A stretch of 64,000 nucleotides of DNA from Leptothermofonsia sichuanensis E412 (GTDB lineage Bacteria > Cyanobacteriota > Cyanobacteriia > Leptolyngbyales > Leptolyngbyaceae): contig NZ_CP072600.1 of NCBI RefSeq assembly GCF_019891175.1, positions 4,898,001 to 4,962,000 of the forward strand, in the 5' to 3' direction. The translations under genes were made by a program, and so were the position numbers. This document shows, piece after piece, positions 1-64,000 of the stretch. Below the pieces are notes generated by a model. It had not been told where the DNA came from, ran no database searches, and worked only from the letters and a program-made list of their open reading frames with translations. Position 1 is the first letter of the stretch; each line of letters starts with the position of its first letter.

Positions 1-1
1 C

Positions 2-1915
2 AAAGTCCTGACGCCTTTGCAGCATCGCATCAATCTGATGATCCGCCTATTGTTGGGGGTTGCGATCGCCCTGGGCCTGATCACGACGCTACGGATCATT
101 TTAGGGGTGGTTTCCCTGTCCACCGGAATTCAGAACATTGCTGTGATTGTTGGGCTGGTGCCCAGCGGGTTGTATTTAATGATTACCCTTGCCTATGCCC
201 TGGGAGCCGTGCGAATTGTCCAGCAAAGCGCACTGGTTCAACAGGCAAATGCTGTAGAATCTATCAGCAATGTGGATGTGATGTGTCTGGATAAAACAGG
301 AACGCTGACTACAAACCGCATCCATTTGCAGGAAGTCTATCCCATTGATATTGACCCCACGGAACTGGAAGCCCGCCTAAGCGAGTATGCGGCCCATGTC
401 TCAACCAGTAACAGGACCAATGACGCCATTTTGCAGCGTTACCGCGACACCGCCAGAGCCGCGAGTCTGCCCGAAAAAAAGCGTCCACTCAGAACCGAAG
501 TTCCCTTTAGCTCTGCCTATAAGTGGAGTGCGATCGCCTTTGACGACGCCCCAGGCATCTATGTTCTGGGTGCTCCAGAAATTTTAAGCCACGCCATGAA
601 CCTGGCAGAAGACCTCCAGACCCGCATTCGAGAGAAGGCGGAGCAGGGGTTGCGGGTACTCCTGTTTGCCTACAGTCCCACCGTAACAGATTTGCCAGCA
701 GCGACAGGTCATCCGGTATTGCCCCCCAATCTCCAACCCCTGGGCATTCTCTATTTTGGGGATGAACTGCGACCCGACGCCTATCACACCCTGGAAGGAT
801 TTCGACAGGCGAGAATTCAAGTCAAGGTCATTTCTGGGGATCACCCGGCCACCGTTGCGGCACTGGCAAAGCAAGCCGGGTTAAGCCATGACATTCTGGC
901 CGTATCCGGGCAGGAACTGGCTGAAATGAACGATGCCCTGTTCGCCCAAATGGCGGAAGAAAGTACAATTTTTGGGCGGATCACCCCTGAACAAAAAGCC
1001 CAATTGGTGAAATGCCTCCAGCTCCGCCATCACTACGTGGCCATGATGGGCGACGGGGTGAATGATGTACTGGCGCTGAAACAGGCCAATGTGGGTATCG
1101 CCATGGAAAGTGGGAGCCAGGCAACTCGTGGGGTGGCTGATATTGTGCTGCTCAAGGATGCCTTCAGTGCCTTACCCAAAATCTTTTTAGAAGGGCAACG
1201 AATTCGCAACGGGGTGGCTGATATCAGCAAGTTGTTTATGGTGCGGATTTTCTCGTTCATCCTGACGATCATTGCCATTGGCATGATTACCCTTTCGTTT
1301 CCCTTCGGGATTAAAACCAGCACGATCGTGACGTTTCTCACCGTTGGAATTCCGCCCTTTTTTGTCACACTGTGGGCAAAACCAGACAAACCGAGGGAAG
1401 TGCAGGGCAATTCGTTCCTGCATTTTGTGCTGTCTGCCACCCTGACTCTTTCTCTGGCAAGTATTCTGATTTATCTCTACTTCCTGGCAGAAAATATTAC
1501 CCCTGTCTTAGATTGGCTCAGTGGTCAAATCCCATTTGATGAACTTGCACTCCGAATTACGTTGGAGGATATTGCCAGGGCACAGCGGGTGGCAGAAACT
1601 GCCATGATCACGATGCAGGTGTTTGGCGGGTTGCTTTTGCTGCCATTCCTGAAGCCGCCGACTCCTGCCTGGGTCGGGGGTGAGCCATTGAGTCAGGACA
1701 GGCGCTATGCCATTCTCGCCGGTATTGTCCTGTTGATTTACGGATTAATTCTTAGCACTCCACCGCTCAGAACCTTTTTTGAACTCTATCCACTTGACTT
1801 AATTCACTATGGTGGCATTGGATTAGTTGCCCTGATTTGGGCGTTAGCGGTGCGGTTTGTCTGGAGAAATCGTTTACTCGATCGCTTTTTTGGCGTTACA
1901 ATCAGCCCATTTTAA
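2..1915 (+). CDS. P-type cation-transporting ATPase, C-terminal part (cut by window start)
   Basis: Membrane pump that couples ATP hydrolysis to cation transport through a phospho-aspartate. The frame is already open at base 2, so the N-terminal actuator region lies outside the window; about 637 residues are visible. The phosphorylation motif DKTGTLT lies near residue 95 and the hinge motif GDGVND near residue 350, followed by a C-terminal bundle of hydrophobic helices from about residue 410 onward. The helix before the DKTGT has PSGL rather than the CPC of heavy-metal pumps, which points away from CopA/ZntA types and toward the Ca/Mg/K-like classes; the substrate cannot be named. The next gene (DUF3611) is about 165 bases downstream on the same strand. 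Confidence 0.92.
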   Translation, partial: KVLTPLQHRINLMIRLLLGVAIALGLITTLRIILGVVSLSTGIQNIAVIVGLVPSGLYLMITLAYALGAVRIVQQSALVQQANAVESISNVDVMCLDKTGTLTTNRIHLQEVYPIDIDPTELEARLSEYAAHVSTSNRTNDAILQRYRDTARAASLPEKKRPLRTEVPFSSAYKWSAIAFDDAPGIYVLGAPEILSHAMNLAEDLQTRIREKAEQGLRVLLFAYSPTVTDLPAATGHPVLPPNLQPLGILYFGDELRPDAYHTLEGFRQARIQVKVISGDHPATVAALAKQAGLSHDILAVSGQELAEMNDALFAQMAEESTIFGRITPEQKAQLVKCLQLRHHYVAMMGDGVNDVLALKQANVGIAMESGSQATRGVADIVLLKDAFSALPKIFLEGQRIRNGVADISKLFMVRIFSFILTIIAIGMITLSFPFGIKTSTIVTFLTVGIPPFFVTLWAKPDKPREVQGNSFLHFVLSATLTLSLASILIYLYFLAENITPVLDWLSGQIPFDELALRITLEDIARAQRVAETAMITMQVFGGLLLLPFLKPPTPAWVGGEPLSQDRRYAILAGIVLLIYGLILSTPPLRTFFELYPLDLIHYGGIGLVALIWALAVRFVWRNRLLDRFFGVTISPF

Positions 1916-2079
1916 TCTGGCGTCGGTTACCGCTTCCGATTCACCCCAGTTTCGCCCGCACTTGACTTAAGCTGTTCCAGTGGACTGTTAATCATACATC
2001 TGAAATTCATCCATGCTGAAACTGGTTCGCACTTCTGCTTCAATCAATCGATTACCTGCCTTATAAAACCGCCCGTCCT

Positions 2080-2700
2080 ATGTTTAACTTTCTTAACGCT
2101 GAATCGCCCAGTCCCTCTCCCCAAAAAATTGCCTCTTCCCTCCGCTGGCTGGGGTGGGCTGGTTTCTGGCTGCAAGCCCTGCTCGGGTTCATCCCCATTT
2201 TAGTTGTGGTGGCCAATGTGTTGTTCAACCCCGGCTCGCAGCAAAGTGGCGGATTTTCCTTTGGGTTATGGTTAGCGATCATCTGTCTCCTGATCCTGCT
2301 CTTCAGTATTTTCTGGTGTTTTCGCTATACCCAATTAGCCACCAAGTTGGAGACGCCCGATCGCCGCCCACCAAAGTCGCAGGTGGTTCGGGACCTTAAA
2401 CTGGGGCTGGTAGCCAATCTTGGCATTATGGCAAGTGCCGTCCTGATCGCGTTAACCCGCGTTGGCGAATTAACCTACAAAATGCTGGTACTCCCTCAGG
2501 GAGCGACGTTAATCACCCCTAATCAGGTTGGCACAACGGTGGCACCGGGGGCATTGGTCACCCCTTCCAACATGATTGCAATTCAGGCAATGGTCAATGC
2601 GATCGCCGCCGGGTTAATCGGAACAATTGTAGCGTTGATCCTGCTGTTTCAGCTTGGGATTGCTCGTCCCACAAACGGTTCATTGCCCGGTGATGGCTGA
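2080..2700 (+). CDS. DUF3611 family membrane protein
   Basis: Protein of 206 residues with four hydrophobic segments (roughly residues 25-50, 60-85, 105-125 and 165-195) and a short soluble N-terminus. The layout and wording resemble the DUF3611 family, found in cyanobacteria and plant chloroplasts; its biochemical role is not established. It starts at an ATG after a 164-base spacer that holds no other gene. The family call is from memory of the sequence pattern, not from a search. Confidence 0.75.
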   Translation: MFNFLNAESPSPSPQKIASSLRWLGWAGFWLQALLGFIPILVVVANVLFNPGSQQSGGFSFGLWLAIICLLILLFSIFWCFRYTQLATKLETPDRRPPKSQVVRDLKLGLVANLGIMASAVLIALTRVGELTYKMLVLPQGATLITPNQVGTTVAPGALVTPSNMIAIQAMVNAIAAGLIGTIVALILLFQLGIARPTNGSLPGDG

Positions 2701-2836
2701 CCAGCACAATGGGGTTAATCAGAGTTGCAGCCAATGTTTCAGCACTCAGAAGCCTGATTATCGGTAGAATCAGCCTTACCAGTATTCTGGTTTGCGTAAA
2801 AACTCGTTAAATTAATTGCACTCATTGCGGTTTTCT

Positions 2837-3417
2837 ATGCGTCCTTCCTCTGCACCACCGCCTTCCTCACAACCCTGGCAGACTTTGAGTCGAAGTTCCC
2901 TCATCTACTACATCTTGCTGGTTGGCTGTGGCTGGCTCACGGTGTTACTGATTAATTACTTCTACAACACGATCGCCCTTTTTCTTTTTACAGTTGCCGC
3001 AATCTTCGCTGTTTTATTAAACTATCCTGTCCTCTGGCTGTCACGGTATATCCCCAGAGGATGGGCAATTACCCTGACTTTCTGGGGGCGATCGCCCTGC
3101 TGCTGAGTTTGGTCGGACTTCTGGGGTTTCGGGTTTTGAGCCAGGGGCAGGGGTTGCTGCTCGAACTCAAAGAGGGGTTAAAACAACAAGATCAATTGCT
3201 GTTCCAGGACTTTCTCAATCAACTGAACTTGAACGATGTCATTGACAAGTTGCAAACTGGACTGACTTCTGGTTTGGGGATTGTGCGGGGAATTTTTTCC
3301 AGCATCTTTCTGGGGATTTTTGGAGCCGGTATGATTACCCTCTGGATGCAGCCAGATTTAGAGAAGACAACCCTCCAGTTGACAGAAGACACTCCGGAAG
3401 ATGTGGTTGAGTCATAA
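2837..3417 (+). pseudogene. AI-2E family transporter (PerM-like), frameshifted and internally shortened
   Basis: The N-terminal frame (ATG at 2837) encodes two hydrophobic segments of an AI-2E/PerM-type permease and runs into a stop at 3106. The same protein continues in the next frame from about 3085 (IALLLSLVGLLGF...) to the stop at 3417. The break lies at ACTTTCTGGGGGCG near 3078-3092, where one extra T would restore the reading TFLGAIALL, so a one-base deletion is the simplest cause. The joined product would be about 193 residues against roughly 350 for the family; the sequence jumps from FSSIFLGIFG directly to a C-terminal-like tail, so an internal segment also seems to be gone. Not expected to be functional. 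Confidence 0.7.
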
Positions 3418-3482
3418 GTGTACTGGTTGATTCAATAGAATTCATAGGATGGAATGGCTGGTTTGCAGAGGAGGATTTCTGA

Positions 3483-5294
3483 ATGGCTAGTGCATTGCGA
3501 CAAAAGTTTTTCACCACAAAGGCACGAAGGAAGGACACAACGTTTCTGAGTGCGCTTTGTGTCTTTGTGGTTCAAGCTAAAACTGGCGGGTTATTTTCGG
3601 CAACTTGCACCAGGGTGATACGTTGTTTGCCCCATCAATGGCTGGCCCACTTTGCACGCTTCCTGGTCTACCAGTGGCGGCAGGGGTTCACCGTTCTCCT
3701 GATGACATCTCTGGTATGGCTGTTTTCTGCCTGGGCGATCGCCCAATCTCCACCAGATGCGCAGCCTGGCGTGCCTGTCATCTTCGATGGTCAGACGGTT
3801 CTGGTGGTTCGAGATCCCTTTTTGAGTAGTTCTCTGGAACAACGGGCCGAGCGGATTAGCGCCAACCTGCTCAATCTGGCTGAAAACAACGCCATTGGAC
3901 TGGATACTCTGCGCACCTCGGAAGCTGAGAATGCAACCCTGATCCATGCCGAAGACCTGTTGCTGACGACGGTTTCAGATCGGGATGCAAAACTGGCAGG
4001 GCAGAATCGCCAGACCCTGGCTAAGGAGTATCTGGAAAGCATCCGTCGCGTTGTTGGGGAATACCGCGAACAACGCAGCCTGTCTGCCATTACCCGGTCA
4101 GTCGTCATTGCCGTTCTCAGCACCATCGCACTAATAGTCGGTTGGATCATCTTAAGCAATCTTGCCACTCGCCTCTACCGCTGGCTTGACCAGCAACGAA
4201 ATCAGCGTATTCCCAGTGTCCGCATTCAAAACCTGGAGCTGATTTCGTCCAATCAACTGTCCGATATCCTGCTGGGACTGACGGGCTTCGTGCGCGTGTT
4301 TCTTAACCTGACGCTTCTGTATATTTATTTATCTTTTATCTTTGGGCTTTTCCCCCAAACTCGTGTCTTCAGCCACACAATGTCAGGTCACTTGAAAAAT
4401 GCACTGAATGCAAGCCTGACAGCCGTTCTAAACTATATTCCCAATCTGGTCGCAATTGGCTTAATTATTGCGTTTGCCTATTTCTGTTTGAGGTTTTTAA
4501 GGCTGATTTTTACAGGCATCAGCCGACAGGTATTCTCAATTCCAGGATTTTATCCGGAGTGGGCAGAACCCACCTATCGGCTCCTGACCTATCTGGTGTT
4601 TGCCCTCTCAGCCGCCATTATCTTTCCCTACTTACCAGGTTCCAGTTCACCCTCCTTTCAGGCGGTTTCCCTGTTTCTGGGGGCATTAGTCTCCCTCGGA
4701 GCCACCGCTGCTGTATCCAATATTGTGGCAGGGTTCATTCTCGTCTATACCCGCGCTTTTCGGGTGGGCGATCGCGTCAGCATAGCTGATGCAGTCGGTA
4801 TTGTAGAAGAAAAAATGCTTCTGGTAACCCGCATCCGCACCTTTGAAAATGTGCTGGTGACCATCCCCAACGCCTCACTTTTGAACAGTAACATTACTAA
4901 CTACAGTGCTCTGCTGCGCGATAGCCAGGCTCCCTTGATGTTGCCTGCAACCATCTCCCTGGGGTACGAAGTTCCCTGGCGCAAGGTACATGAAACCTTG
5001 ATCGCCGCTGCTCTGGCAACCCCGGATGTCCTCTCCGACCCCCCTCCTTTTGTACTCCAGACGGCCCTCAACGACTTCTATATCAGTTACGAATTGAAGG
5101 TTTTCATCTGTAAACCAGAGGATACTCCCCTCATTTGTTCCGCCCTGCACCAAAACATCCAGGACAAATGCAATCAGGCCGGGATTGAGATTTGCTCTCC
5201 CCATTACTCAGCCTTGCGAGATGGAAATCACAGCACAATTCCGGCTCAATACCTGCCCAAAGACTACCAAGCTCCAGGATTTCATGTCCAATGA
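3483..5294 (+). CDS. MscS family mechanosensitive ion channel
   Basis: Inner-membrane channel that opens on membrane tension during osmotic downshock. The protein has a secretion-type hydrophobic segment around residues 70-90 ending in AIAQSPP, a periplasmic domain, three or more membrane helices (residues 200-400) and the MscS pore/beta domain with a VGDRVSI-type motif near residue 425, followed by VTIPNA and a soluble C-terminal domain. A strong Shine-Dalgarno (GAGGAGG) sits before the ATG at 3483, but residues 9-31 are encoded by a palindromic intergenic-type repeat, so the ancestral N-terminus was probably different; TTG at 3627 or ATG at 3702 are alternative starts. The last codons overlap the next reading frame (ATGA at 5291). 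Confidence 0.88.
   Translation: MASALRQKFFTTKARRKDTTFLSALCVFVVQAKTGGLFSATCTRVIRCLPHQWLAHFARFLVYQWRQGFTVLLMTSLVWLFSAWAIAQSPPDAQPGVPVIFDGQTVLVVRDPFLSSSLEQRAERISANLLNLAENNAIGLDTLRTSEAENATLIHAEDLLLTTVSDRDAKLAGQNRQTLAKEYLESIRRVVGEYREQRSLSAITRSVVIAVLSTIALIVGWIILSNLATRLYRWLDQQRNQRIPSVRIQNLELISSNQLSDILLGLTGFVRVFLNLTLLYIYLSFIFGLFPQTRVFSHTMSGHLKNALNASLTAVLNYIPNLVAIGLIIAFAYFCLRFLRLIFTGISRQVFSIPGFYPEWAEPTYRLLTYLVFALSAAIIFPYLPGSSSPSFQAVSLFLGALVSLGATAAVSNIVAGFILVYTRAFRVGDRVSIADAVGIVEEKMLLVTRIRTFENVLVTIPNASLLNSNITNYSALLRDSQAPLMLPATISLGYEVPWRKVHETLIAAALATPDVLSDPPPFVLQTALNDFYISYELKVFICKPEDTPLICSALHQNIQDKCNQAGIEICSPHYSALRDGNHSTIPAQYLPKDYQAPGFHVQ
3510..3574. repeat. Palindromic cyanobacterial-type repeat inside the MscS reading frame
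   Basis: The arms TTCACCACAAAGGCAC and GTGTCTTTGTGGTTCA face each other across a short centre. Repeats of this wording are usually intergenic in cyanobacteria. A related element with arms TTCACTACAGAGACA and TGTCTCCGTGGTAAA lies at 11294-11356. Here it lies inside the apparent start region of the MscS gene and keeps the frame open. Confidence 0.7.
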
Positions 5295-5823
5295 ATCGAC
5301 TTCTCTCTGGTTTTCTGGCATTTGTCATGGTATCGCTGACAGCGTGCCCCTCGTCGCAGGCACCGCCAGCACCTGTGACCCCACTGAAAGAGGTTACCCT
5401 TGACGACACCACAAAAATCGTCACCGGTCAAACTGTTTATGTTCCCATCTACTCCCACATCTACATGTGGGAGCAGAATCGCACAATCAACTTAACGGCG
5501 ACTTTACGGCGACTTTGAGTGTTCGCAATACAGACCTCAATCATCCTATGATTGTTGCCTCGGTGAATTACTACGATTCAAATGGGGCGATCGTCCGCAA
5601 GTATCTCAAGCAACCTGTGGAACTGGGTCCCCTGGCAGCCACAAGTTTTGTTGTGAATCAGGAGGATACCAGCGGTGGTTCAGGAGCCGCCTTTATTGTG
5701 GACTGGGTGGCTCAAACGCCACTCACCGCCCCTGTGATTGAAGCCGTGATGATTAACACGAGTAGCAACCAGGGGCTATCTTTCATCAGCCAGGGGCGCG
5801 TCATTAAAAGTCGGAACAACTAA
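5291..5823 (+). pseudogene. DUF3124 lipoprotein, broken by an 11-bp tandem duplication
   Basis: The ATG overlaps the MscS stop codon (ATGA). The first 30 residues are a lipoprotein signal with lipobox LTAC, followed by the start of a DUF3124-type domain (VYVPIYSHIY). The frame ends at 5518. The rest of the domain (LSVRNTDL... to the stop at 5823) is in another frame. Between them the unit ACGGCGACTTT occurs twice in a row (5495-5505 and 5506-5516); removing one copy restores a continuous reading TATLSVRNTD and a protein of about 170 residues. The gene is therefore a recent frameshift unless the duplication is a sequencing error. Confidence 0.82.
5495..5516. repeat. 11-bp tandem duplication causing the DUF3124 frameshift
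   Basis: Two exact copies of ACGGCGACTTT. The length is not a multiple of three, so it shifts the frame of the lipoprotein gene. Confidence 0.9.
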
Positions 5824-5849
5824 ATCGCTAGCGGTTGCCACGTCCTGAG

Positions 5850-6707
5850 TTATCTGGCAGCGGGGGGTTTGCCCCCGGTCACCCGCAGGCGCTGAGTCAC
5901 CATCGTCATACCGTTGTGCCGGACGAGGATCGCCGAGAGCCAGCGGCTCTCCCCTGTCAGGGGAACCCGTCCAACCTTGAAAATGCCCCCCGCATTCAGT
6001 AATTCCAGGTTCGCTATGGTGGGTTTGAGCAAGCCCTCCGGTTTGACGGGTTCCTCTAAGGCAGCACCCAGGAGCAAATCATTGCCCAGCGGTTCCTGGA
6101 CGATCGCATCAAAATTAAACGACTGACCCACCTTCACCTGTTCCGGCAGATTCAGCGTCACCACTGGCGGATTGCTGCCAGAAGTTAATAGACTTTTCTC
6201 TGCCAAAATTTCCTGCTTAACAATTTTTTGATTTTCAAACCGCTGCTGCGATTTCAGGGTGGAGTTCAACTTCCACTCAATCGTTCCTACTTTTTGGGTC
6301 CCTGTGATTTTGGTCGTCGTTTCTGTCAAAATCCCATTTCCATCCGCTTTCCAGGAATTTAATTCGGTCTGATAATTCAGATTGGGGTAGCGCTTCCACA
6401 GTTCTGTCAGTGCCTGCTCCAGGGTTTGACGGGTCAGGCCATCGGAGTGGGTAAAGTTGGGGCTGTAATATTGCAGGACTGCCTGTACATCCTTTTTGTT
6501 CGCGGCAGCATCAATTTGAGCCAGGACATTTTTTATCTCTGGAGGGGCGGCCTGAGGCGATTGGGCACGGGCTGGCTGCCATCCCTGACCCAGAGCAGCC
6601 ATCAGCCCCAGGGACACCAGAAACATTTGCCAATAGTGCCACGGATTCCAGACGGGAGAAATTGCTGTTTGCAGGCACTTGAGTTGGCGGATGGATGGCT
6701 TATGCAT
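5850..6707 (-). CDS. Exported NTF2-like / SnoaL-type fold protein
   Basis: Protein of 285 residues with an N-terminal hydrophobic signal (about residues 28-48, ending ARAQS), so probably exported. Residues 55-160 look like the nuclear-transport-factor-2 (SnoaL-like) fold: IDAAANKKDVQAVLQYYSP followed by a run of beta strands. The C-terminal 110 residues form a second, beta-rich domain (VTLNLPEQVKVGQSFNFDA). Such proteins are common in cyanobacteria, often without known ligand. It converges with the DUF3124 pseudogene and is divergent from murG. Confidence 0.65.
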   Translation of the reverse strand: MHKPSIRQLKCLQTAISPVWNPWHYWQMFLVSLGLMAALGQGWQPARAQSPQAAPPEIKNVLAQIDAAANKKDVQAVLQYYSPNFTHSDGLTRQTLEQALTELWKRYPNLNYQTELNSWKADGNGILTETTTKITGTQKVGTIEWKLNSTLKSQQRFENQKIVKQEILAEKSLLTSGSNPPVVTLNLPEQVKVGQSFNFDAIVQEPLGNDLLLGAALEEPVKPEGLLKPTIANLELLNAGGIFKVGRVPLTGESRWLSAILVRHNGMTMVTQRLRVTGGKPPAAR

Positions 6708-7035
6708 AGGTAGGCAGGGTTAATTCAGGGTATTGGGTATTCGGTACCGGGTACCGGGTGTGGCAGAACCAGTTAACAATCGGTGTCAACGGAGCATTCA
6801 GCGTGGAATGGCACTGACCTGAGGGGTGAGAGATCTTCAACAGCTTCGAGAAGTTGGAGATCTGAGCGATCGTATCTGGCTGAATTTACTGCCATTCCAT
6901 TCAGAGTGCGATTTGCAATTTATCATCTATAAGATTAGCCTGACAAATTTGATTCTGAATGGTTTCTGGGGAACGAAAATATCCAGTATCGGAGTTCTCC
7001 AATTCTACTGTGACAGACCTGTCCGGAGCCGTAAC
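6708..7035. other. Divergent intergenic region with a short GGTACCGGGT repeat
   Basis: Intergenic space between the NTF2-like gene (minus) and murG (plus). It holds a low-complexity stretch near 6729-6762 built from GGTATTCGGT/GGTACCGGGT units. The murG frame is open upstream of its GTG start, but that part looks non-coding. No convincing promoter pair was assigned. Confidence 0.5.
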
Positions 7036-8130
7036 GTGAGTTCATCTACCCGATTGTTGATTGCTGCCAGCGGTACGGGTGGGCATGTGTTCCCCGCGAT
7101 CGCCCTTGCGGAACAACTGCCTGACTACGAAATTGAGTGGCTGGGAGTCCCTGACCGCCTGGAAACCAGGCTTGTTCCTGCCCGGTACCCTCTACACACC
7201 GTTGCCGTGGAAGGGTTTCAGACGCGAGGGCTGGGGGTAGTCAAAGTCCTGCTCAAGCTGGTTGGTTCCATCTGGCAGGTGCGTCGCTTACTCCAGAAAG
7301 GTCGATTTCAAGGGGTATTTACCACTGGCGGCTACATTGCAGCTCCGGCTGTGATTGCTGCCCGTTCCCTCGGTCTGCCGGTAATTTTGCACGAGTCGAA
7401 TGCTTTGCCAGGGAAGGTGACTCGCCTGTTGGGTCCCTGGTGCAACACCGTCGCACTGGGATTTGAAGCCGCCGTTCAATACCTGCCCCGCGCCAAAACA
7501 GCCGTGGTTGGAACACCCATTCGTGCCCAGTTTCTTGCCAGCCCCAGCCCCGATCTGCCAGATTTGCCCATTCCGCCAGATGTGCCCCTGGTGGCTGTGG
7601 TAGGGGGCAGTCAGGGAGCAGTTGCGGTCAACAAGCTGGTGCGTCAATGTGCCCCGGCATGGCTGGAAGCCGGGATCTGGATTGTTCACCAGACGGGGGA
7701 CAGCGACCCGGATGCCCGGAGCCTTCAGCATCCCCATTACTTTCCAATGCCGTTCTACAACCACATGGCAGGACTGTTTCAGCGGGCAACTCTGGTCGTC
7801 AGCCGTGCCGGTGCTGGCACATTGACCGAGCTGGCGATCGCCCATGCCCCTTCCATCCTCATCCCCTATCCCTTTGCGGCGGAAGACCACCAGACCTATA
7901 ACGCTAATGTGTTTGCCCAGGCAGGTGCTGCCACCCTGTTCCAGCAGGCAGACCTGACCCCAGAGCAGTTGAAAACCTGTGTCCTGCAACTGGTCAACGA
8001 TGAACTTCCCGGCTCTGAAGGAGCAGGCGTGTTAAAATTCATGGCAGAGCAGGCAGGTAAGCTGGCAGTCCCTGACAGCGCTGAACGACTGGCAACCCTC
8101 GTCAGACAATACTGCACCGCTAACCCGTGA
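7036..8130 (+). CDS. murG: UDP-N-acetylglucosamine--N-acetylmuramyl-(pentapeptide) pyrophosphoryl-undecaprenol GlcNAc transferase
   Basis: Catalyses the last cytoplasmic step of peptidoglycan precursor synthesis: transfer of GlcNAc from UDP-GlcNAc to lipid I, making lipid II, at the inner face of the plasma membrane. The GTG at 7036 gives 364 residues, the usual length. The N-terminal loop SGTGGHVFPAIALAE (residues 12-26), FTTGGYIAAPAV near residue 95, HESNALPGKVTR near 120, GGSQGA near 190 and SRAGAGTLTEL near 257 are hallmark MurG segments. The frame is open 70 codons further upstream, but that part shows no similarity to the family. Confidence 0.95.
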   Translation: MSSSTRLLIAASGTGGHVFPAIALAEQLPDYEIEWLGVPDRLETRLVPARYPLHTVAVEGFQTRGLGVVKVLLKLVGSIWQVRRLLQKGRFQGVFTTGGYIAAPAVIAARSLGLPVILHESNALPGKVTRLLGPWCNTVALGFEAAVQYLPRAKTAVVGTPIRAQFLASPSPDLPDLPIPPDVPLVAVVGGSQGAVAVNKLVRQCAPAWLEAGIWIVHQTGDSDPDARSLQHPHYFPMPFYNHMAGLFQRATLVVSRAGAGTLTELAIAHAPSILIPYPFAAEDHQTYNANVFAQAGAATLFQQADLTPEQLKTCVLQLVNDELPGSEGAGVLKFMAEQAGKLAVPDSAERLATLVRQYCTANP

Positions 8131-8152
8131 TAACTGGCGAAGTTCTGGCAGG

Positions 8153-8752
8153 CTAATTCACAACCTGACTGCCATGACTGCGAGGATCGGAAGCTCCTTG
8201 AGGTGCTGCCGGAACTGAAAAGGCAGAGGTTTGTCCAGTTGCCTGGGCATGGGGGAGGGGTTCACCCGCATCTAAAGCAATCAGATTGGCTTCCATGATG
8301 GAGCGGGGCAGCTCTCCAATCGCCTGAGCCACTGCCTGCCCATCCCGATCCAGAAAAACAAAGTGGGGAATACCATCCACCCGGTAGGAAAGGATCTCTG
8401 GCAACCATTTGGTATTATCCACATTCAGCATGACAAAGTTTACCCGATCGCCATACTGCTGTTTCAGGGCATTCATATCGGGTGCCATTGCCTGACAACT
8501 GGTACACCAGTTGGCATAAAACTCCATCAGGGTTGGTTTATCGTTGGTCAGGGCAACTTCAAGCGGAACCGCCTCTGCCGCGATCGCACTCAACGTAGCC
8601 GATCCCGACTCTGTGCGCAGCCCCAAAAACACCGCTGTGCTGAGAACAACCGCCACCAGCACAATCAGCAAATTTCTTACCCGTGTAGCGAGGGAGGTTT
8701 GAGCAGGCTTTGAGACAGCCGCAGAGGTAGAGTTTGGTAACGGGTCAGCCAT
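8153..8752 (-). CDS. txlA: Thioredoxin-like protein of the TxlA/HCF164 type
   Basis: Membrane-anchored thiol-disulfide protein. A single hydrophobic helix (residues 27-45) is followed by a thioredoxin fold with the active site WCTSC (Cys83 and Cys86) and the cis-Pro loop VDGIPHFVF. In cyanobacteria and plastids such proteins carry reducing equivalents to the lumen side for cytochrome assembly. 199 residues agrees with the family. It converges with murG, whose stop is about 20 bases away. Confidence 0.85.
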   Translation of the reverse strand: MADPLPNSTSAAVSKPAQTSLATRVRNLLIVLVAVVLSTAVFLGLRTESGSATLSAIAAEAVPLEVALTNDKPTLMEFYANWCTSCQAMAPDMNALKQQYGDRVNFVMLNVDNTKWLPEILSYRVDGIPHFVFLDRDGQAVAQAIGELPRSIMEANLIALDAGEPLPHAQATGQTSAFSVPAAPQGASDPRSHGSQVVN

Positions 8753-8804
8753 AATCCAATGCTTTCTTTACAAGCTGTTACACCTTACTTCAGTTTACTT
8801 TATA

Positions 8805-8832
8805 AGCGGTAGCCATCCAGGTCAGGGCAGAC
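8805..8832. repeat. Short dispersed repeat, copy 1 (AGCCATCCAGGTC core)
   Basis: The core AGCCATCCAGGTC with the following GG-CA-A pattern recurs at 14502-14530, both times in intergenic DNA on the same strand. Confidence 0.6.
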
Positions 8833-8937
8833 TACATCATTTTGGATTGAAGATTTCAGCTAGGCTTGAGAGAAAGCACCCATGCATCAGATACGTTCCT
8901 GTCATCCACTCCCCCCTTCTCTCTCCCTCCATCAACT

Positions 8938-9342
8938 GTGAAAAAGCGAGTCACCCTGACCTTCCCCAAGCGCTCTGTCCAGATGCCTATCACCTACCGT
9001 CTGGCAAAGGATTTTAACATTGCTGCCAATATTATTCGGGCACAGGTTGCCCCTAATCAAATTGGTAAACTGGTTGTGGAGCTTTCCGGTGACATTGACC
9101 AACTGGATGCCGCCCTGGATTGGATGCGATCGCAGGATATAGGTGTGTCTTTTTCCAACCGGGAAATCCTGATTGATGAGGAGTCCTGCGTCCACTGTGG
9201 TTTGTGTACCGGCGTATGTCCGACGGAAGCATTAAGTCTTGACCCCCAATCTTTTAAGTTGATATTTACGCGATCGCGCTGTATTGTCTGTGAACAGTGC
9301 ATTCCAACCTGTCCTGTGCAGGCCATTTCAACCAATCTCTAA
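8938..9342 (+). CDS. NIL-domain ferredoxin with two [4Fe-4S] cluster motifs
   Basis: Small electron carrier of 134 residues from the GTG at 8938. Residues 1-75 form a NIL (ACT-like ligand-binding) domain. The C-terminus carries two cluster motifs, CVHCGLCTGVCP and CIVCEQCIPTCP, each CxxCxxCxxxCP, expected to hold two [4Fe-4S] clusters. This architecture is widespread in cyanobacteria; the redox partner is not evident from the neighbours. The frame is open 24 codons upstream, but a run of Ser/Pro there looks non-coding. Confidence 0.88.
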   Translation: MKKRVTLTFPKRSVQMPITYRLAKDFNIAANIIRAQVAPNQIGKLVVELSGDIDQLDAALDWMRSQDIGVSFSNREILIDEESCVHCGLCTGVCPTEALSLDPQSFKLIFTRSRCIVCEQCIPTCPVQAISTNL

Positions 9343-9405
9343 AAGCCTATCCAAACCCCAACGGCCAACGCCCAAACCCAGACTGAGGAAGCTTTCGGAC
9401 AGGCT

Positions 9406-11187
9406 TTAAGGGCGAATGTCCGGCTGCTGTCCCTTCCCTTCTGGCTGCTTCTGGCATTGATACATCTGATAGGGAACCCCCAACCGATGGTAGTTCTCCG
9501 GATCGATCAGGCAGATTGCTGGGGTTTTGAACTGGCTGGTTGCCAGGAAAAGTTGGGCGGGATAGTCCGCTTGACGCAGACCAGGAGCCACCAACCAGGC
9601 ATTGAACGGGAGAGAAAGGGGAGGGTGGAGTTGAGCGAGGGCTTGCCAGACTTTTTCGTACCCCTGCGATCGCGCCAGCAACGCAAAGAAACCAGAGGGC
9701 TTTCCCAACGGGTGTACGGATTCATTCTTTAATGCCAGAAAGAAACTTAGCCCCAGGGCCACGTCCTGCACATCCATGTAAGCAAGGCTTGCCAGTAGAG
9801 GTTTGCCTGGTTCTACCAGCATATTTCTGGCAACCAGATCAGGCTGGTAAGGTTTTTGAAACACCTGATTGGAAACAACCAGCCCACTGCTGATTACACC
9901 TACCAGCAAGACAAGGGCCAGCCTCTTTTTCTGGCTCATACGGCGTTGACCTACTGTCCGGTTGATCCACTGCCCCGCTGCTGGACTCAAAACAGCCCCC
10001 AGCAAAGCACACATGGCTGGAAAGTAAATGAAATTGTAGCGGGGAACCTGGGAAATATCTTTTCCCAAAAGATAAATGATTGCCAGAAACTCTAACAGCA
10101 CAATCAGAATGAACACCACCAGTATGCGAGTGGCGAAGTGAGTTGTAGGGGCACTCCAGAGCTGGCAGAATTTGCCTGCCCCCTGCCAGACCAGCCAACC
10201 ACTGAAGAGCACCATTAACCCAGCAGAGAGCAACACAATCCACCCAACCTGGCTCTCTACCGGCAGGGCAATGACCATGACAATCCAGCCCAGAGGGAGT
10301 TGATACAGGGGAGCCAGGGCATCAAGCCAGCTAGAGGCGAGTGTATTTAACCAGTCGGTTTCAGGGCGGGTGAGGTGACTGACCAGTGTGGGGATCCAGG
10401 GAAGATAGGTGAGGCTGACGCCGGTTATTGCGAGGGCAATTGCCCCCAGCGATCGCCCCAGACGGAGGGAAGCGGGATAGGGATGAAGGGATGGTACATA
10501 CTTCAGACTGAGAAAATTAACCAGCAACGTGCCTGCCTGAGCCATAAATGCCAGCAGGAAGAAGTAATGGATGTAAAAACCAAGGCCATTGACAGCTACC
10601 CATCCCAGCCACAGGGCCGGTCGAAAGCACTGATTGTAAAGATCACAGTGAAGCTGGTACAGCCCCAGAAGTGCCAGAGTTATCAGCAGCATGGGCAGGG
10701 TGTAGTGACGGGCTTCCTGGGAAAGATAGACGGCAAAGGGAGAGACTGCCATCAGGGCGGCTCCCGTCAAGCCAGCAGTGGGTGAGAAAGCGACCCGGTT
10801 CAGTTGATAGAGGGCGGCGATCGCCCCCACCCCAAGCAGTGCCGGGAATGCCCGCAGTTTCCAGACCCAGGACTGGGGCAGAAAATCAAGCCAGGTCATC
10901 CACTGATGCATCCAGCAGAAAAATAGGGGGGGATGCACAGACTGGATAGACACGGTCTGCCTGATCTGGTCACAGGTTATATTTGGATTTAAGGTAAACA
11001 CCTGCTCCAGTTCTGCCAGGGGTAGTGCCTGATCCAGTGGCATCTGGTCAAAGCTTTGCCCCAGGCTAAATATTGCCGTCAAAATTTCATCTGCCCAAAC
11101 AGGCTTAACCTCCAGATTCCAAAACCTGAGTGTTGCCCCTGTCAGCAAAATCATGACCAACATCAGGTAATGACGAGAAGTCTTCAT
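9406..11187 (-). CDS. GT39-type membrane glycosyltransferase (ArnT/PMT-like)
   Basis: Polytopic protein of about 593 residues from the ATG at 11187 (MKTSRHYLML). The N-terminal membrane helix is followed by a loop with WADEILT, matching the acidic catalytic loop of GT39 and related GT-C enzymes. A second loop has HPPLFF, and about ten more hydrophobic helices follow. These enzymes move a sugar from a polyprenyl-phosphate donor to a lipid or protein acceptor on the outer face of the plasma membrane. The acceptor is unknown. The frame is open 37 codons upstream, but MKTSRHY is the better start because the hydrophobic segment follows directly. Confidence 0.8.
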   Translation of the reverse strand: MKTSRHYLMLVMILLTGATLRFWNLEVKPVWADEILTAIFSLGQSFDQMPLDQALPLAELEQVFTLNPNITCDQIRQTVSIQSVHPPLFFCWMHQWMTWLDFLPQSWVWKLRAFPALLGVGAIAALYQLNRVAFSPTAGLTGAALMAVSPFAVYLSQEARHYTLPMLLITLALLGLYQLHCDLYNQCFRPALWLGWVAVNGLGFYIHYFFLLAFMAQAGTLLVNFLSLKYVPSLHPYPASLRLGRSLGAIALAITGVSLTYLPWIPTLVSHLTRPETDWLNTLASSWLDALAPLYQLPLGWIVMVIALPVESQVGWIVLLSAGLMVLFSGWLVWQGAGKFCQLWSAPTTHFATRILVVFILIVLLEFLAIIYLLGKDISQVPRYNFIYFPAMCALLGAVLSPAAGQWINRTVGQRRMSQKKRLALVLLVGVISSGLVVSNQVFQKPYQPDLVARNMLVEPGKPLLASLAYMDVQDVALGLSFFLALKNESVHPLGKPSGFFALLARSQGYEKVWQALAQLHPPLSLPFNAWLVAPGLRQADYPAQLFLATSQFKTPAICLIDPENYHRLGVPYQMYQCQKQPEGKGQQPDIRP

Positions 11188-11293
11188 GTAAGGATTATTA
11201 AAGGATGGAATATCCTTATCTGAGGGAATAAACAACAATCCCCAGCCCCTGGTTTCTGGGCAACTCAGGAATGAGGATTTTATAACCTGAAAC

Positions 11294-11356
11294 TTCACTA
11301 CAGAGACACAGAGAACAGAGAGCCATTCCTGGGTACCCTCGGTGTCTCCGTGGTAA
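11294..11356. repeat. Palindromic intergenic repeat
   Basis: Imperfect inverted arms TTCACTACAGAGACA and TGTCTCCGTGGTAAA, about 12 of 15 positions pairing. Related in wording to the element at 3510-3574. Confidence 0.6.
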
Positions 11357-11415
11357 ACCCTGAGTTTTTCAATTTATTTAATTCACGGTCCTCAGGGGAC
11401 TGGTTCACAGCAACT

Positions 11416-11499
11416 TTCAGACAGGTGCTCCATAGCGAATGCCTGTGAATTTAGACAAAATGGAAGACCCATGTGGTATGTAAATAAAAATTGCTGTAA
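11416..11499. repeat. 84-bp dispersed repeat, copy A
   Basis: TTCAGACAGGTGCTCCATAG..., AAATGGAAGA..., ATGTGG and TTGCTGTAA blocks recur in the same order and spacing at 14718-14803 with scattered substitutions. Both copies lie in intergenic DNA on the same strand. Confidence 0.7.
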
Positions 11500-12100
11500 A
11501 TTGGGCTTCAGGAGATCTCTATCAGAGAAAATACCAGCATCAAGCAGCATGATGGATTATGCTACACTTTAGCGCAGCTTTAGCACAGTCATGCCGTCAG
11601 GTTATTGCCGCAGGCTTTATCCATTCTTGTGTCTTAAAATCCAGGTAACCTGTCTCATCCCAGGTAGAAAATACTGCTTTGTAGCACGTCCTAAAAAGAG
11701 CATGGCAAACCAGTTCATTCCAGGTGCCTGACACCGTCTGGTAGCCACTGGTATCCCAATGACCAGGCTCGAACAATCGCTGGAGGGCCAATCTCACCCT
11801 GGCAAGGACAAATTATCAAAGGCACAAAAACACTTCTTTCAACATCAACAATGAGTTCAGAAATGAGTGCGTTCAGAAAAAAGGATTGGCATTGATGTCA
11901 GTTGACTTCTGACCACTGGCTAACAACCAGCACCTCCCTGGATTTTAGATTCTGGATTTTGGATTCCGCTCTAACAACCAACAATCAACAATTACCAACC
12001 CCCCTCCCTCCACCCTGCGGGAATACCAGCGGCGGATACTTCTGGCAAACAACTCCCAACTCCCAACTCCTTTCCCCTGACTCCTCCCTCCTCACTTCCC
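11500..12100. other. Long intergenic stretch without a supported gene
   Basis: A 66-codon minus-strand reading frame (11597-11797) is present but has no recognisable features. The last 150 bases before the 68-aa gene are rich in AACTCCCAACTC-type low-complexity sequence common between cyanobacterial genes. I see no RNA gene. Confidence 0.5.
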
Positions 12101-12307
12101 ATGAACAGTGATCAACTCGCCCGTTACATTGAAAAGACCAATGGTATTTCCAAGCCCTGGCTGCTGGTGCAACTGCGCTTGAAAAAGTTGCAGGAGCAGA
12201 AGGATGATATGCCTGAAGCTGAGTATTTTCGGCAGCTAGAGGACATTCACAAGGATTTGATGAACCTGGGTGAGTGGTGGGTTGGTATTGAAGATGAGGT
12301 GTTTTAG
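12101..12307 (+). CDS. Small conserved-type hypothetical protein upstream of ppk1
   Basis: 68 residues, charged, with an alpha-helical look (LVQLRLKKLQEQKDDM) and an acidic C-terminus. It ends 2 bases before the ppk1 start and shares its strand, so the two are probably co-transcribed. I do not recognise a named family. Confidence 0.65.
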   Translation: MNSDQLARYIEKTNGISKPWLLVQLRLKKLQEQKDDMPEAEYFRQLEDIHKDLMNLGEWWVGIEDEVF

Positions 12308-12309
12308 CC

Positions 12310-14463
12310 ATGGCCCGCCGCAAAAAAACACCAACGACAGACATTAACCTGACCGATCCCCAGTACTATTTCAACCGTGAAGTCAGTTGGTTGGAGTTTA
12401 ATAATCGAGTGCTGCATGAAGCCTTTGACCCGCGCACGCCTTTGCTGGAGCGGTTGAAATTTCTGGCCATCTTTAGCGCTAACCTGGATGAATTTTTCAT
12501 GGTGCGGGTTGCGGCATTGAAGCAACAGGTGGAAGCCGAGGTTACAAAATTATCCCCAGATGGAAAATCACCCCAGGAACAGCTTGACCTGATCAGCCAG
12601 CGGTTGCGCCCCATGGTGGTCAAGCAGCATCAGCATTTTGAGCAGGCACTGCGCCCGCTCCTGGCAGCCCAGGGTATCCATTTACTGGACTATATTGACC
12701 TTAACCAGGAACAGCGGAAATACCTGCAACGCTACTATGAAGAGCAAATTTTTCCGGTATTGACTCCTCTGGCGATCGATCCAGGACATCCATTCCCTTA
12801 CATTTCCAACCTCAGCATTAACCTGGCTGTGGTGATTAAGGACCCGGTCACGGGTGAAGAACTCTATGCCAGGGTCAAAGCGCCCAATATTCTGCCCCGC
12901 TTTCTGCCTCTGCCAGAAGAGTTGCGCGTTCAACAGAAGGATGTTCCCGCAATCTGGACCGCTGTCCCGCTGGAGCAGGTGATAGCCCATAACCTGGAAT
13001 CCCTGTTTCCTGGTATGAACATCCAGGAATACTATCCATTTCGCATTACCCGCGATACTGACCTGGAACTGGAAGAAGATGAGGCAGATGATTTACTGCT
13101 GGCGATTGAACAGGAGTTGCGCAAGCGCCGCTTTGGGGGGTCTATCGTGCGGTTAGAAGTCCACGCCACAATGCCTGAAACCGTGCGAGAGATGCTGCGG
13201 CAAGAAATGGATTTGGGCGAAAATGATGTGTATGAGGCGGAGGGCATTCTGTGCCTGCGTGATCTGTTTGCGTTGACCGATCTTCCTCTGCCTGAACTGC
13301 GTGACCCGGCCCAGACTTCTACCGTACCTTCCCGTCTGCGCAAGGGAGGAGACGCCAGTCTTGAGACATTGCCGGTTGAGCTTGAAGAAGACTTTTTTGC
13401 GGTTCTTCGCAAGCATGATGTGATGGTGCATCACCCCTACCATTCGTTTTCCAGCACGGTGCAGCGGTTTATTACCCAGGCAGCCTATGACCCAAATGTG
13501 CTGGCAATTAAGATGACCCTTTACCGCACCTCTGGAGATTCGCCAATTGTCAATGCCCTGATTGCCGCTGCCGAAAATGGCAAGCAGGTGTCTGCCCTGG
13601 TGGAGTTAAAAGCCCGATTCGATGAGGAAAACAATATCAACTGGGCGCGTAAGCTGGAGAGTGTGGGCGTCCATGTGGTTTACGGGCTGGTTGGGTTAAA
13701 GACCCACACAAAAGTGGTACTGGTGGTACGGCGAGAAGATGACCGCATTCGCCGCTATGTTCATATAGGCACGGGCAATTACAATCCCAAAACAGCCCGC
13801 CTCTACACGGATGTGGGATTGTTGAGCTGTCGTGAGGAACTGGGGGCAGACCTGACGGATTTGTTCAACTATTTGACAGGCTATTCTCGTCAGCAGTCCT
13901 ATCGTCGGTTGCTGGTTGCCCCGGTAAATTTACGCGATCGCATGATTGCCCTGATTCAGCGAGAAAGTGCCCACGCTGCTGAAGGGCACCATGCCCGCAT
14001 TGTTGCCAAAATGAATTCTCTGATTGACCCCATCATCATTACCAATCTCTATCAGGCGTCCCAGGCGGGGGTGCAGATTGATCTGATCGTGCGCGGGATG
14101 TGCTGTTTACGTCCCCAGTTGCCAGGAATTAGCGATAACATTCGCGTGATCAGTATTGTGGGTCGCTTTCTAGAACATTCGCGCATCTTTTACTTTCATA
14201 ACCGGGGCGAGGAAGAAGTCTTCATTGGCAGTGCTGACTGGATGCCGCGCAACCTGGACCGGCGGGTGGAGGCTGTGGTGCCGATTGAGGACAGGGCGAT
14301 CGCCAAAGACCTCCAGGAAATTCTCGGCGTAATGCTGGCAGACAATCGACAGGCATGGGACTTGCAACCCGACGGGCGCTACGTCCAGCGCCGTCCTACC
14401 GCCGATAGCCCGGAGCAAAGCTCCCAACGAATTTTGATGGAACTGGCCCATCAGCATGGATGA
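12310..14463 (+). CDS. ppk1: Polyphosphate kinase 1
   Basis: Reversibly polymerises the gamma-phosphate of ATP into long-chain polyphosphate. The 717-residue length and domain order fit Ppk1: N-terminal helical domain (YFNREVSWLEFNNRVL near residue 18), head domain, and two C-terminal PLD-like domains. The likely autophosphorylated histidine is in GLKTHTKVV (about His466), with HIGTGNYN about 30 residues later and a second motif GSADWMPRNLDRR near residue 640. A single 68-aa gene precedes it with no room for a separate promoter. Confidence 0.95.
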   Translation: MARRKKTPTTDINLTDPQYYFNREVSWLEFNNRVLHEAFDPRTPLLERLKFLAIFSANLDEFFMVRVAALKQQVEAEVTKLSPDGKSPQEQLDLISQRLRPMVVKQHQHFEQALRPLLAAQGIHLLDYIDLNQEQRKYLQRYYEEQIFPVLTPLAIDPGHPFPYISNLSINLAVVIKDPVTGEELYARVKAPNILPRFLPLPEELRVQQKDVPAIWTAVPLEQVIAHNLESLFPGMNIQEYYPFRITRDTDLELEEDEADDLLLAIEQELRKRRFGGSIVRLEVHATMPETVREMLRQEMDLGENDVYEAEGILCLRDLFALTDLPLPELRDPAQTSTVPSRLRKGGDASLETLPVELEEDFFAVLRKHDVMVHHPYHSFSSTVQRFITQAAYDPNVLAIKMTLYRTSGDSPIVNALIAAAENGKQVSALVELKARFDEENNINWARKLESVGVHVVYGLVGLKTHTKVVLVVRREDDRIRRYVHIGTGNYNPKTARLYTDVGLLSCREELGADLTDLFNYLTGYSRQQSYRRLLVAPVNLRDRMIALIQRESAHAAEGHHARIVAKMNSLIDPIIITNLYQASQAGVQIDLIVRGMCCLRPQLPGISDNIRVISIVGRFLEHSRIFYFHNRGEEEVFIGSADWMPRNLDRRVEAVVPIEDRAIAKDLQEILGVMLADNRQAWDLQPDGRYVQRRPTADSPEQSSQRILMELAHQHG

Positions 14464-14501
14464 GCAGGGTGAGGAGTGAGGAGTGAGGGGTGTACTTTCA
14501 T

Positions 14502-14530
14502 AGCAGGAGCCATCCAGGTCGGGACAAATT
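14502..14530. repeat. Short dispersed repeat, copy 2 (AGCCATCCAGGTC core)
   Basis: Matches 8805-8832 over AGC-G-AGCCATCCAGGTC-GG-CA-A. Confidence 0.6.
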
Positions 14531-14717
14531 AGAACGCTCAGAGCTTGATTCCGCCATCTTTTCTTTCCTATTCCCTGTCCTCTATTCCCTGTCCCCTGCT
14601 ATATCTTTCCTTTCACCCTGCCTCTGATTCCCCTGTTCCAATTTATTAAGAGAAGTGTTGGCTGAGTAGAAGGAATGGTTATCTACTGCCACAATGATCA
14701 GCAGAATTACAGTGGTT

Positions 14718-14803
14718 TTCAGACAGGTGCCCCATAGTAAATGCCTAAACATTCCGGTGAAATGGAAGATTGATGTGGCATACACAAATGAACACTGCTG
14801 TAA
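14718..14803. repeat. 84-bp dispersed repeat, copy B
   Basis: Partner of 11416-11499. It ends about 60 bases before the ATG of the 304-aa gene, with CACTGCTGTAATGAACAC followed by a second similar CACCGCTGTAA, so a transcription-factor or promoter role is possible. Confidence 0.65.
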
Positions 14804-14865
14804 TGAACACCGCTGTAAGGATGATTTGCGGGCAGTTGACCTGACGATGTCACGGGGAGTTTGCT

Positions 14866-15780
14866 ATGCCAAGCAATCCGCTGTTTTATCCACTGCATGA
14901 TGGGGTTAGAGCGGGGGACTTTCGTGATCAGGTACAGTTGGCTCTGGCAATTTCTGACGCCAACATGTTGAAGGCATTGCTGGCGAACTGTATTCCCCCT
15001 ATTGCCGATGCGCGACATATCCGCACAATTTCAACAGAAATTGGGGTTCCTACCAGTCATCAGCAGGCAGCCGATGGTATTTTGCAGTTTGAGGAAGTCA
15101 AATGCGTGCTGGCAGATTCTCAGCAGCCAGTGGAAATGCACTCAACGTCGGGGGGCTGGACCCGTGAGAGCCGCGAAATGGCAAAACTGACTCGCCACGA
15201 ATCGGAAATGCAAACACTGGGACAAAATCTATCGCTGGCACCCATGGTTTCTCTCCTGGCTGAGTCAGGGTTTATTCCCAGGCAAATTGAAGCCATTCTG
15301 CGCCTCCCTCACGATGCCTGGTACAAATCCTGGTGGTATGCGATCGATGCTAATGGGCACTTCTCCATTCCCTTCCTCCGCTACATGCGCACCCTGCATT
15401 ACCCGGATGGTACGCTGACTATCCAGTACAAGGACTTTTTTGAGCAGGACAAGCCCACCTGCTTTACCAGTCTGGTGCAACGGGTGTTAGTGGTGGTCAG
15501 ACCGGACGGGCAGAGTTTTGGGGAAACGTTGAAGCAAATTAACTACCAGCGGGAGTCCCTGGGAATCCGACAGGTGATTTTAATTTGCAACACCATCTCT
15601 GAAATGGAGGCCCGGGGATGCATTAATCAGGGCGTCAGTGTATACCCGGCTGTGGAACTGGTGCTGCCTACGCGATCGGACTGTGCCCACTGTGGGCGCA
15701 AGGAATGTGCCATGAATGGTCGGGAAAACTCTCCCGTTGCCATGTGTTATGGTTTCTTGCCAGAAAGTGAGTTTGTCTAA
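14866..15780 (+). CDS. Hypothetical protein, 304 aa, with a C-x2-C-x4-C cluster
   Basis: Soluble protein without signal or membrane segments. I do not recognise the family. Residues 170-190 hold an aromatic patch (DAWYKSWWYAID), the middle is beta-rich (VLVVVRPDGQSFGETLKQI), and the C-terminus carries CAHCGRKEC followed by another Cys, which could bind a metal or iron-sulfur cluster. It is followed after 34 bases by rubredoxin, so it may be linked to redox or metal biology; that is inference from context only. Confidence 0.6.
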   Translation: MPSNPLFYPLHDGVRAGDFRDQVQLALAISDANMLKALLANCIPPIADARHIRTISTEIGVPTSHQQAADGILQFEEVKCVLADSQQPVEMHSTSGGWTRESREMAKLTRHESEMQTLGQNLSLAPMVSLLAESGFIPRQIEAILRLPHDAWYKSWWYAIDANGHFSIPFLRYMRTLHYPDGTLTIQYKDFFEQDKPTCFTSLVQRVLVVVRPDGQSFGETLKQINYQRESLGIRQVILICNTISEMEARGCINQGVSVYPAVELVLPTRSDCAHCGRKECAMNGRENSPVAMCYGFLPESEFV

Positions 15781-15814
15781 AGCAACGCATAGATACACCA
15801 GGAGTTGACTTAAC

Positions 15815-15973
15815 ATGCGTTATGTCTGTTCGGTTTGTGGATATGTCTATGACCCGGAAGTCGGTGACCCGGACGGCGGGATTGAACCCGGCACCCCGTT
15901 TGAAGACATTCCAGAAGATTGGGTCTGTCCTGTTTGCGGAGCCGCTAAAGAAGACTTTGAGCCAGAAGCGTAA
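15815..15973 (+). CDS. Rubredoxin
   Basis: 52-residue one-iron electron carrier: two CxxCG-type knuckles (Cys5/Cys8 and Cys38/Cys41) with the usual [14 protein letters not shown] and [10 protein letters not shown] segments. It is soluble, without the C-terminal membrane anchor of the rubredoxin linked to photosystem II assembly. It starts with ATG at 15815, preceded by AGGAG, and its last 17 bases overlap the likely start of the flavoprotein, suggesting translational coupling. Confidence 0.95.
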
Positions 15974-17198
15974 TTGTAGCCTCAATGTTGTGGTCATCGG
16001 TGGGGGAGCGGCGGGCTTCTTTGCCGCGATCGTCTGTGCTGAGAGCCATCCCCACACCAGCGTCACTTTACTGGAAGCTTCCCGCCAGCCGTTGTCAAAA
16101 GTGCGAATTTCCGGGGGAGGGCGGTGTAATGTAACCCATGCCTGCTTTGATCCCGCCTTGCTGGTGCAGCATTATCCGCGGGGGAGCAAGGCTTTGCGAG
16201 GAGCGTTCAGCCGCTTTCAGGCGCGGGATACGGTTGCCTGGTTTGAGGCGCGGGGCGTCCGGCTGAAGACCGAAGCAGATGGACGGATGTTTCCAGTCAC
16301 GGATGACTCAGCGACCATTGTGAATTGCTTGCTGCGGGCAGCCCAGGAACACCGGGTAAACCTGTGGGCAGGTGCGGCTGTGAAGGCAGTTGTGCAGCAG
16401 GCCAGGCAGTTTCAAGTGCAGGTGAAGTCGGGAGAAGTGTTTGAGGCGGAGCGGGTGTTACTGGCAACGGGGAGCAGTCCTGGAGGGTATGCGATCGCCC
16501 GCTCTCTGGGACATTCGATCGAACCTCCGGTCCCTTCTCTGTTCACCTTCAATATCGCTGATCCACGGTTACAGGAACTGGCTGGAGTTTCCGTCCCCTC
16601 TGCCAGTTTGCGCTTGCAGGTGGAGAAAACGCGATGGCTGCAAACCGGACCGCTGCTGATTACCCATTGGGGGCTGAGTGGTCCGGCAGTGCTGAAGCTT
16701 TCTGCCTGGGGAGCCAGGGAACTGCATGACCATCACTATCAGGCAGAGTTGGTGATCAACTGGATTCCCCCATACAACCCGGAAACCCTGCGGCGGGATT
16801 TGCTGAAGGTCAAATCTCAGTTACCCCAGCGGACAGTGACCGCAAACTGCCCGGTTCCCATCCCGCGGCGTCTCTGGGAACGGTTAACCGCTTATGTGGG
16901 GGTGAAAGCGGGCGATCGCTGGGCAGAGCTCTCGAACAAGACTCTAAATGCGTTGATTCAGGAACTCACCCGTGGTCAGTACCGGGTCAATGGTAAAGGG
17001 ATATTCAAAGAAGAGTTTGTCACCTGTGGAGGGGTGAGACTCCAGGACGTGGATTTTAAGACGATGGAAAGTCGGATTTGCCCTGGACTGTACCTGGCCG
17101 GTGAAATCCTTGATATTGACGGGGTCACTGGCGGCTTTAATTTTCAGAGTGCCTGGACCACCGGCTGGCTGGCGGGGCAGGCAATGGGTAACCGTTAG
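15957..17198 (+). CDS. HI0933/BaiN-family NAD(P)/FAD-dependent oxidoreductase
   Basis: FAD-binding protein of about 413 residues. The nucleotide-binding GGGAAG motif follows the start ([13 protein letters not shown]), and [12 protein letters not shown] at about residue 50 and the C-terminal [19 protein letters not shown] are signatures of the HI0933 family. The exact substrate of this family is mostly unknown. The frame is open back to 15822, but that part is the rubredoxin gene in another frame, so TTG at 15957 is the likely start. The overlap with rubredoxin suggests a functional pair, rubredoxin as donor or acceptor; this is inference. Confidence 0.85.
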
Positions 17199-17214
17199 CA
17201 GTTTGCAGGAGCAG

Positions 17215-18222
17215 CTACAGGGCTTCCCCCAGAATGCGATCGTAGAGTTTCAGCAAATAGTCTGGCTTCAGAGTAGTAATCCCATTTCCGATGGCAATCA
17301 GCAGCACAGAGATAGCCACAACGGGGATGGAAAGGGGCAGGTAGATCAAATGTTGGGGTTCGTTCTTGACCATCCGCTGAAGCCGCTCCCCAAATACCTG
17401 GAGTTTGCCTTGCAGCCCACTCACCGGGTTGGGGTAATTCTGATCCTGTGGAGATTCCTGGTTCATGGGGCGATCGGCGGCTTTCGATAGCAGGCGATTT
17501 TGCCAGTAGTAGTCGTGCCCAATCAGCAGGAACCGCCAGAAGAAATGGGACAGTCCATTGGGGGGGGCATGGGTGGCACGAGCCTGGGGCTGCCGCCAGA
17601 TCCTGTGCCCGTCTTGCAGCAGATGGCAGGCATGGATAACGCAGTTACCCCGGTAGAGGGGCAGTCCTGTAGGGATGGGATGATCCAGCAAAAACTGTCG
17701 CCGGAACGCGACGTTGTTGAGGAAATACTGGGAAGTGGGAGTCAGAGTGGTTTCGCCTGAATACTGAGGGAAGATATAGGTCAGCGCCATGGCGGTGCCA
17801 TAGGGACCAACACCGCGTGTGGTGGTTTCTCCGGCAACCACCTGAATGTGCTCATGCTCCGCAAAGGTCGTCAGAATGGTTCTCAACCAGGATGGTTCAT
17901 AGATACAGTCAGAATCGGCGTATACCAGGATATCTCCACTGGCGAGTTGGGCACCCAGCATCTTGGCTTCGTAGTAGCCAGTGCCCGCCGGAGCAGGTTT
18001 TACCGTAATCCAGGGATAGCGATCGCACAACTGCTCCAACAAGTCCGTCGGGACATCACCGCTATCCATCAACAGAACTTCATTGGCCTGACCGGGTGAA
18101 ATATCCTGATGGACAAGGGATGCCAGGGATCTGGACAATCCCTCCAAATCGGCATTCGCCAGGTTCTCAGTTTCAAGAACGATAGAAAAACTAGGAAGCA
18201 TTGTGTCTGGAAATCCGTCCAT
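17215..18222 (-). CDS. GT2 family glycosyltransferase with C-terminal membrane segment
   Basis: 335 residues. The GT-A fold shows VLLMDSGD near residue 50 and the metal-binding YADSDC motif near residue 115; NVAFRR and YRGNC follow. A hydrophobic segment near residues 295-315 could anchor it to the membrane. Donor and acceptor are unknown. It converges with the HI0933-type gene and is divergent from the ABC exporter. MLPSFS at residue 8 is an alternative start. Confidence 0.8.
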   Translation of the reverse strand: MDGFPDTMLPSFSIVLETENLANADLEGLSRSLASLVHQDISPGQANEVLLMDSGDVPTDLLEQLCDRYPWITVKPAPAGTGYYEAKMLGAQLASGDILVYADSDCIYEPSWLRTILTTFAEHEHIQVVAGETTTRGVGPYGTAMALTYIFPQYSGETTLTPTSQYFLNNVAFRRQFLLDHPIPTGLPLYRGNCVIHACHLLQDGHRIWRQPQARATHAPPNGLSHFFWRFLLIGHDYYWQNRLLSKAADRPMNQESPQDQNYPNPVSGLQGKLQVFGERLQRMVKNEPQHLIYLPLSIPVVAISVLLIAIGNGITTLKPDYLLKLYDRILGEAL

Positions 18223-18356
18223 TGATGCAAAGATATTAGGACAATCGTTTCTTAGTGTAAAGTTTCAGGTGAATCCATCCACTTACAGTCATTTTCAACT
18301 GGGTCAACTGCCATTTGGAGTTCAATGAATAATCTTGTGGAAATGAAAGCCGCTCT

Positions 18357-19994
18357 ATGAATTTGATCCTCTTTCTTTTGCGATCGTCCTGGAAGATGGT
18401 AACAATTGCCATCTGCACAGGTTTCCTCAGCGGTGGCAGCAGTGCTGGATTGATTGCCCTGATCAGTAGTGCAATGAGCCAGGAAACGGTCAATCTGCCT
18501 GCCATTGGCTGGGCATTTCTGGGGCTGGCATTCATTTCCCTGGTGACAAGTATTACTTCCCAGATTGTGCTGATTCGGCTGGCACAGGAAGCCGTTTTTC
18601 AACTGCGCCTTAACCTCAGCCGTCAAATTCTTGGGTCAGAACTGGCACACCTGGAAAAACTGGGTGCCCCTCGCCTGCTGGCGACCCTGACCGATGACAT
18701 TCAGGCGGTGACGGATGCTGTGAAACTGGTGCCGTTTCTGTGCATCGACCTGGCGATCGTGTTCGGTTGCCTGGTCTACATCACCTGGCTTTCCTGGCAG
18801 GTGTTTTTTGTGGTCTGTGGAATTACAGTTGTGGCGTTGAGTAGCTGCCGCTGGTTGTTGCGCCGGGGAAAAAGGCTGCTGGCACAGGCGCGGGAAGAGC
18901 AGGATGCTCTGTTTAAGCATTTTAAGGCGGTGACAGAGGGGACGAAGGAACTCAAATTGCATTACTGGCGGCGGCAGGCATTTTTGCGAGAGGATTTGCA
19001 AAAGACAGCCGCCACCTATCGCCAGTTCAATGTCGATGGCTTGACAATGTTTGCCATCACTTCCAGTTGGGGCAAGCTGATCTTTTTCTTTGCTGTGGGG
19101 TTCGTGCTGTTTGCCCTGCCAACGGTGATGACCCTCAATACACAAACCATTTCTGGCTATGTCCTGACCTTTACTTACCTGATGTTGCCCATGGATCGGC
19201 TGGTCAATCAATTACCGGCGATGAGTCGGGCAGGCATTGCCCTCAGCAAGATCCAATCCCTGGGACTTTCCCTCGCCAGTCGAGCGGAGGTGGCAGAAGT
19301 GCCAGAACCTATTTGTCAGAACTGGCGATCGCTGACCTTGAAAGGCGTAACTTATACCTACCAGGTGGGAGAGGAAGACGCCTGCTTTGTTCTGGGACCG
19401 GTAGACCTCACATTTCAGCCAGGAGAACTGGTGTTTATTGTGGGGGGTAATGGCAGTGGTAAGTCAACCCTGGCAAAACTGATTACAGGGCTTTATATCC
19501 CGGAGATGGGGGAAGTTTATCTGGATGGGCGGCGGATCAGTGCCGAACAACGGGAGTGGTATCGCCAGCATTTTTCCGTTGTATTTGCTGACTTCTTCCT
19601 GTTTGATCGTCTGTTGGGGCTGGATCAGGAAAACCTGGACACCCAGGCAGAAAACTACTTACGGCGGTTAAAACTGGACCATAAGGTTTCTGTAGTTGGG
19701 GGGCAACTCTCCACCACATCCCTCTCAACCGGGCAACGCAAACGATTGACCCTGCTGACGGCTTACCTGGAAGATCGACCGATCTATCTGTTTGACGAAT
19801 GGGCCGCCGACCAGGACCCCACCTTCAAGGAACTGTTTTATACTGAGTTCCTGCCCCAATTGAGAAGCCAGGGTAAAGCTGTGCTGGTGATCAGCCATGA
19901 CGATCACTACTTCCACCTGGGCGATCGCCTGATCAAGCTAGACTACGGACAGATTGAGTATGATAAACGCTCCCATGAAAAGGAGGCGGGATGA
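18357..19994 (+). CDS. Cyclic-peptide-export type ABC transporter (membrane and ATPase fused)
   Basis: Half-transporter of 545 residues: six hydrophobic helices in the first 300 residues and an ATPase domain with Walker A GGNGSGKST (about 362-370), signature LSTGQRKRL (about 457) and Walker B IYLFDEWAAD (about 478). The wording DEWAADQDPTFKELFY is typical of the SyrD/PvdE-like 'cyclic peptide transporter' branch. No peptide synthetase or precursor gene is adjacent, so the cargo is unknown. Confidence 0.88.
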   Translation: MNLILFLLRSSWKMVTIAICTGFLSGGSSAGLIALISSAMSQETVNLPAIGWAFLGLAFISLVTSITSQIVLIRLAQEAVFQLRLNLSRQILGSELAHLEKLGAPRLLATLTDDIQAVTDAVKLVPFLCIDLAIVFGCLVYITWLSWQVFFVVCGITVVALSSCRWLLRRGKRLLAQAREEQDALFKHFKAVTEGTKELKLHYWRRQAFLREDLQKTAATYRQFNVDGLTMFAITSSWGKLIFFFAVGFVLFALPTVMTLNTQTISGYVLTFTYLMLPMDRLVNQLPAMSRAGIALSKIQSLGLSLASRAEVAEVPEPICQNWRSLTLKGVTYTYQVGEEDACFVLGPVDLTFQPGELVFIVGGNGSGKSTLAKLITGLYIPEMGEVYLDGRRISAEQREWYRQHFSVVFADFFLFDRLLGLDQENLDTQAENYLRRLKLDHKVSVVGGQLSTTSLSTGQRKRLTLLTAYLEDRPIYLFDEWAADQDPTFKELFYTEFLPQLRSQGKAVLVISHDDHYFHLGDRLIKLDYGQIEYDKRSHEKEAG

Positions 19995-20111
19995 GGGATG
20001 GGGGTAAAGAAGCCAGACAAATTGATCCTATGTGATTAGCGTCTGCTGATAGCCGCGTTAATCACCTCAGGTTTACGGATTGACCCTGCTCCAAACTAGA
20101 AATCAGTCCCT

Positions 20112-21122
20112 ATGATTCAATACATTCGATCCAGCCTCCTGCCCTACATACGCTCTACCATTCTGCCCTCGAAGCCAGCCCAAATGATTATCAAAACCGG
20201 GATGAAGTGGGATCAGGACAATTGCCCTGGCATGGCAGCGGCTCTCTCCTACTATGCCCTGTTCTCCCTGTTTCCCATGTTGCTCGTGATCTTGAGTATT
20301 ATCGGTTCGTTGATTGGACCCAGCACGGTTGCCTTCAAATCGATCCAGGAAGCGATAGAACGGTATCTCCCCCCAGAGGTTCATGAGCTGGTCAAAGGAA
20401 CTGTGATTGCGCTCAACCAGAATAGCGTGGGGGCTGGAATTATTGGATTCAGTTTACTGTTATTTACTGCCAGCGCGGTCTTTGGTGTTCTGAGGAGTTC
20501 AGTCAATAAAATCTGGCGATCGCCCAGTCGAGTGTCTGAAGCTGGCTCAATCCTGAAAATGGCGCTCTTCTTCCTTGCCAACAAACTGTTGGCTTTTCTG
20601 CTGGTGCTGGGGACTGGCTTACTATTGCTGGTTTCATTAGTGGCAAATATTGCCATCAAAACGATCCTTGAACTGGTTAAAAACTTTCAAGAGATATTCA
20701 CATTCATCGAGGTTGATGAACTGCAACTATCCAGAGGGCTGCATGTGGGATCGTCGTTCCTGATTCTGGCGCTGACTGCCGGTATATTGTTCAAGATTTT
20801 GCCATCCGTTTATGTTGGCTGGCAGGATGTCTGGCTAAGTGCGCTGGTGACTTCCCTGCTATTAGTAGGATTGCAACAATTAGTCGGAAACAGTGTCATT
20901 ACCATTGGCAGTCATTTCCTCTCCTATGGTGTGATTGGAAGTGTGATGATATTGATGCTATGGATTTTTCTAACCTGCCAGATCTTTCTCCTGGGCTGTG
21001 TGCTTTCCTATGTCTATGCCTATATCTTTGGCAGTCGCCGTAACCGCAGCATGGATCCGTCAGATATAGCAGGGGACAGAGGCCAGGAGATGGGGGATAG
21101 GGAAGGAAGAACGATGGGATAA
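20112..21122 (+). CDS. YihY/BrkB-family membrane protein
   Basis: 336 residues with six predicted membrane helices and the family features GMKWDQDNCPGMAAALSYYALFSLFP near the N-terminus and YGVIGSVMILMLW near the C-terminus (each shown only in part). The family is widespread and its transport function is unproven. The last 20 residues are polar and overlap an opposite-strand small lipoprotein frame. Confidence 0.88.
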   Translation: MIQYIRSSLLPYIRSTILPSKPAQMIIKTGMKWDQDNCPGMAAALSYYALFSLFPMLLVILSIIGSLIGPSTVAFKSIQEAIERYLPPEVHELVKGTVIALNQNSVGAGIIGFSLLLFTASAVFGVLRSSVNKIWRSPSRVSEAGSILKMALFFLANKLLAFLLVLGTGLLLLVSLVANIAIKTILELVKNFQEIFTFIEVDELQLSRGLHVGSSFLILALTAGILFKILPSVYVGWQDVWLSALVTSLLLVGLQQLVGNSVITIGSHFLSYGVIGSVMILMLWIFLTCQIFLLGCVLSYVYAYIFGSRRNRSMDPSDIAGDRGQEMGDREGRTMG

Positions 21123-21236
21123 GGCTTCCTGAAGATCTGCACACAGTTCAGTGCGTTTTTCCCGCACCGTTCTGGTCACACAACCAGCAACTAAAACCAG
21201 CGGTAGTAAAGCAAGAACAAAATTAAGCCATTTCAT
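21060..21236 (-). CDS. Possible small lipoprotein
   Basis: 58 residues from an ATG preceded by GGAGCTGGC. A basic start (MKWLNF), hydrophobic core and lipobox LVAGC are present. The rest (TRTVREKRTELCADLQEA) is short and its 3' end runs into the end of the YihY gene, so it may be the truncated front of a longer lipoprotein. Confidence 0.45.
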   Translation of the reverse strand: MKWLNFVLALLPLVLVAGCVTRTVREKRTELCADLQEALSHRSSFPIPHLLASVPCYI

Positions 21237-21376
21237 GCCAGCTCCACAGTGGTGTTCCATCAGGAAAATTTTGACGGGTCGCAGATCCTTAAAATTTAAT
21301 CCCGATTAGCTTTCCGGTATTCAGTTGCCCGTCAGATTTAATTTGACAGACCCGTAGTAGTTCGTGTGGATGACAA

Positions 21377-21630
21377 TTAAGGGCAGTTTACACCCGATCT
21401 CAGTTGAGCTTGAGCCACTTCATCCGCTGCCACTTCATCCGCTGCCACTTCATCCGCTGCCACTTCATCCGCGATCAAGGCATTGACTTGCTGAAGCGTC
21501 GCCCGTTTATTGTTTACTGCACCCGGAAACGCTCACCCGGTATGTAGACCCCTGCCGGCCGCTAATGTTTGTATTGATTTGAAAGGGCTGACGGGCTGAG
21601 GCTGGAGGCTCAATCACAATCTGAAACGGA
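21377..21630 (-). pseudogene. Degraded reading frame of unknown family with a 4x ADEVA expansion
   Basis: Reading leftward, the segment FQINTNISGRQGSTYRVSVSG is in one frame, then the reading continues in the next frame as AVNNKRATLQQVNALI, four ADEVA units and QAQLRSGVNCP before a stop at 21377. The switch lies in the TCCGGGTGCAGT stretch near 21530, suggesting a one-base indel. The 15-bp tandem repeat is in frame. I cannot name the family. The upstream end is lost in a palindromic element. Confidence 0.45.
21416..21472. repeat. 15-bp tandem repeat, 3.8 copies
   Basis: Unit CACTTCATCCGCTGC repeated at 21416, 21431, 21446 and 21461 (the last incomplete). On the minus strand it encodes ADEVA per unit. 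Confidence 0.95.
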
Positions 21631-21639
21631 AGCACACCT

Positions 21640-21730
21640 ATAGCCCTTTTCAAGGGTGTGAAGTACAGTAGGGTGCTCCGCACCTTTACTGTACCCACGC
21701 CATTGAAAAGGGGCCATTGAAAAGGGCTAT
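21640..21730. repeat. 91-bp nested palindrome (MITE-like or transcription-end element)
   Basis: Outer arms ATAGCCCTTTTCAA (21640-21653) and TTGAAAAGGGCTAT (21717-21730) are perfect inverted repeats. Inside, TACAGTAGGGTGC and GCACCTTTACTGTA (21664-21693) form a second strong hairpin. It sits between the degraded frame and the MFS remnant. Confidence 0.8.
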
Positions 21731-21764
21731 CACACTCAATCCATGTCCAAAATCAGCAACGCCA

Positions 21765-23130
21765 TTAAACGCGACGGCAGGAAGGATATTTGGGTAAGCG
21801 GGTGGCAAGCAGAAGACAAATTCCGATAAAGACAAGAGCAATTAAAAGGGAAATTTTGATTCCTGAGGTTGCGGCATCCAGGCTGATGGATCGCACCAAT
21901 GGATAGACCGATGGCGGTAGTTTGTTCGCAAAGATTTCTTGAATTTCTTGTCTGGAAAATGTTTGCAGCATCTCTTGCAATCGACTGATGGCTTCAAGGC
22001 GCTGGGCGGGGGATAGGGTTGTGTCAAGCTTTTGTAGAATGCCATCAACAATGCCCTGAGAGGCAAAAAACATGAGTGCTGTACCCAGAATTCCCCTTCC
22101 CAGAGAACTCCCCAAATTCTGGATTGGATTATAAATTCCGGGACATTGGGGTTTCTCCGCCGCCGAAGCGGCTGAAAACGCAAGCGCACTGACATAGGAC
22201 AAAAACAAGCCTGAGCCGATGCCCATAATCACCAGTCCTGGTATGAGTTCTAGCGAAGTTACCTGCCAATCCAGTCGGCTGTAGAGAACCGCAATGCCCG
22301 CACCCAGCAGAGAAATCCCGCTCAGAACAATGTACTTGGGCGCGATGCGATCGCTCAAAACCTTGTATTTGACCACGGCGACCAGCACCACTGGCATGGT
22401 CAGGTTATAGGGAATAACTGTCAGTGCTGTTTCAAATGGATTCAGCGAAAGGGCGACAGGAATAAATTGGTACAGGTTAAATTGCACCCCAGTTGTAATC
22501 AGGGTATGCACCATAGCCGCCAGAATTCCGAAGACAAATTCTCGCTCCCGCAAAAGACCCACCCGCAGTAAAGACGCTTTGCTGCGGTCTGCCTGCCTTC
22601 GCTGCCACAAACCAAAAAACCCCAGAATAATGACTCCGACAGCAACCAGGGTAGGCACAATTGAAAGGGCGAAAGGAGGAATCACCAGCCCGGCAATAGA
22701 AACCACACGCCGGGGTTCCCACCAGCCAAATTCCCCCCCTAAACTGAAGCCCATGAAGATAGCAGTCAGCCCCAGAAAAGAGAGCAAACCTCCCATCCAA
22801 TCGATCGGTTGTTCGGATCGCAGGTTCAAATTGGGCAGCGATCGCCGGAACAATGACACCAGCAGCAGCAGACTGAGTGAAGGCAGAAATGCCCACCGCC
22901 AGCTAATCCTGGAAGCAATAAAGCCCCCCAGTAGCACCCCCATCAGCCCCCCCAGAACGGATGCCAGAATCAGCCCCAGCGTCGCCAGTTCGCTCGATTC
23001 TTCGTCATAAACCAGATCGGCGATCGCCCAGGGAGTACTGATCAGGGGAGTGGCGGCCAGTCCCGTCAACAATGAAAAACTGAGGGCAAACCATCCAATC
23101 GTCGGACTCAGCGAAGTGGCAGCAATCCCA
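21765..23130 (-). pseudogene. Major facilitator superfamily transporter (DHA2-like), N-terminus lost
   Basis: A 14-helix-type MFS permease that begins abruptly within about its third helix: the frame (SLSPTIGWFALSF, then LAATPLISTPWAIAD) is open across the junction with the DUF1400 remnant at about 23110-23130, with no start codon of its own nearer than a TTG at 23072. About 435 residues from that TTG cover the remaining helices, including SRISWRWAF. The first two or three helices appear to have been removed by a deletion that joined this gene to the DUF1400 gene. It could still make a shortened protein, but a working pump is unlikely. Confidence 0.65.
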
Positions 23131-23398
23131 ATGCCGTTGGATCGGCACCAGCCACTCTCAGTTGAAACTGGCGGAGACGGCTCAACTCCCCAGTTTCTGC
23201 AAAGGTCTGCATATCCTGAATAGAGAATTGTTCCTGGAGCACCCCATAGGTGAGGATTACTCGTTCCGCCGCCAGAGTTGGTGTCCCATTAGCAAGTATC
23301 CCTGCACCAACACCCAACAGTAAAGCACCCGTGAGTTGTGTAAACCTGGATGCACCCTGGGTGAGCGATCGCTGGAAAAACTGAAAAGACAGCAGCAT
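23108..23398 (-). pseudogene. DUF1400 (alpha/beta-hydrolase N-terminal type) fragment
   Basis: From ATG 23398: a hydrophobic signal segment, then AERVILTYGVLQEQFSIQDM and TFAETGELS, matching the N-terminal DUF1400 domain that precedes cyanobacterial alpha/beta-hydrolases. The frame stops at 23108 after LRVAGADPTALG, where the sequence switches to the MFS gene. The hydrolase domain is missing. Confidence 0.65.
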
Positions 23399-23519
23399 AA
23401 ACGTTCTTTGGTTATAAGAAGGAATTGAGCGGGGACAGACGCAAGTCAAAGCAAAGACCAGAGAGAGGGCGACCATACTCAGCCAGGCGGGCAGGTTCAA
23501 CCCGCCGCTGATCAATCCT

Positions 23520-24165
23520 TTAGGGGCAACTCACCGCCTTTACAGCAGAGGCAGAACTCACTTCTTCGGTCATCTCACTGGCTGCCCCGACCGCCGGGGT
23601 CGCCGAAGCCGTTGGGCAATCACACACCAGATCTTGCAAGAATAACTTTGCTGTTTCCAGGGCTGGCTGTACCCGTTCAACAAAGGCGTTCACCCGGTTG
23701 TATGCCCGCTCAACCCGGGGAAGCTGCACAATCATCTCTCTTTCCGGATAATTGCTCATCAGTTCCAGCATAGAAATCCGTTGATCGTCCTGGTAAGAAG
23801 CCACCACCGCTGTTCGCAGGGGTTCCAGGTTATCGGGCATGACGGTGGAAGTCAGGACTTTGTTGAGCTGAAGGACTAAAAAATTGGCGATCGGATTTCT
23901 GAAGTTTTGCTCAGCAAACGGGCGCGTAATCACAATCTCACGGGTGAGCACTGTGCGAGTTGCCTGTGCAGTTTTGGGAATTCGGGCAAAAAAGTCTTTT
24001 AGCTCACTCTGCTGAGTATCCCCCGTCTTAACAAATGTCTGAAAGTCACGGAACGGCACAGAAACTCGTGATTCGTTAAAGACTCAGGTAATGGTTTCGA
24101 TCGCGCTGGCACCTGTGCTGAAAGCAAGACTGGCACTGACCGCCAGAAAAACACTTAAACTGAGG
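23520..24165 (-). pseudogene. DUF1400-like exported protein with an internal stop codon
   Basis: A signal-peptide-like stretch (LSLSVFLAVSASLAFSTGASA) is in frame with the following protein but separated from it by a TGA at about 24087. After it come VSVPFRDFQTFVKTG, resembling a DUF1400 domain, and about 150 more residues, ending with a Ser/Ala-rich tail. No start codon is seen before the signal, so both ends of the N-terminus are damaged. Translation from ATG at 24059 would give 179 residues without a signal. Confidence 0.55.
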
Positions 24166-24529
24166 CGCTGAATCCCTGGCTATCGGCCTGTGCGGGTGCG
24201 GGGGCGATTGGGGTGGTTGGGGCGAAATCGTAGTAGACAACATGAAATGGGGGTGACTTATTTATCAGACTGATTAAAGCAAGGAAGTATATGAAAGTTA
24301 TAGGAAAAAGATAGGAAAAAGAAAAGATAGATTCCTCAGCCGCAGGCAACGGTTTGTCAATGTGGATCAGGGTTTATCACCCAACCAGTTCTCAGCCTTA
24401 AAGACCGTTTATCAACTTCTTACTGCCATACCAGCCAGAAAATACAGTATGGTATTGCTACTTGTATCGTGCAAATTATCTGAACAGCCAGATTGAACTG
24501 AGTCCTCTTATCTGCGGGCAACTGAGCCT
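24166..24529. other. Intergenic region, no gene supported
   Basis: AT-rich in the first half. The ATG of the 1250-aa gene follows CTGAGCCT, without a strong Shine-Dalgarno. No promoter was assigned. Confidence 0.4.
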
Positions 24530-27500
24530 ATGGTGTCTTCAACAATGGATCGGGTTTGGGAAATTTTGGGCTGGGTCTTTGTCTTGAATCAGGACATTTT
24601 TCAACAAGTCACAACCTTGCCAGGCGGAATGACCCTTGCCATTTCTGTAGTCCTGCTGGCTGGTCTATCACTGGCGGTTGGGCAGGGCATCATTCTATTT
24701 ATCAATCGCGTCCAGCCGACCCGCTTTGTCTTTACCTTATTAATCAGTGCAATTTTATATTTATTTGAATTTCTGTTCCTGGTGCTGAGTACCTGGTTTA
24801 TTTGTTTGTTCTCCAGGTCCGTTAATGTGACATTCCCGGCCCTGGTCATTGTTTTGGGGTTGAGCTACGCGCCCCTGTTATTCAGCTTTTTAGGAGCCTT
24901 ACCCTATCTCGGCTTCCCGTTGTTAAGAATCCTATCCATCTGGCACTTACTGGCGATGGTGGTAGGCTTTGGTGCCGTTGTCAATATTGGGGCGGGGTTT
25001 GCCTTTGGTTACGTGGCATTTGGTTGGTTTGTTAAAGAACTCCTGGAACACACGGTGGGACAGCCGATCGCCCGCCTGGGTAAGGCGATCGCAGACTGGA
25101 CTGCGGGCGTTAACCTGGCGAAAGGGTGGGACGAACTGACTGAACGCATGCAAACCCACTTTGGTTCCCCAGCCTCGCCCATGGTGGCTGCTTCCCAGAC
25201 CACGCTGCCGGAGGTGCGCCAGCTCATTGAAGCGAGCGAGCGCTCCAAGCCTGAAGCGGCTCAGGCAGTTGCCCAGGCGATCGCGGCCCAAACCACCCCT
25301 TCCGCAACCGTGGCCATTACCCAACCGACCAGCACGAATGACCCCCTTGTGAAACTGGCCTTCGAATCCAGCCGGATTCCCAAACCCATCAAACTGCTAT
25401 TCAGCTTACTGGTGTTAATTGCGCTGTTTGTCCTGGTTGCCATTCTGCTGCGACCAATTCGGAACGGTGTGTTCGGCTGGTATCAAACACTGCCCCGGAT
25501 TCCCCGGTTAATCTTTGACCTGAGCTGGATCGGCGTCATTTCCCTGATCTTTGCGGGGTTACTGGCTCCCTTTGAAACCTTAGGCTGGTGGGCAGGCTGG
25601 TTTGGCGAGGAAGTGGATACCACCCAGACAGCGCCAACCCAGGCTGTTTCTGGGCAGGTGAGTCGTGTCCCAGACATTGCTCGCTATGTCATTTACCTGG
25701 ATGGGGTAGGACAGTCTGGAGAAGCCCATACCCCCGACGTGGAAGATTTTCTGACCGCCCTGGAACCCGCTCTGCCAAGAGATATGGAACTGTTGCGGGG
25801 CCTGATGATGTATTCCGTATTGAACAAACCCCTGAATGAAGACCGTCCCCTGGCGTTTCTGTGGCGGATGGCTGATAAGATGCGCTGGAAAAACCCGATG
25901 GCACTGTTGGGCTTGATGGTGAATGTGCGGAATGCGTTGATTGTGATGGTATCTGCGGATAAACGTTATGGTCCGATTTATAATCGGGGGATTGCCCAGG
26001 TTTTGTACAACGGCTTAATCGAACGGGGCTATCAGCCGGGAAGCGGAATTCCGATTACGCTGGTTGGCTACAGTGGCGGTGCCCAGATGTCAGTGGCGGC
26101 AGCTCCCTATCTGAAACAGGCATTGGGATCGCCGATTGATGTGATCTCCCTGGGGGGCGTGATGAGCGCCAACAACAATTTCTTGCAGCTAGAACATCTC
26201 TATCACTTCATTGGTGAAAAAGATGTTGTCCATCGATTTGGACCGCTGGTGTTTCCCGGACGCTGGAAACTGTTTCCCTTATCTTTCTGGAATCGGGCAC
26301 TCCGAAAAGGCAAAATCTCGATCCTGTCGGCTGGGCCTGTGGGGCACCAGGTTCCGGGGGGCTATATGGATCCAGAAGCACGCCTGCCCGATGGACGCAG
26401 CCACCTGCAACAAACGATTGAAAGCATTCTGCAAATTCTGACGGGCAACCTGGAGACAGAACAGCGCCTTCCGGTTAAAGCCAGTAACTACGCCCTCTAC
26501 AAACAGGCAGACTTCAATGATCCCGCCTATTACCCGCTGAAACAAACAGTTGACCTTACCTGGTATCGGGCGATCGCTTCCTGGATAGGACGGTTGATCT
26601 TACCCGACCGAGACGACCGCCCGCTCATTCGAGGAGTTCTGTTTGAAGTCCACCATGCCGCTCCAGGTTACGAATACCTCGTCGGGCAGGTTGTGATGTT
26701 GCGCTGGGAAGAAAATCCACAGGTGAAAAAACTGGTGCAGGCAGCCAGGCATGATCTTCACTTCAGTGCTGATGCTGAGTACTCCAGCAAGTATGGAGGA
26801 TTGATCCATCCTGAACGGCTCAACCACTGGCAGCAGGTGGGACCCCTTGAATCCCTGGCTGGCTCCCGTCCGATGGATGATATGGTTGTGATGCTGAATG
26901 ACCCCGTTGGGGTGGACAGGTGGGAAAGTAACGAATCATCCCCCCTTCCCACCACCTGCCTCTACATTCGCAGTCAGCCTGTGCAGATCAGCGGGCGCTT
27001 CTATGCCCTGGTGAAGTTTATTCAGCCTGTGGCTGGAACGGATCAATTTCGTGTGATGCATTTTAACCGGGCAACCCGTCAGTTTGATGGGGCAGAAGAC
27101 GTTGTGCGGTTGCCGCCTGTGGTGGTGGCAGAAGCTTATGGGAGTGCACCTTCTACCACCCGCGATCTGGAAAAGTCCCCCTTTAATGAGACGGGCTGGT
27201 ATGTCTATGGTGCAAAGGATGCACAAGGCTACTTTGTTGTGCAATCCTTAGGTCCGCGTGCCCTATTCCGCCTCCAACCTGAAGAGGTGGTGTTTGGGAA
27301 GAAAGCCTCCTATCGCTACATCCGCAAACGTGCCTGGGCAAACATTAAGGCCCAGAAAGGGCGGATTTCGTCTGTACTCTGCATGGGTAAAAATAATGGT
27401 TCACCGTCCGCCATCCAGAGTGCCATCAATAGCTGGCAAGAGGGCGATCGCGCCCTGATGCTGCACGTCTATGGGGGGATTGGAGGCAAGAACGCCGAGC

Positions 27501-28282
27501 CTGCTGCTGCCACCCCCATTTTCTTTGGACATTTTGCCCTGGGCATCGCCAGGGTAATCCACGACCCTTTGAGTGATGAACTTCGCTTTGATTTGCGCTA
27601 CCACCAGGTCTATACCCACAACACCGATGGGTTGATTGCTGGCACACTGCACTGGTCCCGTTACATGGGCGATCGCCAGTTTGGCTGGCTGGGCACCCGC
27701 CCGGTTTGTGACATTCTGATCAAACACGACGCCTTCACAGGCTACTATGACTTTTCCATTGGACGCCAGTCGCCCCTGGATTACATGCTGTCACAACTGG
27801 AAGTCATGACGGCTCGCTATCGCATTGGGGATGGCAGCGGCGGGGCCTATGTGGGAGCTGCCAGTAATTGCGCCCAGGACTCTAACCAGGCACTGTTTGC
27901 CAGTCTGCGCCAGATGGAACACCAGATTCGAGCCAATACCGAGTCCCTGCGGCGATGGGGGGAACAAAATCCGGAACAGGCAGAACGGTTTAAGGAACTG
28001 CTCAGCCTGGGCAAAGAGCTGAAACAAAAACTGCAACCTCTGGGGGGTCCCAAATCAGCCTGGGAACGAAATGAATATAACCTGGGCAGTACCCTGGAAG
28101 ATGATCCCCTGCGTAATTTAATGACGGGTCTGGGCAGTTGGCGAACTATGTTGCCCCGGCTTGCCAGTGATACGGTGGTCAAAGTCTTTCTGGATCACGA
28201 TGCCAGTGTCTGGGTACTGCGCACCAATCAAATTGGGGGATACGATCCCGACATTGAACCGATCGCACCCATGACCCTGTAA
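24530..28282 (+). CDS. Large membrane protein with lipase-like GYSGG elbow (1250 aa), unknown function
   Basis: Residues 20-170 form four or more hydrophobic helices. A proline/alanine/threonine-rich linker (about 225-270) leads to two more helices (about 285-350). A soluble region contains VGYSGGAQMS near residue 514, fitting the GxSxG nucleophile elbow of alpha/beta-hydrolases, with HFIGEKDVVHRFG about 50 residues later as candidate acid and histidine. The C-terminal 550 residues have no domain I recognise. It has a solitary position between intergenic gaps. A membrane-bound esterase or lipase is the best guess; hydrolase activity is inference from the motif. Confidence 0.7.
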   Translation: MVSSTMDRVWEILGWVFVLNQDIFQQVTTLPGGMTLAISVVLLAGLSLAVGQGIILFINRVQPTRFVFTLLISAILYLFEFLFLVLSTWFICLFSRSVNVTFPALVIVLGLSYAPLLFSFLGALPYLGFPLLRILSIWHLLAMVVGFGAVVNIGAGFAFGYVAFGWFVKELLEHTVGQPIARLGKAIADWTAGVNLAKGWDELTERMQTHFGSPASPMVAASQTTLPEVRQLIEASERSKPEAAQAVAQAIAAQTTPSATVAITQPTSTNDPLVKLAFESSRIPKPIKLLFSLLVLIALFVLVAILLRPIRNGVFGWYQTLPRIPRLIFDLSWIGVISLIFAGLLAPFETLGWWAGWFGEEVDTTQTAPTQAVSGQVSRVPDIARYVIYLDGVGQSGEAHTPDVEDFLTALEPALPRDMELLRGLMMYSVLNKPLNEDRPLAFLWRMADKMRWKNPMALLGLMVNVRNALIVMVSADKRYGPIYNRGIAQVLYNGLIERGYQPGSGIPITLVGYSGGAQMSVAAAPYLKQALGSPIDVISLGGVMSANNNFLQLEHLYHFIGEKDVVHRFGPLVFPGRWKLFPLSFWNRALRKGKISILSAGPVGHQVPGGYMDPEARLPDGRSHLQQTIESILQILTGNLETEQRLPVKASNYALYKQADFNDPAYYPLKQTVDLTWYRAIASWIGRLILPDRDDRPLIRGVLFEVHHAAPGYEYLVGQVVMLRWEENPQVKKLVQAARHDLHFSADAEYSSKYGGLIHPERLNHWQQVGPLESLAGSRPMDDMVVMLNDPVGVDRWESNESSPLPTTCLYIRSQPVQISGRFYALVKFIQPVAGTDQFRVMHFNRATRQFDGAEDVVRLPPVVVAEAYGSAPSTTRDLEKSPFNETGWYVYGAKDAQGYFVVQSLGPRALFRLQPEEVVFGKKASYRYIRKRAWANIKAQKGRISSVLCMGKNNGSPSAIQSAINSWQEGDRALMLHVYGGIGGKNAEPAAATPIFFGHFALGIARVIHDPLSDELRFDLRYHQVYTHNTDGLIAGTLHWSRYMGDRQFGWLGTRPVCDILIKHDAFTGYYDFSIGRQSPLDYMLSQLEVMTARYRIGDGSGGAYVGAASNCAQDSNQALFASLRQMEHQIRANTESLRRWGEQNPEQAERFKELLSLGKELKQKLQPLGGPKSAWERNEYNLGSTLEDDPLRNLMTGLGSWRTMLPRLASDTVVKVFLDHDASVWVLRTNQIGGYDPDIEPIAPMTL

Positions 28283-28329
28283 CGAGTTGCTGATTCTGGG
28301 CATGAATTAAAGGTGGTATACCAGATTCT

Positions 28330-28761
28330 CTACCAGGCGCGGATAGGGAAGTCACACACTCCCCTGGACCAGCCCCAGTCTTCTACTCCGACGGAGATCT
28401 GGGAACCTGGTCCCACATTGCCCCGCGAGAGATCGACCAGGGTTACAGTCGTAGCCGCCTGAAATGCCCCGGTATAAACTGGCTGTCCCCGGGAATTGGT
28501 GGATCGATAGGTGAGTGTAGACACCTGGGGTGGCTGCCCAGACCGGAGCCAGCGAATTTGGGTGAAACGCCCATTGAGAAACACAGCAGAGTACCGCCAG
28601 CCATTATTCATGCGTCCGCTGCAAAAAAATTGCTGGGTGGCACTGGCAGAGAAAAACGTGCCATCGGCTGCCAGTAGTCCTGCTACAGCCAGGTATGTGA
28701 ACCAACCAGGCACTCGTGCGATCGCGTAACTCCCCAAACTGTCTCTCAACTGCATTCCCAT
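28330..28761 (-). CDS. Exported hypothetical protein (paralogue of the next gene)
   Basis: 143 residues from the ATG at 28761 (preceded by GGGGAG). A hydrophobic signal ends near SASATQQFF. The body (CSGRMNNGWRYSAVFLNGRF, then SGQPPQVSTLTYR, YTGAF and VTLVDLS) matches the first 120 residues of the neighbouring protein nearly line by line. It ends with GVEDWGWSRGVCDF. Two conserved cysteines may form a disulfide. Family unknown. Confidence 0.65.
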   Translation of the reverse strand: MGMQLRDSLGSYAIARVPGWFTYLAVAGLLAADGTFFSASATQQFFCSGRMNNGWRYSAVFLNGRFTQIRWLRSGQPPQVSTLTYRSTNSRGQPVYTGAFQAATTVTLVDLSRGNVGPGSQISVGVEDWGWSRGVCDFPIRAW

Positions 28762-28847
28762 CAATTTCTCCCCAGAGCAACAACGACCAACAATCAGTAG
28801 CCACAACAACCAACGGACCTGTGCCCCATGACCACCAACAACCTGAT

Positions 28848-29495
28848 TTAACGAATTCTTACCACATCTGAAATAACGTTACTGGTAATTACCACATCCA
28901 CAATTGCCTGATCCGAGTCCCGGTTCCAGCGCTCCACTACTCGCGTGTTCGTGTGCGACATTGTCTGGGTGAAAAAGAAATTGTTGCGCCTCAGGTCTGC
29001 CCTCGCCTGATTTGCATTTAAGCCGATCAGGTCCTGCCGTAGTTGGGTAAACCAATTAGATTGACCACCACCAGGGCCGGAACCATCAGACGAAGCCGTA
29101 CACCGTCCCCGCGCCCAACCCCATTCTTCCACACCAACGGAAACTTCTGAGCCAAGGCGCACATTGCCACCAGAAAGATCCACCAGAGTAACCGTTGTAG
29201 CGCCTTGAAATGCCCCGGTGTAAATCGGCTGCCCCTGAGCGTTGGTGGCTCTAAAGGTAAGGTTGGACACCTGTGGAGGTTGCCCGGATCGTTGCCAGCG
29301 AATCAGTGTGAACCGCCCATTGAGAAACTCCGCTGAGTAGGTCCAGCCATTATTCATGCGCCCGTTGCAAAAAAACTGTTGAGTAGCACTAGCGGTAGGA
29401 GCGGTTGCATCTACCAGGCATAAACCCAGTGCTGTCAATCCGGTGACCCAGGCGATCGCCCAATTACCAGAATTCAATTCCAATCGTCTCTTCAT
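28848..29495 (-). CDS. Exported hypothetical protein with an extra C-terminal domain
   Basis: 215 residues. A signal (about residues 12-35) is followed by the same CNGRMNNGW... domain as the downstream paralogue, a Gly-rich linker, and a C-terminal 60 residues (LIGLNANQARADLRRNNFF) that resemble the proteinase-inhibitor I78/peptidase-inhibitor style of small basic domain in length and tone; that comparison is weak. Tandem duplication of the gene followed by loss or gain of the C-terminal domain explains the pair. Confidence 0.65.
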   Translation of the reverse strand: MKRRLELNSGNWAIAWVTGLTALGLCLVDATAPTASATQQFFCNGRMNNGWTYSAEFLNGRFTLIRWQRSGQPPQVSNLTFRATNAQGQPIYTGAFQGATTVTLVDLSGGNVRLGSEVSVGVEEWGWARGRCTASSDGSGPGGGQSNWFTQLRQDLIGLNANQARADLRRNNFFFTQTMSHTNTRVVERWNRDSDQAIVDVVITSNVISDVVRIR

Positions 29496-29534
29496 TAGTT
29501 TTCCTCACAAAATGTCTCTTCAATACACCCACTG

Positions 29535-30113
29535 TTAAGAGGGCGTTGCTTCCCGAAAAACCATCGGTGCAGTTTGCAGTCGTTTGTAGGTCCGGTAACG
29601 GTGGTACAGATCCCGGTTTGAGAAAAAGAACAACGAAACAGCTTCCCATAGAAAAAACCACCCACCGATAAACAGCCCTTCTGCCATGAGTGATAGTAAA
29701 ACAATCGCTTCAAACTGCTTTGAAAGCGTTTTTCCAATCCATAGGAACCCAAAACCAATGAACACACACTGAAGCATACGAGCATTTGTTTTTCTCAGTT
29801 CTTTCTTGAGGAAGTACATTTTATAAGCAAAGCTATTTCTCAAACCATTTCGTGATTCCTCCTCTACTTGTTCGTCCCGTGTCCCGGCTGGGACAGTAAA
29901 ACACAATTCAATGGGATACTGGAAAGGAATTTCATCGGAACTTTCTTCCAGATAAAGCTTCAAATCTGGATCAATATCCCGGCGCTTAAAGGGCGCTGGA
30001 TCCCATTCATTGAACATATCACTGTATTGATCTAACGCAATCTCGATCATATAGAGACTGGTTATTTCATCAATTTTGTAGATTTCACTGAAGAATTTAT
30101 CCGTTCGTTTCAT
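29535..30113 (-). CDS. Hypothetical protein, two membrane helices
   Basis: 192 residues. A charged N-terminal 110 residues is followed by two hydrophobic segments (about 114-130 and 138-163) and a basic tail (RDLYHRYRTYKRLQTAP). I do not recognise the family. Its start lies 170 bases from the cyanophycinase stop, on the same strand. Confidence 0.6.
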   Translation of the reverse strand: MKRTDKFFSEIYKIDEITSLYMIEIALDQYSDMFNEWDPAPFKRRDIDPDLKLYLEESSDEIPFQYPIELCFTVPAGTRDEQVEEESRNGLRNSFAYKMYFLKKELRKTNARMLQCVFIGFGFLWIGKTLSKQFEAIVLLSLMAEGLFIGGWFFLWEAVSLFFFSNRDLYHRYRTYKRLQTAPMVFREATPS

Positions 30114-30283
30114 TTCCCTGAGTCAGAAGAAATGACACAATCTCTGATCCTGCATCTGTCATCAACACCGCAAGATTAAAGCAATGTGCCGATGATCCGA
30201 CAGCGCATCATCATCCACAATCGCAACCGAACCGCCCTTCGCCAGCAAAGTTTAGCTATGACTTTGCATCAGCAACTCTTTTC

Positions 30284-31093
30284 TCAAATCAGCGGTTGGT
30301 GGGTTTTGAGGTTGAAGCGATAGCCGTGGGGTAAGATGTGTAACTTCACCCCACAGAGGGCGATCGCTTCATCTTTGAGCAATCCCTCCAGGTTATTATG
30401 AGTGGCTTCTGACTCATCGACAACCGTCACAGCCCCGCTGCCAACAACCTCAAATTCATCGCCATTGACAATGATGCCAGTATCTTCATCAATTCCCAAC
30501 CCCAATACGGCTGGCTGTAGAACCAGTGCCGCTAAAAGCCGACCGAGACGACCCCGTTGAGCAAAGTGCTGATCCACCACAATACCCGGCAAAAAGCCCA
30601 TCCCAGGTCCCAACTCAACCGCATCCACACTGGGATTGCTGACCGAAGCCCCACCCACGATCATTTCATCCGGCATCATGGCAGCACCAGCACTGGTACC
30701 ACCAATCACAACTCCTTCCCCATGGCGCTTGTGAATGGCAGCGTCCAGAGGGGTGTCCTTGATGCAGTCCACAATTTTTGACTGATCGCCGCCTGTGAAA
30801 AAGATGCCAGTCGCCTGTTCAATGATTTCGAGCAGGTCTTCTCTTTTAGAATCTTTGCGATCTCTGGTATCAACCACATCCACCGACTCTGCACCCAATC
30901 GCTCAAATATATGGATGTAATCATCCCCAACTTCTTCGGGCATACTGGTTGCCGCTGTCATCACTGCAATATGGGCTTTTACACCACCCGCCGCCCGCAC
31001 AAATTCGCGCAACACGACACAGTCGCCTTCTCGATCTTCAGCACCGCCAATGATCACCAGTGGACCTTGCTTACTCTCAGTAGTCATGATCAT
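30284..31093 (-). CDS. cphB: Cyanophycinase
   Basis: Exopeptidase that releases beta-Asp-Arg dipeptides from cyanophycin, the cyanobacterial nitrogen reserve. 269 residues matches the family S51 length. The nucleophile elbow is GGTSAGAAMM with Ser134; FFTGGDQ (98-104) and VVDQHFAQRGRLGRL (173-187) are further family signatures. No cyanophycin synthetase is present in the window. A SHOCT gene precedes it on the same strand and overlaps the upstream region closely (6 bases), so the two may be co-transcribed. Confidence 0.93.
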   Translation of the reverse strand: MIMTTESKQGPLVIIGGAEDREGDCVVLREFVRAAGGVKAHIAVMTAATSMPEEVGDDYIHIFERLGAESVDVVDTRDRKDSKREDLLEIIEQATGIFFTGGDQSKIVDCIKDTPLDAAIHKRHGEGVVIGGTSAGAAMMPDEMIVGGASVSNPSVDAVELGPGMGFLPGIVVDQHFAQRGRLGRLLAALVLQPAVLGLGIDEDTGIIVNGDEFEVVGSGAVTVVDESEATHNNLEGLLKDEAIALCGVKLHILPHGYRFNLKTHQPLI

Positions 31094-31098
31094 GTCAC

Positions 31099-31290
31099 CT
31101 AATTCAAAATTTTTGCTTTAGCCAGTTGAAACTCTTCTTCCGTCAAAGCTCCAGCCTCTTTCAATTGGGTCAATTGGGTCAATTGGGCTAATAGATCAGG
31201 TTGTGCAGCAGGTGTTGCAGGAGTGGCGGCTGGTTGGGACTGTGCCGATTGGAGTGCTTTCATCTGTTCCATTTTTGTCCTGACCCTCAT
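31099..31290 (-). CDS. SHOCT-domain small protein
   Basis: 63 residues. The C-terminus LKEAGALTEEEFQLAKAKIL is the SHOCT oligomerisation motif. The centre is Ala/Pro-rich and then carries an LTQ repeat encoded by three 9-bp units. Placed directly upstream of cyanophycinase. Confidence 0.7.
   Translation of the reverse strand: MRVRTKMEQMKALQSAQSQPAATPATPAAQPDLLAQLTQLTQLKEAGALTEEEFQLAKAKILN
31162..31188. repeat. 9-bp tandem repeat, three copies, in frame in the SHOCT gene
   Basis: CAATTGGGT at 31162, 31171 and 31180 (last copy ends in C). It adds three residues per unit, so length changes would not break the gene. Confidence 0.9.
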
Positions 31291-31570
31291 GGTTATGGCT
31301 ATACTGAGAAAATAGAAAGTTCGACTTAAATAGAACTACAAACGGCATTCAATCTAAATAATACAATGGTCACTGATTGATGGCCTTAGCACATAAAAAA
31401 ATAAGCAGATCTGAAGAGAAAAGGTTTTCAAAAATATGAAATAGTGGAGACCAGTGACTCATCGTAGTAAGTTTTCCTGACCGATTTTTAGAATTGTGGC
31501 AGGCAAAGCGTTAATACCCTTTGAGTCACTGTCTCCTCAAAACCTTACAGATTACCTCCTTCGATCAAAT

Positions 31571-34312
31571 CTAAGCTCGATATCCTGTAAATTCTCCAGG
31601 GGTGATGGTTTCCAGGACAGTTTCCGGCGTAAAGTAACCCAGAGCCTGAATAATGCGGGCAATACAACCCGTCCATCCAGTCTGATGACTGGCACCAATG
31701 CCGGCCCCGTTGTTGCCATTGAAGTATTCATAGAACAGGATCAGATCACGCCAGTGAGGATCGGTCTGGAACTTCTCGGTAGCCCCGTAGAGGGGACGGC
31801 GACCCGATTCATCCTTAAGAAAAATACTGAGAATGCGTTCACTGATGCACTGGGTCACTTCAAACAGGGTCATGGACTTGCCAGACCCGGTGGGATATTC
31901 AACCGTAAAGTCATCGCCATAGTAGCTATAAAGTAGCAGCAGCGATCGCAACAACAACAGGTTAACCGGCATCCAGATCGGACCCCGCCAGTTGGAATTG
32001 CCCCCAAACATGCCAGAAGTGGAATCCCCAGGAACATATCCCACCTTGTACTCCTGTCTCTGGTGATAGAAGGAATAGGGATGCTCCAGGTGATAGCGAG
32101 ACAGAGAGCGAATCCCATAGTCACTGAGAAACTCGGACTCATCCAGCATGCGGGAGAGTACCCGGCGTAGTTTGTCTTCGTTCAAAATCGACAGCATCAA
32201 CCGATTGCGGACCCCAGGCACCGTGGGCAAATGGATATTTTGCGTCAACTCAGCGTGGCGCTTAATGAATAACTGTGCCCGTTGCCGGAAACGTGGTAGC
32301 TTGTCAAACGCCTCCTGCGGGAAGACCGAAACCGCCATCAGCGATAGTAAACCTACCAGCGATCGCACCTTTAACCGGGTGGATTTGCCATCCGGGAAGT
32401 GCAGGACATCATAGAAAAAGCCATCTTCTTCATCCCACAGTTCATCGTGATGCACGCCAATTCGATCCATAGCTCCCGCAATCCACATCGTGTGTTCAAA
32501 GAACTTGATCGCAAAGTCTTCATAGAGGGGATCGTGGAGTGCCAGTTCAATCGCGATTTGAAACATCCGCTGACTGAAGAACACCATCCAGGCCGTCCCA
32601 TCTGCCTGATCCAGGTGCCCCCCGGTGGGTAAGGCGGCACTGCGATCAAACACGCCGATGTTGTCCAGCCCCAGAAACCCCCCCTGGAACAAATTGTTAC
32701 CGCCTTCATCCTTGCGGTTGACCCACCAGGTGAAGTTGATCAGCAGTTTAGAAAAGGCATATTTAAGGAAGTCAATATCCCCTTTTCCTCTGTTGCGTTC
32801 GCGATCGCGGGTATAAATTTCCCAGGTGGCAAAGGCATGGACGGGCGGATTCACGTCCCCAAAGTTCCACTCATAGGCAGGGATCTGACCATTGGGATGC
32901 AGGTAATCTTCTTGCAGCATCAGCATCAGTTGAGCTTTGGCAAAGTCTGGATCAATTAAGCTAATTGGAATCACATGGAATGCCAGATCCCAGGCTGCAT
33001 ACCAGGGATATTCCCACTTGTCTGGCATGGAGACAATATCATCGTTGTACAGGTGAAACCAATCGCTATTACGCACATGCTGCCGCTCGGCAGGTGCGGT
33101 CCAGGGGGTCACGTTGCGCTCTCGCAGCCATTGATCCACGTCATAGTAGAAGTACTGTTTGGTCCACATCATCCCCGCCAGTGCCTGCCGCATGACATTG
33201 GTGCGATCGCTATCCGCCAGTACCGCTGGTGGAATGACCGTTTCATAAAACGCATCCGCTTCCTGGATGCGCGTTGCAAACGTTTGCTCAAAATAGGCCC
33301 CAAACGGATAACCAACTGCTGCCGGTGCCTGCTTCGTCAGCCGTAATGGAATGACTTTTGTTTCCCCAGCCCCCAGGGTCAGTTCGTAATGGGATGAAAC
33401 TTTGGTACCAGTGCCACCGGGATTGACCGCATCCTGCTGCCCATGCACCAGCCAGTTATTAATACCATCTTTTACATAAGGGCTGGCATTGGGTGTATTG
33501 AACAGGCGCTGATGGTTGGTTTCATTTTCTGTAAACAACAGCGGAACCACCCCATCACAGTACAGGTAGTAATCCTGAATGTATTGCTCCAGCACGGGAT
33601 TGGTAATGTGAGCGTGGATGACACTGTTGCCGGTGCCTTCCAGTTTTGAGAGGATGGGTTTAGAGCCACAGTTGGGCCAGGACCAGGTGTTGCGAAACCA
33701 CAGGGTCGGCAATAGATGGAGTGGAGCTGCCTCTGGACCCCGGTTAATTATCGTGATTTTAATCAGAATATCTTCCGCATCCGCTTTGGCGTATTCCACG
33801 AACACATCAAAATAGCGATCGCCATCAAAGATGCCCGTATCGAGCAATTCGTACTCCAACTCATAGCGGCTGCGGCTGGCATTGGTTTTAACCAGATCTT
33901 CGTAAGGGAAGGCCTCTTGAGGATACTTATAGAGGTACTTCATGTAGGAGTGGGTCGGCGTGCTATCCAGGTAAAAGTAGTACTCTTTGACATCTTCGCC
34001 GTGATTACCTTCACTATTGGTCAACCCAAACAACCGCTCCTTCAGGATGGGGTCTTTGCCGTTCCACAGTGCCAGCGCGAAGCAGAGCAAATTGTGGCTG
34101 TCGGTAATGCCACCCAGCCCATCTTCGCCCCAGCGATAGGCCCGCGATCGCGCATGGTCATGGGGAAAATAGTTCCAGGCATTTCCATCCGAACTGTAGT
34201 CTTCACGCACCGTACCCCACTGACGCTCACTCAAATAGGGTCCCCACTTGTACCAGTCGGTTATACCATTACGATTTTGTTCCAGCCGTTGCTCTTCTGC
34301 GGTCATTGTCAT
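31571..34312 (-). CDS. MGH1-like / GH63-type glycoside hydrolase
   Basis: 913 residues, soluble. The start MTMTAEEQRLEQN is preceded by AGGAGATGAC. The sequence fits the mannosylglycerate-hydrolase-like (MGH1) branch near family GH63: WGPYLSERQWGTVREDYS near residue 24, WYAAWDLAFHVIP near residue 440, and GGNSNWRGPIWMPVN near residue 760, typical segments of an (alpha/alpha)6-barrel. Probable role in cleaving an alpha-linked sugar such as a compatible solute or storage glycan; the substrate is not visible from the sequence. Confidence 0.85.
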   Translation of the reverse strand: MTMTAEEQRLEQNRNGITDWYKWGPYLSERQWGTVREDYSSDGNAWNYFPHDHARSRAYRWGEDGLGGITDSHNLLCFALALWNGKDPILKERLFGLTNSEGNHGEDVKEYYFYLDSTPTHSYMKYLYKYPQEAFPYEDLVKTNASRSRYELEYELLDTGIFDGDRYFDVFVEYAKADAEDILIKITIINRGPEAAPLHLLPTLWFRNTWSWPNCGSKPILSKLEGTGNSVIHAHITNPVLEQYIQDYYLYCDGVVPLLFTENETNHQRLFNTPNASPYVKDGINNWLVHGQQDAVNPGGTGTKVSSHYELTLGAGETKVIPLRLTKQAPAAVGYPFGAYFEQTFATRIQEADAFYETVIPPAVLADSDRTNVMRQALAGMMWTKQYFYYDVDQWLRERNVTPWTAPAERQHVRNSDWFHLYNDDIVSMPDKWEYPWYAAWDLAFHVIPISLIDPDFAKAQLMLMLQEDYLHPNGQIPAYEWNFGDVNPPVHAFATWEIYTRDRERNRGKGDIDFLKYAFSKLLINFTWWVNRKDEGGNNLFQGGFLGLDNIGVFDRSAALPTGGHLDQADGTAWMVFFSQRMFQIAIELALHDPLYEDFAIKFFEHTMWIAGAMDRIGVHHDELWDEEDGFFYDVLHFPDGKSTRLKVRSLVGLLSLMAVSVFPQEAFDKLPRFRQRAQLFIKRHAELTQNIHLPTVPGVRNRLMLSILNEDKLRRVLSRMLDESEFLSDYGIRSLSRYHLEHPYSFYHQRQEYKVGYVPGDSTSGMFGGNSNWRGPIWMPVNLLLLRSLLLLYSYYGDDFTVEYPTGSGKSMTLFEVTQCISERILSIFLKDESGRRPLYGATEKFQTDPHWRDLILFYEYFNGNNGAGIGASHQTGWTGCIARIIQALGYFTPETVLETITPGEFTGYRA

Positions 34313-34398
34313 CTCCTGGTAATTGTTGTGTCCTGGTGGTTCTGTTTCAGAACAGGATCTAAATTAATCCACATTCCTTAGCAACGCCAGTAGTTGTC

Positions 34399-34966
34399 TC
34401 AGCGACGTGACAGATGGTGACTGATAGACTGAGGCAACATAATCATCCAGATACCCGTAAATAAAAAACTGATTCCTGAGAAGAAACCCAGTAACCAGCC
34501 AGAATTGAGGGGCCAGCGATACAAAATCAAAATTCCTAAGATGATTGCAACGATACCGCTGAACAATATCCAGCCCCAGCCGTCCTCTGGACGTAACTGG
34601 AATGCCGCAATCACTTCAAGAATGCCCTGAACCAGAATGGCACTTCCAAAGGCAAGGGCAAGGGTGAGTTTAGCCCCCAGCACATTGCCCACCAGCAAAA
34701 CTCCAACCACTATGTACTCCAACCACTATGTAGAGTAGTGCCGCCAGGAACATCAGCTAGAAACCCTGCTGCTGCCGGGACTGAATCGCATGAACCAGGC
34801 GCACAACCCCCACAAATAAGAAAATCCACGAGAGAATCCGGGCGATGATGATTGTGGCAATAAACGGCTCGGCGATCGCCGCAATCCCCAGGAGCATCAT
34901 CAGCACACCCAGGGCAGTCAACCAGCTCAAGCTGCGCCTGATTTCGTCATCAATGTCATGGCTCAT
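34399..34966 (-). pseudogene. HdeD/DUF308 family membrane protein, doubly broken
   Basis: The first 69 residues (MSHDIDDEIRRSLSW...) end at a TAG where the family usually has Trp (GF-stop-LMFLAALLYIVVG). Then the 16-bp unit CTCCAACCACTATGTA occurs twice in tandem (34701-34732), shifting the frame before the remaining 100 residues (VLLVGNVLGAKLTL... to the stop at 34399). Correcting both lesions gives a continuous HdeD-type protein of about 180 residues with six helices. In other bacteria HdeD is an acid-resistance membrane protein; in cyanobacteria the role is unclear. Confidence 0.75.
34701..34732. repeat. 16-bp tandem duplication in the HdeD pseudogene
   Basis: CTCCAACCACTATGTA at 34701-34716 and 34717-34732, exact copies. 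Not a multiple of three. Confidence 0.9.
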
Positions 34967-35053
34967 AACAACCCCTCTACAAGGAAGTATCCAGAGGTGT
35001 AACTGAATCGACCAGTCAGAACTTCCAGATACTCATTACATGAAAAGCTTCAG

Positions 35054-35548
35054 CTATACCTCTGCACCAAAGTCTTCCCGAAGTTTTGCTTCCTGTTCAG
35101 CCGAGAGTTTGGATTGAATTAATTCGCCCCGTTCTTCAGGGGCAAAAGCCGCTTCCACCTTGTCAAGCGTGACCTGTCCTGTCAACAAGAACAGGGCAGA
35201 CGTTCCTTCTGTCACTTTGCTTTGAACATCTTTGATGAAATCATCATTAATTCCATAGTCAGTAAACCGACCTGAAATAGCACCTGCTGTTGCACCCACT
35301 AATGCCCCAAGCAACGGTGCAAAAAAGAGCAGACCAAACAACATGCCCCAGAATACGCCCCCCAATGCCCCAACGGCAACTGTATCAACAGCTTGCCTGG
35401 TTTGAGGACGTTTGCGCCCTTCGGGCCATGACACGACCGCCGCATCTAACACTTGAATCAACTGCTGTTTTTGCAATTCCTCTAATTTAGATAAAGCCCT
35501 GGCTGCGCCATCCGCCGTATTAAATTTCCAGACAGTTAATGATGACAT
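35054..35548 (-). CDS. DUF1269 family membrane-associated protein (copy 1)
   Basis: 164 residues. The N-terminus (SSLTVWKFNTADGAARALSKL) and the glycine-rich double helix in the middle (GALGGVFWGMLFGLLFFAPLLGA, shown as two parts) are typical of DUF1269. The function is unknown. The start ATG follows AAGGAG. The same gene lies at 61328 on the plus strand, where a transposon replaces its end. Confidence 0.8.
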   Translation of the reverse strand: MSSLTVWKFNTADGAARALSKLEELQKQQLIQVLDAAVVSWPEGRKRPQTRQAVDTVAVGALGGVFWGMLFGLLFFAPLLGALVGATAGAISGRFTDYGINDDFIKDVQSKVTEGTSALFLLTGQVTLDKVEAAFAPEERGELIQSKLSAEQEAKLREDFGAEV

Positions 35549-35614
35549 GCTTTTCTCCTTGGGTTAATCTTCACGGGTAAGCCTTTTCTATCCGCTCATC
35601 TGGTTTTGCAAATA

Positions 35615-36025
35615 TTAAGTGGAATTGTTATCACCATCATTGCTCCACCCCAGCAAATGAGCAACTTGAGTGGTCAGGGTGGAAGGGTTGAATGGTTTTG
35701 TAATGGCTCCTGCAAAACCCATCTGGTTAAGTTGCCTCAGGGTAAACCAACTGGCTCTGGCCGTAAGCAGCAAGATGGGGATGGAGGCTGTCATTGAATA
35801 TTGCTTTAATTGTTCAATAAAGATCAAGGCATCGGTTTCAGGCGTAGAAGCATCCAGCAAAATGACATCAGGGCTGACGGTCATACACAGATTAACTCCT
35901 TCCTGAATCGAACTTGATAGGGTAACGAGCCATCCACCAAACTCACTCAGACAGGTGTGCAGAACTTCTCGGATGCTGGCTTCGTGTTCAATCAACAAAA
36001 TTGATCTGGTTGATCTCGTGGACAT
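35615..36025 (-). CDS. Response regulator receiver-domain protein (copy 1)
   Basis: 136 residues, a stand-alone CheY-like receiver without output domain. The likely phospho-acceptor is Asp in VILLDAST (about residue 58), with the Thr of LLLTAR and Lys of ITKPF in the expected places. The acidic pocket reads LIEHE instead of VDDE, so phosphorylation may be weak. No histidine kinase is adjacent. Confidence 0.8.
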   Translation of the reverse strand: MSTRSTRSILLIEHEASIREVLHTCLSEFGGWLVTLSSSIQEGVNLCMTVSPDVILLDASTPETDALIFIEQLKQYSMTASIPILLLTARASWFTLRQLNQMGFAGAITKPFNPSTLTTQVAHLLGWSNDGDNNST

Positions 36026-36062
36026 CGATAACGCCCCTCTAGGGTTAGAAAGGGAACCGCCG

Positions 36063-36278
36063 TTACTTGGATGATTGTTTGAGAAGCTGTTTCAGCCTTG
36101 CCTCGACCTGAAAATGATGGTCGAAGTCTAATTGCAGGTCTTCTAACACCTGCCTGGCGACTGCCACCATAACCTGTGCAGACGTGTAATCATGCTCATA
36201 TAACTTTTCTAAGGCTTGATTCAAGACATGGGTTGCAACTTCAACACGGCTCACTTTAGATAAGTCATCGCTAAACAT
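36063..36278 (-). CDS. Small helical hypothetical protein (copy 1)
   Basis: 71 residues, alpha-helical, ending in basic/Ser residues (LKQLLKQSSK). It is 37 bases upstream of the receiver gene, so probably in one transcript with it. Family not recognised. Confidence 0.55.
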   Translation of the reverse strand: MFSDDLSKVSRVEVATHVLNQALEKLYEHDYTSAQVMVAVARQVLEDLQLDFDHHFQVEARLKQLLKQSSK

Positions 36279-36434
36279 GTTGGGAAAAAATTATTGGCAA
36301 GGAACAGGGAACAGGGTCAAAAGGACGGCATGACACGGGCTTGCGATCGCTAACTTGTTCTAACCCGCAGGGCTATCGCCATACCTCACCCAGAAAGGAA
36401 AATGCTACAGACTCCCAAAATAAAAGCCCCCGAC

Positions 36435-37499
36435 CTAAGTACAGGACAAAAGTTTGAGATTGTCCAAGAACTCATCTAATTTATGGTCAAGATTAACGAG
36501 TAGGTTGTGCAAGTAATCTAAGCCATATCGGAATAGACTCTGGGCTTTGCGCCCATGGGACTTGAGTTGAATCGTTTTGTGCGCCTGCCGCCACACCCCC
36601 GTTCGCATCACCCAACATAACGCCAATGTGAGGAGCGCAAAGAGCTTGCGGACTCGGTAGTCATCAATAAAATGGGTCGCTTCGAGGCAGAAGCCCCGAG
36701 TTTTGAACGCACCGAACAGGGTTTCTAAATTCCACCGCAGGGCGTAATCTTTGAGGGCTGAATGGGGTGAATGGTTGGTGACCAAAATCAGTAATTCCTG
36801 GGTGTCAAGCCGCAGACCAACGACATACACCCAATGTCCCCACACTTGACGGCGTTTGCGTAAAATCTTGGTTTCACCCGCTTTGAGATCGGCAAAGAGG
36901 ACGCGGCCATTCAGGGCTTTGCTGCCATCACTGAGCGTTTCAGTTTCGCGAATCCGCCCCCGAAACGGGATTGGCTCATCTTCGAGCAAATAGCCAATCC
37001 ACTCCCGCCCAACAAATTCGCGGTCGCTCGTCAGGCACCGCAGGCGGACATCCTCGCCAAAAATCGTGAAGAATTCGTTGAGCAAATCGATGCGCTCTTG
37101 GGTGTTGGAATTGCCGCGGTTGTCCAGCATCAGAAACACCACCGGAAAGGAAATACCCTGATGGCAAATGCCCAGGGTGAGAATGTTGAAAACGCTACCG
37201 CCAAAGCTCCATTCGGTGCGGTCTATGGCGAGCACCCAAGGCTGCGGGATCCCCATCAGGCAGACCACGGCACGGGCAATCGCCGCATAATCGAGATCAA
37301 AGTCGCTAAAGAAGCGCTGGAGACGCTTGTAGTTCGACGGAATTTGGGCGGAACCACAAAAGCTAGCAGCCAATTCGCTCAGATTCACCGTACGGGTTCG
37401 TAGCAGGGCGATCAGAAATTGAGCCACAAATGCCAGCCGCGCACCATGCCAACCGAGGAGGGGCTGCAAAACTTGGCGAAATTCGGTAATCTGTTGCAT
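36435..37499 (-). CDS. IS4 family transposase (copy 1)
   Basis: 354 residues with the DDE pattern of IS4-type enzymes: WVLAIDRTEW near residue 92 (first Asp), LTSDREFVGREW near residue 160 (second Asp), and RWNLETLFGAFKTRGF near residue 262 carrying the Y/R-type C-terminal Glu region. The protein is identical to that of copy 2. It looks intact and potentially active. Confidence 0.9.
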   Translation of the reverse strand: MQQITEFRQVLQPLLGWHGARLAFVAQFLIALLRTRTVNLSELAASFCGSAQIPSNYKRLQRFFSDFDLDYAAIARAVVCLMGIPQPWVLAIDRTEWSFGGSVFNILTLGICHQGISFPVVFLMLDNRGNSNTQERIDLLNEFFTIFGEDVRLRCLTSDREFVGREWIGYLLEDEPIPFRGRIRETETLSDGSKALNGRVLFADLKAGETKILRKRRQVWGHWVYVVGLRLDTQELLILVTNHSPHSALKDYALRWNLETLFGAFKTRGFCLEATHFIDDYRVRKLFALLTLALCWVMRTGVWRQAHKTIQLKSHGRKAQSLFRYGLDYLHNLLVNLDHKLDEFLDNLKLLSCT

Positions 37500-37598
37500 G
37501 GGGGTTTCGTTGGTTTGTTGTTATTCCTAGGAAACCCCTTCCCGCCTAAGTTTTCAACCCTCTGTGTGCCTCAATTGACAAGTTTTGTCCTGTACTGA
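36435..37598 (-). mobile_element. IS4-type insertion sequence (copy 1)
   Basis: About 1.16 kb with terminal inverted repeats AGTACAGGACAAAA (near 36438) and TTTTGTCCTGTACT (ending at 37596). It carries one transposase gene. At its right it interrupts the integrase gene; at its left it abuts the 71-aa gene's upstream region. No matching target duplication is visible, in line with later rearrangement. Confidence 0.85.
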
Positions 37599-38505
37599 GG
37601 TCGTAGCCATTTTGCAAGAGGTGAGTAGCGAAGCAATGGCGGAAGGTGTGACAACCGACCCGTTTTGTGACTTTGGCGCATCGGACGGCTTGCTTAAGGG
37701 CTTTTTGGAGTCCACTTTCGTGCAGGTGATAGCGTTGCCATAGGCCAGAGTCAGGATTCTCAATACGCCGACTGGAGGGGAAAACCCACTGCCAGCCCCA
37801 TTGTCGATCGGCATTTGGATACTTACGTGCGCGGGCGAATGGTAACCAAACGGATCCATATCCCTGCTCTAAATCTTGCTGATGTAAAGTGTTCACCTGC
37901 TGAAGGTGCGATTGGAGCGGCCCAATCAGGCTATCTGGAAGCATGGTCACCCGATCTTTCATCCCTTTGCCATTCCGAACAATGATTTGATGCTGAGTGA
38001 AGTCCAGATCTTTGATTCGTAGGGAAAGGGCTTCGTTCAAGCGCATTCCTGTTCCATACAGCAGTTGAATGACTAAGCGGTAGACACCGTTCATTTGGGC
38101 AATAATTGAGCGCACTTCTTCTGGGGTTAGGACGGTAGGTAGGGAAGTCGATCGTCTGGCTCGGACTGCCTGGATATTCCAATCTGGCTGCTGTTCAAGA
38201 ACATCCCGGTAGAGGAAGAGAATGGCGTTTAATGTTTGGTTTTGAGTCGCAGCAGCCACGTGCTCTTGAACCGCCAAGTGTGTGAGGAACGCCTCGATTT
38301 CTGCTTTCCCCATCTCCCTAGGATGACGTTTGTTGTGAAAGAGCAGGTAGCGCTTAATCCACTGGAGATAGGTTTTTTCGGTTCGAAAAGAGTAGTGCTT
38401 ACGTCGTAGAGTCTCCTGAACGACTTCGAGCAACATCTTGGGCCGGTCAGTCACAGTCATAGTTACTTCAGGATTCTTTAAGAGAAATTTCTGGCTGACT
38501 CCCAT
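37599..38505 (-). pseudogene. intI: Integron integrase IntI, C-terminus cut off by IS4
   Basis: Tyrosine recombinase of the integron type: the patch-I Arg region LLYGTGMRLNEAL, the IntI-specific insertion with KYPNADRQWGWQWVFPS, and HTFRHCFATHLLQNGYD are present. The expected LLGH...YTH end with the catalytic Tyr is missing, because the frame runs into the IS end and stops at 37546. The likely native start is MTVTDRPKML at 38460; an in-frame ATG lies at 38505. It faces away from the cassette-like island, as integrases do. Expected to be inactive. Confidence 0.88.
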
Positions 38506-38537
38506 ATAATCAGGTTAACTTATAGGTAAGGAGGGTA

Positions 38538-38680
38538 GATCTGCGGAAAGTTTCGGGAGATCCACCCAGATTCGGGAGATCTACGGAAAGTTTCGGGAGA
38601 TCCACCTCTATGGGGATGATCTGCGGAAAGTTTCGGGAGATCCACCCAGATCCGGGAGATCTACGGAAAGTTTCCGTATA
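38538..38680. repeat. 40-bp-period tandem repeats upstream of intI (copy 1)
   Basis: CT(G/A)CGGAAAGTTTCGGGAGATC begins at 38541, 38581, 38621 and 38661, exactly 40 bases apart; the first and third and the second and fourth units are more alike. They lie between the intI start and the presumed attI, where integrase-binding or regulatory repeats are expected. The same array lies at 59081-59223. Confidence 0.85.
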
Positions 38681-38697
38681 ATCAATTGTTATGCCGC
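38681..38697. other. Presumed attI region (GTTATGC core), copy 1
   Basis: ATCAATTGTTATGCCGC is shared with the second intI copy (59224-59240), and the sequences part right after it. Its position upstream of intI fits attI; GTTATGC is close to, but not exactly, the GTTRRRY core. Confidence 0.4.
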
Positions 38698-38879
38698 TTA
38701 GGTTATCTGTTGGGACGGTGCTTGAGGGCTTCTGGTTGGTATTGAAGATTCAGGGCGTGGGCATTGGTAGGACTGCACTTCATGATTCTCACCAGGACAA
38801 AAGGTAGCGCTGAGCCAATTGAAAACCTGCCGGATATGATTGATCACGTCAGCCCAAAATCCTGCTTTGTGTAAAATCC

Positions 38880-41800
38880 ATGTCCAGTATTTATGACAAT
38901 ATCGAGCAACCCATCCTGCCTGAGTTGCAGCACTACCTGAAGCAAGCCTACCGGGCTGATTTCTGTGTGGGCTATTTTAATTTGCGGGGATGGCGACAAA
39001 TTGATGGCGATATTGAACAATTTGCGGGAGGTGAGGGGCAGGCTTGTCGATTGCTGGTGGGGATGTACCGTTTGCCGAAGGAGGAATTACGGCAAGCGTT
39101 AGCGATCGGGGTTGAGCCAGAGCGGATGGATCAGGGGCAGGCGATTCGGTTGCAAACCTTGATGGCACAGGAGTTTCGCCAGCAACTAACCTATGGTGCG
39201 CCCAGTGCCGCTGATGAGGAGGGTTTGCAGCGGTTGCGATCGCAACTCCTGACCGACAAACTCCAGGTCAAGCTATTTTTACGCCACCCCCTTCATGCCA
39301 AGCTGTATCTGATTTATCGCCGCGATCGCGCCACACCCATCATCAGCTATGTAGGCAGCAGCAATTTGACCCTTTCTGGACTGAGATCCCAGGGTGAACT
39401 CAATGTGGAAGTGGTGGATCGGGATGATACAAGTAAGCTAGAGCAGTGGTTTGAGGAGCGTTGGGACGATCGCTTTTGCTTGGATATTACGAAGCAACTG
39501 GCAGAAATTATCGATGAAAGTTGGGCGGGGCGATCGCTCAAGCCCTATTTTGTCTACCTAAAAATGGCGTATCACCTGTCTCAGGAAGCGCGGGATGGGT
39601 TGAGCCAATATCGTGCCCCTGCCAGTTTTGGACTGTTGCCCTTTCAGGAAGCAGCGGTGCAAATTGCCGCCCACCATGTGAGTAAACGCAATGGGGTGAT
39701 CATTGGCGATGTGGTGGGGCTGGGTAAAACCTTAGTGGGAACCGCGATCGCCCATCTCTGCGAGGAAGACTATGGCACCAGTACGCTGATCATCTGCCCG
39801 AAGAACCTGGAAAAAATGTGGCAGGGTTATATCGATCGCTATGGCTTGCGGGGCAAAGTGGTGCCGATTAGCCAAGTGATTCAGGAATTGCCCAATGTGC
39901 CAGCACGGTTTCGACTAGTGCTGATTGATGAAAGCCACAACCTGCGAACCAAAGAGGGTAAGCGGTATCAAGCCATCAAGGATTACATTGAGCAGAGCGG
40001 CAGTCGATGTATTTTGTTGACAGCAACGCCCTACAACAAGACCTATTTGGATTTGTCGGCTCAGTTGCAGTTATTTTTGCGTCCGGATGCCGACTTAGGG
40101 ATTAAACCAGAAGCCTACATTCGCAGCATTGGCGGTGAGATGCAGTTTCGCCGCAGGCATAGCACTAGTCCGGTGCGATCGCTCTTGGCCTTTGAGCAAA
40201 GTCCAGAACCAGAAGATTGGCAGCAGTTGATGAGTCGCTACATGGTGCGGCGAACCCGTAGTTTTATCAAAAACACCTATGCCAAGCAAGATGGAGAACG
40301 ATACTACCTGGAATTTGCCGATGGGCGGCGATCCTATTTCCCGATCCGTCGTCCTCGCACAGTACAGTTCACAATTGGCAATCCGCAGACCGTTCGCGAT
40401 AGCGGGACGGAGTCCGATCCTTATGCACGTTTGTACAGCGATCGCGTGGTGGATGTGATTAACGCCCTCAATCTACCGCGCTACGGATTAGGACTCTATG
40501 AAGACCCCAAACCCAAGCAACCACCCACTGATGAAGAACAAAAACTATTAGTCAATCTTTCCCACGCGGGGCAGCGGTTGATGGGCTTTTGCCGCACCAA
40601 TTTATTTAAGCGATTAGAGAGCAGCGGTGCTGCCTTTATTCAGTCATTGGAGCGACATATTCTGCGGAATTATGTGTATCTTCACGCGATCGCCCACGAT
40701 CTTCCTCTGCCGATTGGTACCCAAGATGCCGCCTTACTGGATGAAGTGAGCAACGATGAAGACGAGGATTCGCTCTTGAGTCAGGATTGGGAGGAAGACC
40801 CTCATCCCCTTTTCTTGAATGCCCGCCAGGGCTATACCCCTTCTCCCAGGGAGGGAGAAGGGGAACAAGAACTTCTGGCTCCCCTCTCCCAGCTTGGGGC
40901 TGGGGGTGAGAGCAGTTTTGCTCAACGGGCAGCGGCGATCTATCGCTTATACCGAGATCAATACCCGCGTCGATTTAAGTGGATTCGTGCCAATCTGTTT
41001 CGTCCGGAGTTGCAGCAGCACCTTCAGCAAGATGCCACCGCTTTGCTCGGAATTTTGCAACTGGCAGGCAATTGGAACCCATCCACGGATGCCAAGCTAG
41101 GGGCACTGGTGGCGTTATTACAGCAGCAGCATCCGACGGAGAAGGTATTGATTTTCACTCAGTTTGCCGATACGGCTCGGTATTTGGCGAAAGCGCTGGA
41201 AGACCAAGGCGTTCAGCAAGTGGGCTTAGCCACAGGACAATCGACTGACCCGACGGCTTTGGCTTGGCGGTTTAGTCCAGTCAGTAATGAGAAAACGATC
41301 CCAGAGTCTGAACAATTGCGGGTGTTGGTGGCAACGGATGTGTTGAGTGAGGGGCAAAACCTGCAAGATTGTGCCATTATTGTCAATTACGATTTGCCCT
41401 GGGCGATTATTCGCCTGATTCAGCGGGCAGGCCGGGTAGACCGGATTGGGCAACAGGCGGACGAAATTCTCTGCTATTCGTTTTTGCCGACGGAGGGGGT
41501 GGAGCGGCTGATTAACCTGCGGGGACGGTTACGCGATCGCCTCAACGAAAATCAAGAAGTGGTAGGCACCGATGAAGCCTTTTTTGAGGATGAGCAGGCG
41601 CGGGAGGTGCTGCTGAATCTCTACAATGAGCGATCGGGCGTACTCGATGAAGCCGACGAAGGTGATGTTGATTTAACTTCCGAGGCGTTGCAGATCTGGC
41701 AAAGTGCGATCGAGGCTAACCCGACGTTGAAGGGCATTATTGAGAAATTACCGAATGTGGTGTATTCCACCAAGGAGCATGAACCCACGGGAACTGATCC

Positions 41801-42350
41801 AGAGGGCGTGTTGGTGTACCTGCGCACGGAGGGTGGTACGGATGCACTGGCATGGGTGGATAAGGACGGTAACAGCGTCACCCAGTCGCAAATGCGAATT
41901 TTACGCATGGCACGATGCAGCATTGATACGCATCCCTTGCCCCGCCACCCCCAGCACCATGAGTTGGTTACACGCGGAGCAGAACTGATTGCTGAGCAAA
42001 CCAAGACGGTGGCGGGCACCCTGGGCAACAAGCGCAGTGCAGCGGCCCGCACCTATGATCGCCTGATGGCCTACACCCAACACGTCCGCGAAACTACCCC
42101 CCTACTGGCAATGGGGACGGAATGGGAACACCTGGGACGGGCGATCGAAGAGATTAATCAGTATCCTTTAAAGCAGAATGCGATCGCCCGCCTCAACCAA
42201 GAACTCAAAGCAGGCATCAGTGATGAGCAGTTGGCAAAACTGGTGACATTCTTGCGAGAGCATGATGCCCTATGTGTGATTAACCCAGAGGAACGGCGAG
42301 ATGGGGCGCAGATTATCTGTTCGATGGGAATTTTTTCTAGTAAAAAGTAA
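38880..42350 (+). CDS. PLD-domain / SNF2-type helicase fusion
   Basis: 1156 residues. Residues 1-230 carry one phospholipase-D-type half-site (LHAKLYLIY with GSSNLTLSGL about 20 residues on). From about residue 255 there is an SF2/SNF2 ATPase: GDVVGLGKTLVG (Walker A, about residue 281), LVLIDESHNL (about 350), LLTATPYNK (about 381), and the C-terminal lobe with VLIFTQFADTARYL, ATDVLSEGQNLQDC and IQRAGRVDRIGQ. Such fusions sit in defence islands beside restriction genes and probably move on DNA and direct the PLD nuclease. A palindromic repeat (40836-40913) is inserted in frame. It starts 190 bases downstream of attI. Confidence 0.85.
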   Translation: MSSIYDNIEQPILPELQHYLKQAYRADFCVGYFNLRGWRQIDGDIEQFAGGEGQACRLLVGMYRLPKEELRQALAIGVEPERMDQGQAIRLQTLMAQEFRQQLTYGAPSAADEEGLQRLRSQLLTDKLQVKLFLRHPLHAKLYLIYRRDRATPIISYVGSSNLTLSGLRSQGELNVEVVDRDDTSKLEQWFEERWDDRFCLDITKQLAEIIDESWAGRSLKPYFVYLKMAYHLSQEARDGLSQYRAPASFGLLPFQEAAVQIAAHHVSKRNGVIIGDVVGLGKTLVGTAIAHLCEEDYGTSTLIICPKNLEKMWQGYIDRYGLRGKVVPISQVIQELPNVPARFRLVLIDESHNLRTKEGKRYQAIKDYIEQSGSRCILLTATPYNKTYLDLSAQLQLFLRPDADLGIKPEAYIRSIGGEMQFRRRHSTSPVRSLLAFEQSPEPEDWQQLMSRYMVRRTRSFIKNTYAKQDGERYYLEFADGRRSYFPIRRPRTVQFTIGNPQTVRDSGTESDPYARLYSDRVVDVINALNLPRYGLGLYEDPKPKQPPTDEEQKLLVNLSHAGQRLMGFCRTNLFKRLESSGAAFIQSLERHILRNYVYLHAIAHDLPLPIGTQDAALLDEVSNDEDEDSLLSQDWEEDPHPLFLNARQGYTPSPREGEGEQELLAPLSQLGAGGESSFAQRAAAIYRLYRDQYPRRFKWIRANLFRPELQQHLQQDATALLGILQLAGNWNPSTDAKLGALVALLQQQHPTEKVLIFTQFADTARYLAKALEDQGVQQVGLATGQSTDPTALAWRFSPVSNEKTIPESEQLRVLVATDVLSEGQNLQDCAIIVNYDLPWAIIRLIQRAGRVDRIGQQADEILCYSFLPTEGVERLINLRGRLRDRLNENQEVVGTDEAFFEDEQAREVLLNLYNERSGVLDEADEGDVDLTSEALQIWQSAIEANPTLKGIIEKLPNVVYSTKEHEPTGTDPEGVLVYLRTEGGTDALAWVDKDGNSVTQSQMRILRMARCSIDTHPLPRHPQHHELVTRGAELIAEQTKTVAGTLGNKRSAAARTYDRLMAYTQHVRETTPLLAMGTEWEHLGRAIEEINQYPLKQNAIARLNQELKAGISDEQLAKLVTFLREHDALCVINPEERRDGAQIICSMGIFSSKK
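40836..40913. repeat. In-frame GC-rich palindromic insert in the helicase gene
   Basis: CTTCTCCCAGGGAGGGAGAAG and CCCCTCTCCCAGCTTGGGG-type arms. It encodes a Pro/Ser/Gly-rich run (TPSPREGEGE, LSQLGAGGES) unlike the surrounding protein. Same family as the inserts in the methyltransferase gene. Confidence 0.75.
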
Positions 42351-42373
42351 AAAAGCAAAAGGAGAAAAGCACA

Positions 42374-43003
42374 GTGGCCACGCGGGTTAAAAAGAAGAAT
42401 TTTTCGAGTTTTACCTATGTGGAAGCATTCAAGTATTTAGGGATTCAAGAAATCACACCTTGGAAGTTTTCTGTGGAGTCGATCGCTCCTAGCGACTTCT
42501 TTCAGGAAAACCTCAGACAGATCTCTGAAGTGTTTGATTTACAAAGTGGTGAAGAGTCTAAAAAACTCCTGATTGATGCTATTTGTCAGGAATCACTACA
42601 GCACTTTAAGCACTTGAAAATTTGGAAAGCAGCCCCGCTTTCCGATGAACAAACAACTGGCTATGTGGACTATCTGCTGGCCAAGAGGCGTGCCTATCTC
42701 GAAGCACCATTACTGTGCATTATCGAAGCAAAGAAAGATGATTTTGAACAGGGATTAGCGCAGTGCTTGCCCGCCATGAAAGCCTGTCAATATAACAATC
42801 AATTACTAGATCAAAATTTGGACATTTACGGCATTGTCACTAATGGAGAGGGGTGGCAGTTCTACAAGCTAACTCTGGACGGATTAGTGTATGGTTCTGA
42901 GCTATATGCGATCGGGAATTTGCCTCAAGTCCTAGGAATTTTAAACTTTGTTTTTGAGCAGTGCGAACAGAATTTGTTAGCAGCCTTGGGAGGACAATTG
43001 TAA
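42374..43003 (+). CDS. PD-(D/E)XK-like restriction nuclease subunit
   Basis: 209 residues from a GTG. GYVDYLLA (about residue 97) and LLCIIEAKKDDFEQGLAQ (about 113) form a D...ExK-type nuclease core like that in the N-terminus of type I R subunits. It lies 23 bases after the helicase gene, same strand, so it may be the cutting partner of the helicase. Nuclease activity is inferred. Confidence 0.7.
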   Translation: MATRVKKKNFSSFTYVEAFKYLGIQEITPWKFSVESIAPSDFFQENLRQISEVFDLQSGEESKKLLIDAICQESLQHFKHLKIWKAAPLSDEQTTGYVDYLLAKRRAYLEAPLLCIIEAKKDDFEQGLAQCLPAMKACQYNNQLLDQNLDIYGIVTNGEGWQFYKLTLDGLVYGSELYAIGNLPQVLGILNFVFEQCEQNLLAALGGQL

Positions 43004-43026
43004 ACTCATTTCAAGAGGAATGGAGA

Positions 43027-43158
43027 ATGTCTCAAACCAGTAATTTGGCGGCTCTCTATGAGCAAGACATTTTGCTGTGGTCAGAAGACGCTGTTGCCAA
43101 ACTTAAGGCGCAGGACTTTGATCATAGTGACTTCTGGCTGGAATCATCGGAGGAGTAA
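43027..43158 (+). pseudogene. DUF29 N-terminal fragment
   Basis: 43 residues: AALYEQDILLWSEDAVAKLKAQDFDH is the usual start of DUF29 proteins, but the chain ends after SDFWLESSEE. Full DUF29 proteins follow directly. Confidence 0.6.
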
Positions 43159-43162
43159 TGAT

Positions 43163-43627
43163 ATGCCATCCAATCTCTATGAGACCGATTTTTACGCCTG
43201 GACGTTGGAGCAATCGAAATTGCTCAAAGAGGGCGATTTTAAGCATCTGGATATTCCTAATCTCGTGGAGGAAATTGAGTCGTTGGGGAAGCAACAGCGT
43301 CAGGAACTCAGAAACCGACTAGGCGTTTTGATCGGGCACCTATTGAAGTGGGATTACCAGCCCGAAAAGCGTACCAAAAGCTGGCGAGTGACGATTCAAA
43401 TCCAGAGACGAGAAATCAATGACTTATTGGAGGAAAATCCTAGTCTCAAGCCATACTTATCAGCAGCGATCGCCAAGGTCTATCGGGCAGGCGTAGATTT
43501 AGTACGGCTGGAAACCCCGTTAGATGATGAAGACCTACCCCAAAACTGTCCTTATTCTGTGCAACAATTGCTCGACCTCAATTTTCCTGTAGATTTGAAT
43601 CAAGGTCATCAGGAGTCACAGCAATGA
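43163..43627 (+). CDS. DUF29 family protein 1
   Basis: 154 residues from ATG 43163. NLYETDFYAWTLEQSKLL and LDIPNLVEEIESLGK are DUF29 hallmarks. A cyanobacterial family of unknown function, often in multicopy islands. It overlaps the next DUF29 gene by 4 bases (ATGA), so translational coupling is likely. Confidence 0.85.
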   Translation: MPSNLYETDFYAWTLEQSKLLKEGDFKHLDIPNLVEEIESLGKQQRQELRNRLGVLIGHLLKWDYQPEKRTKSWRVTIQIQRREINDLLEENPSLKPYLSAAIAKVYRAGVDLVRLETPLDDEDLPQNCPYSVQQLLDLNFPVDLNQGHQESQQ

Positions 43628-44073
43628 ACCCTAATATCTATGAAACTGATTTCTACGCTTGGACAGTAGAGCAGTCAAAGTTGCTTAAGGAAGGCAATTT
43701 TAAGCATTTAGATATTCCGAATCTAGTAGAGGAAATTGAGTCATTGGGAAAGCAGGAATGCCGAGAGATAGAGAGTTGTTTAGGAATTTTAATTGGGCAT
43801 TTACTGAAATGGGACTACCAACCCGACAAGCGCAGTAAAAGTTGGAGGGCAACGATTCGTGAGCAACGACGGGCAGCACAAAAACTCATTGCCCAGAACC
43901 CCAGTCTCAAGACCTATTTGGCAGAGGCGATCGCCGATGCCTATGAATCGGGCAAGGATTTAGTGGTGAAGGAAACCCCTTTAGATTATGGAGATTTGCC
44001 TGAGAATTGTCCCTATACATCCGAGCAACTGGTTGACCCTAACTTTCCCAACGATTTGAATCTAGCTCGGTGA
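43624..44073 (+). CDS. DUF29 family protein 2
   Basis: 149 residues, paralogue of the preceding gene with the same NIYETDFYAWTVEQSKLL start and ETPLDYGDLPENCPY end. Tandem duplication is evident. Confidence 0.85.
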   Translation: MNPNIYETDFYAWTVEQSKLLKEGNFKHLDIPNLVEEIESLGKQECREIESCLGILIGHLLKWDYQPDKRSKSWRATIREQRRAAQKLIAQNPSLKTYLAEAIADAYESGKDLVVKETPLDYGDLPENCPYTSEQLVDPNFPNDLNLAR

Positions 44074-44147
44074 GTGAACATTCCGAGAGGCTAATATGAG
44101 CAACTAAACCTTAAATAAATTCTAGAAATAAAGGAGGTGGCGTTTTT

Positions 44148-44363
44148 ATGTCAATCACTGAAGCCCAACTCTTAGAAATAATTCGGCAGCTACCCCAACC
44201 CGCTTTAGATGAAGTAAAGGTATTTTTAGATTTTCTAACCTGGCGTTATCAAGAAAATTTGCCCCAGCTACGGGGAGCAGCCATCGTTGCAGCCATGCGG
44301 GGTAAAGCCACAGCCGAAATGACAACCGATGAAATCCTAAACCTGACGCGGGGCAATGAATGA
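44148..44363 (+). CDS. VapB/DUF2281-like antitoxin
   Basis: 71 residues preceded by AAAGGAGGTGG. ALDEVKVFLDFLTWRYQ is the DUF2281-type helix and TTDEILNLTRG the toxin-neutralising tail. The stop overlaps the toxin ATG (ATGA). Confidence 0.75.
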   Translation: MSITEAQLLEIIRQLPQPALDEVKVFLDFLTWRYQENLPQLRGAAIVAAMRGKATAEMTTDEILNLTRGNE

Positions 44364-44767
44364 GTAGTGTTTTGGTGGATAGTAATGTCATTCTTGATGT
44401 TTTGACTGAGGATCGGACTTGGTTTGAGTGGTCTGCGGGGCAATTGGTGGACTGTGCTGAACAGGGAAAGTTGCTAATCAATCCGATTATTTATGCAGAA
44501 GTATCGATCGGCTTTACACAACGTGCAGAGCTAGACGCAGCGCTGCCCCAGTCTTTTTTTCAGCGCGAACCTTTACCTTACGACGCAGCATTTCTTGCAG
44601 GAAAGGCTTTTTTAGCCTATCGGCAAAGGGGTGGGGAACGTCGCTCTCCCTTGCCAGACTTTTATATTGGTGCCCATGCAATGATTGCTGGACATACTCT
44701 GTTAACCAGAGATGCAACTCGCTACCGTACCTACTTTCCCGAAATAACATTGATTGCTCCTTCATGA
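44360..44767 (+). CDS. PIN-domain toxin (VapC-like)
   Basis: 135-residue ribonuclease fold: VLVDSNVILDVL (first Asp), INPIIYAEVS (Glu) and LPDFYIGAHA (Asp) form the metal site. Pairs with the upstream antitoxin; its stop overlaps the methyltransferase start. Confidence 0.85.
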   Translation: MSSVLVDSNVILDVLTEDRTWFEWSAGQLVDCAEQGKLLINPIIYAEVSIGFTQRAELDAALPQSFFQREPLPYDAAFLAGKAFLAYRQRGGERRSPLPDFYIGAHAMIAGHTLLTRDATRYRTYFPEITLIAPS

Positions 44768-47700
44768 GTGTTGCCATGCCACTGAATCGCCAACGCGCCC
44801 AAAAGTATCTCCAGACGTTTGATTTTGAATCCCTGTTCATTGAAGAATTGGGCTGGGATACGGTCGATCGCGTCACCCTGCCCTTCGAGGTTGACCGTCA
44901 CTCTTTCGAGGTGGTGTCTATTGCCCAAAAGCGTGGTTTCATTGTCTACCAGTGCATAACGCCAGAGATTCCGGCGCGGCCAATCCGGGTGAAGCTCGAT
45001 CGCCAACTGACCGACTACAGCAAATCGCACCTGTTGGTGTTTGGCGATGAGGGCAAGACGCAGCAGAAGTGGTTGTGGCTCAAACCAGAACTTGGCAAAA
45101 GCGCTAAGGTGCGATCGCACTCTCACAAAGTGAGTCAAAATCCTGAACCACTTTTGCAAAAGCTAGAGGCTTTGATCGTAGACCTGAAAGAAGAGGAGAC
45201 CTTAACCCATGTGGATGTGGCGCAGAAGGTGAAGCAGGGGTTTGATGTTGAACGGGTTACCAAACAGTTTTTCCAAGATTTTGAAGGGCTTCATCAGCAG
45301 TTTTGTTTGGAAATTGAGGGGATTGATTCGGAGAGCGATCGCCGGTGGTATGCCTCAGTTTTGCTCAACCGGTTAATGTTTGTCTATTTCCTACAGCGTC
45401 GCTATTTCCTAGACAATAGCGATGCCTCATATTTGCAAAATAAACTGAAAGCCTGTCAACAGGAAGGTCGAAACTTTTATCAGTTTCTCCAGGATCTATT
45501 CTTTCTTGGTTTTGCTGAGCCGGAATACCTGCGTAATCCGGTGATTCAGCAGCGTATAGGCAAGATTTGTTATCTCAACGGAGGCTTATTCCTCCGCCAC
45601 ACGATCGAGCAAAAGTATCCGCAAATTCAGATTAGCGATCGCGCCTTTTCCCAAGTATTCGATCTATTTTCTCGCTATTCCTGGCATTTGGACGATCGCC
45701 CGGACAAAGACCCCTTGGAAATCAACCCCGATGTGTTGGGCTATATCTTCGAGAAGTATATCAACCAAAAAGAATTTGGTGCCTATTACACCCGCCCAGA
45801 GATTACCGAATATCTGTGCGATCGCACGATTAACAAACTCATTCGCGATCGTCTGACTCCCCTCTCCCCATCCCCCCATTCGCGGGGGGCTAGGGGGGCA
45901 GGGAGAGGTGCCGGGAGTGAGGGCCTATCCTTACTGATTGAAACCTTAGATACCAGCCAATGCGATCGCCTGTTAAATGAGATTCTGCCCACCCTGACGT
46001 TACTGGATCCTGCCTGTGGTTCGGGGGCATTTCTGGTAGCGGCAATGAAAACGTTGATTGGCATCTACACCCAAGTTGTAACAAGGGCTAAGTCATTGCT
46101 AGAGAACCCTCATTCCCTCACCCCTTCTCCCCCCTTGGGAGAGGAACCGGGGGGGAGGGCAATTTCCCCCCATGAATTGGCAGCAAGGGCAAGAATCACG
46201 CAATGGTTGCAGGAGGCAGGCAAGCATCCTTCCCTGGAGTATTACATTAAAAAACGCATCATCACCGACAACCTCTATGGCGTAGACATCATGGAGGAAG
46301 CGACAGAAATCGCTAAATTGCGTCTATTTTTAGCACTCGTTGCCTCAGCCAAAACCGTGAATGACTTAGAACCCCTGCCCAACATTGACTTCAACATCAT
46401 GGCAGGCAATTCTTTGATTGGACTTATTCGCGTGGATTCCGAAGGATTCGATCGCCTGACTCCCCTCTCCCCATCCCCCCATTCGCGGGGGGCTAGGGGG
46501 GCAGGGAAAGGAGCCGGGGGTGAGAGCTTACTTCAGGGCAATCTCTTGCAGCCCCTAGCCGCTTCCACCTATCAGCAAATTCTGCGAGATAAAAACCAAA
46601 GCATTGCCCTCTACAAAAAACACGCCTTCCAGCAAGACGACCCAGACCTACCCCAAGAAACCCGTCTACTGCAACTGCGCAATCATATTCAAAAGCTCAA
46701 TGAAGAAGCCCAAGCCAAATTAAATCAATTACTGTTGGATAAATTTAGCACCAAGCTAGGGATCAAGTATGAGCAAGCCCAACTAACCGGTAAACCCAAA
46801 AAACGAGTACTAAACCTTGCCGATATTAGCGCTTTAGAACCCTTCCACTGGGGCTATCATTTCGACACCGTATTTGCCCGCGGTGGCTTTGATGCCATCA
46901 TTACCAACCCGCCTTGGGAAACCTTTAAGCCCCAAGCCAAGGAATTTTTTGCCAATCATAGCGACTTGGTTACTAAAAACAAGATGGACATAAAAGCTTT
47001 TGAGAAAGAACAAAAAAAGCTGTTAGACAACCCCGAAATTGCCGCCGCTTGGCTAGACTATCAGAGCAAATTTCCCTATGTGAGTGCCTATTTCCGTTCG
47101 GCTGAAGACTATATCAATCAAATCTCGATCGTAAATAGCAAAAAGGCAGGCACCGACATTAATCTCTATAAGCTATTTCTAGAGCGTTGCTACCATCTTT
47201 TACGACAAGGCGGCGAGTGCGGCATTGTCATTCCCAGCGGCATTTATACGGATCTAGGCACCAAGCAGTTACGGCAAATGCTGTTTTCCCAAACTAAAAT
47301 CACAGGTTTATTCTGCTTTGAAAATCGTAGGTCAATTTTTGAAGGGGTTGATAGTCGTTTTAAGTTTGTCATTTTAACTTTTGAAAAGGGCGGACAGACC
47401 GACTCCTTCCCAGTGCGCTTCATGCGGCATGATGTGGCAGAATTAGCAGCTTTCCCGAAACCGGATGACCTTGTATTGGACGTGTCGCTGATCCGCAAGC
47501 TCTCGCCTGACTCGCTCTCCATCATGGAGTTTAAGGAACCCATCGATATTGCTATTGCCCAAAAGATGCTGCAATTTCCCTTGTTGGGTGAAGCAATTGA
47601 GGGAACATGGAATCTAAAGCTCACTCGTGAATTTGACATGACTAATGACAGTTATCTATTCAAAACGGAGCCTGCCCCGCGGCGCTTGCCGCTCTACGAA

Positions 47701-48477
47701 GGCAAGATGATTCATCAGTTTACCCATCGGTTTGCCCCACCCCGCTACTGGATCGATGAAAAAGAAGGACGCAAGGCGCTGTTAGGAAAGAATGGAGTGG
47801 ATAATGGTCAAAAGTTGGATTATCAAGATTATCGTTTGGGATTTAGAGATGTTGCAAGTAATACGAATGAACGAACAATGATTGCAACGGTCATATCTCC
47901 TAACTTGTTTGCAGGCAATACGTTGATAACATCTTTGGGATTAAATGATTTTCAAGAACTACTTTTAACCACAGCAATACTAAGCAGTTTTGTTGTTGAT
48001 TTCTCATTACGACAGAAAGTGACAGCTCATTGCAATATGTTTTATGTTTATTCAACCCCTATTCCCCGCCTTCAAGAGGGCGACCAATGGTTTACCGAAA
48101 TTGTGGAACGCGCTGCCAAACTCATCTGTACCACCCCCGAATTTGACGACTTGTGGCAAGAGGTTTTCCCTCATCCCCTAGCCCCTTCTCCCAAGGGGGG
48201 AGAAGGGGAACAAGAAGGTGGTTCGGCTCCCCTCTCTGCATCCCCCCATTCGCTGGGGGCTAGGGGGGCTGGGAGAGGGGCTGGGGGTAAGGGTGTTACT
48301 GATGAAACCGAGCGGGCGAAGTTGCGGGCAGAACTCGATGGCATCATTGCCCACCTCTATGGCCTCACCGAAGCCGAATTTGCCCATATCCTCAGCACTT
48401 TTCCCCTTGTTCCCGATGCCACCAAACAAGCCGCCCTTAATGCGTACCGCGATGTCGCTCAGGGGCTGATAACATGA
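44764..48477 (+). CDS. Eco57I-type class I DNA methyltransferase (type IIG-like)
   Basis: 1237 residues. The SAM-binding motif LDPACGSGAFLVAAM (about residue 418) and the catalytic ITNPPWETF (about 712) define an adenine-N6 methyltransferase; LGYIFEKYINQKEFGAYYT precedes it. The first 330 residues hold VEIEGIDSESDRRWYAS and a helical region but no certain PD-(D/E)XK site, so it may only modify DNA with the nuclease elsewhere in the island. Four GC-rich palindromic repeats are inserted in frame (45854-45921, 46106-46160, 46457-46528, 48168-48297). The ATGA at 48474 overlaps the first tail-like leader. The usual C-terminal tail of the family seems to be encoded there instead. Confidence 0.85.
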   Translation: MSVAMPLNRQRAQKYLQTFDFESLFIEELGWDTVDRVTLPFEVDRHSFEVVSIAQKRGFIVYQCITPEIPARPIRVKLDRQLTDYSKSHLLVFGDEGKTQQKWLWLKPELGKSAKVRSHSHKVSQNPEPLLQKLEALIVDLKEEETLTHVDVAQKVKQGFDVERVTKQFFQDFEGLHQQFCLEIEGIDSESDRRWYASVLLNRLMFVYFLQRRYFLDNSDASYLQNKLKACQQEGRNFYQFLQDLFFLGFAEPEYLRNPVIQQRIGKICYLNGGLFLRHTIEQKYPQIQISDRAFSQVFDLFSRYSWHLDDRPDKDPLEINPDVLGYIFEKYINQKEFGAYYTRPEITEYLCDRTINKLIRDRLTPLSPSPHSRGARGAGRGAGSEGLSLLIETLDTSQCDRLLNEILPTLTLLDPACGSGAFLVAAMKTLIGIYTQVVTRAKSLLENPHSLTPSPPLGEEPGGRAISPHELAARARITQWLQEAGKHPSLEYYIKKRIITDNLYGVDIMEEATEIAKLRLFLALVASAKTVNDLEPLPNIDFNIMAGNSLIGLIRVDSEGFDRLTPLSPSPHSRGARGAGKGAGGESLLQGNLLQPLAASTYQQILRDKNQSIALYKKHAFQQDDPDLPQETRLLQLRNHIQKLNEEAQAKLNQLLLDKFSTKLGIKYEQAQLTGKPKKRVLNLADISALEPFHWGYHFDTVFARGGFDAIITNPPWETFKPQAKEFFANHSDLVTKNKMDIKAFEKEQKKLLDNPEIAAAWLDYQSKFPYVSAYFRSAEDYINQISIVNSKKAGTDINLYKLFLERCYHLLRQGGECGIVIPSGIYTDLGTKQLRQMLFSQTKITGLFCFENRRSIFEGVDSRFKFVILTFEKGGQTDSFPVRFMRHDVAELAAFPKPDDLVLDVSLIRKLSPDSLSIMEFKEPIDIAIAQKMLQFPLLGEAIEGTWNLKLTREFDMTNDSYLFKTEPAPRRLPLYEGKMIHQFTHRFAPPRYWIDEKEGRKALLGKNGVDNGQKLDYQDYRLGFRDVASNTNERTMIATVISPNLFAGNTLITSLGLNDFQELLLTTAILSSFVVDFSLRQKVTAHCNMFYVYSTPIPRLQEGDQWFTEIVERAAKLICTTPEFDDLWQEVFPHPLAPSPKGGEGEQEGGSAPLSASPHSLGARGAGRGAGGKGVTDETERAKLRAELDGIIAHLYGLTEAEFAHILSTFPLVPDATKQAALNAYRDVAQGLIT
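45854..45921. repeat. In-frame palindromic insert 1 in the methyltransferase gene
   Basis: CCCCTCTCCCCATCCCCCCA and GGGGGGCTAGGGGGGCAGGG are near-complementary arms around TTCGC. It encodes LTPLSPSPHSRGARGAGRG. The DNA is identical to most of insert 3. Confidence 0.85.
46106..46160. repeat. In-frame palindromic insert 2 in the methyltransferase gene
   Basis: CCTCACCCCTTCTCCCCCC paired with GGGAGAGGAACCGGGGGGGA. Encodes SLTPSPPLGEEPGGRA. Confidence 0.75.
46457..46528. repeat. In-frame palindromic insert 3 in the methyltransferase gene
   Basis: Same sequence as insert 1 over CTGACTCCCCTCTCC to GGCTAGGGGGGCAGGG, and the same encoded peptide. Confidence 0.85.
48168..48297. repeat. Double palindromic insert 4 near the methyltransferase C-terminus
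   Basis: Two elements in a row: CCCCTTCTCCCAAGGGGGG with its partner, then CCCCTCTCTGCATCCCCCC with GGGGGCTAGGGGGGCTGGG. All in frame. Confidence 0.8.
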
Positions 48478-48572
48478 TTCAACCCTATGGCTTCACCGAC
48501 GAAGAACTCGACGACCTCATCAACGACGACATCAAATACCGCATGGGCAGAGACTCTGGAGATGATGACTGA
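48474..48572 (+). CDS. Tail-like leader peptide 1 (array unit)
   Basis: 32 residues. The body GFTDEELDDLINDDIKYRMG with an acidic end is repeated, with changes, before five later genes. The start overlaps the methyltransferase stop (ATGA) and the stop overlaps the next ATG (TGATG). It resembles the C-terminal tail of Eco57I/PglX-type methyltransferases (from memory), here as a separate frame. Confidence 0.65.
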   Translation: MIQPYGFTDEELDDLINDDIKYRMGRDSGDDD

Positions 48573-48910
48573 TGACTATACTGCAACTCAATTCCAGACT
48601 TCAATCCCGATTAGGAATTACCCCAGAGCAGCTCGCTGAATTTTGCCAACGATGGAAAGTGGCTGAACTCGCCCTCTTTGGATCAGTTCTGCGTGATGAC
48701 TTTTCCGCCAATAGCGATATTGATATTTTAGTCAGCTTTGTTCCTCATCACTCTTGGGGCTTAGAGTTTATTCAAATGCGAGAAGAACTAGCCATTCTTT
48801 TTAAGCGACCAGTTGATCTATTAACCCGTCAAAGTATTATGAACAGCCATAATGCTCTCCGTCGTCAAGCAATATTAGACTCAGCGGAGGTCATCTATGC
48901 AGCGAGATAA
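48572..48910 (+). CDS. MNT nucleotidyltransferase antitoxin 1
   Basis: 112 residues. The nucleotidyltransferase signature GSVLRDDFSANSDIDILV is complete. In studied HEPN-MNT pairs this protein AMP-modifies and silences the HEPN toxin. It overlaps the HEPN gene by 14 bases. About 90% identical by eye to unit 3 (51457-51795). Confidence 0.85.
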   Translation: MTILQLNSRLQSRLGITPEQLAEFCQRWKVAELALFGSVLRDDFSANSDIDILVSFVPHHSWGLEFIQMREELAILFKRPVDLLTRQSIMNSHNALRRQAILDSAEVIYAAR

Positions 48911-49238
48911 ACAGGCATTAATAGATATTTCTACCGCTATTCAACAAACATTACTGTATGCTCAAGGCATTGATCAGGATAATTTACAACAAGATGACGA
49001 GAAGCAAGCTGCCATTTTATATCGACTCATTGTGATTGGAGAAGCAACCAAGCGTCTATCTAATGAATTTCGTGAGCGATATCCAGCAATTCCCTGGCGG
49101 CAAATGGCTGGTTTGAGAGATGTCGTTATCCATGACTATGATGAACTGGATTTCGATATTCTCTGGAATGTAATCCATATTAACTTGCCTGATATTTTGC
49201 CAGAAATTCAAGCAATTTTAGAAGGTCTGGAGCGTTAG
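48897..49238 (+). CDS. HEPN toxin (HepT/DUF86-like) 1
   Basis: 113 residues. The ribonuclease motif Rx4HxY reads RDVVIHDY. The C-terminal 80 residues are nearly identical to unit 3; the first 32 differ much more. Confidence 0.85.
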   Translation: MQRDKQALIDISTAIQQTLLYAQGIDQDNLQQDDEKQAAILYRLIVIGEATKRLSNEFRERYPAIPWRQMAGLRDVVIHDYDELDFDILWNVIHINLPDILPEIQAILEGLER

Positions 49239-49242
49239 GATA

Positions 49243-49425
49243 ATGCCAATCAAACAATTGAAACCCATCATTGACGAAATCGTTTGCGTAGCTTCTCCTG
49301 TGGAGAATCGCGTCCTTGCCCAACACCCAAAAACTGATTGGGGCTTCACCAACGAAGAACTCGACGACCTCATAAACTACGACATCAAATACCGCATGGG
49401 CAGAGACAACGGAGGTGATGACTGA
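49243..49425 (+). CDS. Tail-like leader peptide 2 (array unit)
   Basis: 60 residues: a longer N-terminus (MPIKQLKPIIDEIV) with a palindromic repeat read as CVASPVENRV, then TNEELDDLINYDIKYRMGRD. Ends with GGAGGTGATGACTGATG, i.e. a full Shine-Dalgarno and stop-start overlap with the DUF3644 gene. Confidence 0.65.
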   Translation: MPIKQLKPIIDEIVCVASPVENRVLAQHPKTDWGFTNEELDDLINYDIKYRMGRDNGGDD

Positions 49426-50483
49426 TGCCAAAAACTTTACCAAGAGAGATTAAAATACATCTCGAAAAAGCAACAGAAAGCGCCTTGTTAGCTGTAGATA
49501 TTTACAACAAGCCAGCTACAAAATTTCGCTCAGGTGGCTACATAGTTTTGATGTGTTTAGCCTGGACAGCACTTTTTCATGCAATCTTTTTTAAAAACGG
49601 AGTCAAACCATTCTATAGACAAAAAAATTCTCGAAAATATTTGAAGGTTGATGGAGACTATAAAGCTTGGGAATTGAAAGAATGCCTTCAACAATATTAC
49701 AAAGGTCAATATCCTGCCGTCAGAAAAAATATAGAATTTTTCATCCCCCTTAGAAATAAATTAGAGCATCGTTCCATGCCACAACTTGACATTCATATAT
49801 TTGGTGAATGTCAGGCTTTTTTATTTAACTTTGAAGACTTACTAATTCAAGAATTTGGTTCTAAATATGCGCTAAATGAGCACGGTTTTATATCACTTCA
49901 ATTCTCTCATGTTCGTCATGAAGATCAGCAAAAAGCCATCCGAGAAATGCAGAAGCCTTTAGCTAGAGAAATAAAAGATTACATTGACAAATTTAGATCT
50001 TCATTGACCACTAACATAACTGATAGTCTTCAGTATAGCTATAAAGTTTATATTATTCCCAAGCTATCTAGTCATCAAAATAGTTCAGATCTTGCTGTTG
50101 AATTTGTCAAATATGATCCCAACAACCCTGAAGAGATGAAGAAATATAGCCAAGTTGCTGCATTACTCAAAGTGAGTCAAGTTCAAGTAGCCAATGCTGG
50201 AAAGCTTAAAGCTGGTGAAGTCGCCTCAAAAGTAGAACCAATTGTCAAACAAATTATGGGACAGGATGCAAAATTTACTGCTAGTCATCACCATGTTCGT
50301 GCAGCCCGTTACTACAAAGTACGCCCAAAGAGGGGAGAAGACAAACGTAAGACAAATCCAAAATACTGTCATTACGATGAAGCTCATGACGACTATGTTT
50401 ACACGGATGAATGGGTAAATTTTCTAAAAACTGAAATGGAAAAGGAAGGGCAGTATGAAAAAGTAATGAAGCACAACGAGTAA
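49425..50483 (+). CDS. DUF3644 domain protein
   Basis: 352 residues, lower GC than the chromosomal part. GYIVLMCLAWTALFHAIF and IPLRNKLEHR match DUF3644; RNKLEH fits the Rx4H of HEPN-type RNases. DUF3644 proteins are found in defence islands and probably cause abortive infection. The role here is inferred from family and context. Confidence 0.75.
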   Translation: MPKTLPREIKIHLEKATESALLAVDIYNKPATKFRSGGYIVLMCLAWTALFHAIFFKNGVKPFYRQKNSRKYLKVDGDYKAWELKECLQQYYKGQYPAVRKNIEFFIPLRNKLEHRSMPQLDIHIFGECQAFLFNFEDLLIQEFGSKYALNEHGFISLQFSHVRHEDQQKAIREMQKPLAREIKDYIDKFRSSLTTNITDSLQYSYKVYIIPKLSSHQNSSDLAVEFVKYDPNNPEEMKKYSQVAALLKVSQVQVANAGKLKAGEVASKVEPIVKQIMGQDAKFTASHHHVRAARYYKVRPKRGEDKRKTNPKYCHYDEAHDDYVYTDEWVNFLKTEMEKEGQYEKVMKHNE

Positions 50484-50665
50484 TCTAGTTGATAAACCTA
50501 CTTATTTGTCAGATTAACATTGAAACCTACTACTGGCTCAGACTACTAAGTGCTGCTGGCATTCTTTCAGAAAGTCGGATGCAATCGCTCCAGATAGAAG
50601 CAGAGAAAATTATGAAAATCATTAGAGCCATTATTATTTCAAGTAAAAAGGTAAAAGGCAAAAGT

Positions 50666-50956
50666 ATGAAAAAGTTGGATGCACTCAAGCTAGTTCAATC
50701 TCACCAAGAGGAGCTACAAAAGTTAGGCGTTAAGTCGCTCAATCTTTTTGGCTCCGTTGCCCGTGGTCAAGCCAACCCTCAAAGTGATGTGGATATCTTA
50801 GTGGAACTTGATGAATCTATTGGCTTCTTTGAATTTTTCCACATTAAACATTATCTGGAAGATCTTTTTCAGTGTCCTGTTGATTTAGGGACAGTTGACG
50901 CTCTCAAAGAACATCTCAGGCAACCGATCTTGGAGGAAGTGGTTCATGTCTTCTAG
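50666..50956 (+). CDS. MNT nucleotidyltransferase antitoxin 2
   Basis: 96 residues from ATG 50666. GSVARGQANPQSDVDILVEL is the MNT signature. It belongs to a different subfamily from units 1, 3 and 4 (FEFFHIKHYLEDLF). There is no tail-like leader just before it; about 180 bases of AT-rich DNA separate it from the DUF3644 gene. Confidence 0.85.
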   Translation: MKKLDALKLVQSHQEELQKLGVKSLNLFGSVARGQANPQSDVDILVELDESIGFFEFFHIKHYLEDLFQCPVDLGTVDALKEHLRQPILEEVVHVF

Positions 50957-51287
50957 ATCTGCAAAAGAGCGTATTCAAGATATTCTCAATGCCATTGATA
51001 GCATTCAGAGCCGAACTACTGGCATGAGTTTTGATCAATTTAGTCAAGATGAAACGATCGTTAAAGCCGTACTTTATGACCTCATTGTGATTGGTGAAGC
51101 AGCGATTAATATTCCTGTTGATGTTCAAGCCCTAGCACCTGAACTTCCTTGGCGGCTCATGAGTGATATGAGAAATATTATGGCTCACGAATATTTTCAA
51201 GTCAGTCTACGAATTACTTGGTCAACAATTCAAAATAACCTACCTCCTCTGATTAATCCTTTACAACAATTACAGACAAAATTATGA
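50946..51287 (+). CDS. HEPN toxin (DUF86-like) 2
   Basis: 113 residues from ATG 50946, overlapping the MNT gene by 11 bases. Motif RNIMAHEY (Rx4HxY). Stop overlaps leader 3 (ATGA). Confidence 0.82.
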   Translation: MSSRSAKERIQDILNAIDSIQSRTTGMSFDQFSQDETIVKAVLYDLIVIGEAAINIPVDVQALAPELPWRLMSDMRNIMAHEYFQVSLRITWSTIQNNLPPLINPLQQLQTKL

Positions 51288-51457
51288 GTACAGCTATATT
51301 TTTTCAAAGTTTTTCAAAACCCATCAATCATGAAATCGATCGCGTCCTTGCCCAACACCCAAAAACTGATTGGGGCTTCACCAACGAAGAACTCGACGAC
51401 CTCATCAACTACGACATCAAATACCGCATGGGCAGAGACAGCGGAGGTGATGACTGA
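51284..51457 (+). CDS. Tail-like leader peptide 3 (array unit)
   Basis: 57 residues with its own N-terminus (MSTAIFFQSFSKPINHEID) and then RVLAQHPKTDWGFTNEELDD and the common end. It lacks the 24-bp palindromic insert present in units 2 and 4. Coupled at both ends by overlapping codons. Confidence 0.65.
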   Translation: MSTAIFFQSFSKPINHEIDRVLAQHPKTDWGFTNEELDDLINYDIKYRMGRDSGGDD

Positions 51458-51795
51458 TGGCAACACTTCAACTAAACTCTAGACTTCAATCCCGACTGGG
51501 GATTACTCCAGAACAACTTGCCGAATTTTGTAATCGGTGGAAAATAGCTGAACTCGCTCTCTTCGGCTCAGTCTTGCGAGATGACTTTTCTGCCAACAGT
51601 GATATTGATATTTTAGTCAGCTTTACTCCTCATCATTCCTGGGGTTTAGAGTTTATTCAAATGCGAGAAGAGCTGTCTACCCTTTTTAAGCGACCAGTCG
51701 ATTTATTAACTCATAAAAGTATTATAAGTAGCCACAATGCTCTTCGCCGTCAAGCAATTCTAGACTCAGCGGAGGTCATCTATGCTGCGAGATAA
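51457..51795 (+). CDS. MNT nucleotidyltransferase antitoxin 3
   Basis: 112 residues, GSVLRDDFSANSDIDILV, close paralogue of unit 1 with about 11 differences. Confidence 0.85.
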   Translation: MATLQLNSRLQSRLGITPEQLAEFCNRWKIAELALFGSVLRDDFSANSDIDILVSFTPHHSWGLEFIQMREELSTLFKRPVDLLTHKSIISSHNALRRQAILDSAEVIYAAR

Positions 51796-52123
51796 ACAAA
51801 CATTAGTTGATATCTTAACCGCGATTCAGCAAATTTTGAAATATGTTCAAGACATCAACCAAACACAATTGAAGCAAGATGACGAAAAACAAGCCGCTAT
51901 TTTATATCGACTCATTATTATTGGAGAAGCAACTAAGCGTCTGTCTGATGAATTCCGTGAGCGATATCCAGCAATTCCCTGGCGGCAAATGGCGGGTTTG
52001 AGAGATGTCGTTATCCATGACTATGATGAACTGGATTTCAATATCCTCTGGAATGTGATCCATATTAATTTGCCTGATATTTTGCCAGAAATTCAAGCAA
52101 TTTTAGAAGGTCTGGAGCGTTAG
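51782..52123 (+). CDS. HEPN toxin (HepT/DUF86-like) 3
   Basis: 113 residues, RDVVIHDY motif, close paralogue of unit 1; substitutions cluster in the first 32 residues. Confidence 0.85.
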   Translation: MLRDKQTLVDILTAIQQILKYVQDINQTQLKQDDEKQAAILYRLIIIGEATKRLSDEFRERYPAIPWRQMAGLRDVVIHDYDELDFNILWNVIHINLPDILPEIQAILEGLER

Positions 52124-52127
52124 GATA

Positions 52128-52298
52128 ATGCCAATCAAACAATTGAAACCCATCATTGACGAAATCGTTTGCGTAGCTTCTCCTGTGGAGAATCGCGTCC
52201 TTGCCCAACACGACGGCTTCACCGCCGAAGAACTCGACTTTATCATCAACTACGACATCAAATACCGCATGGGCAGAGACAACGGAGGGGATGACTGA
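52128..52298 (+). CDS. Tail-like leader peptide 4 (array unit)
   Basis: 56 residues; same N-terminus as unit 2 including the palindromic insert, then AQHDGFTAEELDFIINYDIK. This is the version closest to the methyltransferase tail as I remember it. Stop-start overlap with XisH. Confidence 0.65.
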   Translation: MPIKQLKPIIDEIVCVASPVENRVLAQHDGFTAEELDFIINYDIKYRMGRDNGGDD

Positions 52299-52711
52299 TG
52301 GCAAAAGATCTGTTCCATGATGTCGTTAAAACTGCCCTAATCAAAGATGGCTGGCAAATTACTGACGATCCGCTTTTCCTCAAAGTAGGTGGCGTAGACT
52401 TTTTCATCGACCTCGGCGCAGAAAAACTACTTGCCGCCGAACGCGATGGTGAAAAGATCGCTGTCGAGATCAAAAGCTTTATCAACACCTCCAGCATTGC
52501 CGATTTCCATCTTGCGATCGGGCAATTCATTAACTACCGTGTTGCATTAAAAGCAGCCGATCCAGAACGGCAATTATTTCTGGCTGTTCCCGACATCACC
52601 TACAATACATTTTTTCAAAAAGAGTTTCCACGCATGGTAATTAAGCAGTATCAACTTAAACTCTTTGTATATGACATTGAAAATGAGGTGATTGTTCTAT
52701 GGCAAACCTAG
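52298..52711 (+). CDS. xisH: XisH family protein
   Basis: 137 residues. In Anabaena, XisH is needed with XisI for excision of the fdxN element, but the family is far more common than such elements. FIDLGAEKLLAAER and IAVEIKSF form a possible PD-(D/E)XK nuclease core. The 3' end overlaps XisI by 13 bases. Confidence 0.88.
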   Translation: MAKDLFHDVVKTALIKDGWQITDDPLFLKVGGVDFFIDLGAEKLLAAERDGEKIAVEIKSFINTSSIADFHLAIGQFINYRVALKAADPERQLFLAVPDITYNTFFQKEFPRMVIKQYQLKLFVYDIENEVIVLWQT

Positions 52712-53043
52712 AAAAACTTCAAACTTATCGAACCATCATCAAGCAACTACTGGAGGAATATGCTGCCTACAAACCATCCTATGGTGACATTGAAATTCAA
52801 ATGATTTTCGACACAGAACATGACCATTATCAAGTGGTTGCGATCGGCTGGAATAAAAAAGAGAGAATCTATGGTTGTTCAATTCATTTGGATATTAAAG
52901 ATGAGAAAATTTGGATTCAGGTCAATAATACCGAGTTAGATATTGCTCAAGACCTGGTTGAACAAGGAATACCCAAAGAAGATATTGTCATTGGATTTCA
53001 ACCGCCTTACTTGCGTCAATATTCAGGTTATGCAACCGTTTAA
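52699..53043 (+). CDS. xisI: XisI family protein
   Basis: 114 residues: YRTIIKQLLEEYAAYKPSYG and RIYGCSIHLDIKDEKIWIQ are XisI hallmarks; ends with IVIGFQPPYLRQYSGYA. Partner of XisH. Given its place among toxin-antitoxin pairs, a toxin/immunity role is possible. No fdxN-type excision element borders were seen. Confidence 0.88.
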   Translation: MANLEKLQTYRTIIKQLLEEYAAYKPSYGDIEIQMIFDTEHDHYQVVAIGWNKKERIYGCSIHLDIKDEKIWIQVNNTELDIAQDLVEQGIPKEDIVIGFQPPYLRQYSGYATV

Positions 53044-53206
53044 TCCCATCACTCATCAAATCCTTGGCGCAGACTCTCCCTTGAAGAATCGCGTCCTAGC
53101 CCAACACCCAAAGATTTCGAGGGGCTTCACCGACGAAGAACCCGACGACCTCATCAACGACGACATCAAATACCACATGGGCAGAGACTCAGGGGGTGAT
53201 GAGTAA
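53030..53206 (+). CDS. Tail-like leader peptide 5 (array unit)
   Basis: 58 residues from ATG 53030, overlapping the XisI end. ITHQILGADSPLKNRVLAQH, then GFTDEEPDDLINDDIKYHMG. The Shine-Dalgarno is slightly changed (GGGGGTGATGAG) and TAATG replaces TGATG. Confidence 0.6.
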   Translation: MQPFNPITHQILGADSPLKNRVLAQHPKISRGFTDEEPDDLINDDIKYHMGRDSGGDE

Positions 53207-53544
53207 TGTATACCATTCCTTTCAGTCTTCAATTACAGCAACGACTCTCGATCACCTCAGACAAACTCGCAGAATTTTGTCAGCGTCGGCAGATCAAAGA
53301 ACTTGCGCTATTCGGTTCTGTTTTACGTGATGACTTCCACGCCAATAGCGACATCGATATGCTAGTCACCTTTCAGCCCAATGCCAAAGTTAGCCTTCTA
53401 GATTTGGTTGATATGCAGTACGAACTAGAAGACTTATGCCACCGCAAAGTGGACTTACTCACTAAAAAATCAGTAGAAACTAGCCCCAACTGGATTCGTC
53501 GCAAGGAAATTCTGAGTACAGCCAGAGTCATTTATGAGTCGTGA
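53206..53544 (+). CDS. MNT nucleotidyltransferase antitoxin 4
   Basis: 112 residues. GSVLRDDFHANSDIDMLV signature; more distant from units 1 and 3 in the second half (SLLDLVDMQYELEDLCHRKV). Overlaps HEPN 4 by 11 bases. Confidence 0.85.
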   Translation: MYTIPFSLQLQQRLSITSDKLAEFCQRRQIKELALFGSVLRDDFHANSDIDMLVTFQPNAKVSLLDLVDMQYELEDLCHRKVDLLTKKSVETSPNWIRRKEILSTARVIYES

Positions 53545-53887
53545 CCAAACCTACCTAGTTGACATCGCTACGACTTGTCAAACCGTGATTGAACTGATTC
53601 AAGGCATGAGTCAATCATCGTTTGTCGCAGACAAGCGCACCCACCTTGCTGTGCTGTATGAAATTATGGTTATTGGAGAAATTGTCAAGCGGCTCTCTTC
53701 AGAATTTCGGCAAGACCATCCAGAAATACCGTGGAAGCAAATCGCTGGAATGCGGGATAAGTTAGTGCATGACTACAACAAGGTCGATCTAGATTTGACT
53801 TGGGAAGTGACTCAATCTAGTATTCCTGAACTTCTAGCGTTTGTGCTGCCCCTACTGCCCCAAGAGGAGACTGGCTATGATAGTTGA
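53534..53887 (+). CDS. HEPN toxin (HepT/DUF86-like) 4
   Basis: 117 residues, motif RDKLVHDY. Partner of MNT 4. Confidence 0.83.
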   Translation: MSRDQTYLVDIATTCQTVIELIQGMSQSSFVADKRTHLAVLYEIMVIGEIVKRLSSEFRQDHPEIPWKQIAGMRDKLVHDYNKVDLDLTWEVTQSSIPELLAFVLPLLPQEETGYDS

Positions 53888-53900
53888 TCGCGCCTTGCTT

Positions 53901-53993
53901 GCCACTACAGTTTCACCGACGAAGAACTCGACGACCTCATCAACGACGACATCAAATACCGCATGGGCAGAGACAACGGAGGTGATGACTGAT
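53901..53993 (+). pseudogene. Tail-like leader remnant 6 (no start codon)
   Basis: Encodes FTDEELDDLINDDIKYRMGR and the GGAGGTGATGACTGATG end, but the frame has a stop just upstream and no start codon before the conserved part. The Shine-Dalgarno is kept and can still serve the DUF4258 gene. Confidence 0.65.
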
Positions 53994-54252
53994 GAATTTT
54001 AAGTTTTCAAATCATGCTCTGGAAGAAATAGAAAAGCGGAAAGTCCCGATCTCCTTTGTAGAAGCTGTCTTAGAAAATCCACAGCAAACTCTTCAACAAG
54101 ACGAGGAGATCACAATCTATCAATCTCAAATGGATTTTGGCACAGGCAAGCTCTACTTACTTCGAGTCTTTATCAATATCACCATTGACCCCGCAATCGT
54201 TGTAACCGTTTATCGCACCAGTCAAATCAAAAAACATTGGAGGAACCCATGA
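53992..54252 (+). CDS. DUF4258 protein (RelE-like toxin candidate)
   Basis: 86 residues. FSNHALEEIEKRKVPISFVE and VVTVYRTSQIKKHW are DUF4258 features. Next to a DUF2283 gene, a common toxin-antitoxin arrangement. Confidence 0.78.
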   Translation: MNFKFSNHALEEIEKRKVPISFVEAVLENPQQTLQQDEEITIYQSQMDFGTGKLYLLRVFINITIDPAIVVTVYRTSQIKKHWRNP

Positions 54253-54461
54253 AAATCAAATATGATCCCGAAGTAGATGTGATGCGGATTACCCTCAAGG
54301 ATGCAGAGATTGAAGAAAGTGATGAAGAAACCCCCGGCATTATCCTGGACTTTGACGCTAATCGAAATGTCGTTGGTATCGAAATTCTTCAGGCTTCCAA
54401 ACGAATTGACAACCCACAATCTGTTGAGTATATGATTGCTCAGACAACCGTCTCTTCCTAA
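54249..54461 (+). CDS. DUF2283 protein (antitoxin candidate) 1
   Basis: 70 residues from ATG 54249, overlapping the toxin stop (ATGA). KIKYDPEVDVMRITLKD and PGIILDFDANRNVVGIEIL are DUF2283 hallmarks. Confidence 0.8.
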   Translation: MKIKYDPEVDVMRITLKDAEIEESDEETPGIILDFDANRNVVGIEILQASKRIDNPQSVEYMIAQTTVSS

Positions 54462-54503
54462 GATACTTCACCAAACCGATGCAATCAAAGAAGGAAAAAC
54501 CCT

Positions 54504-54731
54504 ATGGCACAAGTAAAAATCTACTACGAACCCGAAATGGAGTTGTTAACCGTTTTCTGGCAGCCTCCCCGCAAAAATCAAATTGCCACAGAGCTAGGTG
54601 ATGGAGTGATTTTAATTGGGGATGAAACAACAGGCGAACCGATTGGCATGGAACTGTTATCCTATCATCCTAGCGATAATCGCTTTGATGCTGTCAGCGT
54701 CGAAATGGGTCGGCTGGCGGGTATTTCATGA
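54504..54731 (+). CDS. DUF2283-like protein 2
   Basis: 75 residues: KIYYEPEMELLTVFW and GVILIGDETTGEPIGMELL follow the same pattern with a longer beta segment. Overlaps the DprA-like gene by 4 bases, so it may regulate or accompany that gene. Confidence 0.65.
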   Translation: MAQVKIYYEPEMELLTVFWQPPRKNQIATELGDGVILIGDETTGEPIGMELLSYHPSDNRFDAVSVEMGRLAGIS

Positions 54732-55411
54732 TCGCGCCCTTACAAACCATCGCCCCCGATCATCCAGCCTATCCCACTGCACTCAAAACCTGTGGTGCCT
54801 TCAGAACGGCACCGATCCTCAACACGATCGGTAATCTTGAATTTCTGACACAGAATACGATCGCCCTTTTCTGCTCCCAACAATGTCCGGGCGACCTCAT
54901 CCTCAAAACCTATGACCTTGCCCAGAGCTTGCGAGATGCAGAAATTCCTATCATTAGCGGTTTCCATACTCCGATTGAACAAGACTGCCTCAAAATAATG
55001 CTGCGTAGCACCCAACCCATCATCCACTGCCCTGCCCGTAGCATTTCCACAATCCGCCTCTCACCGGAGCAAAAACAGGCGATGGTTGAAAACCGCTTAC
55101 TGCTCGTCTCACCCTTTAGCAGCAGCTATCCTCGTGTTACGGTTGAACTGGCAGGCAAACGGAATGACATGATTGGGGCGATCGCACACACCATCTTTAT
55201 TGCCTACGCCGCCCCTAACAGCAAAACCCTAGCTTTTGCCCAAAGCCTGATTTCGGCAGGAAAATCCGTCGTTACCTTTGCTAGCTCTAGCAACCCATTG
55301 TTACAAGAGCAAGGCATTGTTGGTTTGGAGATAGAGACGATCGTGCGACGCTGCTTAGATGCTCAAACATCACACACCCAAAAAGCTACAAGCATTGATA
55401 ATGAGAGATGA
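54728..55411 (+). CDS. DprA/Smf-like Rossmann-fold protein
   Basis: 227 residues. TIGNLEFLTQNTIALFCS, IISGFHTPIEQDCLKIML and ELAGKRNDMIGAIAHTIFI follow the DprA/LOG-type nucleotide-binding fold, but the protein is shorter than competence DprA and lacks the C-terminal winged helix. Stand-alone forms like this occur in defence islands; the precise role is unknown. Confidence 0.72.
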   Translation: MIAPLQTIAPDHPAYPTALKTCGAFRTAPILNTIGNLEFLTQNTIALFCSQQCPGDLILKTYDLAQSLRDAEIPIISGFHTPIEQDCLKIMLRSTQPIIHCPARSISTIRLSPEQKQAMVENRLLLVSPFSSSYPRVTVELAGKRNDMIGAIAHTIFIAYAAPNSKTLAFAQSLISAGKSVVTFASSSNPLLQEQGIVGLEIETIVRRCLDAQTSHTQKATSIDNER

Positions 55412-55470
55412 TGTTTATCAAGCCATGCATTGGGTAAGCGTTGGCGAAGCCTCTCTGCAAGAGAATCGCG

Positions 55471-55556
55471 GCACAACAACGCGCTGCACCCGACCGCCGA
55501 GAGCTTATCTGTCAGAGGCAAAGGTTATCTGCGGCGGGTGAGCTAAGCCGTTAGGC
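55471..55556 (+). other. Integron attC-like recombination site
   Basis: Right core GTTAGGC at 55550-55556 (GTTRRRY). Left core region GCACAAC. Imperfect complementarity between AACGCGCTGCACCC-GCCG on the left and CGGCGGGTGAGCTAAGCCGTT on the right, with unpaired bases on one side, as in attC hairpins; terminal loop about 30 bases. It closes the DprA-like segment. Confidence 0.65.
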
Positions 55557-55714
55557 GGCTTCAATCCTCCAAGTAGACCGCTAAGAAAGTCATCTGCGGA
55601 AATTTAGGATTGCAGTAGCTTGGTTGAAGCAGGCTTAAGTAGAAGCACTGTACTCAGAGCCAAGAAAGTTTTTGTAAATTAAAGCAGGTCAATTATTTAG
55701 GAGGCTGGGTAATT

Positions 55715-55965
55715 ATGGGTCTGTTCGATTTTTCTTCGACAATAGCGAAAGGGAATCACTTCAGACTGGTCCGGATTTTAAGGAAAGAAAAGGACCCTTT
55801 GGTGAGCGTGTAAGAGAAGGGCAGTACCGAAGTATTGTTCAAAGGCGAACAGACAAAGGCTTTGAAAATCCACCTCAAGGTATATTCGGCTTGTTTGGCT
55901 CCAAGCAAGACACGCCCCAAATTCAAGAGAAAAAGGATCAGCGTTGGCTCAAGCCTAAGCAGTAG
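55715..55965 (+). pseudogene. 83-aa small protein gene with a one-base deletion
   Basis: TTAGGAGG precedes ATGGGTCTGTTCGA. Frame one begins MGLFDF and ends early. From FFDNSERESLQTGPDFKERK onward a good frame continues to TAG at 55965. One more T in the TTTTT run near 55730 would join them into a hydrophilic 83-residue protein with IFGLFGSKQD in the second half. Family unknown. Confidence 0.6.
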
Positions 55966-56036
55966 GGACTATCTGCAAAGTTTTAATTTTGGTGCAATTC
56001 CACTTTGCTAGACTTTTGAAGTTGTATAATAGTAAT

Positions 56037-56094
56037 ACAGTCAAGAGGTCTGACCTAATTTAGACCGCGAGAGCAAGGTCTCTCCTTGACTGTC
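56037..56094 (+). ncRNA. Structured RNA leader upstream of DUF3800 gene
   Basis: Perfect 9-bp outer stem ACAGTCAAG (56037-56045) with CTTGACTGT (56085-56093). Inside, GGTCT (56047), AGACC (56062) and GGTCT (56077) allow two alternative helices. It is preceded by TATAAT and followed by TCTTTTATTTT, as a terminator would be. Structured RNA motifs upstream of DUF3800 genes have been described; whether this matches one of them is unchecked. Confidence 0.6.
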
Positions 56095-56121
56095 TTTTAT
56101 TTTAAAGGTGCTTAATGCCTC

Positions 56122-56814
56122 ATGTACTTGTTGTATGCAGATGAATCTGGATCTGTTCACGACCCTAGCCAGCAGTACTTTGTATTAGCTGGCTTCTGTG
56201 TTTTTGAGAGGCAAGGATTTTGGATAGCTAGTGAACTAGATAAAATTGCTGCTCAATTTAATCCTGCTGACCCAACATCAATGGAATTACATGGTAGCCC
56301 AATGTTGGGTGGCAAGGGTAAATGGAGAAAATATCCTAGAAGTGATAGAGAGCAAGCAATTGAAGATGCACTACGTGTCTTTCTACGTTCACATCCAAGT
56401 AATCGGGCATTTGCAAGTGTGATCAAGAAGTCAGTGGTATCTCCTAGTGATCCTGTTGAAGTTGCATTTGAGCAGATAGCCAGTCGATTTGATAAGTACA
56501 TGATTAGATTGCACAAGACGGGTGATACACAGCGAGGAATCATCATTTTTGACAAATCTACTTACGAAACAACAATTCAATCACTCGCGACTGATTTTCG
56601 GACAATTGGATACAGATGGGGAATAATAAGGAATTTTTCTGAGGTTCCTCTATTCCTTGATTCACAGGCTTCAAGGTTAATTCAACTTGCTGACATAATT
56701 GCATACGCAACTTTTCGAAATTTTGAGCAAGGTGACAGTAGATTTTTCTCAATTATTCAACCTCGATTTGATTCGGAGGGCGGTATAGTACATGGGCTTC
56801 ATGTACAGCAATAG
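56122..56814 (+). CDS. DUF3800 domain protein
   Basis: 230 residues. LLYADESGSVHDPSQQYFVL at the start and RLIQLADIIAYATFR near the end are DUF3800 features (RNase-H-like fold with acidic residues DES, D in FDKS and LAD). Such proteins sit in mobile and defence regions and may be nucleases. The start codon was chosen as the ATG nearest the RNA leader; the true function is unknown. Confidence 0.8.
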   Translation: MYLLYADESGSVHDPSQQYFVLAGFCVFERQGFWIASELDKIAAQFNPADPTSMELHGSPMLGGKGKWRKYPRSDREQAIEDALRVFLRSHPSNRAFASVIKKSVVSPSDPVEVAFEQIASRFDKYMIRLHKTGDTQRGIIIFDKSTYETTIQSLATDFRTIGYRWGIIRNFSEVPLFLDSQASRLIQLADIIAYATFRNFEQGDSRFFSIIQPRFDSEGGIVHGLHVQQ

Positions 56815-56849
56815 CTTTGATGTGCAGTACACCGCTGCCTAATGCAGGA

Positions 56850-57687
56850 TTAAGAGACCTGTTTTGCAAGGGGTTCTAACAAGGGACAATCAAAGTAAGT
56901 ACAAATTCGAGTTTTCAATTCTTGTGCGCTTAAGGTTCGCCCCGGGTCGATAATGGCTCTTTTTCCATGCATCCATTTGGGTTCAATGGCATTGAGCCAA
57001 GGACTCTTGACGGGTAAGCGGCAAATGATTAAACGCACTCCCTGACCGGATTGTTTGACTTGGGCATTATGGTCACGGATCCATTGCCGGACTTGTTTCG
57101 AGTTATGCCAGCTGGCATTATCCCAAACCAGGACAAAGACTTGAAATTGACGCACCTGGTGGCACAGCCAAGCCAGAAATGAGCAGGTGATTTCGCTGAT
57201 GGGCCGCTGGTCTACAAAGCGGAGCAGCATCTGCCCCAAAGCTCTGAACCAGACTCCATAACAGGCAATCGCTTTAGGGTCGGGGTCAGCGTTGTTAGCC
57301 GTGCGCGATTCCAGTTGTAGGGCTTCGACTTCACTCCACGCTTGCAGGGTAGGGAGGGCAAAGCGAGACCACCAACCTTCATCGAGATAGCCCAAGCCCC
57401 ACCCCGGTTGCTGGGCCAACTCAATCAGGCGGTCTCGCTGCCGCTTTTTTAGCTCATATTGAGGGTCAGGAGAGGTGATGGGAGCCTTGGCGCGTTTCCA
57501 TTCAATCCCCATCGCTTTGAGCGTGTGATGCATCGTCACCCCACTGACTCGCTTGTCGGTCATCCCTTGGGCTTGGGCCACGGCAGCCAACATCGGCAAA
57601 CTCCACAGCGAATGCGGTTGACCAAACTCTCGCGGGCTGCGGCGCAGCAAGTTTCGCAGTTGTTCCCGCCCAGCCTCATCAGGTCGT
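56850..57687 (-). pseudogene. IS630 transposase A, C-terminal part
   Basis: Catalytic DDE core: LGYLDEGWWSRF, VLVWDNASWHNS and SPWLNAIEPKWMHGKRAI. The N-terminal part lies at 58534-58791 on the other side of IS1. Confidence 0.8.
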
Positions 57688-57709
57688 GTTCTAGACTTGT
57701 TGTTTTAGG

Positions 57710-58177
57710 TTAGATAGCAAAACCAAACTCATAACGGTTAATAAATAGCCCAATCACAATGTCATGCATCAGAATGGACTTAGAAAAGCAAATAGTTTTG
57801 CGAGCTAATCGCTTCAAGCGCGTGCGTAAAGTCAAATGCTTACGCTCAATCTTCTGCGTGTTCTGTTTGCCAACGGTATGAAGACTTGGGTCAAGCTGCC
57901 GCTCATAGGTTCCCCAACCATCTGTGTAAAACTGCATAATTCCAAACGGTTCTAATAACGCTTTGAGTTGGAGGAATGCTTCATCTTGATGCGTCGCCAA
58001 CACATAAGCTAATATTTTTCCACTGTGATGGTCAATTGCATGCCATAACCAACGTTGCTGGGCTTTAGACTGGACAAAACTCCACATTTCATCGGCTTCT
58101 GCCTCTGTATCTTCCCACTGGCAAAGCTTTACGATGCTTTGAGCGGGTTCCAACTCAGCCAGTTTGAGTTCATTCAC
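57710..58177 (-). CDS. IS1 transposase, second frame (InsB part)
   Basis: DDE part: EADEMWSFVQSKAQQRWLWH, FYTDGWGTYERQL and KIERKHLTLRTRLKRLARK. Expected to be made as a fusion by -1 slippage at an A9 run (58196-58204, minus strand). Confidence 0.82.
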   Translation of the reverse strand: MNELKLAELEPAQSIVKLCQWEDTEAEADEMWSFVQSKAQQRWLWHAIDHHSGKILAYVLATHQDEAFLQLKALLEPFGIMQFYTDGWGTYERQLDPSLHTVGKQNTQKIERKHLTLRTRLKRLARKTICFSKSILMHDIVIGLFINRYEFGFAI

Positions 58178-58494
58178 GGCTTTGAGTTGACGATCTTTTT
58201 TTTTAATTCCTCAATCACCGTCGTTGGACTAATGTGAAGGACACGGGCAGTGTCTCGAATCCCACTCCCATTCATTGCCATATCGCTGATTTGTTGCTTG
58301 ACTTCAGGCAGATACCCTTGATAGGTGTATTGCAAAATAAAGGTGCGCCGATGGCATCCTGAGTTTTGACAAAAGTAGCGCTGTTTGCCGTCTGGTGTTG
58401 TGCCGTGTTTGATCACCTCAATCCCATCACACACAGGGCAGTGAATTGGTTCTAATACCATAACTTGAGTTCCCGCAACTACTGACTTCTCCAT
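58174..58494 (-). CDS. IS1 first frame (InsA)
   Basis: Zinc-finger type N-terminus HCPVCDGIEVIKHGTT with CQNSGC and a helix-turn-helix (GSGIRDTARVLHISPTTVI). The frame ends soon after the A9 slip site. Confidence 0.82.
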   Translation of the reverse strand: MEKSVVAGTQVMVLEPIHCPVCDGIEVIKHGTTPDGKQRYFCQNSGCHRRTFILQYTYQGYLPEVKQQISDMAMNGSGIRDTARVLHISPTTVIEELKKKIVNSKP

Positions 58495-58533
58495 CTAACC
58501 AGTTCTTCGTAAGGAAAACAACAAACCTAGAAC

Positions 58534-58791
58534 ATTACCCGTTTTCGGTCGGCTCGATTGGGCGACCAAACATCCCAGTCCTTGATCTTCAAACGCTCGA
58601 ATTACATTGCGCACTGTTTGGGCAGTACATCCAACGTGGCGAGCAATTTGGCTCGGAGTTTGACCTTGGGCGCTGGCTAACAAAATCTGACTGCGGCGTA
58701 ACTTGAACCTATCTCGAGAACGGAGTCCTTGTTCCAACCCACTCTTCTCGTCTGGCGTTAGAGGTCGAACAAACAGGGGAGGATGCATCAC
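58534..58791 (-). pseudogene. IS630 transposase A, N-terminal helix-turn-helix part
   Basis: PLTPDEKSGLEQGLRSRDRF and PSQIARHVGCTAQTVRNVI form the usual N-terminal DNA-binding domain; the native frame ends at SSRPKTGN where IS1 begins. Confidence 0.75.
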
Positions 58792-58867
58792 TGACTGACT
58801 ATGATCAACAGCTTTAGCTTATCAATTGACTGCCCTGTCTTGCAAAATAGCTTCCTTAAGACTGCAC

Positions 58868-59048
58868 TAGGATGACGTTTGTTGTGAAAGAGCAGGTAGC
58901 GCTTAATCCACTGGAGATAGGTTTTTTCGGTTCGAAAAGAGTAGTGCTTACGTCGTAGAGTCTCCTGAACGACTTCGAGCAACATCTTGGGCCGGTCAGT
59001 CATAGTTACTTCAGGATTCTTTAAGAGAAATTTCTGGCTGACTCCCAT
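58868..59048 (-). pseudogene. intI: Integron integrase IntI, second copy (N-terminal fragment)
   Basis: MGVSQKFLLKNPEVT and the first 45 residues of the integrase (to LLFHNKRHP) repeat the copy at 38.4 kb on the same strand; the rest is cut off by IS630 at a TA. It differs by a 6-bp gap (MTDRP against MTVTDRP). Confidence 0.85.
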
Positions 59049-59080
59049 ATAATCAGGTTTACCTATAGGTAAGGAGGGTA

Positions 59081-59223
59081 GATCTGCGGAAAGTTTCGGG
59101 AGATCCACCCAAATCCGGGGGAGCTACGGAAAGTTTCGGGAGATCCACCTCTATGGGGATGATCTGCGGAAAGTTTCGGGAGATCCACCCAGATCCGGGA
59201 GATCTACGGAAAGTTTCCGTATA
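59081..59223. repeat. 40-bp-period tandem repeats upstream of intI (copy 2)
   Basis: CT(G/A)CGGAAAG at 59084, 59124, 59164 and 59204. A few substitutions against the 38.5-kb array. Confidence 0.85.
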
Positions 59224-59277
59224 ATCAATTGTTATGCCGCACCAAAGTTAATAGGCGTGGCGTGTAAGTTCTAGTTC

Positions 59278-60441
59278 TCAGTACAGGACAAAACTTGTCA
59301 ATTGAGGCACACAGAGGGTTGAAAACTTAGGCGGGAAGGGGTTTCCTAGGAATAACAACAAACCAACGAGACCCCCATGCAACAGATTACCGAATTTCGC
59401 CAAGTTTTGCAGCCCCTCCTCGGTTGGCATGGTGCGCGGCTGGCATTTGTGGCTCAATTTCTGATCGCCCTGCTACGAACCCGTACGGTGAATCTGAGCG
59501 AATTGGCTGCTAGCTTTTGTGGTTCCGCCCAAATTCCGTCGAACTACAAGCGTCTCCAGCGCTTCTTTAGCGACTTTGATCTCGATTATGCGGCGATTGC
59601 CCGTGCCGTGGTCTGCCTGATGGGGATCCCGCAGCCTTGGGTGCTCGCCATAGACCGCACCGAATGGAGCTTTGGCGGTAGCGTTTTCAACATTCTCACC
59701 CTGGGCATTTGCCATCAGGGTATTTCCTTTCCGGTGGTGTTTCTGATGCTGGACAACCGCGGCAATTCCAACACCCAAGAGCGCATCGATTTGCTCAACG
59801 AATTCTTCACGATTTTTGGCGAGGATGTCCGCCTGCGGTGCCTGACGAGCGACCGCGAATTTGTTGGGCGGGAGTGGATTGGCTATTTGCTCGAAGATGA
59901 GCCAATCCCGTTTCGGGGGCGGATTCGCGAAACTGAAACGCTCAGTGATGGCAGCAAAGCCCTGAATGGCCGCGTCCTCTTTGCCGATCTCAAAGCGGGT
60001 GAAACCAAGATTTTACGCAAACGCCGTCAAGTGTGGGGACATTGGGTGTATGTCGTTGGTCTGCGGCTTGACACCCAGGAATTACTGATTTTGGTCACCA
60101 ACCATTCACCCCATTCAGCCCTCAAAGATTACGCCCTGCGGTGGAATTTAGAAACCCTGTTCGGTGCGTTCAAAACTCGGGGCTTCTGCCTCGAAGCGAC
60201 CCATTTTATTGATGACTACCGAGTCCGCAAGCTCTTTGCGCTCCTCACATTGGCGTTATGTTGGGTGATGCGAACGGGGGTGTGGCGGCAGGCGCACAAA
60301 ACGATTCAACTCAAGTCCCATGGGCGCAAAGCCCAGAGTCTATTCCGATATGGCTTAGATTACTTGCACAACCTACTCGTTAATCTTGACCATAAATTAG
60401 ATGAGTTCTTGGACAATCTCAAACTTTTGTCCTGTACTTAG
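59278..60441 (+). mobile_element. IS4-type insertion sequence (copy 2)
   Basis: Reverse-complement copy of 36435-37598 with the same end repeats. Its left neighbour is the second attI region (GTTCTAGTTCT) rather than intI. Confidence 0.85.
59377..60441 (+). CDS. IS4 family transposase (copy 2)
   Basis: 354 residues, identical in protein sequence to copy 1; DDE segments as described there. Intact. Confidence 0.9.
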   Translation: MQQITEFRQVLQPLLGWHGARLAFVAQFLIALLRTRTVNLSELAASFCGSAQIPSNYKRLQRFFSDFDLDYAAIARAVVCLMGIPQPWVLAIDRTEWSFGGSVFNILTLGICHQGISFPVVFLMLDNRGNSNTQERIDLLNEFFTIFGEDVRLRCLTSDREFVGREWIGYLLEDEPIPFRGRIRETETLSDGSKALNGRVLFADLKAGETKILRKRRQVWGHWVYVVGLRLDTQELLILVTNHSPHSALKDYALRWNLETLFGAFKTRGFCLEATHFIDDYRVRKLFALLTLALCWVMRTGVWRQAHKTIQLKSHGRKAQSLFRYGLDYLHNLLVNLDHKLDEFLDNLKLLSCT

Positions 60442-60597
60442 GTCGGGGGCTTTTATTTTGGGAGTCTGTAGCATTTTCCTTTCTGGGTGAGGTATGGCGA
60501 TAGCCCTGCGGGTTAGAACAAGTTAGCGATCGCAAGCCCGTGTCATGCCGTCCTTTTGACCCTGTTCCCTGTTCCTTGCCAATAATTTTTCCCCAAC

Positions 60598-60813
60598 ATG
60601 TTTAGCGATGACTTATCTAAAGTGAGCCGTGTTGAAGTTGCAACCCATGTCTTGAATCAAGCCTTAGAAAAGTTATATGAGCATGATTACACGTCTGCAC
60701 AGGTTATGGTGGCAGTCGCCAGGCAGGTGTTAGAAGACCTGCAATTAGACTTCGACCATCATTTTCAGGTCGAGGCAAGGCTGAAACAGCTTCTCAAACA
60801 ATCATCCAAGTAA
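60598..60813 (+). CDS. Small helical hypothetical protein (copy 2)
   Basis: 71 residues, identical to 36063-36278. Confidence 0.55.
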   Translation: MFSDDLSKVSRVEVATHVLNQALEKLYEHDYTSAQVMVAVARQVLEDLQLDFDHHFQVEARLKQLLKQSSK

Positions 60814-60850
60814 CGGCGGTTCCCTTTCTAACCCTAGAGGGGCGTTATCG

Positions 60851-61261
60851 ATGTCCACGAGATCAACCAGATCAATTTTGTTGATTGAACACGAAGCCAG
60901 CATCCGAGAAGTTCTGCACACCTGTCTGAGTGAGTTTGGTGGATGGCTCGTTACCCTATCAAGTTCGATTCAGGAAGGAGTTAATCTGTGTATGACCGTC
61001 AGCCCTGATGTCATTTTGCTGGATGCTTCTACGCCTGAAACCGATGCCTTGATCTTTATTGAACAATTAAAGCAATATTCAATGACAGCCTCCATCCCCA
61101 TCTTGCTGCTTACGGCCAGAGCCAGTTGGTTTACCCTGAGGCAACTTAACCAGATGGGTTTTGCAGGAGCCATTACAAAACCATTCAACCCTTCCACCCT
61201 GACCACTCAAGTTGCTCATTTGCTGGGGTGGAGCAATGATGGTGATAACAATTCCACTTAA
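60851..61261 (+). CDS. Response regulator receiver-domain protein (copy 2)
   Basis: 136 residues, identical to 35615-36025, with the same unusual LIEHE acidic pocket. Confidence 0.8.
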   Translation: MSTRSTRSILLIEHEASIREVLHTCLSEFGGWLVTLSSSIQEGVNLCMTVSPDVILLDASTPETDALIFIEQLKQYSMTASIPILLLTARASWFTLRQLNQMGFAGAITKPFNPSTLTTQVAHLLGWSNDGDNNST

Positions 61262-61327
61262 TATTTGCAAAACCAGATGAGCGGATAGAAAAGGCTTACC
61301 CGTGAAGATTAACCCAAGGAGAAAAGC

Positions 61328-61873
61328 ATGTCATCATTAACTGTCTGGAAATTTAATACGGCGGATGGCGCAGCCAGGGCTTTATCTAAATTAGAGGAAT
61401 TGCAAAAACAGCAGTTGATTCAAGTGTTAGATGCGGCGGTCGTGTCATGGCCCGAAGGGCGCAAACGTCCTCAAACCAGGCAAGCTGTTGATACAGTTGC
61501 CGTTGGGGCATTGGGGGGCGTATTCTGGGGCATGTTGTTTGGTCTGCTCTTTTTTGCACCGTTGCTTGGGGCATTAGTGGGTGCAACAGCAGGTGCTATT
61601 TCAGGTCGGTTTACTGACTATGGAATTAATGATGATTTCATCAAAGATGTTCAAAGCAAAGTGACAGAAGGAACGTCTGCCCTGTTCTTGTTGACAGGAC
61701 AGGTCACGCTTGACAAGGTGGAAGCGGCTTTTGCCCCTGAAGAACGGGGCGAATTAATTCAATCCAAACTCTCGGCTGAACAGGAAGCAAAACTTCGGGA
61801 AGACTTTGGTGCAGAGGTATATACTTTGCCGGGGTATAGATTTTACCCTCTAGATAAAGTAGAAATGAGGTAG
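61328..61873 (+). pseudogene. DUF1269 protein (copy 2), end replaced by IS630
   Basis: Identical to copy 1 up to its last residues (DFGAEV); IS630 inserted at the TA of the stop codon region, so the frame runs 17 codons into the element (YTLPGYRFYPLDK...). The added tail is short and the protein may still be made. Confidence 0.75.
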
Positions 61874-61903
61874 ACCGTTGAGTGTTGAGCACGGTGCCTC
61901 CCA

Positions 61904-62371
61904 ATGATCCAACTGAGCTTTAGTGCCGAAGAGATTGAGCAACTACATTACGAACGCTTTCACCATCCACATCCGCGTGTGCAACAAAAAATGGAAGCGT
62001 TGTATCTCAAAAGTCAAGGATACTCGCATCAGGAAATTACCCGGTTGCTTCGGGTGACAAAACCAACGTTGTTGAGCTATCTGCGAGATTATGAAACTGG
62101 GGGGATCGGCAATCTCAAAGAATTGACCTTTTATCGACCCCAGAGTGAACTGAAACAACATCAACAGACTTTGGAAGCATACTTCCGGGCAAATCCTCCA
62201 AAGACCCTAGCGCAGGCTTGCGCCAAGATCGAAGAACTGACTGGTATTGTCCGTAGTCGGGAGCAAGTGAGGGTGTTTCTCAAATCGATGGGGATGCGTT
62301 GTCGGCGAGTGGGGATGTTGCCCGCCAAAGCTGATGTAGAAGCGCAGGAGGAGTTCGTCAAAAAAAACTAG
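61904..62371 (+). CDS. IS630 element B transposase, first frame (copy 1)
   Basis: 155 residues, helix-turn-helix domain (GYSHQEITRLLRVTKPTLL). The frame stops right after the A8 run at 62360-62367. A -1 slip restores K-LDPRLQEAKAGQRAVFFVDAAH and leads into the catalytic part. Confidence 0.85.
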   Translation: MIQLSFSAEEIEQLHYERFHHPHPRVQQKMEALYLKSQGYSHQEITRLLRVTKPTLLSYLRDYETGGIGNLKELTFYRPQSELKQHQQTLEAYFRANPPKTLAQACAKIEELTGIVRSREQVRVFLKSMGMRCRRVGMLPAKADVEAQEEFVKKN

Positions 62372-62943
62372 ACCCACGACTGCAAGAGGCAAAAGCAGGT
62401 CAGAGAGCCGTCTTCTTTGTCGATGCTGCCCATTTTGTTCTGGGGGCCTACTTAGGGTTTTTGTGGTGCTTTGAACGCTTGTTTATCAAGTCGGGGGCAG
62501 GAAGGCAACGGTTCAATGTCTTAGGGGCCCTCAACGCCGTGACTCATGCGTTAATCACCGTCACCAATGAGACTTATATCAACGCTCAAAGTGTCTGTGA
62601 ATTACTGCACAAACTGGCAGCTCTGGGATTAGACATTCCGATTACGCTTGTGTTGGATAACGCTCGGTATCAGAAGTGTGCGGTTGTGATGGAGTTGGCT
62701 CAATCATTGAACATTGAGTTGTTGTATCTAACGGTCTATTCTCCCAATCTCAACTTGATTGAGCGCTTGTGGAAGTTTGTCAAGAAGCAATGCTTATATT
62801 CGATTTATTATGCTGACTTCTCTGCATTTAAGGAGGCGATTACTGCTTGTCTCAACCAGTGTCATACGACGTATAAACCTGAGTTAGATTCACTGTTAAC
62901 CTTGCGTTTTCAGTCCTTTAAACAAGTAAAAACTATACCCTGA
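62366..62943 (+). CDS. IS630 element B transposase, second frame (copy 1)
   Basis: Catalytic part: VFFVDAAHFVLG (first Asp), ITLVLDNARYQK (second) and YSPNLNLIERLWKFVKK (Glu). Needs the frameshift for a start; the first internal ATG/TTG is at 62461. Confidence 0.8.
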
Positions 62944-62950
62944 CAAGGTA

Positions 62951-63059
62951 TAATCTACCCGTGCATCATGCTTCAGTCGTGCAAGCGGCAATTGAATCGG
63001 TTGGAGCCAAGGTTGTGTTTCTGCCGCCTTATTCCCCAGACCTTTCACCGATTGAACTA
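62951..63059 (+). pseudogene. Fragment of a third IS630-type transposase
   Basis: 109 bp read NLPVHHASVVQAAIESVG and then FLPPYSPDLSPIE, the DNxxxH and PYSPDLNPIE-type core of another IS630 transposase. TA lies at both edges, where copies 1 and 2 of element B begin. Confidence 0.8.
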
Positions 63060-64000
63060 TACTTTGCCGGGGTATAGATTTTACCCTCTAGATAAAGTAG
63101 AAATGAGGTAGACCGTTGAGTGTTGAGCACGGTGCCTCCCAATGATCCAACTGAGCTTTAGTGCCGAAGAGATTGAGCAACTACATTACGAACGCTTTCA
63201 CCATCCACATCCGCGTGTGCAACAAAAAATGGAAGCGTTGTATCTCAAAAGTCAAGGATACTCGCATCAGGAAATTACCCGGTTGCTTCGGGTGACAAAA
63301 CCAACGTTGTTGAGCTATCTGCGAGATTATGAAACTGGGGGGATCGGCAATCTCAAAGAATTGACCTTTTATCGACCCCAGAGTGAACTGAAACAACATC
63401 AACAGACTTTGGAAGCATACTTCCGGGCAAATCCTCCAAAGACCCTAGCGCAGGCTTGCGCCAAGATCGAAGAACTGACTGGTATTGTCCGTAGTCGGGA
63501 GCAAGTGAGGGTGTTTCTCAAATCGATGGGGATGCGTTGTCGGCGAGTGGGGATGTTGCCCGCCAAAGCTGATGTAGAAGCGCAGGAGGAGTTCGTCAAA
63601 AAAACTAGACCCACGACTGCAAGAGGCAAAAGCAGGTCAGAGAGCCGTCTTCTTTGTCGATGCTGCCCATTTTGTTCTGGGGGCCTACTTAGGGTTTTTG
63701 TGGTGCTTTGAACGCTTGTTTATCAAGTCGGGGGCAGGAAGGCAACGGTTCAATGTCTTAGGGGCCCTCAACGCCGTGACTCATGCGTTAATCACCGTCA
63801 CCAATGAGACTTATATCAACGCTCAAAGTGTCTGTGAATTACTGCACAAACTGGCAGCTCTGGGATTAGACATTCCGATTACGCTTGTGTTGGATAACGC
63901 TCGGTATCAGAAGTGTGCGGTTGTGATGGAGTTGGCTCAATCATTGAACATTGAGTTGTTGTATCTAACGGTCTATTCTCCCAATCTCAACTTGATTGAG
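63060..64000 (+). mobile_element. IS630-family element B, copy 2 (cut by window end)
   Basis: Same left end TACTTTGCCGGGGTATAG and sequence as copy 1, with an A7 instead of an A8 run at 63598-63604. Right end outside the window. Confidence 0.88.
63142..63711 (+). CDS. IS630 element B transposase, first frame (copy 2)
   Basis: Identical to copy 1 until the A-run; with seven As the frame continues to 63711 as RPTTARGKSRSESR, which is not transposase sequence. The catalytic part follows in another frame to the window end. Confidence 0.82.
   Translation: MIQLSFSAEEIEQLHYERFHHPHPRVQQKMEALYLKSQGYSHQEITRLLRVTKPTLLSYLRDYETGGIGNLKELTFYRPQSELKQHQQTLEAYFRANPPKTLAQACAKIEELTGIVRSREQVRVFLKSMGMRCRRVGMLPAKADVEAQEEFVKKTRPTTARGKSRSESRLLCRCCPFCSGGLLRVFVVL

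Follow-up and report, generated by a model that had tools for sequence, protein, structure and literature searches.

Does a structured RNA lying directly before a DUF3800 gene serve as a leader of that gene, as a working partner of its product, or as an antidote to it? The question arises at a locus of the cyanobacterium Leptothermofonsia sichuanensis E412, within a stretch of 64,000 nucleotides from contig NZ_CP072600.1 (positions 4,898,001 to 4,962,000; hereafter the window). The initial annotation of window positions 56020-56121 described an RNA leader with two mutually exclusive inner helices, and suggested a regulator, or a guide or partner of the DUF3800 protein. Our preferred reading, to which we assign a probability of roughly 0.45, is a two-part cassette resembling type III toxin-antitoxin systems, in which the RNA would act as antidote or brake on an RNase HII-like protein and would also attenuate the gene through a terminator of its own.

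A three-armed RNA upstream of a DUF3800 gene

The perfect 9-bp outer stem, the TATAAT just upstream, the T-rich run downstream and the DUF3800 gene named in that annotation are all present at the locus, whose features are as follows.

56025-56030, plus strand: -10 box TATAAT of the RNA promoter, from sequence; position kept in homologues
56037-56093, plus strand: DUF3800-VI-type structured RNA, about 57-65 nt; RF02915 match at 35.5 bits, covariation, single copy in the genome
56037-56045, plus strand: outer stem, 5' arm ACAGTCAAG, pairing with 56085-56093
56047-56066, plus strand: hairpin 1, GGTCTGA / TTAGACC; 99% of cells paired in 15 homologues
56069-56084, plus strand: hairpin 2, GAGAG / CTCTC, loop CAAGGT; three of five pairs changed on both sides
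56085-56093, plus strand: outer stem, 3' arm CTTGACTGT, pairing with 56037-56045
56094-56103, plus strand: T-rich run CTTTTATTTT, terminator-like, directly 3' of the outer stem
56122-56814, plus strand: DUF3800 gene, 230 aa, RNase HII-like predicted fold (PF12686, AF2 model, Foldseek)

The RNA is three-armed, its outer stem enclosing two inner hairpins. Its folding energy as a 60-nt molecule is -24.3 kcal/mol (z -3.6 relative to shuffled sequences), and the 102-nt stretch 56020-56121 gives a folding z of -2.6. Minimum-energy folding of the homologous RNA at locus L002 favours a different fold, and folding a single sequence therefore does not settle the structure. A search for tandem repeats of the RNA at the window locus found none.

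Covariation was assessed in an alignment of 15 homologous RNAs, 13 cyanobacterial and two from Bacteroidota. RNAalifold recovered the three-helix structure with compensatory changes in four pairs; in the named structure, which includes a tentative loop-loop contact, 94% of cells pair, both sides are changed in 21 cells, and the observed covariation score was reached by none of 500 shuffles. The loop-loop contact itself joins CCU of hairpin 1 to AGG of hairpin 2, with two near-invariant pairs and a third that fails in 10 of the 15 sequences. Upstream of position -45 the 13 cyanobacterial copies share only 25-29% identity, which rises only towards the -10 box, and the copies therefore sit mostly at unrelated sites. 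Judged by sequence comparison, the hairpins are real and conserved, and the static three-armed form is the supported structure. Covariation, whose absence would have told against the initial annotation, is present. Masking of the RBS by the CCUUU loop was also considered and rejected, being inconsistent among copies and falling below 0.05 against shuffled controls in only one of 12.

Membership of the DUF3800-VI family

The DUF3800 RNA motifs were reportedly defined by Weinberg and colleagues in 2017, and the literature found, in which that original paper is not covered, states no function for DUF3800-associated RNAs. The conserved structured RNA expected by the initial annotation is specifically of the Rfam type DUF3800-VI: the covariance search that it proposed matched RF02915 at 35.5 bits over model positions 1-52 of 52 in an 81-nt scan, against a curated gathering threshold of 35 bits. 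A whole-window Rfam scan gave no match in the window and a 701-nt scan at E 5 reported no DUF3800 family, the match having presumably been lost to filters in these longer scans. Among the close relatives scanned, L033 (40.8 bits) and L048 (44.8) pass the threshold, L002 (33.7) falls just below it, and no match was reported for L001, L004 and L035; the more distant cyanobacterial copy L007 scores 67.5 bits. In the reverse test, model R1, built from the window group, detects proteobacterial and phage DUF3800-VI RNAs with E values of 1e-5 to 2e-3. We conclude from these scores that the window RNA is a borderline member at the edge of the family.

The window RNA shares with DUF3800-VI an outer stem around two hairpins and its site upstream of a DUF3800 gene. 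It is set apart by an outer stem of the form CAGTYRAG/CTYGACTG, a loop CWWGGT and a U-tract joined to the outer stem; in most proteobacterial copies the terminator forms a hairpin of its own. At genome scale, RF02915 detects the RNA in two of 386 genomes of the phylum and model R1 in 17 of 390 genomes of the class, the two scans being based on different genome draws. The same three-helix layout before DUF3800 is also seen on ColE1-like plasmids of E. coli and Klebsiella (L025, positions 5641-5691, and L026); these RNAs are too diverged to be reported by either RF02915 or model R1.

Predicted promoter, terminator and read-through

A TATAAT-like hexamer lies at -14 to -9 (+/-1) from the RNA in the 13 cyanobacterial copies, while the two Bacteroidota copies carry in its place TAnnTTTG boxes, which we take to be the promoter type of Bacteroidota. 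A consensus scan called no full sigma-70 promoter pair at the RNA. At the other end, three to six T are found among the 8 nt after the stem in the 13 cyanobacterial copies, and both Bacteroidota copies also have T-runs. Because the T-run directly follows the RNA's own outer stem, with no separate hairpin, the terminator is apparently part of the RNA itself. Proteobacterial and phage relatives have the same RNA, then a separate terminator hairpin, then the gene.

In the window only 28 nt separate the RNA from the start codon, a spacing that, on sequence, leaves no room for a second promoter, so that the gene apparently depends on read-through. With promoter boxes at a fixed distance 5' and the T-run 3', the RNA looks like a self-terminating transcript of about 60 nt, behind which the gene is probably transcribed by read-through.

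A predicted RNase HII-like protein

The product of 56122-56814 matches PF12686 with an E value of 2.2e-18. Its AlphaFold (AF2) model (pLDDT 79, pTM 0.85) finds its best Foldseek matches in the PDB among RNase HII/HIII, with probability 1.00, E values down to 7e-4 and TM-scores of about 0.4-0.5, the last of which count against the RNase HII-like part of our reading. Across 12 sequences residues D7, D144 and D191 do not vary, and E8 is replaced only once, by Asp in L007. The protein is thus modelled as a putative nuclease whose fold resembles RNase HII and whose acidic residues are conserved; published work likewise assigns DUF3800 an RNase H fold (PMC10910872, PMC12669027). A sequence search of the PDB with the protein returned nothing relevant, and PADLOC gave only weak matches (E 0.01-0.05). 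Intact genes are under strong purifying selection (dN/dS 0.02-0.06 where measurable), despite which many other DUF3800 gene copies are broken.

Distribution and loss of the two parts

Searches at the protein level detected relatives among cyanobacteria and in two Bacteroidota assemblies, as well as on plasmids and in phages. Among viral contigs the window protein alone retrieved no relatives, and alignment A3 as query retrieved seven, several with a DUF3800-VI RNA. Of 5426 E. coli genomes, 12 have the cassette type, always on a plasmid; among the records listed these plasmids measure 3.6-6.9 kb.

Throughout the close group, comprising cyanobacteria and the two Bacteroidota, the same RNA directly precedes the gene, and no intact gene without the RNA was found there (window, L001, L002, L004, L032-L035). 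The RNA is retained beside a broken gene in seven loci (L005, L008, L022, L036, L038, L039 and L048), and the class scan found seven genomes with the RNA and no matching gene. In six of these seven, the cyanobacterial genomes L058 and L061-L065 (about 1501-1566), a small ORF now lies behind the RNA, and in L061 a PIN-domain (VapC-like) gene comes after that ORF. RNA decay appears stepwise among these six loci, the RNA of L065 having lost its 5' arm. An intact DUF3800-VI RNA is also present at a further locus, L097 (1501-1551, reverse strand); as a T-run comes close behind it and no DUF3800 gene lies downstream, it is possibly a stand-alone copy.

All 20 of 20 pairs are kept in 13 of 15 gene-associated RNAs and in one of seven geneless RNAs (L058), where L062 and L065 were judged by eye. 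The Fisher p of 0.002 for this difference is no true probability since the sequences are related, and the counts of geneless and broken-gene copies are not independent, these copies being partly related by descent. The loss pattern fits an antidote, and random decay of a larger gene beside a small RNA gives the same pattern: as a small target, the RNA would be expected to outlast its gene by chance as well.

Directly upstream of the window cassette, positions 50489-54461 hold a toxin-antitoxin-like run of three MNT/HepT pairs, XisH/XisI and DUF4258/DUF2283; in phage Marin the cassette lies near a CI-like repressor gene. Toxin-antitoxin and defence genes are at home in all three settings (E. 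coli plasmids, phage Marin and the window locus), a hint at a similar role through guilt by association only. The neighbours examined include no gene recognised as CRISPR-associated. By eye, the ORF list of the window shows the 5' part of a transposase-like gene twice in nearly identical form (61904-62371 and 63142-63711), and several other transposase-like ORFs from 56850 onwards. A comparison of L035 with its relatives for the edges of a mobile unit yielded no clean empty site, the intergenic regions being too diverged.

A possible RNA antidote

In the mechanism that we favour, the promoter would drive a three-armed DUF3800-VI RNA of about 60 nt, and most transcripts would terminate at the U-tract behind the RNA's own outer stem. 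Occasional read-through would yield mRNA for the RNase H-fold (RNase HII-like) protein. The RNA, in excess, might then bind the protein and hold it inactive, by analogy with ToxIN and AbiF; if transcription or the locus were lost, the freed nuclease could be toxic and so serve defence or maintenance. Read from sequence, the cassette has a conserved fold, a promoter box and a U-tract at the ends of the RNA, an RNase HII-like predicted fold and a tight association of its two parts.

Several observations argue for an antidote: the three-helix form covaries; lineage-appropriate promoter boxes stand 5' and a T-run 3', with the gene apparently reached by read-through; the predicted fold keeps the acidic residues D7, E8, D144 and D191; no intact close-group gene lacks the RNA, which is retained beside broken genes; geneless RNAs mostly lose pairs; and the habitats (small plasmids, phage, the HepT/MNT and XisH/XisI run) are typical of such modules. 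Against it stand the geneless RNAs of L097, which looks intact, and L058, which keeps 20 of 20 pairs, and the lack of the tandem RNA repeats usual in type III systems; moreover, fold and association would fit an autoregulatory leader equally well.

Type III toxin-antitoxin systems (ToxIN, CptIN, TenpIN) place an RNA, a Rho-independent terminator and a nuclease gene behind one promoter (PMC5086642). The cassette has RNA, predicted terminator and gene in the same order, the terminator being a U-tract in the window group and a separate hairpin in relatives. It differs in lacking tandem RNA repeats and in its protein, whose predicted fold is RNase HII-like and not that of ToxN, and for these reasons we do not file it as type III. 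Similar in layout is also AbiF/Abi_2 with its ncRNA RCd22, for which antidote activity has been demonstrated (PMC12373285): there too a single toxic-protein gene, in a prophage, follows a structured ncRNA with its own terminator. That system has an Abi_2 (Cas13-related) protein and two RNA motifs, and the window RNA is only a putative antidote. More tentative than our main reading is the possibility that DUF3800 and its RNA form a toxin-antitoxin or defence system of a new class, in which an RNase HII-like nuclease would be neutralised by a three-armed RNA that is present in a single copy and whose outer stem also acts as terminator.

Alternative functions

The RNA could instead be a cis-regulatory leader only, an attenuator of its own gene in which the DUF3800 protein or another factor binds the RNA and alters termination, with no antidote role. 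Wherever the gene is intact the RNA is directly upstream, the outer stem and U-tract form a terminator-like element, and Rfam types RF02915 as 'Cis-reg'. We nevertheless consider this doubtful as the whole account: no antiterminator alternative covaries, relatives with a separate terminator preserve the RNA fold although another element terminates transcription there, and the RNAs of L058 and L097 are intact or nearly so without a DUF3800 gene.

Unlikely, too, is a functional ribonucleoprotein, in which the RNase H-fold nuclease would be switched on or steered by the RNA, acting as a required cofactor or as a guide or scaffold. The strict association of RNA and protein would suit it, as would the RNase H fold common to RNA-guided nucleases and the presence of DUF3800 proteins beside Cas12a2 and VI-F systems (PMC10910872, PMC12669027). 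The accessory proteins of these V-A2 and VI-F CRISPR loci have the RNase H-fold DUF3800 domain in common with the window protein, but the window gene has its own dedicated RNA and, among the neighbours examined, no recognised CRISPR-associated genes. The RNAs, moreover, outlive their genes in several genomes, and in the aligned RNAs the conserved part has no variable segment attached to it, as the guide of OMEGA or CRISPR systems is attached to its scaffold. As the conserved RNA spans everything from promoter to U-tract, a guide role is disfavoured; of the functions first suggested, the evidence leans towards a partner or antidote combined with attenuation in cis.

The two exclusive states first proposed, in which AGACC would alternate between the two GGTCT, are highly improbable. 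The alternative helix AGACC:GGTCT(2) is pairable in 98.7% of cells, a consequence of conserved GGUC-like strings; it has zero changes on both sides, while the helices that such a switch would disrupt do covary. Finally, an ordinary terminator hairpin or chance fold, suggested by the T-run after the stem and by a terminator scan that flagged part of the RNA, is refuted as sole explanation by covariation in 15 sequences from two phyla; the Rfam family match, the branched structure and the conservation of unpaired positions also speak against it, and it can hardly be right.

With the window copy and its relatives, class VI gains a cyanobacterial and Bacteroidota branch that is missed by the standard Rfam scan. 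Together, the distribution and anatomy of the cassette lead to a directly testable hypothesis, that of an RNA antidote paired with an RNase HII-like nuclease, and the small E. coli plasmids bearing the same kind of cassette would offer an easy laboratory system.
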